DNA of 64,000 bases from Branchiostoma floridae. Lineage: Eukaryota > Chordata > Leptocardii > Amphioxiformes > Branchiostomatidae. The position numbers were made by a program, and so were the translations under genes. Of this stretch, positions 1-64,000 are shown piece after piece (position 1 is the stretch's first letter; each line of letters starts with the position of its first letter). The notes under the pieces are model-generated. The model was not told where the DNA came from. It saw only the letters and a list, made by a program, of their open reading frames with translations, and searched no databases. The stretch lies in contig NC_049983.1 in assembly GCF_000003815.2 (NCBI RefSeq), forward strand, positions 16,938,907 through 17,002,906, written 5' to 3'.

Positions 1-59
1 AAAGCCCATAGATACATGTTAAACTTATCGATATACATGTATCTGACATTTTCCCGCAG

Positions 60-3000
60 ACATCCATGCAGCCCGGCCACACAAGGGTCAGATCGAGGTC
101 GCTCGCAGGTTCCGTTCACTACTACACTCAGAGCTCTACCCGTCCGAGATATCAGGTACATTTTGTACTCGTATGGCAATTATGTAGCCTGGTATTATAG
201 CTCCTGAGTCTCTTATGTCCCCTCCGTAAAACGTATTTGCAGAGAGGACAGAAGAGACTGGATACCAGGCTAGCTTTAGTGTGCTACAAGTTGAATACAG
301 AAAAAGTTTGCTACATTGCAAGTGTATGCAGGTAAATTGCACACAAAAAAAGGCCATAGAGCTTGTAAACACATAACGCTAGTTCGCCTTTATCTGCGGG
401 GTAACCTATTTCCGTTGGTTTTAAAGACGGGGTATTCAGGGATCAGGTTGACGGACAACGGTGTCAAACTGCATAATTTGAAAATATTACAATTTGAAAC
501 CACAGTGCACAAACTTGACTTCCATAGAATACCGTGTTAAAAGCAAACAAGGTAAAGGTCACCTGCGGATAAAGGTGAAGTAGGGTTACCCTTATATTTT
601 ACAAATTTTACAGATTACATGATTGATGAAAGCAGGATGGATGTGGTATGAGCTGTTTTTGTTCTAGATTTACATTGTGAAATGATAGTACTTTTTTCTC
701 AACAGTCTTTTTTTTCTTCTTCTAACGTCTTTAGAGAGCCACCGTTTCTGTGACCGTGTACAGGACGCGTACACCCTGAGATGCTGCCCGCAAGTTCATG
801 GAATCGTCAAAGACACCATCGACTTCGTGAGGGGCATCATCACCACGGAGATGAACAGCGCCACTGACAATCCTGTATCCTTGCAGTGCAGAACTTTTCT
901 GCAAGGGTGCAGCAATGACTGGAGGGGGCAAGGGAGAGAGTGTAATGGGACAGGGAAGATAGTTATGTAGGATACAGGACAAAGGAAGGAGCAGGAAGAG
1001 GAAAAAAAGTTGGTATTAGTGGGGAAGGGGGCAATAGGAAGGAACGGAACATCATGCTGATATACAAAGCCTGCAAAGTTGTTCTCCAGTTGTATAAGCG
1101 TTCCTTAACGTCATAAAAACAGATGGTTTTCCCCCAAAGACATGAGATAATTTCCGGTGGTAACTTCCACGGCGAGTACCCAGCCAAGGCCCTGGACTAC
1201 CTGGCCATCGGTGTTCATGAACTGGCTTCCATGAGCGAGCGGCGGATCGAGAGGCTCTGCAACCCATGTAAGGAAACCCCTCTAAATCTTGATTAAGGAA
1301 TCGATGTTGTTTTTATCAAATGTTGTCTTTTTACCCTTGTCCATGCTGGATTAGTCAAAATAACTATTTTTCAGTTAAAACCATCTCCAACAACGTCACT
1401 GGAAGGCTGGTGGCTCGTCACTGATACAGGGGACATCCTCGTTCCCTAATAAGTACTTTAATTTGTATTTATCATCACTTTATATTATACACTTACTATT
1501 AGACATTTGTTCGTAAGTTACCTTTTTCTCAGAGTTCATGTTATAAGATTTCATCATATTGATGTGCCCTTATCCAAACTTAAAATGTTTTCCCACTGTG
1601 GTAGTGTAAAATGTGTAAACAATGGTGTAATTGTATCAGTAGTAGGCATTTCCATCCGGTAGTCCTCCCTCCTCTACCCCTTTCCTCTTCTTACCCTTTC
1701 TTTACTACTTTCAGTTCTGATGTGTATACTAGTCATTTTAAATCTTACTAGTAATCCTTTCATTGACGCACTACATCATTCTACAACATAATGGATAGCT
1801 GTTGGATAAATTTAAACAAAATTTTTATGTTTTGAAATATTATCTAATATCATTCTATGTTAGTCTAGTCCTACTCAGTGTAGAATTGTTGTATTGCATT
1901 GAAAGTTGTTTGATGTTGTTTGTTACAGCTCTGAGTGAACTGCCAGCCTTTCTGGTGGAGGAGGGAGGACTGAACTCCGGCTTCATGATCGCTCACTGCA
2001 CGGCTGCTGCTCTGGGTGGGTATCTATCATGGACACAAGCTGTAAATCAGTCTTAGAGAATGTATTTATCATGGCTTCAAGTTCAAAATTGCTCTTAGAG
2101 AATGGACAACTCTTTCTGTCCAATACTATTTTTGGCAACAGAACTGTTCCTGTCACTCCAAGGCATTAATTTGTCTACTAGATAAAGACCATTTACATGT
2201 AATGTCAACCCTTACAACTAAGCATTAAGGTACCCAAAGATTGCCACATTGAACAAGAATGTCTCCATTTTATTACGGCCATCTCCAGAATGTCTTAAAC
2301 ACCTGGATAGCTGAAGTGTGCATATCCCGCAGATAACTGATGTTGTATATTCAAGTACATGTCCTTATATTTACTTCTTTTTTTTCAAATGATGTGGTAT
2401 TATGTCTTAGGGTACCCAGCAAAAGGATTAGAGTTTAATAGATACTTGTTAAACTGTCTCCCTGCCCTCCACAGTATCAGAGAACAAGGTTCTGACCCAC
2501 CCGTCGTCGGTGGACTCCCTGTCCACCAGCGCTGCTACCGAGGATCACGTGTCCATGGGCGGGTTCGCTGCACGTAAAGCACTGCAAGTGGTGGAGCACG
2601 TGGAGCAAGGTTTGTAGTGTCCTGTAAATTATGTTATTTCTGTGTCTACATGTACTAATTAGCTATACTTTAAGACACCCTTTGGCTCAACATATTAGTC
2701 CCTTAAGGATTTTAGCATAATCTTCAAAAAGGCACCTGAATTCCACCTGGCTTCGGTGGGCAGGCAAGGTGTGGCACTCGGAATACGATGTATTGTCATT
2801 CCTAAAATTAAGGAAGAAAGCATACATTCAATCTAAGAATATTTTTCTACTTCAAATCATTTGTCACCAAAACCTTTCATGTATGTTTCGTTGTCACTTT
2901 AAAAACATTGTCAAAAAGTGTTACAGTAGCTGTATAAGATTAACTGTATAAACTTTTTATGACCCCTTCCGATTCCCGCCTGCTTTTTGTCCAATCGTAA

Positions 3001-5746
3001 TTCATCTGATCATAGAAAGGGAAAATTTTTGTTTTATCTTCCACTTAGTTCTGGCGATCGAGCTGCTTGCGGCGTGCCAGGCTATGGAGTTCCTACGGCC
3101 GCTCCACACTACCGTCCCGCTGGAGAAGGTGTACGATCTCGTCAGGAATGTGGCAGAGTGAGCACTTATTCTACAAGTTCTACTGTTTAACGCTACTGTA
3201 ACTTTACAAAGTTCTACTTTTGTCTGCCATAGCCGGTGCAATGGCCTAGTGGGTAGAGTGTTTGCCTTGCATCCAGTAAGTAGTGAGTTCGATCCCGGCA
3301 GAGTCATACCAAAGACTTTAAAAATGGTAAATGCTGCTTTCTCTGCTTAGCACTCAGCATTTGGGAAAGAGTATTGAAGTTGAACACACACCACTACCAG
3401 TGGACTAGCCCCCTGCTGTAGTGATTGTGTTGTGTGGCCCAGGGCTAAGGAAACAGAGATGGGCACCGCGGGAAGGGTTTAACTTTACTTAACTTTTGTC
3501 TGAACAATGTTGACTGTCTTTGGTTGTGGTCTGTCTGTCACATCTGTTGGAAGATGAGCTCTTCAGTGCCCCAGGACTGGATGAAGATCAATTTTGTGAA
3601 ATTCCCATTTCATCTTGTGTTAAAGTTAGCTGAGTGCTGTCTTGGGCTGCTTATAAGACTGACACAGATCCTCTTTTTGTCCTATATTGTATATATTACT
3701 AACTAAAAACACATGATTTCCCTCGACTTAACTAACTTCTTGTATATTTTATTCATCCAGCCCTTGGGACAAGGACCGCTTCATGTCTCCTGACATTGAT
3801 GCTGTCACCAGGCTGCTGCGAGAGGGCGAGGTAAGATTTGTGCGCAAAACTTTATGAGCCATACCTCAACTGGGTAGCAAGGGGTTTGTGAGATCTAGAT
3901 TAAATCTGTGAGGCCCCCTTTCCTCTAGGCGTCGATTGCGCTGTGCTCTGACTAGGATTATGTGTAAACCTTCACTTTCATACTAGGTGTATCATACAAA
4001 ATTTAAAAGTGTGACAGAGAAGACAACAAAACGCTCAAAGTGTAAAAAGGTTTGTGTCTTTTCTATACAATTCGTTGAGCGATCTGTCAAATTCGAGGTC
4101 ACAGAGAGAGCGCGGCGAGAGCGCCGTCCTAGTGGAATGGGGGTGTTAAGAGTAGGTACACAAATGGAAGTCATCAATGCATGGTCTCCGGAAATGGCTG
4201 TCTCCCACCAGTAGTTGGATGGGCCACAAAACATCCAGAGGAGACCTTCCATTGTCTACAGGTCTACATCCACAAATGCGTGGCATTTCTGTTCACAGGC
4301 ACTTGTAGGAGGAACAAAAATCAATTTTTGCAATATTAATGTTGATACAAAGTTACTTCAAACAATTTCTGTATTAGTGCTGTAATGATTGAAACACATT
4401 TGTGGATTTCGCAGTGGAAAGGCCAACACAAAAACTGCAAATAAGCCTGTGAACAGTTTAAGATTGATAGTAGCTTAGTCTGTGTAACACAAACTCTGCT
4501 CTCCAGGGCCGTATAGACTGGCCCCGTACTGCAGAGGCCGACCGGATTTTGGAGGGATGCTATAAGTGAGATTTAATCAGGCTAATAGTAGCTCAACTAA
4601 TAAACATCTCTTTTTGCACAATTTTTGTTATAGGCTTGGGAAACTGTCAAACCATATGTGGATGAGTACCAGAGAGAGGTAGTACAGATTGATAGGGTGA
4701 ACTAAATCCTTCTTTTTGGGGTGTTCCAATTTTTGTTATTTCATGTCACTTTGGTGTATAATAAAGGCCAAACAAATCCTTGCTCAATAATATTATAAAG
4801 ATAGATCCTTAATTTTTTTTGTACATGTTGAAATTAAACATATTATTACATGATTTAACTTGATGCATTTATATTTTCTTGTTTTGACTTGATTTTAAGG
4901 AAGCTAAAATTATGTATTGGATTTGTATGACCTTGCCCTATACTCTCTCTCTTGGTGACCCAAGTTCAAGTTTATTTGGCATGACAAGAGGTGTTTATGT
5001 TACTGGGCAGTGGTGACTCCTGGATCATGTTGGGAATGGTCCCTAACTTCTTACATATTTTTATGTTATACAATGTTATGTTATGAAGTACTAATGCAAA
5101 CAATATGAGCTTGTGCTTCTTTGGATCCCCTTCCACTACACATTCTACAGCTCACCCTACACTTATTCTACGATGCAGTGATTTTCTTGTATTTCAAAAA
5201 TTGAACCTGCAGATTTTTTTCTGCAAAATTGCTTCTGGGATCTCCAAAGGCACAACATTGATGAAAATCCATTTCGAGTCATTTCAGCACATCGTCATGA
5301 AATGATGAATTCAAAGTAATTCTCAATCTGCAGACTTAATTAATCTTGATGGGAAACATCCATCCTAGTTCGTGATAAAGAAGAGGTGTTTGTCGGTCAG
5401 GTACTATTGCTCATCAATTATCCATAAATTTTTTTTAAGCTTACAAAAATAATTTTCTCATCAGTTCAACGTCATGCATTGCAGGTAGGTTTACACTTCT
5501 GTTCCCCCATCAAGCAAATTTTGGGATGGAGGTAGGAGTCCTATAGACAGCCAACAATAGGGAAGGTGTAGCTTACATGAACCACTTTCTAACGTTGTGG
5601 TCCGTTTCTCGTCCCAGGTTTGGGGAGCGGCCAAGCCGTACCTGGATGACTTCCACGAGCGGGAGGTGAAAGAGCTGAGGATGGGGTCTCCCACCAGTAG
5701 TTACCTCTCAAACCTACCTCTACATCAGCTCAGGATGGGCCCCTGA
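60..5746 (+). CDS. HAL: Histidine ammonia-lyase (histidase), 3' part, 9 exons
   Basis: Histidase removes ammonia from L-histidine to give urocanate, the first step of histidine breakdown in the cytosol. The gene is cut at its 5' side: the MIO-forming Ala-Ser-Gly region lies upstream. Exons by homology, AG/GT borders and phase: 60-155, 735-874, 1123-1267, 1929-2015, 2475-2609, 3049-3157, 3761-3830, optional 4634-4678, and terminal 5618-5746 (stop TGA 5744-5746). Phases join without a break. Hallmarks are [88 protein letters not shown] and [12 protein letters not shown]. These follow the animal HAL family end to end, so the identity is secure. The C-terminus is less certain because two homologous last exons exist. 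Several palindromic elements and a SINE sit in its introns. It converges with the two minus-strand genes downstream. Confidence 0.93.
185..272. mobile_element. Short palindromic MITE, TA-GCCTGGTAT family, copy 1
   Basis: The left end TAGCCTGGTATTATAG and right end CTGGATACCAGGCTA are inverted complements, flanked by TA as in Tc1/mariner-type insertions. A second copy with better ends lies at 37974-38094. It sits in a HAL intron and has no coding capacity. Confidence 0.6.
375..588. mobile_element. Palindromic MITE family A, copy 1 (diverged)
   Basis: Begins TAACGCTAGTTCGCCTTTAT and ends with the diverged complement near AAAGGTGAAGTAGGGTTA. It is a roughly 215-bp near-palindrome whose arms share GGTAACCTAT and GGTTTCAAA-type blocks with six other copies in this window. 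It lies in a HAL intron. Confidence 0.8.
3230..3475 (+). mobile_element. tRNA-derived SINE
   Basis: A tRNA-like head has an A-box-like GGCCTAGTGGGTAGAG and a B-box GAGTTCGATCCCGG about 40 nt later. It is followed by an unrelated body containing CAGTGGACTAGCCCCCTGC. The same body occurs in reverse at 19445-19680, confirming a dispersed family. It lies in a HAL intron. Confidence 0.7.
4190..4260 (+). pseudogene. Decayed extra copy of the HAL last-exon tail
   Basis: The segment around 4199-4250 (GTCTCCCACCAGTAGTT ... GGATGGGCC ... ACATCCAGAGGAGACC) closely matches the end of HAL exon 8b and its 3' flank at 5687-5765. About 25 bases of the middle are missing and the reading frame is not kept. 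It is a leftover of tandem duplication of the terminal exon region. Confidence 0.6.
4476..4584. mobile_element. Short TIR element, TAGCCTGTGTAACAC family, copy 1
   Basis: About 110 bp starting TAGTCTGTGTAACACAAACT and ending GAGATTTAATCAGGCTA. It aligns along its length with 24446-24552. The outermost bases (TA-GCCTG / CAGGC-TA) are inverted. It lies in a HAL intron between exons 7 and 8a. Confidence 0.6.
4634..4705 (+). CDS. HAL: HAL alternative terminal or cassette exon (8a)
   Basis: After acceptor TAG at 4631-4633 the frame reads [15 protein letters not shown], clearly homologous to the start of the last exon at 5618 ([16 protein letters not shown]). Both accept phase 0 from exon 7. A GAG|GTAGTA donor at 4679 would make a 45-nt in-frame cassette. 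Without splicing, the frame ends at TAA 4703-4705 and gives a shorter C-terminus. Whether 8a and 8b are joined, mutually exclusive or alternative ends cannot be decided from sequence. Confidence 0.6.
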   Translation, partial: AWETVKPYVDEYQREVVQIDRVN

Positions 5747-7347
5747 ACATCCAGAGGAGACCAAGTTGTGGACTAGGAATGTCTCCAATGTTCTTCAAGT
5801 TTGGGGCAGAAATGTTTATGTTGGGAACAAAATTTTGCCACATTTTCTGTAATTGTGGTTGGTTCAGTACTTGCCATGACAGTCATATAAGTCATACATG
5901 TATGTATGTGTTTAAAACACATTCAATACTGTTGACAACAGAACCAAAACACTATCTAATGATTGACTCTTTCAATACACCAAGATTGACTTTCTAGGTT
6001 CATTTGAAGTATTGAATTTATTAGAAGCATTAAAAGCAATAGTAATTCTCTCTACATAAACTATCTCAAGACTGTAAGACCAGAGCACAATGCCAATGTT
6101 CTACTACCAAAGTAAATAATTATCTCTACCACTTTCTTCATATCTGCTTTGCTATCAATTGTTTATATTCATTGTGGGGCAGTGTTTTCAACAGGCCATG
6201 AAATGTATAAAGATGCTCATGCATCTTCTCACAGACCTCAGTTTTACTTACATTTAGTGTATAACTTACTATTGTGTACTGACGGATCGTTCGGTGTAGT
6301 ATAACCAGCTGCTGCCGCCGCACCGCGTGCCTGCGAAGCTGGTGTGTTGCGCCGAATGGCGGTTATACCGGCTATATAGATACAGATATAGATACTGACC
6401 AACAGGTTCATTTAGTAGTTAAGAAGGGTTCTAAGCCATTTGTTAGTCCTGCATTTCAAGACATTGATCAAAGCACCTTAAGAATGCACCAGACTTCTAG
6501 AAAAAAGTAAGAGGTATGGCCTAAGGGGAATGGCTTAAAAAGCTATCTGTTCTTAAGCTGCAGTATAACCTGTACTAACAAAAATGGTGTGCTTCACTTC
6601 AGTATAACTGTGGGCAACTGAAACTGATATTTGGACAGAAATCCGTTCATGCTGCTAACAAATTGTGATCATGGTCAACTTTCAAAAGCAATAGATTTAG
6701 AGTCATGAGAATTCATATCACTGCATAGTAGTGTTTATATTTTTTAAGAAGGTTTAGACTTTAGAGCTTGCAAAGTACTGCTATAACTGTTCCACACATG
6801 TCTTAAATGGAACTAAATTTCTCTCTACCACATGGGGAAAAGCTTGAAGCAATCAGCAAAGTATACCACATTGTATTATCATGGCAAATACTAGTATGTG
6901 TCCTTGTAGATGAAGAGTGTTGGCAACTTGTGGCAAGTACCACATTGTAGTAGATTTAATGAAGTATATAATGTATAGATTATGGGTTTGCCCTACAGTA
7001 ACTGCCTTAGGTCTTGTATCACATTTCCAAACTTTGGCCCAGCCGGGCAGCTTTGGGGAACGAAATATAGAAATGTATACTTAAATATATACACAAATAA
7101 TGGCCACGACTATTTTCTTTACGTCTTGTGAATGTACAAGATAGAGAATGAAATTTAAGGTCCAAGGACCCAGTGATAGAAGTGATAGTGTGTTATGGAT
7201 TAAAGAAGTTCAAGAAATTGTTGAATATAATGTATTAAGCTAAACCACTGAATAAGAGTGCACCAATACAACCTTGGTGAATGAATAGAATCATCTCTAC
7301 AGTCAGTTTACATCATGTACAAATATCAAGATTGTAGTTGAAACAAG

Positions 7348-7571
7348 TTAACGCTAGTTCACCTTTATCCGCAGGGTAACCTATGTTCGTTGTGTTTACC
7401 AACACGGTATTAAGGTATATCAACTGGACGGACGGTGGTTTCATGTTGTAATAATATTGTTCATAATATTGTAGTTTGAAACTACCGTCCTTCGACTTCA
7501 TATCCCTAAATATCCATTTCTGAAAGCAACGGATATAGGTTACCCTGCGGATAAAGGTAACCTAGCGTTAC
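7348..7571. mobile_element. Palindromic MITE family A, copy 2
   Basis: TA-ACGCTAGTTCACC ... CTAGCGT-TA. The arms are long and nearly perfect complements around an AATATTGTTCATAATATT centre. TA on each side fits a Tc1/mariner-type target duplication. Confidence 0.85.
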
Positions 7572-8912
7572 ATTGAGATCCATGCACAGTGGAGAGTGTA
7601 TGTATTGTTGTTGATGTCTACAATGTACCAAAGAGGTTATGTTGATGTAAAGCCTCAAAGTTGACTTGAATGCAAAACAAAATACACTGAATATGCGTAA
7701 TAGCCAACATATCACAATACATGATTGGGGATGTCAAAATTATCTAGAGCATTATCAAGACAGAATGACCGATCAGAATGCCTGGCATAGAAATTCGGCA
7801 AGCTGATTTGTTGAATCTTGTAATGGGATCTATGCATGGCAACAGCCAGTCCTTGTTGACAATGTGTTTCAACGTTTGTTAGCCATTGAGTCCTATATGA
7901 GCCGTAGTCATTTTCAAGGGAAATAACCCTGTAACAATGTAAGATTTCTTTTTTTGCGAGAAATTGGGAACAATAGCAAAATTGCATTCTGGCTGAATTA
8001 GTCTTAAGTTGGTTGTGTATGGTTTAAGGTTGAGTTTCAAATGTTTGTGTATCAACTTTTGGGAATATAGGTCTACCAAAATAAAAACATGACTACAAGA
8101 CTTTTGAAGCGTTTGTCATCTTGTACACATGTATGAAACACACTAGATCTTTATATCGTACTTGAATTTATTCTGTGATCTTTAAAGATAACAAGCGTGC
8201 CCCCATTTGTTGTTCCTCTGCATTTTTTTTGCTCGTCATTGGAAAGTCGAGGATAGTAAACAACATTTGATTACGACACTGTAAGCTTCATTTGTCTAAT
8301 GTTTGTTACCATTTTAAATCCCCAGTTTCATAAAGGATTTAGACTCCTAGTTCACAATGAAGATAGATAATCAATTCAGCATTAAGGATAGGTTGATACT
8401 GACTAGATAGACGTAGCGGGGGACAAGAAGCTGGCCTACTAACTGTGAGGTTCTTGGTATCATGTCAATTCAACTTGTACACGGCGGCCCGGTTGTGTGT
8501 GCCTGTTGTTTCAGCACCAAGGACAGGACGGTCGGTCTCGATCCAATACCATTCAGCGCCACTGGCAGAAACATGACTATGTATATCTTTTTGTTGTTCT
8601 TGGTTATCTGGTGGACCGACTACTCTCTTGACTGCCAGGGGCTGAATTGCGAGGAGGTTACAATATGCAGGGCTAAATTGCAAGGGTCTGGAGCAAGCTG
8701 CATCTGAGTGTGGGTTACAAGTCTTACAATAGTACTGTGTTGAGGCATTCAGTGGTAGCGCGGAAAACCTTGCACACTTTATATGCTTGATGTAGCTGTT
8801 CCTATTCCCTATAAAATCGTTACAATGTCACATGAACTTTCATTCTAATGTTCCCATTCTTATCAGTACACGAAGTGACCAATAATACAGTAGTCCAGCC
8901 TGTTTTGCTTGT

Positions 8913-8918
8913 TTTATT
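8913..8918 (-). promoter_or_regulatory. Candidate poly(A) signal of the GHL10 gene
   Basis: AATAAA on the minus strand about 50 nt past the GHL10 stop at 8965-8967. A second AATAAA lies at 8943-8948. Position and motif fit a short 3' UTR, but no cleavage site can be seen. Confidence 0.45.
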
Positions 8919-8964
8919 TCTGTCTCTTCAAACTTTGTGGTATTTATTTCTGCACGTGGTTTAC

Positions 8965-11900
8965 CTACCCCAACATGAGGTCCGTGTAGAGCTGGGTGAA
9001 ACACTGGGAGTACCAGATACTGTACCCGACCCCCTCGGTCTCACAGCGGCCCAGCATCTGACTGAGTTCAGAATACGCCGTGGGAGCTCCCGAGCCGTTA
9101 CACCGGAGCCCGATCACCAGCTTGGTCTTCCCAACCTCCAACATGACGCGATCCAGTTCCAAATTAAAGGCTGGGGCGTTGTCACGGTAAATCTGGGGGG
9201 AGATAGATAGATAGATGGGGTGATGGCGAGTGTGCACATATGGTAAATCCGTCTTCCATTGCCTCAAAAGAAGGCAAAAACCACTCTTCAGACCAAGCAG
9301 AGGTTGATGGGGAAAATTGAGGCCCTTCTCTGATTCAAAAATGTCAGGTCCGGAAAATCCGGACCTAAACAAAATCATTGGACCAGATTGTGTACCGATT
9401 AGAAAATGAACAGATTATATCGGCAGTCGTTTACGTGTTTTGTGGCTTATCGGTCCAAGAAAACAACAAAAGCGAAGTAAGGGAGTTCATTTGTCAAGTT
9501 TCTACAGTTAAACTTGGTCTAGGTTAAATAGTCATTAGTGCTGTTTACAAGGGCATAAGGTTTTAAAACTGACGTAGAAATAGGATACTTTGTAGCTAAA
9601 TGGATCATTGTTTTGGGTATTTCCCATTCAAAAGTTTTCACAGACAATAAGGTCCAGGTTCAGGTCCGGAACTAGACCTGGTCTTCTGGACCTGGACCGA
9701 ACCTGTACCTGAATTTGCTGTACCGATACCCCCCCCCCCTAATATGTAACATAACTTTACCAACTAACCTGAGGGACGTATTCATGAAAGCCGATGTCCT
9801 CCTTTACCCAGGACACCCAGTCTACGTTGTAACCGTTGACGGACAGGCTGGTAGGGACGATCGGTGAGAACGACACCCTGCCCGACACCTGGCTGGTGGG
9901 ATAACAGGATACAGGTATAAGTACCAATGCTAAACAAAGATCAACATCACAACTTATGCTATGTTTCTTGAAATTATGAAGCCACTTTTAGTGATGAATG
10001 ACCCTCCCAACCATATCCTATGCTCTCTCGTATTGGTCACGGTAGGAGTCATTTCTTTTGTTCCACGATAAAGAAAAAGATTGCAATTTCATCCCAAGCT
10101 AGCAAATATTGCCCACATAACATCTCCGGGACACTCTGTATCGCTAAACGAAACACAATTGGACTCAGATTTCTTTGTGAGGACTAAAGGAGGCGGTTTA
10201 CACCCTTGACCTTGAAAAGAGACGGGGGTCGACATAGGTTATCTCTTGCTTTCGAACCGCTACCGCAATCACGTATTTCTGACGTCACGTGCCAGACGTA
10301 GTGGCAAATGGAGTTCACTGGAAAATTTTCTGGGTAAGTTTCAACTCATGTCAGCGTTGGTATTGTAAAATGAAGTCCTTTGTTTAAAAAGATACGTCCG
10401 CTGTTTGCAACTTTCTCCAACCATTAACGTCACTTACCCGAGGATGCGCCTTGCTGCGTTTGTCATTGTTAACACCAGGTCTGTTCCAAGCTGCGAGGGT
10501 TGAGCAAAATGGTCGTCCAGCTGGACTCCAGCCAGCCCGGGGTAGTTGTCGAGCGCGTCCTGCATCATTCCGGCAAGGAAGTCCAGGACCTGGAGGGGTG
10601 TGGGGTGTGGTTGGGTTATTGATGAAACTACATATATAGATCGTCAACTGAAAAAAAATGGACTCATCTGAACTTTCGGCTGAATTGCCAAATTCTCAGC
10701 AGAGCTATCTGACCCATGACAGCTGTACAGATCTCTCTTGATACGAAACTTGACGCACGCATTTCATGATCAGCAATAGGCCAATAAACTGAAATATATA
10801 ATGACAAGTCTGCCTCCGTCCCGGTTAATCAACGGTCGGTACATAATATTTTTTGGCAAGGATGTGCACGTATAAGAGAATTGATTATCAGGAAACCGCC
10901 CAAAGGATATGCTTCAGTACTGCGGGACAGTGTATCTCTGTGGGCATGCACGTGGGGCTTCTAAGCGCGGACACTTCACTTTCCAAATCGGGATTTCGGG
11001 AACGAAAAGTGTGATATAAAGGACACCAAACTACACGAGATGTAAAGAGAATAATTGTGATCATCATGTATGTATATGTTTGAACTTTGTCACATACATG
11101 TCTTTTTTTTCGTTTCCACGATCAGCCCGGCTGGGCCCCGGTTTGGAAATGTGAGGGGCATCAGTGTTGTAGGGGCCTCAACCAACATCCCGCGATGATT
11201 TACCTTCCAGGTGAAATGTGACTTTAGCCTAACGGGACATCACTGTCATTAGGGGCCTCGGCCAACACCCATGAACATTTGCCTTCTAGATAACCTTTAT
11301 TTTTTTAGTAGAAGGAGAAGGGTGGAAAGCTAGTTTGGTCTCACCTCAGTGTTCCCTGCGTCCATCCACCAGTAGCCATTTGCCTCTCCCTTCATCCAGC
11401 CCCTGTTGTACGCGGCGGTGGAGAAGGCGGGGACAGTGGGACTGGAACTCCAGCTGGCCATGAGACCATACTCAAACCATGCCCAGACCTGTGGGTAAAG
11501 CATTTCACAAGCCAGTGGATTTAATATGATGACAAAGGTACTTTAAGCCTTCAAATGGTACCAAAGTATACAGCTTTTATGAATTGCATTGGAATTTATT
11601 TTACTTTGTACATGCAACATTAGCAGCGAGCAACACCCAGCCTCAGTGTGAAATAGAAAATGTCAGTATTGTGCTGATGAAGGTGACAGACGGTCACTGT
11701 TGAAAGGTTAACATCGGCTGGTTAAAAACCATTGACTGTGCACAACAAACTTTATCTAACGCCTAGTTCACCTTTATCCGCGGGGTAGCGTATATCCGTT
11801 GTATCGAAAAACGGGGTATTTAGAGATGTCAAGTCGACGGACGTTGGTTTCAAATGACAATAATTACAAATTATTGCTGTCTAAAACCACCATCTGCTGA

Positions 11901-14900
11901 CTTTATATTCCTAAATGCCCCGACGTTAGATACAACGACTACAGGTTACCCACACGAATAAAGGTGAACTAGCGTTACCTCTATCCCTGCCTTCTGCCCC
12001 TCCTCTACAGCCCATCTCAGCACGTCCTGTACAAACCCGCGGATCCCCAGCGACGAGAAGGTCTGGGAGTGGAAGTAGATCTGGCCTGGAAAGACATGAT
12101 TTAGGTTTTATACACCAATAACCAATAACTACTTATTCTATCAAAAAAATGGAAGATCTCTATGATTTCTGTTAGTCTTTGTGCATTTCTTCTTCTATCA
12201 ATTATTATGAATTTCTAGCTGATTCCAATCCATTTTTCCAACCTGATAGTATACGTCAGCAGACATGTGCATACATTAGACAATTTAGCTGGGAACTGAA
12301 GACGGGAAATGAGATTATCTTTTCTGGTACTTTTGACACTCTCTGTCAGTGTCCTCGACGTATCAGTCTCAGGTTATACTAGTACTGACCCATGCACCCA
12401 TACACACAGACATTCAAATATTCTGTCACTCTACTGTACCAAATAAAACTATAGTAAAGACACACCGAAAGCAAAATTTCCCTTTTCACAGAGGAATGAA
12501 TCATGTCAATCTTTCACATACTATGCAATATTACCCCCAGTGCCTTTATACGTGCGCGTGCGTGTGTGCTTATCTATAATCGAGATAAGATAACGTTATC
12601 ATAAACGTCTCAAAGAGAGACGGAGAACCCTGGCATCTGTATAAATACATCTGTGTACATTTGTCACATGCCGCGTCCTATCACTGATGTCATATAGTCT
12701 ACCCTAGCAAAAACTTGCGGACTTTGGCTTTTTATTTTGGTAAGGGCGTAACATTTTCGATGCGATAAAAACATTGTAGACTTATCATCAAACATGTTCT
12801 CCTCGTTTCTGTTTCAATATAGAAAAAGTGATATATACAGACCAACTGAATCTATAGGTCCCCCTTATGTTGACAATCTGCGTAATAGTACAGTCAAGAT
12901 ATTATGTCAAAAATACCAATGCCCTGATGAATTTCAGTTTTGCGGTCTAACTGCATATGTTGCATCGCTCCGACCAAAAGCTACAAACAAAAGTTTAAAG
13001 AAAACTAAAATAAGTGGGCTGTAATCAGAAACTATTTCCTTTCGCCTTACCAATTCAAAGATAAAATCTTTTTCCGAAGGGAACCGAGACATTTGTACCA
13101 ATACAAACGACAATGTGTACCTTCTATGACATCATAAGTTTGTATATTTAGTACGACAATATCCTTTACCTATTTACACTGGCATGCCTACAAAGATGGA
13201 GATATGATTATCTAAAATCACGTTTCCGAACTTTTAGTGCTGAGTCACAGTTACTGGCACTAGTATACATAGTCTATATCTGCAGCAACGGGACACATAA
13301 GCTGCAAAGCGTTATTTGAAGCTATCAAAAGTGATCATGTCCCTTCCCTTCTTTTGTGGCAATGAGTTCAACTCTGCGATAGTTATCATGATATCTAGGA
13401 ACATACGTATTGGACAAAATCCAGTAAAATCCGGGCCGTTATTTTTCCTTATCCTTAAGGGATACGCCCATAAACAGGCGGATACGAAGTGGTATATCAT
13501 ATCCACCCGTATGTGGTCGTATCCCTTAACGGAAAAACGACCGCCCGGATTTGGCTGACCCTTTTTGTCCTCACGTGACTTGAAGTCCTACCGTTGCCCC
13601 ACACGTTGGGATAGACCCGGTTGATGCCCTTCGCCTTAAGTTGTGCGAACCACTGCGCCAGTTCAGCCTGTGTGCTGGGGTAGTCGTATCGGCTCAGCCA
13701 GGCAGCGCGGACGTCAGCGTAGAGGGAGGTAGAGTTTTCAGTACCCTCTCCCGACTCGGTCCCGGGTACACTACCTGCTATAGCAATTTCATCATAGACT
13801 ATATAGCTATGAACAATATCGATCTCTTTAAACTGTTATTTAAAATAGGAGTTCCAAAGCGTTATTAATAAAGGGAATCGTGAGTACATCATGAAAATTT
13901 TAGACATAGAAAAAATAACGTTCACTGTCAATATATGGCATTTTCTCAAGTAACTAGAGGCCGGACGTGGAAGGTGAAATCCATCGTTTTTGGCAAGTTG
14001 CTTTCAATGTTCACTTGATTACCTTTGGCATTTATGCTGTGTGTGTTTTTACTAACTCTCTAGCCCTGGTGATAAAAGGATTTACCACCGTGTGTCACTG
14101 CCAAATGCGGGAATGGAATTGGTGTGCTCAGAAGAGGGTTATATATGGTCCTCGTTGTCATAAAATGCATAGTTTTGATCGAGGCTTTCTCGAGAATGCA
14201 AAGTGTGCATACTGATTATGTATTTCTTAAATCTGCGTTTTTATACAAATTTTTGGATGGCGCCATAATGATTAGTGGTGATAGAATAAGACTGGACGTT
14301 ATTCATAAAGTAGATTATTAGCCCATACTAGATGTTATACAAAAGGCGATAACCTTAATGATAACGTATCGTACCTGATGATTCGGTCTGGCACCCTCCG
14401 TAATGGCAGCTGTAGCAGCACTTGACATCATAGCCGTAGGACGGACACTTGCCGCTGACGTAGTAAGCGTAGGGACAGGACTCCACAGTGACGCAGTGGC
14501 CGTGGTGTCCGTTAGCGGCGGTGGAAGTGACACATTCGCGATCGTCCCCTGAAGACATACATCAGCCGCTCAAAATTCGATTCAGACGTTCAACACCTTC
14601 GTAACATATATATGTATTTATGTACATCTTTATGTGCGATTCAGTGTGGCGTCGAATGAGCCAGTGGCTTAGGTTAGCGGACGCAAGACCAAGGTGTTAT
14701 TGGTTCGATCAGAGTCCAGGCATTCATGACGTACATACGGCACTTTTTACGACTTTCCTTACTCCACCCATATGCACAATTTGATACCTTACTTACTCAC
14801 AGACTACAACAACCCACTGCCCCTAGCTAGCCTCAAAAAGAACGATACCCACCCAAGGCAAGTCCCAATAATACAAAGGCAACAGCGAATGAAGTCAGCG

Positions 14901-14907
14901 CCATCAT
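8965..14907 (-). CDS. Secreted GHL10-family glycosyl hydrolase-like protein, 8 exons, 379 aa
   Basis: Exons (minus): 14907-14853, 14548-14375, 13747-13592, 12085-11979, 11488-11345, 10589-10438, 9892-9769, 9192-8965. They sum to 1140 nt (380 codons with stop) with matching phases. Residues 1-19 are a signal peptide (MMALTSF, then a hydrophobic run ending LALG). Residues about 20-77 hold eight cysteines (CPYAYY, VKCCYSC, GGC). The rest follows the bacterial glycosyl hydrolase-like 10 family (PF02638, formerly DUF187): DVRAAWLSRYDYPS, GINRVYPNVWGNG, WFEYGLMA, GVQLDDHFAQP, VDWVSWVKEDIGFHEYVPQ, IYRDN. It probably acts outside the cell on a carbohydrate, but the substrate is unknown. ATG 14907 was chosen over ATG 14904 as the first of two adjacent starts. 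Exon 4's donor lies at the edge of a MITE. A bacterial origin is inferred from the family's distribution. Confidence 0.85.
10965..11162. mobile_element. Palindromic element family B, diverged copy
   Basis: Two inverted arms (TTCCAAATCGGGATTTCGGGAA ... and CAGCCCGGCTGGGCCCCGGTT) flank an A/T-rich middle with TCGTTTCCACGATC. The layout matches 15341-15540. It is followed at 11160-11290 by a twofold direct repeat around TAGGGGCCTC(A/G)(A/G)CCAACA. It lies in a GHL10 intron. Confidence 0.45.
11756..11977. mobile_element. Palindromic MITE family A, copy 3, forming a splice donor
   Basis: Starts TAACGCCTAGTTCACC and ends GGTGAACTAGCGTTA. On the minus strand GHL10 exon 4 ends GGGATAGAG at 11979 and the next bases are GTAACGCTAG. 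The G is flank, TA is the insertion-site dinucleotide and ACG is the element end, so the GTAACG donor depends on the insertion. Confidence 0.85.
13427..13552. mobile_element. Short inverted-repeat element
   Basis: AAATCCGGGCCGTTATTTTTCC at the left is complemented by GGAAAAACGACCGCCCGGATTT at the right, with inner arms AAGGGATACG / CGTATCCCTT. A 126-bp palindromic unit in a GHL10 intron, 40 bp from exon 3. Confidence 0.6.
14650..14740 (+). mobile_element. tRNA-like SINE head (weak)
   Basis: A-box-like GAGCCAGTGGCTTAGGTTAGCG followed by B-box-like TTGGTTCGATCAGAG. It lies in GHL10 intron 1. No clear body or tail was found, so this is a tentative fragment. Confidence 0.35.
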
Positions 14908-14935
14908 ATACGGCTACGTAGAAGAAAAAGGTGCT

Positions 14936-14944
14936 CCTTATATA
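14936..14944 (-). promoter_or_regulatory. Candidate TATA box of the GHL10 gene
   Basis: TATATAAGG on the minus strand, about 30 nt upstream of the first ATG (14907). Its position would imply a very short leader of under about 10 nt, so either initiation is unusual or an upstream noncoding exon exists. Confidence 0.4.
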
Positions 14945-15340
14945 CAACTTCAGAATCTGAAGAGCTGATCCTGGAGGTTTACCAATGAGTTGACAGATTA
15001 GCATAGGACGGTTTAGTAATTTGGAGGGACGCCTTTTATCAAAGGTCCAAACCACTATCATCATGTTTATCAGATTGGTCAAGCAATGTTTGTCCACGCG
15101 GCTGGAGAGCCAGCAGCACACCCATTCCGGAAGCTTGAGAACATTCCCTCTATTCCCATAGAAAGCATCAGTGTGCCGCAAGGACATCCATGTGTTTGTT
15201 TTTATCAGCCCTGGTGCTTTTAGTCGCGTGGCATTTAGTCTACACGTGATGGAGGCAAATTCAAAACGTGCGCGTTTCCGTATGCATGAGTATGTCACAT
15301 GCAAATCGCAGCTCTTGTTAGATGGAACTTAAATACAGTA

Positions 15341-15540
15341 AGGCTTAGGTCACAATTCCCAACACGGGGCCCATCCGGGTAGCTTTTCGAAATGAAAAAT
15401 ATGACATAAAAACAACAAAACACACAGCATGTAAAAAAAATAGTCGTGAGCATAATTTGTATACTCCTGGGTAAACACTTTTATTTTTCGTTTCGCAAAC
15501 ATCCCGTCCGGGCCCCGCTCTGGAAATGGGACCTAAGCCT
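15341..15540. mobile_element. Palindromic element family B, intact copy
   Basis: Left arm AGGCTTAGGTCACAATTCCC then CGGGGCCCATCCGGG. The right arm ends GGGACCTAAGCCT with CCGTCCGGGCCCCG before it. The 200-bp unit is self-complementary across an A/T-rich centre. Related partial copies lie at 10965-11162 and 7010-7075. Confidence 0.7.
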
Positions 15541-15803
15541 AACCAGGACATCATTGCATCATCAAACAATGCAGCTAGCTGTGCCAAAGTCAGGTGGGAC
15601 AGGTTGTTCAGTGTGATATTAAACCAGCTGCTGCCGCGCTGCATGCCCATGAAGCTGCTGAGTTACACAGAGGGAGTTATATTGACTATACATGTATGGA
15701 AAGTGGTGAAAGGCGTTTGTAGTTGTAGAATGGTATCAGACCCCAATCTTTTGACTCAGAAATAGCAAGGGGCTTACTAATTGCTAAATGCCTCTGTCGG
15801 GGG

Positions 15804-16200
15804 TACTCTCCAAGCAGAGGTTAGGTGCCAGCAGTTTTTGACGGGTTTTAGGCATTTATCAGGCTTTCTATTTTGTTCTGTTCTATGACGTCACGCCAGG
15901 CTGCGAAACACTAAGAAAACAGTACAAAATACTGTAAATGTTTTTAAATTCGCGGGGATTTAATTTCGCGGTATCGGGAAAAGGGACTTTTCGCGGTGGA
16001 TTTAAGTTCGCGGTAACACCATAGACTGCAATCTAATATCATTATAGAAAAATGTTCGCGGTGGTTTTAAATTCGCGGTGAATTGGTCACCGCGAAAACC
16101 GCGAACATTAATCCACCGCGAACATTTCTGCATTTACAGTAGAAAGCCTGATAAAAACACTGTCAAAAGCTGTCAGAGCCTAACCTCTACTTGGAGAGTC
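15804..16200. mobile_element. TIR element with nested TTCGCGGT hairpins
   Basis: The ends ACTCTCCAAGCAGAGGTTAGG and CCTAACCTCTACTTGGAGAGT are inverted, and the pairing extends inward about 70 bp (TCAGGCTTTCT / AGAAAGCCTGA). The interior (15935-16140) is packed with TTCGCGG and CCGCGAA motifs and is flanked by TACTGTAAATG / CATTTACAGTA. This suggests one palindromic element nested inside another. Confidence 0.75.
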
Positions 16201-17286
16201 GTTTAGGGTACTTGTACTTGGTAATGTCTCATTGCCTCGTAAGCTTTGTTTTTGGAGATGTTTTGGATGTTTGTAGAGGTGTGTGCTTGTAGCAACAGCG
16301 TTTGTAGTTACAGGCTTCTAATAATTAATGCCAGGTATTGTTTTTGGTCTTTTTTTAGTGTTTCCACCGATACATACATGTACGTTTGTTATTGAGTGAC
16401 AGGAAGCGATCAATAGACACATGTAATGTTAATCAAACATTATGTGCATAATTAATAAACCACAATAGAACAGGTTTACAAGGAACTCTAAATATCATTT
16501 AATGTGCTGTTGGTACAATACACAAATAAAAACATGACTACAACACTTGTTGAGCCTTTCGTATGCAACACATTAGATTTATATCTTTACACAATATTTT
16601 TATCTTTTTATCAAAAGTCTTTCAAAGATGCCAAGATAGTGGTGCTGCATCTGCTGTCATCACCTCTCCTTGCCTCCCATTGGCTGTTTGTGTCCTAGCA
16701 GAGCAGGGCCTTCTTGTCAGGTAAACCAACCACCATCTATGGTCTTCTCTGCCAAGATTAGCCATCAGCACCAGTTCACAGGAAATATTCAGTCCATATC
16801 TTCTTTGTAAAAAGCGATCAACCTCAGACTAAGGCAAAGCATGACATTATTTTACTGTGGTGCAATGTGGCTTTTTCAGCCAAGGACACCTGATCATCCC
16901 AGGATACTTTTCTTGAAGGTATTTTAAAGGGTGTCCAGACCACTGCAGCAGCAGAACACAGTGGACTACTACTATGGCAATGTGGAGCACTGCTCTAAAG
17001 TTTGCTCTCACGATCAGTGTTCTAGCCAGGATGAAATTTTCTTTGTCCCTCTGTTCTGTCCTGTTGAGGCACGTAATCCTAGGTGGGTCCAAGGGCATGC
17101 TCCCCTGTGAAAATTTGAAAATTTTGAAATCTAGGCCCTTTCCTCAATGGCATCTGTTTTGATATCTTTACATGACAATTTTTGTCAGTCACACAGGATG
17201 CGTACGGAATGGGCAAAATTTTCGTCCATCCCCAGCAGAAAAATTCCATCAAAGGACAGAAGGACGGGCACTGGCTAGATTCCTGT

Positions 17287-20200
17287 TCACACTGCACTGT
17301 GGATGACCTCCCCTTTCTTCACCACATACTTGATGAGATGGTCGTGCCCTGCAAGCTGATAGATCAGGTGCTCCCATCTGGAAGGGTAGAGGTCAAAAGA
17401 CAAAGGTTATACAGGAAAATGTATTCATCCAGAACAAAGTATGATGTGTATACAATTGTGTATTGATGATAAAATTATAAAAAAGAATCCTTGCTTATTG
17501 AAAATCTTCTTAGGCTTAAAGGGGAATTTAAAGTTAAACAAATTAATTTGCGACCTCTAAAAAGAGCCCAATGTTACAGTAGATTTTGAGGCAAAAACAT
17601 GGCGAATTTGGAATTTTGCAACCAAAGGAAAATGTCTGACTCAAGTTGTTGACAGTGCAATGCTGGCTTTAAGAGATATTTGTCTCTTCCTCCTTTCCCT
17701 TGAGTACTCCAGTCTCACCTTGGTGCATCAATGATGACCAGGTCTCCGACTTTCCCCACCTCGAGTGACCCGTGAGTCTCCGCCCTCCCCAGAGATGCCG
17801 CTGCATTTATGGTGGCAGCCGCTAGGGCCTCGTTCATGGACATGCGGAAGTTCACGCAGGCCAGGTGCATGGTCATGGGCTGAAATACAATCATAGTTCT
17901 TCTTCATCACTTTCTTAACATTTAAGTATGTTCATTTTGTAATTTGAGGAAGAGGTGGGCACTTTGAATGCGAAAAAATTGAAATCTGTGAGTATTTTCT
18001 TGCAATTGAAGAGTATGATACAACGTATGATAAGACAAACAAATATGCCGTCATGTACAGGGACACATGGCCATTCAAATACCTGGTACAATTATTCATA
18101 ACTTTATTATGACCTGTAATTCAATCACAATACATGTACTGCAAATACAGTGCATTCAACGTAGACTTCTACTAAGCTTAACTGTTTTTGTTCTTCTAAA
18201 GTTTAAAAAGGAATTTATGATATAATTTATGGCTGCTTTGCATGCATGCTACACATGCATACACACCATTGACAGACAGAAGGCGTTGGGATTGAAGTCA
18301 CTTCCCAGGGCCACCACCACACCACTGTCAATCATTTTTCTGGCTGGGGGAGGAGTCAACCTGGAGAAACATTCATGTGACATTGTTTGTACTTCAGAAA
18401 ATGTTTTGATCTAAATTTGATTCATTGTCTTGTGCCAAATGACAACAAAGCATTACTTTTTGCCTGAATTCTTTTTATAATTGTGGCTCAGTGGCCTTGT
18501 GATTAGGATTTAATTTATTAAACTCAAGATTCAGAGGTACTGAGTTTGAATCCCTGATGTTTCCCCTTTGGACATTAGACACTTTATACCAATTTTCGCA
18601 CTTGTATACAATGTAGGAACCACACTTTGAGCATGTTTAGGAACTCACCACACTTATTGAAAAGAGTAGGGGTCCATCCTGGGGTGAGTGGTTCAAGTAA
18701 ATCTGTCCCAAAATGCAACTTGTACTGTTTAGTACAAACCTGCTGGGTTATACCAAGAGGCGGTTCACTCTGTTATCAATACAAACACTTGAGGTCAGCA
18801 ACAGACATCCACATGTAATCCACTAAGGTACACACAGGTGCTATCCAACAATTAGTTATGAGACACTTGATTGTATTGACAAGTGCATACCTGAGTATGT
18901 AAGCAGTTGTAGGTAGGATGACAGCCACAGAGCCAGAGTCTGCCATGGCTGTCATGCTGATAGTTTTGACACTGTGCATACCTGAGTATGTAAGCAGTTG
19001 TAGGTAAGATGACAGCCACAGAGCCAGAGTCTGCCATGGCCTTGATGCCCGCATCGCTGATCTCCTCCAGATGACTGATGGCTCGGGCTTTCAGCTCTGC
19101 ACCCAACTACAACAGGACAAATACTGACTTGAAGGTGACACATTTTGCTATACACAAACCTTATCATGAAAGCCATGTAGGCATTGATTACATGTAGGCA
19201 TTATTACTGTTTCATTGACTTTGTTGTGATGTACAGTCTGATTTGAATCCAGGAAAATGACATGATACCTCAGCAGACTTCATGGGATGCAGCTCATCAC
19301 CGTGGAAGTTGATGGCCAGACCAGCGTCTACACCAGCCTGCAGGATTCTCCTGGAGTCAAGTACATGTACACAGTCATGTAGATATAAGTCTTTACAATC
19401 ATGTGGATTCAATTTAGAAATAAGTTAAAGTCCTTCCAACACTAAATCTCTGTTTTTGTAGCCGTGGGCCATACAGCTTTGTACAATTATCACAATAGCA
19501 GGGGGCTAGTCCACTGGTAGTGGTGTGTGTTTAACTTTCCAAAATGCTGAGTGCTAGTACAGAAAGCAGTATGCACCACCTAAAAAATCTCTGGTATGGG
19601 TCAGCCGGCTATTGAACTCATGATCTACAGAGTGCAAGGTGAACACTCTACTCACTTGGCCATTGTATCCAAGTCTAGCAGTACAAGACAAAGGCAAGTC
19701 TACATCTTAAGTCTGGTTAGTCTTTTCACAAAGATACAAATGTTGTTTTTTGGATGTATAAGCAGTTTGGTGGGACGTTATTGGGTACTAGTTATATTAC
19801 CCAAATTATAGATCAAGCAAAACCAACCAACCAACCAACAAACAGTTGCATTGCAAGTTACCTGGTAGATTCCACATCAAAGACACCTTTCTCACAGAAC
19901 ACGTCAATGTTGTCCACCTCCAGGTCACCTGACTTCATCAGCTCTTGTAACCGTGGCAACTGGACATTGATGACATCCTCAGTAGCCTGCTCCATGGTGC
20001 TGCCCCTAAAAAAACAATCATTTACATGTATTACAAAAATGAAATGTTTCAAGAGACAATACCTGGTGTGCTCTACAGAAGGTATTGACTTTTGCACTCT
20101 AGTGTGCTTTATACAAGGTACTGACCTTGGTACTGAGTGAGCTCCACAGAAGGTACTGACCTTGGTACTGAATGTGCTCCACAGAAGGTACTGACCTTGG

Positions 20201-23200
20201 TACTGAGTGTGCTCCACAGAAGGTACTGACCTTGGTACTGAGTGTGCTCCACAGAAGATACTGACCTTGGTACTGAATGTGCTCCAAAAAAGGTACTGAC
20301 CTTGGTACTGAATGTGCTCCATAGAAGGTACTAACCTTGGTACTGAGTGTGCTCCACAGAAGATACTGACCTTGGTACTGAATGTGCTCCACAGGAGATA
20401 CTGACCTTGGTACTGAGTGAGCTCCACAGAAGGTACTGACCTTGGTACTGAATGTGCTCCACAGAAGGTACTGACCTTGGTACTGAGTGTGCTCCACAGA
20501 AGGTACTGACCTTGGTACTGAGTGTGCTCCACAGAAGGTACTGACCTTGGTACTGAGTGTGCTCCACAGAAGGTGCTGGATATTTCAATAGGTAGCTCCC
20601 TCTTGGCCCTCTGTATTACCCGCAACATCTTCATTTCTGTCTCTACTTCCAGCCCATATCTGGAAGAAATACAGATGAGAAATACTTATATTTACATTTC
20701 AAAGGAAGCTAAGAGAGAGAAAAACAGACCTATTTGCTACAGTAACAAGGTACCCACATACCACCAGAGATTATATTGGCTATCACTGCAATAATGTATC
20801 ATATAAATGGTCAAAAGAAATCTGGCTAGCAAGCTCACTGCATCTGAGGAACTTAAACCACAGCCCCTGTGGTGCTGGAACTGTAAGATGATTTGTTACC
20901 GGGATGAAGCATTCAGTAACCAGGGCTCGAAATACTTTTTTCTGCATACCTGCACCGGTGCAGGTAACATTGAAAATTACCTGCACCAGAAAAATTTTAC
21001 CTGCACCACTCTAAATTTAGGAAGTATGAATCATACTAAAATTGTTCAGGAACCATTGCTATTTTTTTTCTTTTATATTGTATAGATGGTACCAGCCAAT
21101 GCAGCTAAGAACAATCCTCATGCACCTACATCATAGGATCCTAGGGCATTTATGTATAAAACCCAGTACATGGACCAGTGCAGGTTAGGTGCAGGTAGAC
21201 ACCAGAAATACCTGCACAGCTCCAATTTTACCTGCACCAACCTGCATATGCAAGTGGTATTTCGAGCCCTGAGTAACTGTATCCTTGTCTTACCCACTCT
21301 TACACTCCACCAGTGTGGTCCCTGCCCTGACCATACGCAGCAGCCTGTCCCTGAACAGTGCGTACAGCTCGTCCTCCGAGGCACTGCGAGTGTGCTCTAC
21401 GGTGAAGTTGATCCCTCCACCGGCTTTGTGGACCTCCATATACGTGGCACCTGCCAACTGGGTCCAAGAATCAGAAATTAAAGAGTGAACAGAAAGGGCT
21501 TTAGAAAATATCCTAGTCCAGGCAAGAAAAGACCTTTATTCATCACTCTTTGTGACATTTCAACAACAAATAAAATATAACCATATCACGTCGACCAATG
21601 ATGATGATGATGATGATGATGTTATGTACCTTCATGGCAAACTCATGGACCCTGTCACCTGCCCAGACAGGATGGGTGTGGCCGTCAATCAGACCTGGAG
21701 TTGATACACAAGCAAAGTAAGCCCCACCTATCGCATTACAATTTAGTTAATCCTTATAAGATGGTTTGCACGGTGGGATCCTCTGGATACTCTGTTGTGA
21801 CTACACATGTATTTAATAGGCAACCTGGTGTTCTACTCTGCATTTACAAACAACTTGTCAATAATGTTTAACACTGCATTTAGGATAGCAAAGAACATGT
21901 AACGTTATAATAACAGCAACCAAATATGCTTCATGAAGAATATATAGACAATGCTTAACATTGAATTAGGGCAGGCTGGCTACAATAACCATTAATCGAA
22001 ATGTAGTGTAGGAAGGGTACAATTCTGCGTTACAAGCATATGTTACAAGTCCTAGAAAAGTACATTCTAAGTCGTACAACGGCAGTTTCCACGTCCCCGC
22101 TTGCGGACGGGCGCGAGTGTTCGACGTCGAATAGCGACGTTTGCGCCCGTTCGCAGGTGGGGTATTCGAACGCGTTTGGAACGCGTTCGCACAATCAAAT
22201 AAAAGTGAGTTGAGTTCAGGATTCAGAAGTGTCTGGACGCGTCGTCTTTTGTCTCTTGTCTTTCTGTGCTTTTGGCGTCTAAAACCCTCTGCAACAACCT
22301 GGTACTTCAGGGGAACATCGATACCATCAACGTTTTCCTTACATTTGGCGTTGTCGGCAGGATGTTGCACGTCGTTTCCACCTCGACGAGGGTTCCTTGA
22401 GAGAAAAAGCGCCGGCAGCCGAGAGACCATGGTAGAGAATGGCCAGGAGAATGTTGGAGGTCAGGAAGAGCAGGGGAGCCCACAGACAGGAGTTCGGAGC
22501 GGGTCGGGCAAAGTTGGGAGAGCCAAGAGCGAGGAGGCCGCGGGATCGATGCTGCTGAGCCGAAGAATAGGCGGAAAGTCGGCAAAGACAGGGACAGCAG
22601 GGCCAAGTTCAATGGGCATGGGCCGGAAGTGTGCTGGAAGTGTGGAAGCGAGAAAGAATGCCACGTACACTCTGGATGACCGTTTATGTCCAAGTTTGAG
22701 GTCGTCATCATCATGTAAGTTAGGTAATACACGGGTGATGTGATTTCCGGGGAAACCCAGACTTCGGGGGTTGAACTTCGGTTCTTCAGGGGGTTACATT
22801 GCCTGTGATAGATAGGAACTTTGCTAGAAATATCATTGTGTATTGACCTATTGTCGTATTGGTTTTTCAGAAGACCTTTACGGGTTGTAATGTATACCTA
22901 GTTAATCTTTTGAATGTAATGCTCTACATTTTGGTCAGAAATGTGAAACAGGGTGCAAATGTTATGGACAGTTGTTAATTTATGACACAAAGACAGAAGA
23001 GTACGGGTAGTGCACAGAGGCGTTCAGGTCTTTAGTCAAAGGAGTTCGTAGGTTTAGGACGGTCGGTTGTGTGTACGTGCGTGTTCTGTTCTTTCTCCAT
23101 GGCTGATCCCTGCATGGGTCACACCTGGACACGAGAGTGTTGGCGGCAAGGTGTTCATGGCACCCGTTAACCATGTCCAATCAGGCGGGCCGACCCGGAC

Positions 23201-25236
23201 ACGTTCCACATCGGGACACCTGACGCAGCGTAGCGAGTCGCCGTGAAAGCTTCCCCAGGAAGGCGGTGATCGGGGCTGCAACAGCAGGAGGATTCGGGGA
23301 GGACGTCTGTGGCCGTGCGACAAAGGGAAGGAGGGAGGACAACACGACACGGTAACGGAGAGCGGCGCTCCAGGATCAAGGAGGCCGTGGCGAAACAGAA
23401 AGCGACACCCGAGAAAGGAGAGGTCGTGAGAGAGAGGTGCTGAGAATAGCAGAGGAACAGCGTGGATTTGTGATGAGACGGGAGGACCAGAGAAGACCTG
23501 AACTATGGACACTTGAACAATCCCATGAACTGACTTAATTAGATATTTGCCATATGAGGAGACCCTTTCAATTAGCAAATTGTAACTTATGATAAACTAT
23601 CTGTTTTTATATTGTCAAACTGATGAGGGTTAATTTACGTATGGCGTTTCACTCGCCGAGGACGGCGAGTATTTAAACTGGGGGTGAGTGTAGGAAGGGT
23701 ACAATTCTGCGTTACAAGCATATGTTACAAGTCCTAGAAAAGTACATTCTAAGTCGTACAACGGCAGTTTCCACGTCCCCGCTTGCGGACGGGCGCGAGT
23801 GTTCGACGTCGAATAGCGACGTTTGCGCCCGTTCGCAGGTGGGGTATTCGAACGCGTTTGGAACGCGTTCGCACAATCAAATAAAAGTGAGTTGAGTTCA
23901 GGATTCAGAAGTGTCTGGACGCGTCGTCTTTTGTCTCTTGTCTTTCTGTGCTTTGGGCGTCTAAAACCCTCTGCAACAACCTGGTACTTCAGGGGAACAT
24001 CGATACCATCAACGTTTTCCTTACAGTAGCACAGCAAAATTACTGTACTGATATGAGGGACAAACTGTAATCAATGTAATGTGACGTACCTGGTAATACA
24101 CTCATCCCAGCTGCATCAATGACTCTGTCAAACTTGGTACTTCCATACTTCTCCTGTATGTCTGCATCATGGCCGACTGCTTCTATTAGTCCATTGCTGT
24201 GGGATACACACACATTTCAACATTTACTGTTACAAAATCAGGAATGAAAAGTCGTTCATGGCAAAGGACTATGTAAAATTGTATTGAAAGTTGATATAGG
24301 ACTCTAACTAGCGACCATCACTGTAGTGGCTGATTTTCTTTGAGAATCACGTCTAGTCAAGAACATTTTGAAATGGGACTGAGAGGAACAGAATCGTGTC
24401 CCAAATGACGTAGTCCTACTCAATTTAATAATAGAGAGTACAGTGTAGCCTGTGTAACACAAACTCTGCTGTCCTGGGCTGTAACTGGCGCCTCCCTATA
24501 GAAGCCAACCAGATGTTGGGCGGGCTGCTATAAGGGAGATTTAATCAGGCTAGGTACAATGAATGTGAAACAATTTTTGAGAGGGGTCTATCTTGAATCT
24601 CAACGGTTAATGACCTTTTCTTGACCCCTCTCCCTTAATTATACTGTAACTCATTGAAACACTGCCTGACTACCGCTGAGTACTTATTAATGGAAGTGTC
24701 AAGACAATTACAGTGACACCTGTGTGTGACCACCTGGCCAAATCATGTGACCACTTCTTGGTGGTCTCTTTGAGAATTTTTCCAATTGACACAACCAGTT
24801 ATCTTTTATGGTCACATGAAGTGAGCACCTGTCCATATAGACAACAAAGATTTCATTAGTCCCGACTGGCCTGAGTGGTCTTCTTGGGCAGTTCTGACTG
24901 TAAATCTCAGCAAGGATATGATTATGATTAATAATCTCAGCATGGCCAACATTTGATTTGAGCTGTGTGAAAAATTAACACTGCCCAGCAAACGCCTAGA
25001 TAGTAGATAGTAATATACCCAGCAATAGACGAAAACACGTTTCAATAACAAACAAACAAAAAAAACAGACAAACAAGTAAAACAAACCTTCCGACGACCA
25101 GGCTGACCCCGTTGTCGCCATCCTGCTCCAGCGAGGCGAGTGACTTCATGTCCTCCCCGCGCAGCGCTCTCTCCTCCGCCCGACACACCAGCACCACCTG
25201 CCGGGCTCCACGGACCAGCAACTTCCCTCCCGACAT
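17287..25236 (-). CDS. AMDHD1: Imidazolonepropionase, 11 exons, 431 aa
   Basis: Hydrolyses 4-imidazolone-5-propanoate to N-formimino-L-glutamate, step 3 of histidine degradation, as a metal-dependent amidohydrolase. Exons (minus): 25236-25088, 24196-24090, 21694-21630, 21457-21294, 20659-20546, 20005-19862, 19350-19269, 19106-18982, 18360-18267, 17879-17719, 17377-17287. They sum to 1296 nt with consistent phases. Human AMDHD1 is about the same length. Motifs: metal-binding GHTHPVWAGDR, GGGINFTVEHTR, GTTLVECKSGYGLEVETEMK, FCGAHSVP (substrate histidine by analogy with bacterial HutI), VDNIDVFCEKGVFD, NFHGDELHPM, ILPTTAYILR, VALGSDFNPNAFC and ETHGSLEVGKVGDL. ATG 25236 starts MSGGKLLVRGARQVVLV, as in the family. 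Two exon-intron junctions (exons 5 and 8) are tandemly duplicated, and a 2-kb LTR element occupies intron 2. Confidence 0.95.
18483..18610 (+). mobile_element. tRNA-like SINE fragment
   Basis: TGTGGCTCAGTGGCCTTGTG resembles an A box and ACTGAGTTTGAATCCCTGA a B box about 50 nt downstream, followed by a non-tRNA body. It lies in an AMDHD1 intron. Confidence 0.5.
18891..18956 (-). other. Duplicated 3' end of AMDHD1 exon 8 (potential 66-nt cassette)
   Basis: A 91-bp direct duplication (units starting 18885 and 18976 on the plus strand) repeats the 3' part of exon 8 with its donor CTCAG|GTATGC. The copy has its own possible acceptor (CTATCAG, 18958-18957). Between them lie 66 nt that fit phase 2-2 and read MTAMADSGSVAVILPTTAY with no stop. 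It could be an in-frame cassette exon or silent debris. Confidence 0.6.
19445..19680 (-). mobile_element. tRNA-derived SINE, same family as 3230-3475
   Basis: On the minus strand it reads GGCCAAGTGAGTAGAGTG, then a B-box-like TGAGTTCAATAGCCGG, then the shared body with ACCACTACCAGTGGACTAGC. It lies in an AMDHD1 intron. Confidence 0.65.
20055..20578 (-). repeat. 35-bp minisatellite of AMDHD1 exon 5 / splice-donor units
   Basis: Thirteen copies of CCTTGGTACT(G) occur at exact 35-bp spacing (about 20126 to 20546, plus strand), with about two more diverged units at 20055-20125. Read on the minus strand, each unit is the last 29 nt of AMDHD1 exon 5 (codons for FCGAHSVP) plus six intron bases, so every unit has a CCAAG|GTCAGT donor. 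Because 35 is not a multiple of 3, the array passes through all three frames. All three are open, giving a 35-residue protein period. The intron defined by the first donor (20545-20006) is 540 nt with no in-frame stop. Confidence 0.95.
20921..21271. mobile_element. hAT-like nonautonomous element (CAGGGCTCGAAATAC ends)
   Basis: The ends CAGGGCTCGAAATAC and GTATTTCGAGCCCTG are perfect inverted repeats, flanked on both sides by AGTAAC (20915-20920 and 21272-21277). The interior repeats CCTGCACC / GGTGCAGG in several orientations. CAGGG ends suggest hAT, though the visible site duplication is 6 bp rather than 8. It lies in AMDHD1 intron 4. Confidence 0.75.
21599..21621. repeat. (ATG)n microsatellite
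   Basis: Seven or so ATG/GAT triplets lie just inside the intron after AMDHD1 exon 3, next to the donor at 21629. Confidence 0.85.
22007..24025 (+). mobile_element. Nonautonomous LTR retrotransposon, 2019 bp, two near-identical LTRs
   Basis: The LTRs at 22007-22343 and 23689-24025 are both 337 bp, begin TGTAGGAAGGG and end TTCCTTACA. I see one mismatch (CTTTTGGCG versus CTTTGGGCG). A 4-bp site duplication GTAG flanks the element (22003-22006 and 24026-24029). A primer-binding-type TTTGGCGTTGTCGGCAGGAT follows the left LTR, and a purine tract (GGGGGTGAG) precedes the right LTR. The 1345-bp interior has no recognisable protease, reverse transcriptase or integrase, only a gag-like scrap (EVCWKCGSEKECH). 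It lies in AMDHD1 intron 2, opposite to the gene, 64 bp from exon 2's donor. It is probably a recent insertion mobilised by an autonomous partner. Confidence 0.9.
24446..24552. mobile_element. Short TIR element, TAGCCTGTGTAACAC family, copy 2
   Basis: TAGCCTGTGTAACACAAACT ... GGGAGATTTAATCAGGCTA aligns with 4476-4584. It lies in AMDHD1 intron 1. Confidence 0.65.
24709..24902. mobile_element. TIR element with CAGTGACACCTG / CAGTTCTGACTG ends
   Basis: TA-CAGTGACACCTGTGTGTGACCACC on the left pairs imperfectly with the complement of GGTCTTCTTGGGCAGTTCTGACTG-TA on the right. Internal TGGTGGTC / GACCACC repeats. It is a degraded short element in AMDHD1 intron 1. Confidence 0.45.
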
Positions 25237-25956
25237 CGCGAAATATCCCGAGAAAACGTAGATCTTCTTAAAGATAGCTAAAAAGTGAAAGTGACCGCCA
25301 AAATGTCTCCACGAAACAACTTCACGTGGAGCTTTTGGGACACACCCCCAATTCTTGACGAAGTGAGCCAATGAAAATCAAGATAACAAACTGCGGACCA
25401 AATGCACCAATCATAGCCTTTGTTGAATATTCTAACTCTGAAAACATAAGAAGAAATTGTCGAGAACCATGTTGCAAATGTCAAAATGTCAATTTTCACC
25501 TCTTTTAGTTAAATTTCTAGGCAAATTGTTCCTTGAATTGACAAAACAGAGGAAGATGTCCTTTCCCGGGAAAAAGTGCCCTTTGACCTTCTAGGCTCAT
25601 TTACATAAAATGGCGTCTGCGCATTGCTCGTTGCTATGACCAACCTCGTTTTGGTGTTGTTATGGTGGACACCAAATCAAAACTTGGCGATCAGACACAT
25701 TTTCTGTGATTTTTCGTCTTTTCTGGGCAAAAAGAGGTAAGTGTGGATCACCAAACTGTTTTATATGATAGATAGACACTCACTGATTTGATCCGTGGCG
25801 ATTAATTTCTTTAGAAATATCGTATTTGTGTATTTTGGCGAGCTTATGTTACTGACCATTAGCCTCAAAATTAAATGATTTTTGCTCATAGAAGTTTGAC
25901 ATCTGTTTATTTCGGAGAGGCTATAACAGAAATGTTTTTGTTTTCCAAATTCCCAG
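25237..25956. promoter_or_regulatory. Divergent AMDHD1 / CCDC38 promoter region
   Basis: About 0.7 kb separates the AMDHD1 start codon (25236, minus) from the CCDC38 coding exon (from 25957, plus). A likely noncoding first CCDC38 exon ends at AAAGAG|GTAAGT (25736). CCAAT motifs occur near 25366 and 25405. A degenerate RFX X-box-like GTTGCTATGACCAAC lies at 25630-25644, which would suit a ciliary gene. No TATA box is evident. Confidence 0.55.
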
Positions 25957-25972
25957 GTCTTGACGTACAGAT

Positions 25973-39499
<13,527 letters not shown>

Positions 39500-40304
39500 A
39501 CATAGTTAACAAATTGTAACAGATTTTCTTATATCATCAGTTGATGATTGTACACTTCTGAGAGTGACAAAAACTGTATGCATCATAGGGGTGATGACAT
39601 CATTCAAGGACGTTCTTGCATCGTTAAAAGAAAAATTTTAAGACATTCTGTATGAAAAGATACTCAAGATACCAAAAGAAGTCTTATTTTTTTGTCTAAT
39701 ACATCAAGATAGGTCTTTATGTTGATGTACAAAGTTTTAAGTGAATTGTGGTCACTTTTGTCTGATTGCAGAATTCTCCAAGTCTCATAGAAATATTTTA
39801 TGGAATCACAAATATTTTACATTCTGGTCAAATGAATATTTTGAGTTTTGTAAAAATTGTAGGCACAATGCCGTATGTTATATACTGTGTCTTTTATTGT
39901 GTTAGTTAACCCAATGTCCTTTGATGTACAAAAGTTTTAAAAAGTCAACAACTTTTTAACTGTTCCCACTGGTGTATTGAGAGGTTGTATATTTCTTAAA
40001 TATGTAGCAAAATATACCTAGCACTGGAAATGAATTATTTTGTCATTTTTCATTATAGTGCACATGGCTCAGCCATTGCCCAAAAGTTGTGAAATAATAG
40101 ATTGTTATTTCAGTTATTAAGAAGAAAGTTTGATCTAAATTATTGCTGCTGTTAGTGCAGTGATTGTTTTTGGTTATGAATCACTTTTTCGTTTGACAAC
40201 AATCCGGGCCCTACGTCTGCTTGGGGACTCAGATGGGACCACATCTTTGATTTATAATTCTCGAAAGTCTGTGCCGGAATTTGATGATCTCTTTGGCTTC
40301 TTAG

Positions 40305-40900
40305 TATTATGTAACAGCCAAAAACAGCGAAACACCTGTTTCTTAACGGATATCAACTTCATTTATGAAGAAAACAAGGTGAAAGCAAGGAGTTTTTTAA
40401 CCTCCTTGGTAAAAGTATGAAGACTCAAAACAAGTATACATATAACGTAGATACATGTACTATGTAAATACGTAATGTTACTTCTCTCATGAGCTATGTA
40501 TAACTAGAGCCTAACTGTATCGTGTAACAGCTTAAACCTTGAAACACTTGTTTACATCGTTTAGAAAGAAATACGGCAAAAGTCTGTATGCCCGAAACAC
40601 TTAAACATTACCGTTAGTATTGCTCTTGGGCTAGAACTAATATGTATTATGTAACAGTTAAACCCCTGAAACACCTGTTTGTACGGATTTTACATCGTAT
40701 GAAGAATCATCGTTGGGCAAAAATATGTCCAAAAAAAGTATTCATACATTCAATTACTAAGAATATTACTCAAGCAGATAAACACGAAACATCACTTCTT
40801 TCTTGTGCCACAGGTTAAAAGCTAAATACACGAAACACCTGTTTTAACGAATGTTTACACCGTTCAGAGAGAAACACGGCAAAAATATGCAGCCCCGAAA
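40305..40900. repeat. Degenerate tandem satellite, about four units
   Basis: The block TGTAACAG(C/T)...AAAC(C/A)..TGAAACACCTGTTT, followed by ACATCGTT..GAAAGAAA(T/C)ACGGCAAAA, recurs near 40310, 40525, 40660 and 40815 with spacing of roughly 135-210 bp. Confidence 0.6.
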
Positions 40901-41436
40901 ATGTAATTATGGCAATTTACGGCTGCATTTGCCCACACATAGTCGCCAAGCAACCACTAGTCCGGGGCTTGGGAAAACGGCGTACTGATATTCGCGGCCC
41001 TTTCAGATTTTCTCCCCTGTTGTTGCATATTCAAAACGTTGCCAGGAAACCGCATAAAGCTCTTACATAATTCAACATAGGGGAACATTACGGAGAACGC
41101 ACGAGTTCATTTATCATGTACCCGTGCCTTTGACAGGTCTCTTTGACGTTCTGTCAATGGCAATTTCAGTTCAGCAACAAAAGCAGACACACAAAGAAAG
41201 AATGGTTCATGTTTTATAGGGCCTTCACACTGAAACTGAATTAGTAAGAATCAAGCAGAACCAGTCGGAATGAAGAATTTCCAAAATTCGTGCCACATTC
41301 GGGTCGGAATTCCAAATGGACCTTACATTTCCTTTACATGAGAAGGAATGGCCCCAAGAAGGTGCAGAAATATCTGGAACGCAGTGAGAATTTCTAGAAG
41401 GCACTACGAATACTGAGAGGAGGAGGAAAAACAATC

Positions 41437-41708
41437 AAATTCTGGTGTTAAGTTCGAAAGTGATACAATTCTGTTATACACTAAAGTATGGTGTAAAGAG
41501 AACTTATCCGGTGAAAGTATAGTCATTCTGACGGCATCTCTGAGGAAAATTGTTCAGGAAGCTATACTGAACAATAAATTTGATATGTACTTGATCAACA
41601 TTTATATTGATATAACAATAAAATTCTGGTGCTAAGTGCGAAGGTGATACAATTCTGTTACACACTAAAGCACGATGTAAAGAAAACTTATCCAGTGCAA
41701 GTATACTC
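41437..41708. repeat. Direct repeat pair, about 88 bp each
   Basis: AAATTCTGGTGTTAAGTTCG at 41437 and AAATTCTGGTGCTAAGTGCG at 41622 head two copies that stay aligned through GATACAATTCTGTTA and AACTTATCC(G/A)GTG. The second ends at the assembly gap. Confidence 0.75.
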
Positions 41709-41721
41709 TGTGTTATCCCTG

Positions 41722-41821
41722 NNNNNNNNNNNNNNNNNNNNNNNNNNNNNNNNNNNNNNNNNNNNNNNNNNNNNNNNNNNNNNNNNNNNNNNNNNNNNNN
41801 NNNNNNNNNNNNNNNNNNNNN
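41722..41821. other. Assembly gap, 100 N
   Basis: Exactly 100 undetermined bases, the usual placeholder for a gap of unknown size. The sequence right of it is duplicated at 44666. Confidence 1.
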
Positions 41822-42496
41822 CGCAGGAAATCACAGACATTTCTCGCACGAATACCCAACGTTATCCACGCCAGACACCGCCCCATGGGAACCGTCATTT
41901 TAAGCAAAATACCAACAGCTTTAACACTTTTGTTTCTTTACCAACAACAGATAAATAATTCATTAAACATGCAGTCTTTATTTCTTTGTGTATCGCATAG
42001 AACCATATGGTACAATGGGACTTTTAACGCAACGTGGGTTGATGGCATATGATATAGCCCCTGCCCAAAGGTTTCGTCCATTTTGTCAAGAACAAGAGGA
42101 AACTAACTTCCAACTTGTTATGGAATGCTCTAGATATGATGTACTACGCAATAAGCTATTTCCATTTCTTTAACAGATTTCAAGAGTCTCGTTGCCATGA
42201 GCAGATTAAGATATATCTTATAAATTTAGTGACAACTCTCAAGATGCAAAAGCTCTGTACTTTTTCTTGCGTCAATAAATATTCTGTTATGATAGTTATT
42301 TGTAGTACACATGTACTTTGCGTATGTTTTGCCGACCCATTCAGTTGACCAACTATATCAAAGTGACGATTTTGGAGAGAAAATCGTATAATTTGTTGTG
42401 GGTTTTTTTTTCGAAAGTGCTTTACCTTAGTATGGGACAGGCCGACAATAAAGCCTGCCTAAGAGAAGAAGTTAAGATATAGACGGTTGGAGAATT
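41822..42496 (+). repeat. 675-bp direct duplication, copy 1 (LINE 3' end)
   Basis: Matches 44666-45340 over its full length with almost no difference (seen: GGGAACC versus GGGACCC). It carries the tail of a non-LTR retrotransposon reverse-transcriptase ORF (RFRPFCQEQEETNFQLVMEC, ending KLFPFL at 42173), with the cysteine spacing typical of LINE C-termini, then a 3' region with GACAATAAAGCCTGCCTA. Confidence 0.8.
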
Positions 42497-44665
42497 GTCA
42501 GGAAAATTTTACGATTTGCTACCATAACATCTGCTAGGATACTAGAGCACTGGAAGAGCCCTGGCCTGTGGAACGTTAAGTTCAGTATGTTGGAAATGTC
42601 AGCAAAAGACATGTGAATTATACCAAGTAACGATGCCGATACATAGGATGCGAAGAAAAAAATGGAAAAGAAAAGAATTGATAAAACTGAAGAATGATGG
42701 CACTACACTTCAGGGGCGAACTGTCCTGAAGTAAAATATGAATAAATTTTTAAACCTTAAGCCTTCAAGTAAGCAAACAAAATTAGGGTAAAAATGATTG
42801 GAACATTGTAAGTCCATTAGGGTACTTATTAAGATACTATCTCTTCTTAGTTCCCACACGAATTTTTTACACAAGAATGAGCCGGTAACGACTCATGCGT
42901 CCTCCTAATCGCGTGCTTCCGGTGAACAATTCATCACGATCAATTTGCCGCTGACTCGCCGCCCTTCACAAAAACATCCCGTGCGTTGTGCGGGCGGGTG
43001 TCCCAGGGTGACGGCCGTGATAATAACGCATCTCATCCCGGGGGAACCGAACAATGGCGTTACCTTAGCGTCCAACGTCGCGAGGTGACGTTCAACCCAA
43101 ACATACCGGCACATCTCTAGTCAACACTAGACCCAGATTCCGGACACACCGCATACAGGGACAGAGCTTAGTTCGCGACTCAGGAAAAACCGTACCGCGT
43201 ATCGCTGCTGTATTTCTACTTGCTGCTATCATAACGGTAAGTTTTGTTTCTTCAATTCGATTTTTGTAAATAATTTTTTTCATAATTCAATTTTTAAGCA
43301 ATTTGACTACGGCTTATTTTGCGTATTTGCAAATCGTATCTATAGACTGGCCTAGAATGTCAGAAAGTTTGTGATGTGTAAGCTCTGGCACTGCTTTAGG
43401 TAGTCCTAGTCAAGGGACCGAGATTTGATAACATGTTGAATTTCCGTTATGATTTCTATGATTACTATGTTCAAGCCTATAGCCATAATTTTGTTGTCAT
43501 TCAACTATTGGGCAAAATCGCCATCTTGCTCTACCGTCCTGTATGCCACCTGTGTCGTGTAATGTGGGAACAATATATATATTTTTGAACAGTACATACA
43601 ATTATGTTTGCCCACATTGAGTGAAGAATAGGTCACAGCAGAACCAATAGTTTTAAAATATACATTCAAGCTACACACGTAAAATGCCGAAATCTGCTAT
43701 GTGTATTCAAATTCATCTCGCTTCCTTGTAACAATAGAAATACAAGAACAGGTAGGTTCGTTTATCAAAACTCATGTTTATCAAAACGCATATTTAGAAA
43801 GATGAATTTGAATTAAATTTGTCAGTATTGCTTTAACTGTAGGACATAGGGTAATAGACATGTAGTTTGTATCTGTGGTGTAACTTTACTACATAAATCG
43901 TAATTGGTAATGAGCTATTTCTTAAGGTATGTCCGTTTCTGTCGGGCTAAATATTTGAAATTGCATTGAGTTCGAGTTTTTTGTCATTTGAATATTCTTT
44001 CGTTTCAGTTTCCATTTAGATCAATTCATCATGTAATCCGGTTTCACAACACAAATTACATAGTATATACGATGCACAAAAAATTGTGCAAACTGAACTT
44101 TCACAAGATTGAGAAATGTTTTAAATCAGGAGATACTAGGTTAAATTGAATACTTAACGAATATAGTTATGTGCGGACAATACGGACATTTATTAATCTG
44201 TTTTGTTGAACAGGCGGTTACGATCATTAATAATTGATTATCTTATTAAACAAAGGGACATATTGCCAAGAGACAAAACTAAACAATCTTGAACACAATG
44301 TAATTACGTGCCTTTCATAATTGACGTTAAACACACAGAGACACTTGTGTAGGCAGGGCATTGACACGGATGCCCTTCAAATCACATGACGTCATTAGCA
44401 AACGACATCCTTCGTTATTGAATTATTTGGTAAATTGTAGTTTATCTATTGGTTATCTATTGGTATTTTCTACTATACAAGTTTGACTGCACAATTTTGT
44501 TTGCCCGCTACACTATGCAACACACAAGCTTATCATCCCCAGATCTGCACCCATTTTGAATTGCGGTCAGTCCACCTTGTAGTGCCTTAGTAGTGGCACG
44601 TAGATCAGCAAGGTTCCTTGCTGTTTCTGTAGCTTTTCCAATACCGTAGATTGATTCAATTACGA
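42497..44665. other. Spacer / 5' UTR intron between the duplicated LINE tails
   Basis: Contains the CpG-rich candidate first exon (42890-43236) and otherwise AT-rich sequence. A minus-strand frame of 61 codons at 44508-44693 has no recognised homology. No further gene was seen. Confidence 0.5.
42890..43236 (+). promoter_or_regulatory. CpG-rich promoter and likely noncoding first exon of the FN3 gene
   Basis: GC- and CpG-rich compared with its AT-rich surroundings. It ends in a strong donor ATAACG|GTAAGTTTTG at 43237. The next acceptor downstream (45371-45376) precedes the first in-frame ATG, so 43237-45376 would be a 5' UTR intron. The transcription start is not visible. Confidence 0.5.
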
Positions 44666-45340
44666 CGCAGGAAATCACAGACATTTCTCGCACGAATACC
44701 CAACGTTATCCACGCCAGACACCGCCCCATGGGACCCGTCATTTTAAGCAAAATACCAACAGCTTTAACACTTTTGTTTCTTTACCAACAACAGATAAAT
44801 AATTCATTAAACATGCAGTCTTTATTTCTTTGTGTATCGCATAGAACCATATGGTACAATGGGACTTTTAACGCAACGTGGGTTGATGGCATATGATATA
44901 GCCCCTGCCCAAAGGTTTCGTCCATTTTGTCAAGAACAAGAGGAAACTAACTTCCAACTTGTTATGGAATGCTCTAGATATGATGTACTACGCAATAAGC
45001 TATTTCCATTTCTTTAACAGATTTCAAGAGTCTCGTTGCCATGAGCAGATTAAGATATATCTTATAAATTTAGTGACAACTCTCAAGATGCAAAAGCTCT
45101 GTACTTTTTCTTGCGTCAATAAATATTCTGTTATGATAGTTATTTGTAGTACACATGTACTTTGCGTATGTTTTGCCGACCCATTCAGTTGACCAACTAT
45201 ATCAAAGTGACGATTTTGGAGAGAAAATCGTATAATTTGTTGTGGGTTTTTTTTTCGAAAGTGCTTTACCTTAGTATGGGACAGGCCGACAATAAAGCCT
45301 GCCTAAGAGAAGAAGTTAAGATATAGACGGTTGGAGAATT
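44666..45340 (+). repeat. 675-bp direct duplication, copy 2 (LINE 3' end)
   Basis: Second copy of 41822-42496, starting CGCAGGAAATCACAGAC and ending GGTTGGAGAATT. It stops 36 bp before the first coding exon of the FN3-repeat gene. The flanks beyond both ends of the pair differ. Confidence 0.8.
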
Positions 45341-45400
45341 TGCTAATGTTTACATGTGTTTTGCTGTCTGTCCCAGGTTTCAACTGCCGGATTTTGAACT

Positions 45401-48400
45401 ATGTCGTCGACCAATAGGAGGCTTTATCACAGTGAGTCAACTTTAATATCGCTTTGTTGGTCCCAACGCGTTGCATAGTTTATGCGTGAGTGTACTTGAA
45501 TGGTTTATAGGGAATTGATTATTAGGGGATTATGATGAAAGCTTTAACTTGCATACAGAAATAAGGTAGGTTTGATGCGGTAACATCCTTTCGTGCGTTT
45601 GCGTTTTCTTTGAATGAAATGCATCCCATCAAGGACATTGTGTAATGTGGGATCACTAAGGACACATCCGATATGTACAGTTTATAATTTTTAACGATAC
45701 TTCAGATGATAATTTCTGAATGAAAAAGTTGTATTGTCAACTCAGCATTGAATTTGAATAATGCAGCAGTTGCGTTTAATAGCAATGATGCAAACTGATA
45801 CGCCTCAACCTCCGAGTACCCTCTTGACATTACATCCAGGTGTAACATAACATATCGCAAACATGTATTGGCCATACTTCAAAGTGCGTGATGGTGAGAA
45901 ATCATAGGTTGCTCTTTAAAAATAGTACGTTTACAATAAGTTTCTGGATACCTTAGTGTCAAGCAACTTCATTGATTTCCAGTGAATTTTCAGTTCAAAC
46001 TTATGATTTTGATTTATTTTCGTGTATATCGATTGCGTGATGGTATATGTATTGTTCTTCATATGTTACACTCGTTTGTTTTATTTTGTTTTCTTGCACG
46101 TAACTTTTCACCCATGCTTAACAGAACGGCAGAGTTTCAATGGCGTAGACCACACGCGGCCACCGTCAGACGAAAGCGACAAAGGTGCATGTACGACTCA
46201 CTACTGTAGACACACACCACTCTACCACTTGTTTACCGCAAATAATGGTCTAGTAATCACTAGTTAGTTATATGGCTAGTCGATTAGTTATCTTATTTCT
46301 TTTGCCTTGCAACGCAAATCATTCCTCAAAAGTTCAGTTCCGTTTTGAATAAGTTTTGATATTTTCGAAAACTTCCCGCAAAAAATTCCGAAATATTGTG
46401 CTCTCCCTCGAGAGAACATTTCACAACACCGCCGGGGTTCAGAGAGGTGCATTACAGTTCGATCTTCAAAAGTTGTAAAGTGAATGATTACAGGTGAAGG
46501 GATAAGGTCTAGAAGTTCTTGTACTGCACAGGTACATGTAATGCATACATCTATCCAGACAACTGTCTGCTTCTGATTTATACAAAGTCTCAAAGAATGA
46601 CAAAGCCTTTCAGATCGATCACGTCTGCCATGTACAACATTTTCAGAAGGGGGGGGGACGTCCACCAGTTAGTGTGTACACATGTTACGTACGTGCAGGA
46701 ATGTAATTTCCATTTAATACGTGACCATACGGACGTTCACATAGAAAAAGGGACGATAATCTAGCCTAATTCCACATATAAATGTATCTTGGATACGATT
46801 CAATTAGGAATGTCATTTCCTTTGACCAAGAGAACATCCACCACGACAAAATGACGAGGATTTTATCTAATTGCGCAAGCCTTGGACACTATTCAATCAT
46901 GTCTATAACGGGTGTTGATGATACATAATAGCCTAGATACGTCCAGTTTTGCCAAAACAGACCGCCATGTCCAGTTGTGCTAGCAAGCGTACTACCAGGA
47001 AGACCAAGCCCTGGGCGCAGAAGTTTTACGCACGGTATAGAATTTAGCTTTCCCCGGTCGTTTCTGAGATTCTCCCACGTTCTTGAGGGTGTTTATGCGT
47101 GTGGCTTAGCTCCAGAAAGTTTTGTGTGGGATAGCGTAAGGGTTATCAAAAGAAATGGATGCCCGGGCCCGTTGGAAAACAGCAATCAGTTTGTCTAGTC
47201 GTCGAAAAAGCATACCGCACACCCTTACCCGTCGTATCTCTACCCGCCGATTAAGTGTGGACTTCTATAGTGAGTATCTATAAGTTTAGATGATTGAAGA
47301 TACTACTTAAGGTTGTACATCTGTTTTATTTCTTGTTTGGTCCGACAATTGCAGAAGTTGATTTTAAACGCTGCTTTTCAGGCTGCAGTTGCTAAAAGTT
47401 ACCATGAGTAGTAGGCGCGATTTTCTGGGCTCTCTAAAAATATGTATAATTTCCTTGGATTAGCTCAAAAATATGTATAATTTCCTTGGATTAGATTACC
47501 AGTCAGGCAGTGGTCTATATACCTGTCAGGCAGACTTGGAGAACGGAGCTGTATTGGTACACGGTGTCGACTGCAACTAAGCCCGTATAAGTAATTTTTC
47601 TAACAGTCGGAATACATACTGTTGTCATGGTCCACACAGGCCAGCCCTTCGGTACATTTTCAAAATGAAATTTTTCCCGCCTCCTTTAGCTGCAAAGGCC
47701 CTTAAATCCAGGCATGTAGAGTCACGTACCGGGGTTGGCGTAGTTTGTTATGCTGAGATAGAAGCTTATGCCGAGGATCCCCAAACTACAACCCCAAGAG
47801 AGACCTATGGCATGGCTTTTCGCGTTATGCTAAGAGACGCCAATGCCTTTTGTGTTACACTTACTCTCACTACTTCCACAGCTCCTCCACCTTTCGTACC
47901 AAAGCTCAAAAAGAAGAAGCTCACGGTCCCCAAGGACCCCTTCTCCCGCAACCGCGGACGACTCTGGGAGGACAGGAAGGATGACATAGACTACAAGTCC
48001 CGTTACGTCTCGCCTGACAGGAAGAAAAAGAGGCCGTGTCAGTGTAAGAAGTGCGTCCTCAAGAGACAAAATGCCGTCACCTTCCCGAGGGAGGATAAGG
48101 ATGATGATGAGCACTCCGGGGACGAGAGGGAGTACGAGAGCGGTAGCGACGATAGCCACAACGATTCCGGCGAAGTGGGTTTTCTTTCAGTCAATTCGGT
48201 GTAATCAAATAAAGTCTTCTCTCTCTATCTTTCTTTCTTTCTCGCTCTCTCTCTCTCTCTCTCTCTCAATCACTTATTCACTCACGCTGTGTGAATGTGT
48301 GGATCACCGCTCTTCTTTCTCTCTCTCTCTGCTCCCTTTAGACCTTCCCCCTCTCTCTGCACAGATATCTCTCTATCCTCCCATTTTCTCTGCTTGCCTC

Positions 48401-51400
48401 TCTCTCTCTTACAGTTGACGTCAAAATAAGTTAAATGCGACATAAATTGACAACTGAAGAATACAAAAAATCGTTAACAAGTGCAAAATCAGAAAATCTC
48501 CATGTGTCAGTCAGTCCGTTAGCGTTGAAGCCATTACAATACAAGAATACAACATACAACATACAGTGCAAGAACTTACATTATTCTCATGTTCTTGTCA
48601 AGGACGGGGGAGACTCCGACAAAGACGGCAGGGATGACGGATCTGCTAGGTAAGGGTGGATAATCCAGTTAATGCTCGTCGATTTATCTACTTGGCTTTG
48701 GATTGTTCGTTTTTTATTGGTTACTTAATATGTTGTATATAATGTATGTATTGTCGTCTATTTACCAGGCTTAAGATAATTTATCCCAAAGACTGGATAA
48801 GCTTAAAACGATAGATTAGCTATTTCTGCATCAAATGATTTGCAGCATGCGAACATCTGCAAAAAAAAAACAACAACACTGTAGTGACTCTGCTCCTGAT
48901 AGTCCGCACCATTTAAGAAATTATGACGTAATTTTGAAGCCAAGTAGAAAAATTAGGCCTGGTGATAGTCCCTGGCAGTGGCTTTGTATTCCGTAGATCG
49001 TTTTAAAACATGATCCTCGTTACATTCAGGGGTCAACAGCCGCGTTGCTCTATTTTGTCCACGAATTCTAGCCACACCATCAAACAAAACGGTTCGATCT
49101 GATACGTTATCAAGATAAAACAGGTGTTCGGGCTATTTACAGCCAAGTGATAGTCAGATAATTATACCGCATACATATCATCGACATCTTTTTAACAAAA
49201 GGAAAAATTAATGTGGCGGAAATTTGCAGACGGTGTATACAAGATATGAGACAGTGCAGAATACCGGGTATGTGAAAATAATCCATAGGGAGCAAAATTA
49301 CCGTGAGAAGTTTCATCTACTCTTCCTTTTGCATTGGCACTCAAGAAGTGACGTTAAACTAAAAGTCCTTGTGACATCAAAATACAACATGCAGTAGAAA
49401 GATGTTATAAAGTTTGTTTTATTTCTTGTTCAAAATAGCGTTTTTCGCATGCCAGGGTATGAGGTTTCGAACCGGCTGACGTGTCCACCGTGACGTCATC
49501 GATGGTATTTGATTTGGTTACATGGAGACAGGAATCATAAATAGGAACATGGGCGTGAAGAATTATATCACTGTCCCGTCAAACACAGTGATTGACAGCG
49601 CTTTCGGGCACAGGCCTGGATAGTCTTGCCGTGTCCCTTTCCGGTGCCTGAAGGGGCACGGAACAGGATGGGCACGGTTCGGGACACGACAAGTATGCTA
49701 TGTGTAAGATTAGATGTTCGATTACATAAGAGGACCGGATGTATATTTCCATGAGCGACTTTATGTTTATTGAATGATACCTATTGTGGTAGAATGTCAC
49801 CAGGGTGTTGTATGTTGATCACATTGGTGCAACAAGGACTCCAAGGGATACACACAAAGGGGACCCCTCACTTTGTTCTACATTCGCAATGCGTCACTTA
49901 TACGGTGCTTATACGGTGTCATCCGCGATCCCATTTGCCTACAAGGAAACCAAGAGGTGAAGACCATCTGTGCTTGCACAGGTGTGCTGCCAAAGAGCTA
50001 AGGCAACAAAGATGGTGGCCGCCAAGCCCTATACACCATATCATACGAGAGGGACTCTAACTTTCTTTCACTTTCATTCTCTAACGCAGGGACAACAAAG
50101 ACGTGAAGACGTCTGTGCTTACACTAGTGTGGGACCTAAGGGCTAAGGAAACGAGGATAGTCCCGCCTTATACACAATATTATGTGTGAACAATGAGGTT
50201 TTAATAAGGCAGCGATCACGTCATCAAAACCTCCTTGGTGTGAAGGACGCTAACTTTCTTTCCCGTTCACCTTCTGACTTACTTCTAGTGACCACCAAGA
50301 CGAGGAGCCCCAGGCCGATGTTCGCCATGGCGTTCCGGTGGTCGCCAGGAGGTCCAGTTTGGTCCCCACGGCAGTCAGGTCAAGTACGTATCCGGACACT
50401 GACCCGGGTCTGTCCGATCCATATTGCCTGCGAGGTAAGATAGAGTCAGAAATGCCTCCGCTCCTGGGGTGTCGCCAAAAATGGCGGGAGCAGCACTGAG
50501 GAAAAGAAACACAAACATCTTTCTTCGGTGGCGTCACGTATGTAGACGTAACGCATTTGTATCAAGTTAGATTAGTCGTATTGGTAGCCGTGCAAGAAAT
50601 TCTAGATTCTTGGATATGGTGAAAATATTTTCCTTATTTTCGGTGCAAAATAGCCAATAGATAGTCATTTCATAACCCCATTTAATAACGGAAGAAATCT
50701 TCCCCTGGGTTATTTTTGTGTAAAAGTTCTGTTGAAAAATAGTGACTAGCTAGGCCTAGTGCTTTCCGTACAAAACTTGATAGTATGGTGTGCAATAGGG
50801 TAGGGTGGATCTTGAGACTGAGTTTGTACACCCCAACCTGAATTTTCCATTATAGCAGATCGACATGACAACGATTGCCAACCTCAGCCTTTCTTCTCTA
50901 TTCCACTCGAGCTGTAGTTTGGTGGAAACAATACATTGACAGCGCATAATAATAGAATATCTCTATCAAATCGTATGGCAGTATTCGGTTGTTGATGGAC
51001 GAAACTGTGTGATAATGATTTCGACATTTCTTGTTATATATATATGTTTCATACTGTCTCATGCAACGTTACTCTTCTTCTTTCTCCAAAGTTCCCTCAC
51101 CGAGCAAGCCGATTGGTTCCGAAGTTAGCGAGACGTCGGCCTTGTTGTCATGGCAACCGCCTACAAAAAGACTGGACGAAATCGTGGGCTACAAACTTGA
51201 GGTAAGAACGACTGCTCACGGAAATGACAATTTTGTTTGTGTGCTGATCTCAATACAATTTTGTTTGCACTATTTTGTGGTATCGCTGACCTGTGTCTAA
51301 AATAAAAAGAGTCCGACATCGGACAGTCATTTCCCACCTATCAGTGTTTTCCATTTTGTGCTTCCCGCTTTGCTCTGTACCAGCAGCTTCCAATAGCTTC

Positions 51401-54400
51401 AAGGTCCTTCTCTACATTTGATTTCAATGTTTGCTTTCTCCTGTTTCTTCTTGCAGTCAAGTCTCGCCGTTCTGTTCTCTCCCAGTCTCAGGACATGTCT
51501 TAGCCATCTTAGTGGTCTCTTTCTTACCACTTTTCTCTGATGTGTTCTGCGGTAGACGTCTTTGTTTCTTATCCTGTCTCTGTATGAGATGTCCAGTATT
51601 TTTCAAAGACAACTTAGTAACACATACACTGTGTGATATTAAATGGCTCCCTCCCTTGCCCAGGTTCGCCAGCAGCACCAGTCCGAGTGGACCTCCTCTA
51701 AGAACGTCTGCACGGAGACGTCCTGCCGGATCGCCGGCCTCACTCCGGACACCATCTACCGCTTCCGCGCACGCGCAGTCACCGACACGGACGAGAGCGA
51801 ACCCAGCTACCAGTCAGACCCCATACGGACCCTCAAGAGTAGACGTAAGGGCTATTCCATTATTGATAAGGGACTAAGCATAAAACTTTAAAGTAAGATT
51901 CTTTTCTTCCTATCATTTGGGGTCCCTCTGTCATTTTTCATTCATTGTTTGCCCTTTCTGTTCTCTTTCCCTCTACCGATCTAGTTTTCAGCATGCCTAA
52001 TCCGTTCTTCAATGGTACAGTAACATGTACTAGTCAATTGAAGACATTTCCATGATACATGATGTAAAGACAACAAAACGCTTTAAGACCTGCCATAAAG
52101 ATTTGATCTAAATTCTGCAACAGTGGGGTTCAAGCACCGCCAAACGACCATGACGAATGGCTTGTAGCTTTTTGGCGTAATCGGTTGCGTGCTGGGTTCG
52201 TGGTCGGGCGACCCGGGATCGGGGCGGGTTCGAATCTCGGGAGTCAGGATGTTGTTGCTGTCTGTTTCTACCCCTTTCTCACATTTCTACATTTTGCGTC
52301 ATAAACTTTCCACAGGAGATCCTCCCGGCAAACCTATCGCGACTGACGTCACCGAGACCACCGCCCGGCTGACCTGGCCCAAGCCGCACGACAAGTCCAG
52401 GGTGGACCGCTACATCGTGGAATCGCGGAAGGACAGGGAGTCCAACCAGTCCAACTGGACGGAGGTGCTGAAGGACAGCGACACGAGCTGTGAGATCAGG
52501 GACCTACAACCGGATACGCCTTATCGCTTCCGGGTCAGAGCGTGTGCCGGGTCAGACATCAGCCAACCAGGAGAGATGTCCGAAATCGTTCGGACGAAGA
52601 AGGAGCCTCGTAAGTAGAGAGTTATTGAAAGGTCTACGCATCAACACAGTTGCTACGAACAAATAAAGTTTCGTTTACTTTGAATATCATCAACTCACTT
52701 TTAAAGCATAAAATCTTAGAGCTCAGAGTAAAACCTAGGGCATAGCATAAACGCAGTTTTGTGATCGTCAGAACCTAGCAGCGTCTGCATTTGATGGATT
52801 AAATTGTATGTGATATTTTACCCTGATATCTGCCCCGCCGCAGTGTACCCCCCGGGACGACCGTTGGCCACTGACGTCACGGACAGGGACGTGACATTGA
52901 CGTGGTCGCCGCCGGACGGAGGGCGGAAACCCTTGGAATATGCCGTGGAGCACCGCCGAGAGGGCAGAGACGAGTGGACGTCATGCATTGAGGTAGCTAT
53001 ATATAGGACAGTAGTACATACAATAAGTACATCCCTGCAGTCCCAGAATGTCTGCTAGGCGCCTAAAACATAATTTTTAAAAATTCAAGATTTTTTCAAA
53101 AACTACCGACCACTTAACAATCGTAACCAGAGCATGTTCAAAATAAGCGATACAAAAGGCGGAAATTCCACTGCAGTACAATGCCGTTAGAGGGCCATGC
53201 CCATAACCGAACTTATCGTTATCCGGTGACATCTACTGTCACCAATATGCAAACCAATATCACAAAGATCCATAGTACCAAAGATCCATTAACGTGACAT
53301 CAAAACAGAAAATGTCTTAGCTTTTAATTGATTGTTCACCATCCTCTTACTACATTTGATTCCCTACCGTTAAGAACTTATTGATAATTGTGTTCCAAGA
53401 CAAGAATAAGTCAGAACCTACCAAATTTGCAATTGAAACTCAAGTCGCCGTCAGGACAAATGGCTCATTACTTCTGGCACGTGACATCACGAGCACGTGA
53501 CCCCAGTGATCGAGCAAAGGTGTCCAGACACCGATACCACCCCCGTCTCTACTTTAGGGATCGTTACAGGACCATCTTTCAGTAATTGAAGCTAGTACTT
53601 TGAAAAATATTCAGAGATGATTTTCATAGCCGTGGGCCTTTTTCATTATAAAAGTGGGATGATTCTATACAAATGTCTTGTGATTTTCTTCAAAACAAAT
53701 ATGTTTACTCTCCACTTCAGACGTTCAAGGATACCAGATGCCAGTTGAGCGGTTTAGATCCAGAGACTCCATACCGGTTCCGCGTGCGATCTCTAGCCGG
53801 AGATGACGTCAGCATGCCTAGCGACCCCTCCGACGTCGTTCGTACGGACAGACAGAAAGGTATTTTTGGCGACACCTCGGGGCTGGATGCCTTACTGGCT
53901 TTTATTTCGGGGTTGAAAATGATGACGTACTGGTCAGTGCTCAAGGGCTTAAGAGCTCCTGATTGTTTTGGAATAGACCAATCTCTGAGCAGCAAAGTTT
54001 TTTTCATCAAAAATCTTCAAAGGTGTTATGAGTTTTCACGGGTCTATTGTTTTATAGTCTTTGAACAATATCTGTTTAATTCTGCCTACTGAGAGAAGGC
54101 AAATAATTCAACCAACTAAATTTACTTCGGTAACAGGTATCCCATACCTACAACGTCATGATCATGAATACGTTTCGTTGAAAAAAGAATTAGATTTGAG
54201 TAGATACCAAACAATTTTCCATGCCTAAAATTCCAGTGGTGATCCCCACGCCTGGAAAGCCGAAGGTCTCCGATGTGAAGGACACGGAGGCCACCCTGTC
54301 CTGGGACACGCCGAAGGGCCGGACCAAGCCTGATGAGTACCGGGTGGAGGTGTGGGAGGCGGGAGACGAGAAGTGGGCTCCCCACAGCACCGTCAAGAAA

Positions 54401-57400
54401 CCGCCTTTCACTGTGGACGGTCTTAAACCGGATACTGACCACTACTTCCGGGTCATCCCGGTCAAGGGGGAGGACGTGGGTGACCCCAGTGAGTACGTTG
54501 GCCCAATTCGAACGGAGAAGATGAAACGTAAGTTTTACCTTAATCGTTGTTCCTTGTTTCTTGTTCCTTTCGTATCTGTTTCTTTTGCGCTTTCTTCTGT
54601 TTTTTGTGTGCTGTTTTATTCCACCATTTTCCTTTCTCGCTATACTTAATGTTTTATCTTACAGTAAGACTTACTGCAATTTTTTATTCCTTTCTTATTA
54701 TGGAATCATTATAGTCTATACATAATACGAAAATAGGACTTCTCAACAAACTGCATCAAACTGTCAAAACCTAGGACCAATGCAGAAAGGAAGCGCTTCC
54801 TTTACCGTATGGCTTGCCACTGGAACACAGTTACTAAATGAACTTGTTTTTCTCTCAGTTGTATAGTTTGCAATGTACATATTATGTTTTGTAAGTATGA
54901 AATGTTGTGCGTGTATTAATGTATTTTATGTAGACCACTGGAAGAATAGCTGGCAACATAATGTTGTAATAGCTAAAAGTGGATCTGAATAAAGTCAAAG
55001 TCAAAATCAAAGTCAATATGCGCATACCCATACCTTGTAGAATGTTTTCCTTGCCTAACTTAAATCTATCGTGATCTTTGCATTCCTTTCGTTGATTTTT
55101 GACACAAATTACGAGAAAATTAACGCAATAGATGATTAGCGAAATGGAGCGTTATTATAACGATGTATTAACGTGATAACGATCAAATATCTCCTTCAGC
55201 CCCACGTCCCGGCAAGCCCAAGCCCAGCGACGTGGATGAGTCAAGCATCAACCTGTCATGGCCGCCTCCGGAAAAGGTTAGAATACGTTCATACGACGAA
55301 ACGATTGACCAACGTGGTCTTGTTTCATTGGAGTGATTGGACATCAATATTCAATTTGGCTCTTGTCGCTACGGGCGTGCACGTGACCCAAGCTACCATT
55401 TACAAGACCGATACCCCCATGACATAAACGAAGATCTCATTGCCATACTCCGCCAAATTACGCAATATTAAAACAGAGAGAAAAAGTCATCGCAATTTTG
55501 CTTCTACCGTTGCTAAATTGTTGTACATGGAATATGATATGCAATGTACCCTTCCTATAACAGTCTGAAGACGTCGACGAGTACATCTTAGAGATGCGAG
55601 AAGACAAGCGGTCTGAGTGGAAGACGGACGTGGTGAAGACCCGGGACACGCACTGCGAGGTGCCGGGCCTCGTGGCGGACACGCCGTACCGCTTCCGTGT
55701 GCGCGGCGTGAAGGACGACGTGCTGGGGGACCCGAGCAGTGTGTCCGACCCCATCTACACAAGGAGACCTAAAGGTAAGAAATTAAGGCTTTCCTTCGGA
55801 CACAACTGTGCACACGAATATTCGATTGATCTTTTGACCCTCATCAGTTTTACTTTGACCCTCATCAGTAAAACTGATGAGGGTCACTCACACCTGTCAC
55901 GTGATCCTACGGAAACGTGACGTCAGTGGTAGGTCAAAGATATCGGGAAGTCTATATCGTTCACTGTCCTTAGATATGCTGTTGTTTTCATAGGCTGGTG
56001 CTTAAGAATTCTGAATGAACATGCTTAAAGTGCGAATGAATGAGAATGGTCTAGATTTAACTTCGACAAATACACCAAGAGCTGTGCCATTTGAAACCTT
56101 TGGGTTTCTATTTTATCATATTTTAACCCCACATTCTGCTCTTCCTTCCTACGGAATGACGTTTGACTGCCATACTTTCCTGGAGATTGCTCATACCCTG
56201 TCCTTTCTCAAACATAGTTCCGACACCGGGAAAACCACAGGCCTCTAAGATCACAGACGACAGCCTATCACTTGTCTGGCCGATGCCGCTAGGACAACCG
56301 AAGCTCGCCCTCACCGGATATGACGTAGAATGTCGCCGTGACGATTCTGATGACTGGAAATACAAGACGTCTTGCAAGGAGCCTCCTGTGAAGATCGAGG
56401 ATCTTGATTCCGCCACTGCCTACAGATTCAGGGCTCGCGCGAAAACCAAGTATGAGAAGGGCGACTTCGGCGAAGAGTCAGATCGCGTCCTCACTGGTAA
56501 GTCGACGATTCCGATGGGCTTTATATCAGCTCTTGTTCCGTCATACCTCAGCTCAACTGGATCACCATATATAAACATGTCTTATAGTCATTTGAATATG
56601 TTAATCATTGCCATAGCGCTACATGTAGAATCCGATCTTCCCAAATCGCAACAAAGGAATGAGAGAGAGAGAGAGAGAGAGAAAATGGTTTATTAGATTA
56701 AAAAACTGTTGCAGCCCAAGGGCTGAATTGCAAATTTTTGTACATCGATTTCTTCACATTAACATAATTTCTTCACAATTACTTAACAAATACATGGTAC
56801 ATCATATTGAATTCATTAAAACTAACTTGTCTGTTTCTTAAAACACTACAAGTTTTCATTGAGGAGTCTAACGCAATAGGGGAGAGTACTGTTACTAAAC
56901 CGGGACGTCCTACATTTGAAACTGGTGTAGCTGACATTATTTCTCAGAGTTCTGTTGTGGACATCCCCCCGCCGCGGTGGGAGCCATGAACTGTATCTGG
57001 TAGAGTTCGCAAGGAATACTGTACCTTTGACTCTTTTACAGTAGGATGTTACTCCCTTTGAATTTGAAGGTTTCCAATCCATAAACATTTTCATATTCTA
57101 TACATGACAGAAAAAGCGAAGCACATTGTGGTAGCTTTAGACTATAGGTAGGGTGTCAGGATTTGTTCTGAATATTGAAAATAACGTTTTCTTTTTCAGA
57201 TCGCGGCTCGCAATCGCCCATGAAGGCCATCAACATCAACCCAGACTCCCTGCAGGACGACGGACCGACCATCCTGCCGCCAGGGAAGCCCGCGGCGTAC
57301 GACGTCGGCGACAGGGACGCCAAGATCAGCTGGCCGGCCTTGCCGGACGGCAGCGACACCAGGGACGACAACCTGATAGGCTACGACGTAGAGATGCAAG

Positions 57401-58341
57401 AGGAAGGGGAGAGCGATTGGAAGGACGTCATAAAGGGGACCAAGTCCAACAAGTGCTACGTTCGTGACCTGAAACGGGAATCACGGTACTACTTCCGGGT
57501 CAAGGCGAACACCATTCTTGGGGAGAGCGACTATGGAGAGACATCGGATGTGGTCATCACCACAGGAAACCAAGGTACGTCCAGAAATGTAGTGTTGCAA
57601 AATATAATATGTCTTGTTCTATTTCATAATCATACAGAGTTAAACGATTTAAAGGCATTACAAAAATCTGTGTATGACTAGCTTTGTCAGTGGTGCTGAA
57701 ATGGTTGTTATTATTTTCCTTTTTTTTCTAAATACCAAATACAATGTATAAATTCAAAAAAGACAAGGGACTTTGCAAGAAACTTCAAACAAGATCTTCA
57801 GACAATATGTTCCTTTCAGCAGTATGTTTATGCCCCTCATTTCTCATGATACGCCGCTAAAATATGCTCATTCATTCTTCAATCCACAGAGCGAGAGGAT
57901 GACTCCATTCCGCCGCCCGGAAAACCCGAGTTCTGGGACGTCGAAGAGACAGAAGCCAAACTAAAATGGCCGGCACTGGCGGACGGAAGTGACTGGAGGA
58001 ACGACGGCATCACCGGATATGACGTAGAGATGAAGAAGGATGACGACGACGACTGGGTCTCGGCGGCCAAGGGCGTGAACAAGACGAAGTGTCAGGTCGT
58101 TGGGCTGAATCCTGCCACCCGCTATTTCTTCCGCGTGCGTGCTCTGAAGGGGAAAAGAGAAAGCGAGCCTGGAGACGTGGAGGTTGTCGTAACTCAAGGA
58201 AAGAAAGGTAGGCTTTTAGTTTGGAGTACATGTACAGTGCAGTTGTGCCTAGTAGTCTCTTAGTCACTTTGCGTAGTGTCACACGAGTGACTTAGACTGA
58301 CTGACAGTAGTAGTGGTAGTAGTAGTAGTAGCAGCAGCAGC

Positions 58342-58413
<72 letters not shown>

Positions 58414-61400
58414 CGTCGTCTCTTAGTCAAATAGCTTCAAACAATAAGCCGTTTTCCAGATCCCGTCCGGCATTACTCTCGCGAGAGCCGACGTGATCTC
58501 GCAAGTTCCATCGTTTCGCGAAGTTTTGCCGTAGTAAAATCCTATTGGTCAGCTGCAAACATGCTTAGTTAAATATGGCAACCAATTTATACAGGAATAT
58601 AGAAACCACCCTGGTATTCTTTTTAGTTGAGCTTACAATTTATTTATTTGTGACTTCAGGTATTCCACCTCCGGGGAAGCCAGTAGCATGGGACGTACAA
58701 GAGGAGCAGTGCAAACTACAGTGGCCCGTTTTCATCGACGGCGGGGACGAGAGGAACGACACGACCGGATATGACGTAGAGATGAGAAAAGAGGAGGAAG
58801 ACGATTGGGTCTCTACTGCAAAGGGCGTGAAGAGGAACAAGTGCCTCGTTCTGGGATTACATCCGGGTAACCGCTACTACTTCCGCGCGCAAGCCATCAC
58901 GGAACTTGGGGAAAGCGAGCCCGGGCCACCTTCTGACGCCGTCATCACTCCAGGAAAGAGAGGTAAAATATTACTAAGTATCGGTACGTCACAATCCGAA
59001 TTGATCCCTTTATTTGTGTGATACTAGCGACAATACCTGATTGTGTATTATTCATACTTATATGTTATGCCGTAGTATGTTGCTGTCAAGTATGACAACA
59101 ATTCAGCCGACTGGCTGTTACTGTTAGACATTTTGAACTATATGTTCTCAAATAAACCAATTATATATACAGCAATCCTGTATCTAAAAGGGTCTCATTT
59201 TGATATACGCCTCTATATGAAAAGGTGTTGAGAGTCTCTACATGTTACAGGGAGGGATGTCCCGCCACCTGGCAAGCCTGGCGCTTGGGACACCGAGGAG
59301 ACCCAAACCAAACTGTGGTGGCCAGCCTTGGCCAACGGAAGTGACACCAGGGATGACGACATCACCGGATATGACGTCGAGATGAGGGAAGACGGGGAGG
59401 ACGAGTGGCAATCCGCTGCCAAAGGGGTGAAGAAGACAAAGTGTCGAGTGGTGGGGCTGAAGCCGGGCACGAAGTACTTCTTCAGGGTGCGGGCTGAGAC
59501 GGACGACAACGAAAGCGAGCCAGGAGAAGACTCAGACGTGGTCATCACCAAATCACAGAAACGTGAGTTCATAGTTTGGAAGAAGTTTTCAAAAGCTCCG
59601 TCTTTTCCGTTCTTTCCTTAGTATAGCATAAAAGCTCCATCGTGTACGGATAGGCCCTTTCTATGTACGTAACGAAGCGTAATTACGTTTTTCTTAGACC
59701 GTCGAGCGGTTTCGATGTAGAAGTTTCAAGTAGGCTGTCTTATATATTAATTTCAATATTTGTGGAAGTGCACGTGGCGGTGCTAAAATAAGTTGAGTAT
59801 AACTTGCGTCCGCCATCACTTCGTCCTTGTACCTTTATTTGTCTTATTTCAAGTACTTTTCAATTAAAAAGCTGTGACAACTGAATTCTGTACAACACAT
59901 ACTCGACTATTCCAAGAATGCCATAAGTTTTTGATCGTACGAAAAATGGGACCGGGCCATAAGCTATCTTTAAACACTTCTTCGGAAACGTCGAGATGTT
60001 CATCTTCAGGATTCTATTCACAGTTGAGATAACATTGTTTCTATCTTTTCCAGCCGCACCACCAGGTAAACCTGAAGCGTGGGACGTCGAAGAGGAGGAG
60101 ACAAAACTCCGCTGGCCCGCCCTGCCGGACGGAAGTGACACCAGAGATGACGGCGTCACCAAATATGACGTCGAGATGACAGAAGACGGAAAAGACGACT
60201 GGAAGACCGTGGTTACCTCCGTCAACGACAACAAGTGCAAGCTGATTGGTTTATCCGGCGGAACCAACTATCGCTTCCGGGTCACAGCCATTGGGAAAGA
60301 GATGAACAGTGACCCAAGCGAGATGTCGGACCTCGTGGAGACGCCAATCATCAAGAGTAAGGCATCAAACTTTGATTCTTGATTTGCAGAGGAAAACCTT
60401 CGGACAAGTGGTTTTATAGACAAAGCCTGAGCTGCTCATATGTGTTTTACCCAGCTGCAAAATTCTAAAGCAGTAAAATATATATACACAACTCTCTCTT
60501 GAAAATCCTTCTCAGAGCAGATTATTCCTAAAGCCCCCAGCTGTTCCACGACTTTGCTTCCGTTCATTATCCAGCAAGCAAGGTCGTCGCTGGGCTGGGT
60601 TGGTGTAGACTGCAATCCATCGTATTCTAGCTCCAATTTGTTCCTCTTGTGGCATTCTAGCAGAGTATAACTTTCCTGGCTTGAGAAGTCTTATAATTAT
60701 AGTCGGCTGGCACAGACTAGCTACAGAAGAATATCTCGACGACCAACTTCCAGATGACGACTGAGGACCGAGAGGTCATGGTTGGTTTATGTGTAACAAG
60801 GGTTTAAAGCAATGCTCAAATGTACTTTTTTTGTCCGTTCCCAGAGTCCATCACACCTCCGGGAAAACCCGAGGCCTATGATACTGAGGAGACCGAGACC
60901 AAGCTGAGCTGGCCAGCCCTGGAGGATGGCAGCAAGTACCGCGACGACAACGTCACCCGGTACGAGGTGGAGATGAGAGAGGACGGCAAGGAAGAGTGGC
61001 ACGATGCCGCTAAAGGGGTGGACGATACCAAGTGCAAGATAACGGGACTGCAGCCTGCGACCAAGTACTACTTCCGGGTCAGGGCTGGCACGGATGAGGG
61101 AGAGGAGAGCGAACCGGGGAAGGAGTCTGACGTCGTAGAAACTCCCGCCACTAGAAGTAAGGAGAATTACTCTTTTGATCCTGAATAAGCGACAGAACGC
61201 CTGAAACAATAGATAATTAAGTGATCATGACTCTCCGTCTACTCTATTAGCAACTCGACAATTTTGTCCAAATAAGCCATCTCACAGCTCCAAGTGCGCA
61301 TACGCATTATGGTCTAAGGCCCTGGCATACTAACAAAAAAAAACATGCATCGTACACGCACTTGAAACCCTGAACTGGCTTTTTAATCGCCACCCGGTCA

Positions 61401-63912
61401 AAATGCAGACAGCGCCTGATGTTATAGACACTATTTTCTCGCTAGCCTGCTGGTCTGTGATTGAGGGACGATGCTAATTAATTGTATTGCATCATTCTCC
61501 TGTAACTGGTGACCATAGGATAATTAGACAATGTCGTTTGCAGAGTCCATCGACCCACCCGGCAAGCCGGTAGCCTGGGACGTGGAGACGACGGAGACCA
61601 AGCTGAAGTGGCCGGTCCTGCCCGACGGCAGCTACCGGCGGGACGACGGTATCACGGAGTACGAGGTGGAGCTGCGGGAGGAGGACGAGCCGGACGGGTG
61701 GCGGGACGCGGCCAAGGGTGTGAAGGGGTACAAGTGTAAGATCAAGGGGCTGAACCCGGGGACGCGCTACCGCTTCCGCGCACGCGCCGTCTCTGACATC
61801 GGCCAGAGCGAACCAGGAGAGGAGTCGGACATCGTGGAGACCCGCGGCGGTATGTTGGACTTTCCTGCTTTACCGAAGGCACATAATCCAATCACAGTTA
61901 TCACAAAATGTGCACCACATAGACTCAGACAACCACAGATGTAGCCTGGATCGCGACCTTTGGGAGCGGAACAAAGCTGGACTCCAGGTTACCACAGATG
62001 GACTAATGATAAATTCAGCCAACCACAATCAAATATTGCGTCTATCTGACAACTACCTAAGTAAAGTCTACGTCCCCTTCATCAGTCAAAATCTAAGTCT
62101 GTTTAATCATAATATCATTAATGATAAGATTACTTTTACAATAACCAAGGAAGTTATGTGATATATAACCTCATTAAAATAATATAGACGTCGACATTTC
62201 GAATTTGTTTTCCGGTATCAACAATGCAGCTGTGGAAATAGTGACCTGGTGGCATGGTGACTCCGATTGCCATTGCAGTAACGACTGCATATTTGTACTC
62301 AAGTCGTACACTTTGAACAATGTTGCATAAATCATTGTCTTTGGCGCCTTTGCAGAGATGATAGACCCACCCGGCAAGCCAGAGGCCTACGATGTCCAGA
62401 CAAACGAGATGAAGCTCTGGTGGCACGCGCACGAGAACGGAAGGGACGACAGAGTCGACGGCGTCACTGGATATGACGTCGAGATGAGGCAGGAGGGATC
62501 CGACCAATGGCTGTGCGTGGCCAAGAACGTGGATGACACCAAGTGTAAGCTGAAGGGCATGGCTGGGCCGGATAAAAAGTTGTGGTTCCGGGTCAAGGCG
62601 TTGAAAAATGACCTCGCCAGTGAACCTGGAGAGGAATCAGACGTCGTCACTATACCAGGTTTGTCATAGTTGGGGGAAACCACTTTCTTCTTTTTCTAAT
62701 TTTTGTCAACTTATTTTCATTAGCACATTGCCATTTTTCCAATTTCTCAAGGCCTAGCGTTCATTCTCAGAACACTTATTCTATTTGTCACTTTTCCAAT
62801 AGATGGCATTCCTCCAACCGGGAAACCAGAAGCATGGGACGTGGAAGAAACCCAGACGAAACTCCGCTGGCCCGCCCTGGCTGACGGAAGTGACGTCAGG
62901 TACGACAACATCACCGGATATGACGTCGAGATGAGAGAAGAGGGAAGCTCAAAGTGGAACGAGGCGGCCAAGGGCGTGAAGAGGAACAAGTGTAAGGTGA
63001 TAGGTCTGGAGCCCGGGAGACACTACTACTTCCGGGTGCAGGCCATGAGAGGGGACGAGGAGAGCGAGCACAGCGAGCCGTCCAACGTCGTCATCACTCC
63101 CGGACAACGGACAGAAACTGGTGCGAATTAATACAGTTACTAATGTTTATGCAAAATATATGCATGCTGTAGTAATAACTATAGATAAATCGCATGCAAA
63201 ATCACTTTCACACCCGCACTCCACTTTACCCGTGCTACTCGTAGTCATAGATGTAGAAGTGGCAACTCAGTTGTGTTCGAACCGTTCAAGTGGCATGATG
63301 ATAATGTACAATAGGCTGCTCTACAGCAAAAAAGTTCCTCTTGTAATGTTTCTGCAAGTGGAGTGAAACAACTTTACAAATCTCGTGTCCAACTGCCCGT
63401 CTTGGAGAATATGTCATGCAATTGTAATCCCCAAACAACCACCTTTTTAAGCTGTTGCAAAAGCTTATCTTTCCATGGATTGGTCTCTTTGTCTCATGTA
63501 AAAAAATGAAAATTTGAAGAAGACAAGCCTGTGCCGCAAGTGATAATCACTACCCTGGACAACGATGTCCTGGTCGGCGGAGCATCGGACGAACCGCCTG
63601 TCAATCAAAACATCGAACCTCCCGGCATGCCGTTCGCCTGGGATGTCGAGGCCGTCACCCTCAAGTTGCGCTGGACACCTCTTTGGAACTGCACCGAGGA
63701 CAGGTACGACCAGATCAACGGTTACGAAATCGAGAAGCAGGAAGCTGGCAGCGAGGAATGGGTACTGTCGGCGTCTAGGTGTGTGAAATCGAAATGCAGG
63801 CTTCGCGGGCTGAAACCAGGGACGCAGTATCGCTTCCGGGTCATAGCTGTGAAGGATGACAGGAAAAGCAAACCTGGGAGACCATCTGAAGTCATCACCA
63901 CACCGCCGCTAG
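45401..63912 (+). CDS. Titin-like multi-FN3 protein, 5' part, 24 exons, about 1849 codons
   Basis: Exons: 45401-45431, 46125-46184, 47882-48174, 48603-48649, 50289-50434, then 16 FN3 domains: (1) 51092-51201+51664-51844, (2) 52316-52609, (3) 52844-52992+53721-53859, (4) 54237-54527, (5) 55200-55276+55564-55774, (6) 56218-56496, (7) 57200-57574, (8) 57890-58207, (9) 58660-58962, (10) 59251-59562, (11) 60054-60356, (12) 60845-61156, (13) 61544-61849, (14) 62356-62658, (15) 62803-63120, (16) 63523-63912. Phases agree throughout. The N-terminus is basic (PKLKKKKL, KKKRPCQCKKCVLKRQ), then very acidic. Each domain shows PPGKP, a core Trp, GYDVE and YRFRV/YYFRV, as in sarcomeric FN3 domains. No Ig or kinase domain is seen yet. 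A muscle scaffold role is inferred. The gene runs past the window. Confidence 0.85.
47155..47269 (+). CDS. Candidate alternative first exon of the FN3 gene
   Basis: ATG at 47155 opens a 38-codon frame (MDARARWKTAISLSSRRKS, basic, Arg/Ser-rich) ending at donor TTCTATA|GTGAGT in phase 1. This is the same phase and donor style as the exon at 45401-45431 (CTTTATCACA|GTGAGT), so it could feed exon 47882 instead. An in-frame stop lies just upstream of the ATG. There is no transcript evidence. Confidence 0.45.
48205..48266. repeat. (CT)n / (CTTT)n pyrimidine tract
   Basis: CTCTCTCTATCTTTCTTTCT followed by a long CT run. Weaker CT tracts continue to about 48410. They follow the exon ending 48174. 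Confidence 0.9.
49943..50288 (+). repeat. Direct repeats before the FN3-gene exon at 50289
   Basis: Units starting near 49943 and 50091 share ACAA(G/A)GA.GTGAAGAC(C/G)(A/T)TCTGTGCTT, AGCTAAGG(C/A)AAC and CCTTATACAC-type blocks. Each is followed by CTAACTTTCTTTC and a possible AG acceptor (50088 and 50288). The third unit is the real exon (ACCACCAAGACGAGG). The repeat is imperfect. Confidence 0.55.
52165..52250 (+). mobile_element. tRNA-derived SINE head
   Basis: TTTTTGGCGTAATCGGTTGCG (A-box-like) and CGGGTTCGAATCTCGGGAG (perfect B box), with the spacing of a tRNA but no foldable acceptor stem seen. It lies in the intron before FN3 domain 2. Confidence 0.55.
54700..55020 (+). mobile_element. 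LINE 3' end, plus orientation
   Basis: Ends GTGGATCTGAATAAAGTCAA followed by repeated AAAGTCAA units, a typical non-LTR 3' terminus. It is preceded by a short decayed coding tail (CGCTTCCTTTACCGTATGG). It lies in the intron before FN3 domain 5. Confidence 0.55.
55835..55886. repeat. Perfect 19-bp inverted repeat plus a third half-copy
   Basis: TGACCCTCATCAGTTTTAC (55835-55853) is exactly complemented by GTAAAACTGATGAGGGTCA (55868-55886). Between them a further direct copy of TGACCCTCATCAG lets two alternative hairpins form. It lies in an FN3-gene intron, 61 bp past exon 55774. Confidence 0.85.
56640..57100 (-). mobile_element. LINE 3' end, minus orientation
   Basis: The minus-strand frame 57094-56846 ends RTSRFSNSTLPYCVRLLNE plus a short tail, the pattern of non-LTR reverse-transcriptase C-termini. 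It is followed by a 3' region with CAGCCCTTGGGCTGCAACAG and AATAAACCATTTTCTCTC ending in a (TC)n tract. It lies in the intron before FN3 domain 7. Confidence 0.55.
56658..56683. repeat. (GA)n microsatellite
   Basis: GAGAGAGAGAGAGAGAGAGAG run at the end of the minus-strand LINE fragment. Confidence 0.9.
58306..58420. repeat. (AGT)n triplet repeat with AGC interruptions
   Basis: About 38 AGT triplets with four AGC triplets near 58332 and TCG at the end. It lies in the intron between FN3 domains 8 and 9. Confidence 0.95.
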
Positions 63913-64000
63913 GTAATATGGCATGCCACGAGACAGCAGTGAAACTCGTCCTTATGTGTGACTATGCAACTGTTAAATCTATCTATCAAGCGTAAAATGC

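Follow-up and report, generated by a model that had tools for sequence, protein, structure and literature searches.

A 35-bp minisatellite repeating the splice donor of AMDHD1 intron 5: a probable further amphioxus mirage

Mirages are amphioxus minisatellites that lie across exon/intron boundaries, and the excerpts of the literature available to us describe them in Adh, troponin C, globins, and PGBD5. In these excerpts they are reported or thought to be spliced normally, and both the data for Adh3 and the RT-PCR of globins are described as pointing to regular splicing. The BflGb6 haplotypes differ in having 6 versus 3 units, and the PGBD5 mirage copies differ between two sequence versions (2 vs. 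7, and 3 vs. 6). The available part of the globin paper allows for alternative transcripts arising from the repeated AG/GT signals. AMDHD1 is not among the mirage genes named in these excerpts.

Here, we describe an array that probably adds a member to the known amphioxus mirages. It lies in AMDHD1, within the window (the whole stretch of DNA analysed, 64,000 nucleotides), and consists of minisatellite-like tandem units, each of which crosses an exon/intron boundary and repeats a splice signal.

The AMDHD1 gene and its 35-bp array

Judging from its sequence, the host gene appears to be the lancelet gene for a histidine-breakdown enzyme (AMDHD1/HutI). The gene model was built by eye and checked by computation; the array was delimited using TRF and by setting the units in register.

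17287..25236, minus strand: AMDHD1 gene (imidazolonepropionase), 11 exons, 431 aa
25236-25088, minus strand: exon 1
24196-24090, minus strand: exon 2
21694-21630, minus strand: exon 3
21457-21294, minus strand: exon 4
20659-20546, minus strand: exon 5, whose last 29 nt form the exon portion of unit 0
20545..20006, minus strand: intron 5, 540 nt, donor AAG/GTCAGT at 20545, acceptor TTTTTTTAG ending at 20006
20066..20578, minus strand: 35-bp minisatellite (mirage)
20005-19862, minus strand: exon 6
19350-19269, minus strand: exon 7
19106-18982, minus strand: exon 8
18360-18267, minus strand: exon 9
17879-17719, minus strand: exon 10
17377-17287, minus strand: exon 11

The protein scores 468 bits against the hutI model TIGR01224 (cut-off 298) over residues 50-426 of 431, and it matches PDB HutI entries. 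A second AMDHD1 copy was sought with the C-terminal 154 residues, which gave 5 matches in the same genome, all of them in this gene.

TRF reports a period of 35, 14.6 copies, 91% matches, 0% indels, and a score of 835 for 20066-20578. Unit 0 (20574-20540) joins 29 nt from the end of exon 5 (20574-20546) to GTCAGT, and units 0-12 follow one another at exact 35-bp spacing on the minus strand (20574-20120), with 0-3 substitutions apiece in units 1-12 (15 in total). Beyond unit 12, two decayed units reach to about 20066. TRF and the register of the units thus bear out the original prediction of about 15 units, thirteen of them exactly spaced. It also placed a complete CCAAG/GTCAGT donor in each unit; CAAG/GTCAGT is present in 12 of the 13 exactly spaced units, whereas unit 6 has CAAG/GTTAGT and two units are decayed. 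Within the repeated protein segment, STFCGAHSVP, the histidine is presumably substrate-binding, as in HutI. In an alignment with the solved imidazolonepropionase 2bb0, the segment pairs with STFMGAHAIP.

The array does not reach the acceptor of intron 5, which is preceded by an ordinary pyrimidine tract. As had been predicted, the intron (entered in phase 2) has a length divisible by three and zero in-frame stops, and its retention would add 180 residues, giving 611 aa rather than 431 by translation. The prediction that donors at other units are in frame only every third unit was likewise confirmed, for donors 3, 6, 9, and 12; the other 8 of the 12 extra donors (1, 2, 4, 5, 7, 8, 10, and 11) break the frame and lead to a stop 541 or 582 nt ahead of the last junction. 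Five of the ten AMDHD1 introns, intron 5 included, have a length divisible by three, and intron 5 alone is stop-free. The 35-bp unit is stop-free in every frame; so are 3/10 AMDHD1 exon-end units (exon 5's included) and 17% of random 35-mers from the window.

Two further boundary-spanning arrays lie nearby.

18868..19040, minus strand: second AMDHD1 mirage, 91-bp unit, 1.9 copies (TRF and gene model)
33112..33539, plus strand: acceptor-side mirage of the neighbouring DUF4200 coiled-coil gene (TRF, exon edges by eye)

The 91-bp unit combines 59 nt from the end of exon 8 with the donor GTATGCAC; with its donors at 18981 and 18890 separated by 91 nt, splicing at the second would break the frame and lead to a stop. 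In the DUF4200 gene, units of about 97/106 bp carry TCCATCCCA(G/A)-(G)A(A/G)CC..., the true exon is 33470-33621, and the copies are more decayed the farther upstream they lie. No surplus of arrays at splice sites was detected: in the two genes for which exon edges are given, 3 of 4 arrays overlap such sites against a random mean of 1.7 (P 0.18).

Origin of the array

The array is very probably a neutral minisatellite that caught a splice donor, the first donor being kept in use. It would have begun when sequence spanning the junction of exon 5 and intron 5 was duplicated in tandem, slippage or unequal exchange would have lengthened it, and the first donor (20545) would most likely have stayed the spliceosome's choice. 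If the first donor is used, later copies leave with the intron, and the array can be tolerated as neutral sequence. Several observations support this account. Splicing at donor 0 yields a complete 431-aa imidazolonepropionase whose regional length is within 2 residues of that of two solved HutI proteins. Turnover is visible among the units of the one version of the locus analysed, in that units 2-4 equal units 10-12 at an 8-unit lag (3 of 5 pairs at that lag are identical), and the decayed units are the two lying farthest from exon 5. We infer that donor 20545 is the one used and that copy number varies.

Other observations point the other way. Only 1 of the 15 substitutions falls in positions 19-35, the donor half of the unit (binomial P 0.0007 by counts; 0.04 for the 8 distinct changes). 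Constraint on this half was considered but is not robust, as an equally clean 17-bp stretch arises in 38% of random draws. The joint odds of an open, in-frame intron 5, calculated after the fact, are roughly 0.06-0.7%; their terms are a stop-free unit (0.17-0.3), openness despite substitutions (0.28), a length divisible by three (0.33), and an open last 114 nt (0.04 from readings of the ends of the other introns, 1/27 of them open, up to 0.25 from pieces slid along those introns). The open frame is probably an accident, a low-odds coincidence.

That unlikely coincidence of an open frame and a length of 3n is what an isoform generator would account for, with retention or every third donor adding 35, 70, 105, 140, or 180 residues after GAHSVP; in-frame donors 3, 9, and 12 also share all ten bases with donor 0, donor 6 having GTTAGT. 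We nevertheless regard it as highly improbable: the insert would adjoin the GAHSVP segment, which aligns with solved HutI enzymes, most extra donors give premature stops, and the gain or loss of one unit puts the intron out of frame (by arithmetic). Codon-level constraint on the retained-intron frame, sought through synonymous substitutions, was not detected (6/15 synonymous vs. 4.5 expected, P 0.28; with 15 changes, power is low). Just as implausible is an intermediate or product of intron gain, in which an exon segment containing AGGT is duplicated. That model (Rogers, as cited in the available part of PMC3087553) starts from tandem AG/GT copies, and in AMDHD1 the duplicated segment does span an exon/intron boundary and contain splice signals; however, no new intron is apparent in AMDHD1, and donor and acceptor do not both come from the duplicated segment, the acceptor at 20006 being outside the array. 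A donor decoy array, in which competing U1 sites cut splicing efficiency or time expression and out-of-frame choices lead to nonsense-mediated decay, is improbable too. It could draw on twelve extra donors, 11 of them identical to the first, and on the 8 whose stops fall far upstream of the last junction. Donor-word pairs also exceed the same patterns read backwards, which served as the control for word counts, across 513,431,437 bases in 431 contigs of the same genome: 2,732 versus 8 for CAGGTRAGT pairs 25-55 nt apart, and, for close pairs, 87 versus 30 for AAGGTRAGT and 94 versus 20 for AAGGTCAGT (23 places, 10 pairs from AMDHD1). Against this, the AAGGT surpluses are modest, with counts equal to those of the GT-less control word CAGGARAGT (106 vs. 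65), real donors by themselves raise single-word frequencies, published mirages are, in the excerpts available, reported or thought to splice regularly, and no donor is singled out by RNA structure. Special structure in the array RNA was looked for by folding, which gave z scores of +3.8 (20 shuffles) and +1.8, that is, less structure than in shuffles. Of the three options originally put forward, neutral slippage kept open by chance is best supported (turnover, no codon constraint, documented mirages); the synonymous-change and folding tests lent nothing to the donor decoy or the isoform generator.

The final alternative, a core-seeded minisatellite, is unlikely. The exon end carries TCAGTACCAAGGTCAG, one mismatch from TCAGYACCNNGGACAG, proposed as a genome-wide seeding word, and the donor would have been caught inside the core. 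In the same genome TCAGYACCNNGGACAG has 11,222 copies against 2 for the pattern backwards, an excess that is unexplained. The array finds 20 matches besides itself (E 1.3e-23 to 6.7e-5; 9 candidates scored) and, read backwards, none. The seven matches examined represent 5 distinct places, all 5 of them arrays of 32-40 bp units, with the exact core in 4 and a diverged form in the fifth (L003). These minisatellites and AMDHD1 are alike in unit length (32-45 vs. 35 bp) and at 15/16 core positions; they differ in that the AMDHD1 core has GGTCAG, not GGACAG, and that its unit is coding sequence plus donor. However, the GGTCAG variant is rare (221 vs. 4 backwards, 12 of the 221 from AMDHD1), and no long array other than the AMDHD1 run appears among the 100 variant places listed. 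The codons for SVP and the donor itself partly force the match, the core is better conserved than the remainder of the unit in just one (L007) of 4 arrays, and 80 kb of genome taken at random held zero arrays with the core and one isolated copy. It is doubtful that the thousands of two-part cores TCAGYACC-NN-GGACAG, from which the AMDHD1 exon end is one base away, actively seed tandem arrays. Literature on TCAGYACCNNGGACAG-type minisatellites in amphioxus was searched for, and none was found by title or abstract among the matches listed.

Donor words and a core resembling the REST site

Donor sites in general were also considered as minisatellite hot spots, and rejected: the large surplus is special to CAGGTRAGT, and it is modest for AAGGTRAGT, AAGGTCAGT, and CAGGARAGT. 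By eye, the first 100 CAGGTRAGT places (of 2,732) fall into 13 spots; a single 51-bp family accounts for 4 of these, and ACCTG stands between the donors in 6 of the remaining 9. The CAGGTRAGT surplus is unexplained and counts against quick dismissal of a donor link; because of it, and because two arrays behind the count sit in dynein exon ends, such arrays may have a donor-linked cause. Also rejected, for AMDHD1, was an inverted repeat (its unit is bounded by ACCTT...AAGGT) that hides the donor or guides duplication, as the array folds less than shuffles. By eye, ACCTT lies between donors at 0/30 AAGGTRAGT places and 4/23 AAGGTCAGT places (AMDHD1 included).

The two-part core resembles the vertebrate REST site (RE1), and it recurs inside minisatellites, several with unrelated flanks. 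The canonical RE1 is given in the available part of PMC3529185 as TTCAGCACCACGGACAGCGCC, with a free 2-bp spacer; AMDHD1 CTCAGTACCAAGGTCAGTACC differs from it at positions 1, 6, 14, 18, and 19 outside the spacer. In the same genome, TTCAGCACCNNGGACAGNGCC, a pattern of 21 bases, occurs 93 times against 0 backwards. That the 3' GCC is commoner than chance could not be demonstrated. When 150 of 5,205 candidates in this genome were scored against human REST zinc fingers, the top match had 46% over 137 aa and looks like a generic C2H2 array.

Significance and comparison with known mirages

Whatever its origin, the splicing machinery faces a row of near-identical signals in intron 5. Thirteen donors, 12 of them identical, amount to a natural experiment on 5' splice site choice: donors of equal strength differ by position alone, and wrong choices can be read as a 35-nt ladder. 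If arrays are seeded by a shared core, this would bear on how minisatellites are born, and mirages of the core type would be by-products of sequence-directed minisatellite birth.

Under the preferred reading, a neutral minisatellite that caught a donor, AMDHD1 is a further case of gene boundaries swept into minisatellites in amphioxus-type genomes. As in the mirages of Adh3, BflGb6, BflGb9, troponin C, and PGBD5, so far as the available excerpts describe them, its tandem units cross a boundary and repeat a splice signal, and, as in amphioxus mirages there, its units show turnover from which those at the edges are excluded. Unlike the known mirages, it has a 35-bp unit in 13 exact copies and a whole intron that is open in frame.

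A repeated donor in an intact gene

Within the AMDHD1 and DUF4200 genes, which stand head to head (window 17287-37541), three splice boundaries carry tandem copies.

25236-17287, minus strand: AMDHD1 gene, 11 exons with GT-AG introns, read by eye
20066-20578, minus strand: AMDHD1 array over the exon 5/intron 5 boundary (TRF: period 35, 14.6 copies, no indels)
18868-19040, minus strand: AMDHD1 exon 8 donor duplication, 91 bp in two copies, the second donor frame-shifting
33112-33539, plus strand: acceptor-side tandem repeat of the DUF4200 coiled-coil gene

The AMDHD1 model gives an intact product of 431 aa that is, judging by homology, an imidazolonepropionase (468 bits against hutI TIGR01224; E down to 8e-79 against solved HutI proteins), and its repeated segment STFCGAHSVP aligns with STFMGAHAIP in 2bb0. 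A search of the Branchiostoma floridae genome with the C-terminal 154 residues gave five matches, all to this gene: four exons and the duplicated copy of the exon 8 end. The DUF4200 neighbour may be CCDC38/CFAP100-like; AMDHD1 and CCDC38 are neighbours in human, which suggests that the linkage is old.

TRF and in-register reading agree with the original prediction of a 35-bp period and about 15 units, thirteen exactly spaced (20574 to 20120, then two decayed units), built from the last 29 nt of exon 5 plus GTCAGT, as in unit 0, the exon end. That every unit has a complete GTCAGT donor holds for 12 of the 13 exactly spaced units (CAAG/GTCAGT) and fails for unit 6 (CAAG/GTTAGT). Units 1, 2, and 10 are identical to unit 0 and the remainder differ by 1-3 bases, with 15 substitutions in total. 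Units 10-12 repeat units 2-4, a lag of eight units at which three of five pairs are identical, and the decayed units are the two most distant from the exon; this pattern fits turnover through slippage or unequal exchange, the units close to the exon being the ones renewed.

Arrays of period at least 25 in the two genes overlap a splice site in three of four cases, against a random mean of 1.7 (P 0.18), so in this small sample of two genes and four arrays, with DUF4200 exon edges read by eye and one of them doubtful, boundary overlap is within what array and exon density predicts.

The open intron and the choice of donor

Intron 5 is entered in phase 2, and its translation bears out the earlier claim of 540 nt, divisible by 3 and without an in-frame stop; retention is predicted to yield 611 aa, compared with 431 aa when spliced. 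The expectation that only every third unit stays in frame was also correct: of twelve extra donors, 3, 6, 9, and 12 are predicted in frame, and with the other eight, translation would end at a stop codon 541 or 582 nt upstream of the last junction. Stops so far ahead of the last junction usually invite nonsense-mediated decay.

Is this openness mere chance? The unit is stop-free in all three frames, as are three of the ten AMDHD1 exon-end units (this one counted) and 17% of 35-mers drawn at random from the window, and the array stays open in 28% of random placements of its 15 substitutions. For the final 114 nt, the odds of being open are 1 in 27 by frame readings at the ends of the nine other introns and 25% by sliding pieces of those introns. 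The joint odds of an open, in-frame intron, including a length factor of one third, are about 0.06-0.7%, a low value that speaks against chance alone; yet it was calculated for a feature picked for being open. In an independent test, codon constraint in the retention frame was not detected (6 of 15 substitutions synonymous versus 4.5 expected, P 0.28, 15 changes giving small power), and each gain or loss of one 35-bp copy breaks the frame. Exon 5 plus intron 5 is predicted to fold with less structure than its dinucleotide-shuffled versions (z +3.8 over 20 of them); a piece of some two and a half units gave z +1.8, 195 of 200 shuffled versions folding at least as well, and nothing in either fold set the first donor apart. 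We consider the array most likely neutral; its main value lies in the natural experiment that it offers on donor choice.

Related words and arrays in the genome

A link between the array and a core word of genome-wide minisatellites, TCAGYACCNNGGACAG, is a lead, not a result. The array has 20 genomic matches besides itself (E 1.3e-23 to 6.7e-5; 9 candidates scored); reversed, it has none, with zero candidates at the first search stage. Seven matching loci were fetched, representing five distinct places, all arrays of 32-40 bp units, with the exact core in four and a diverged form in the fifth (L003). Across the 513 Mb genome the core occurs 11,222 times versus 2 for the same pattern read backwards, as scattered singles and 32-45 bp minisatellites (e.g., window 8511-8526; loci L002, L005, L006, L007, and L010); the first 100 places listed form 39 spots, 11 with at least two copies. 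The AMDHD1 unit differs from the core by a single mismatch, which falls on the T of the GT donor. Against the link, the resulting GGTCAG form is rare (221 versus 4 backwards, 12 from AMDHD1), the match is partly forced by codons and donor, in three of four arrays the core is conserved no better than the remainder of the unit, and a random 80-kb sample of the genome (8 of the 60 regions drawn) held one isolated copy and no core-bearing array.

Loci L002, L005, and L006 share flanking sequence and look related; L007, L010, L028, and L033 are flanked otherwise. The core is similar to RE1, the REST site; the 21-base RE1 form TTCAGCACCNNGGACAGNGCC is found 93 times versus 0 backwards. At L028 (1488-2521; C1 about 585-586 kb) there is an array of about 7 copies of 96-116 bp that is perhaps a tandem exon array: in each unit an acceptor-like TTCAG is joined by what could be a short exon and by the donor CG/GTAAG.

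Donor words were also counted as pairs 25-55 nt apart, with the reversed pattern as control. The counts were 94 versus 20 for AAGGTCAGT (23 places; 10 pairs from AMDHD1), 87 versus 30 for AAGGTRAGT (30 places), 106 versus 65 for CAGGARAGT, which is without GT, and 2,732 versus 8 for CAGGTRAGT (e.g., C1:9479866-9481441 and C1:20224899-20226505). Thus AAGGT donor words are modestly in surplus over the reversed pattern and CAGGTRAGT hugely, a surplus specific to that word. The first 100 CAGGTRAGT pairs listed belong partly to a 51-bp repeat family (both orientations) and partly to arrays with CAGGT...ACCTG.

Some arrays behind these pairs are mirages, in which a minisatellite repeats the splice signal. 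Two loci contain pieces of dynein motor genes, scoring over cut-off in Pfam (AAA_6 33 bits, AAA_7 31 bits), with these donor and acceptor-like arrays:

L053, 1474-2166
L059, 1498-1999 and 2487-3052

Their donor arrays are of 36 and 43 bp. L059 also has a 47-bp x12 array farther downstream, in which an acceptor-like GCGCAG stands ahead of a GDSGVGKS reading, a P-loop motif. A long AAG/GTCAGT array at G000:C18:6082321-6083088 has a 33-bp unit, so all alternative donors would stay in frame; if it marks a real exon end, it is a better candidate than AMDHD1 for testing donor choice.

Comparison with known mirages

Among the titles and abstracts of the literature matches listed, there was no genome-wide mirage survey and no AMDHD1 case. 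The name was given to amphioxus tandem repeats over exon/intron boundaries, reported for Adh3 of two species and the globin genes BflGb6 and BflGb9, at the 5' or 3' boundary and with units of 10 to 160 bp (PMC3087553). Regular splicing is suggested there by Adh3 data and globin RT-PCR, although the repeated AG/GT signals could, according to the authors, serve as cryptic sites; BflGb6 haplotypes have 6 versus 3 units, and an intron gain model is proposed (PMC3087553). PGBD5 splice sites carry 60- and 108-bp repeats whose copy numbers differ between two sequence versions; in one gene model a portion of these repeats is read as a 57-residue exon, which the authors omit, and troponin C is a similar case (PMC3902484). 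The AMDHD1 array belongs to this known kind, the amphioxus mirage.
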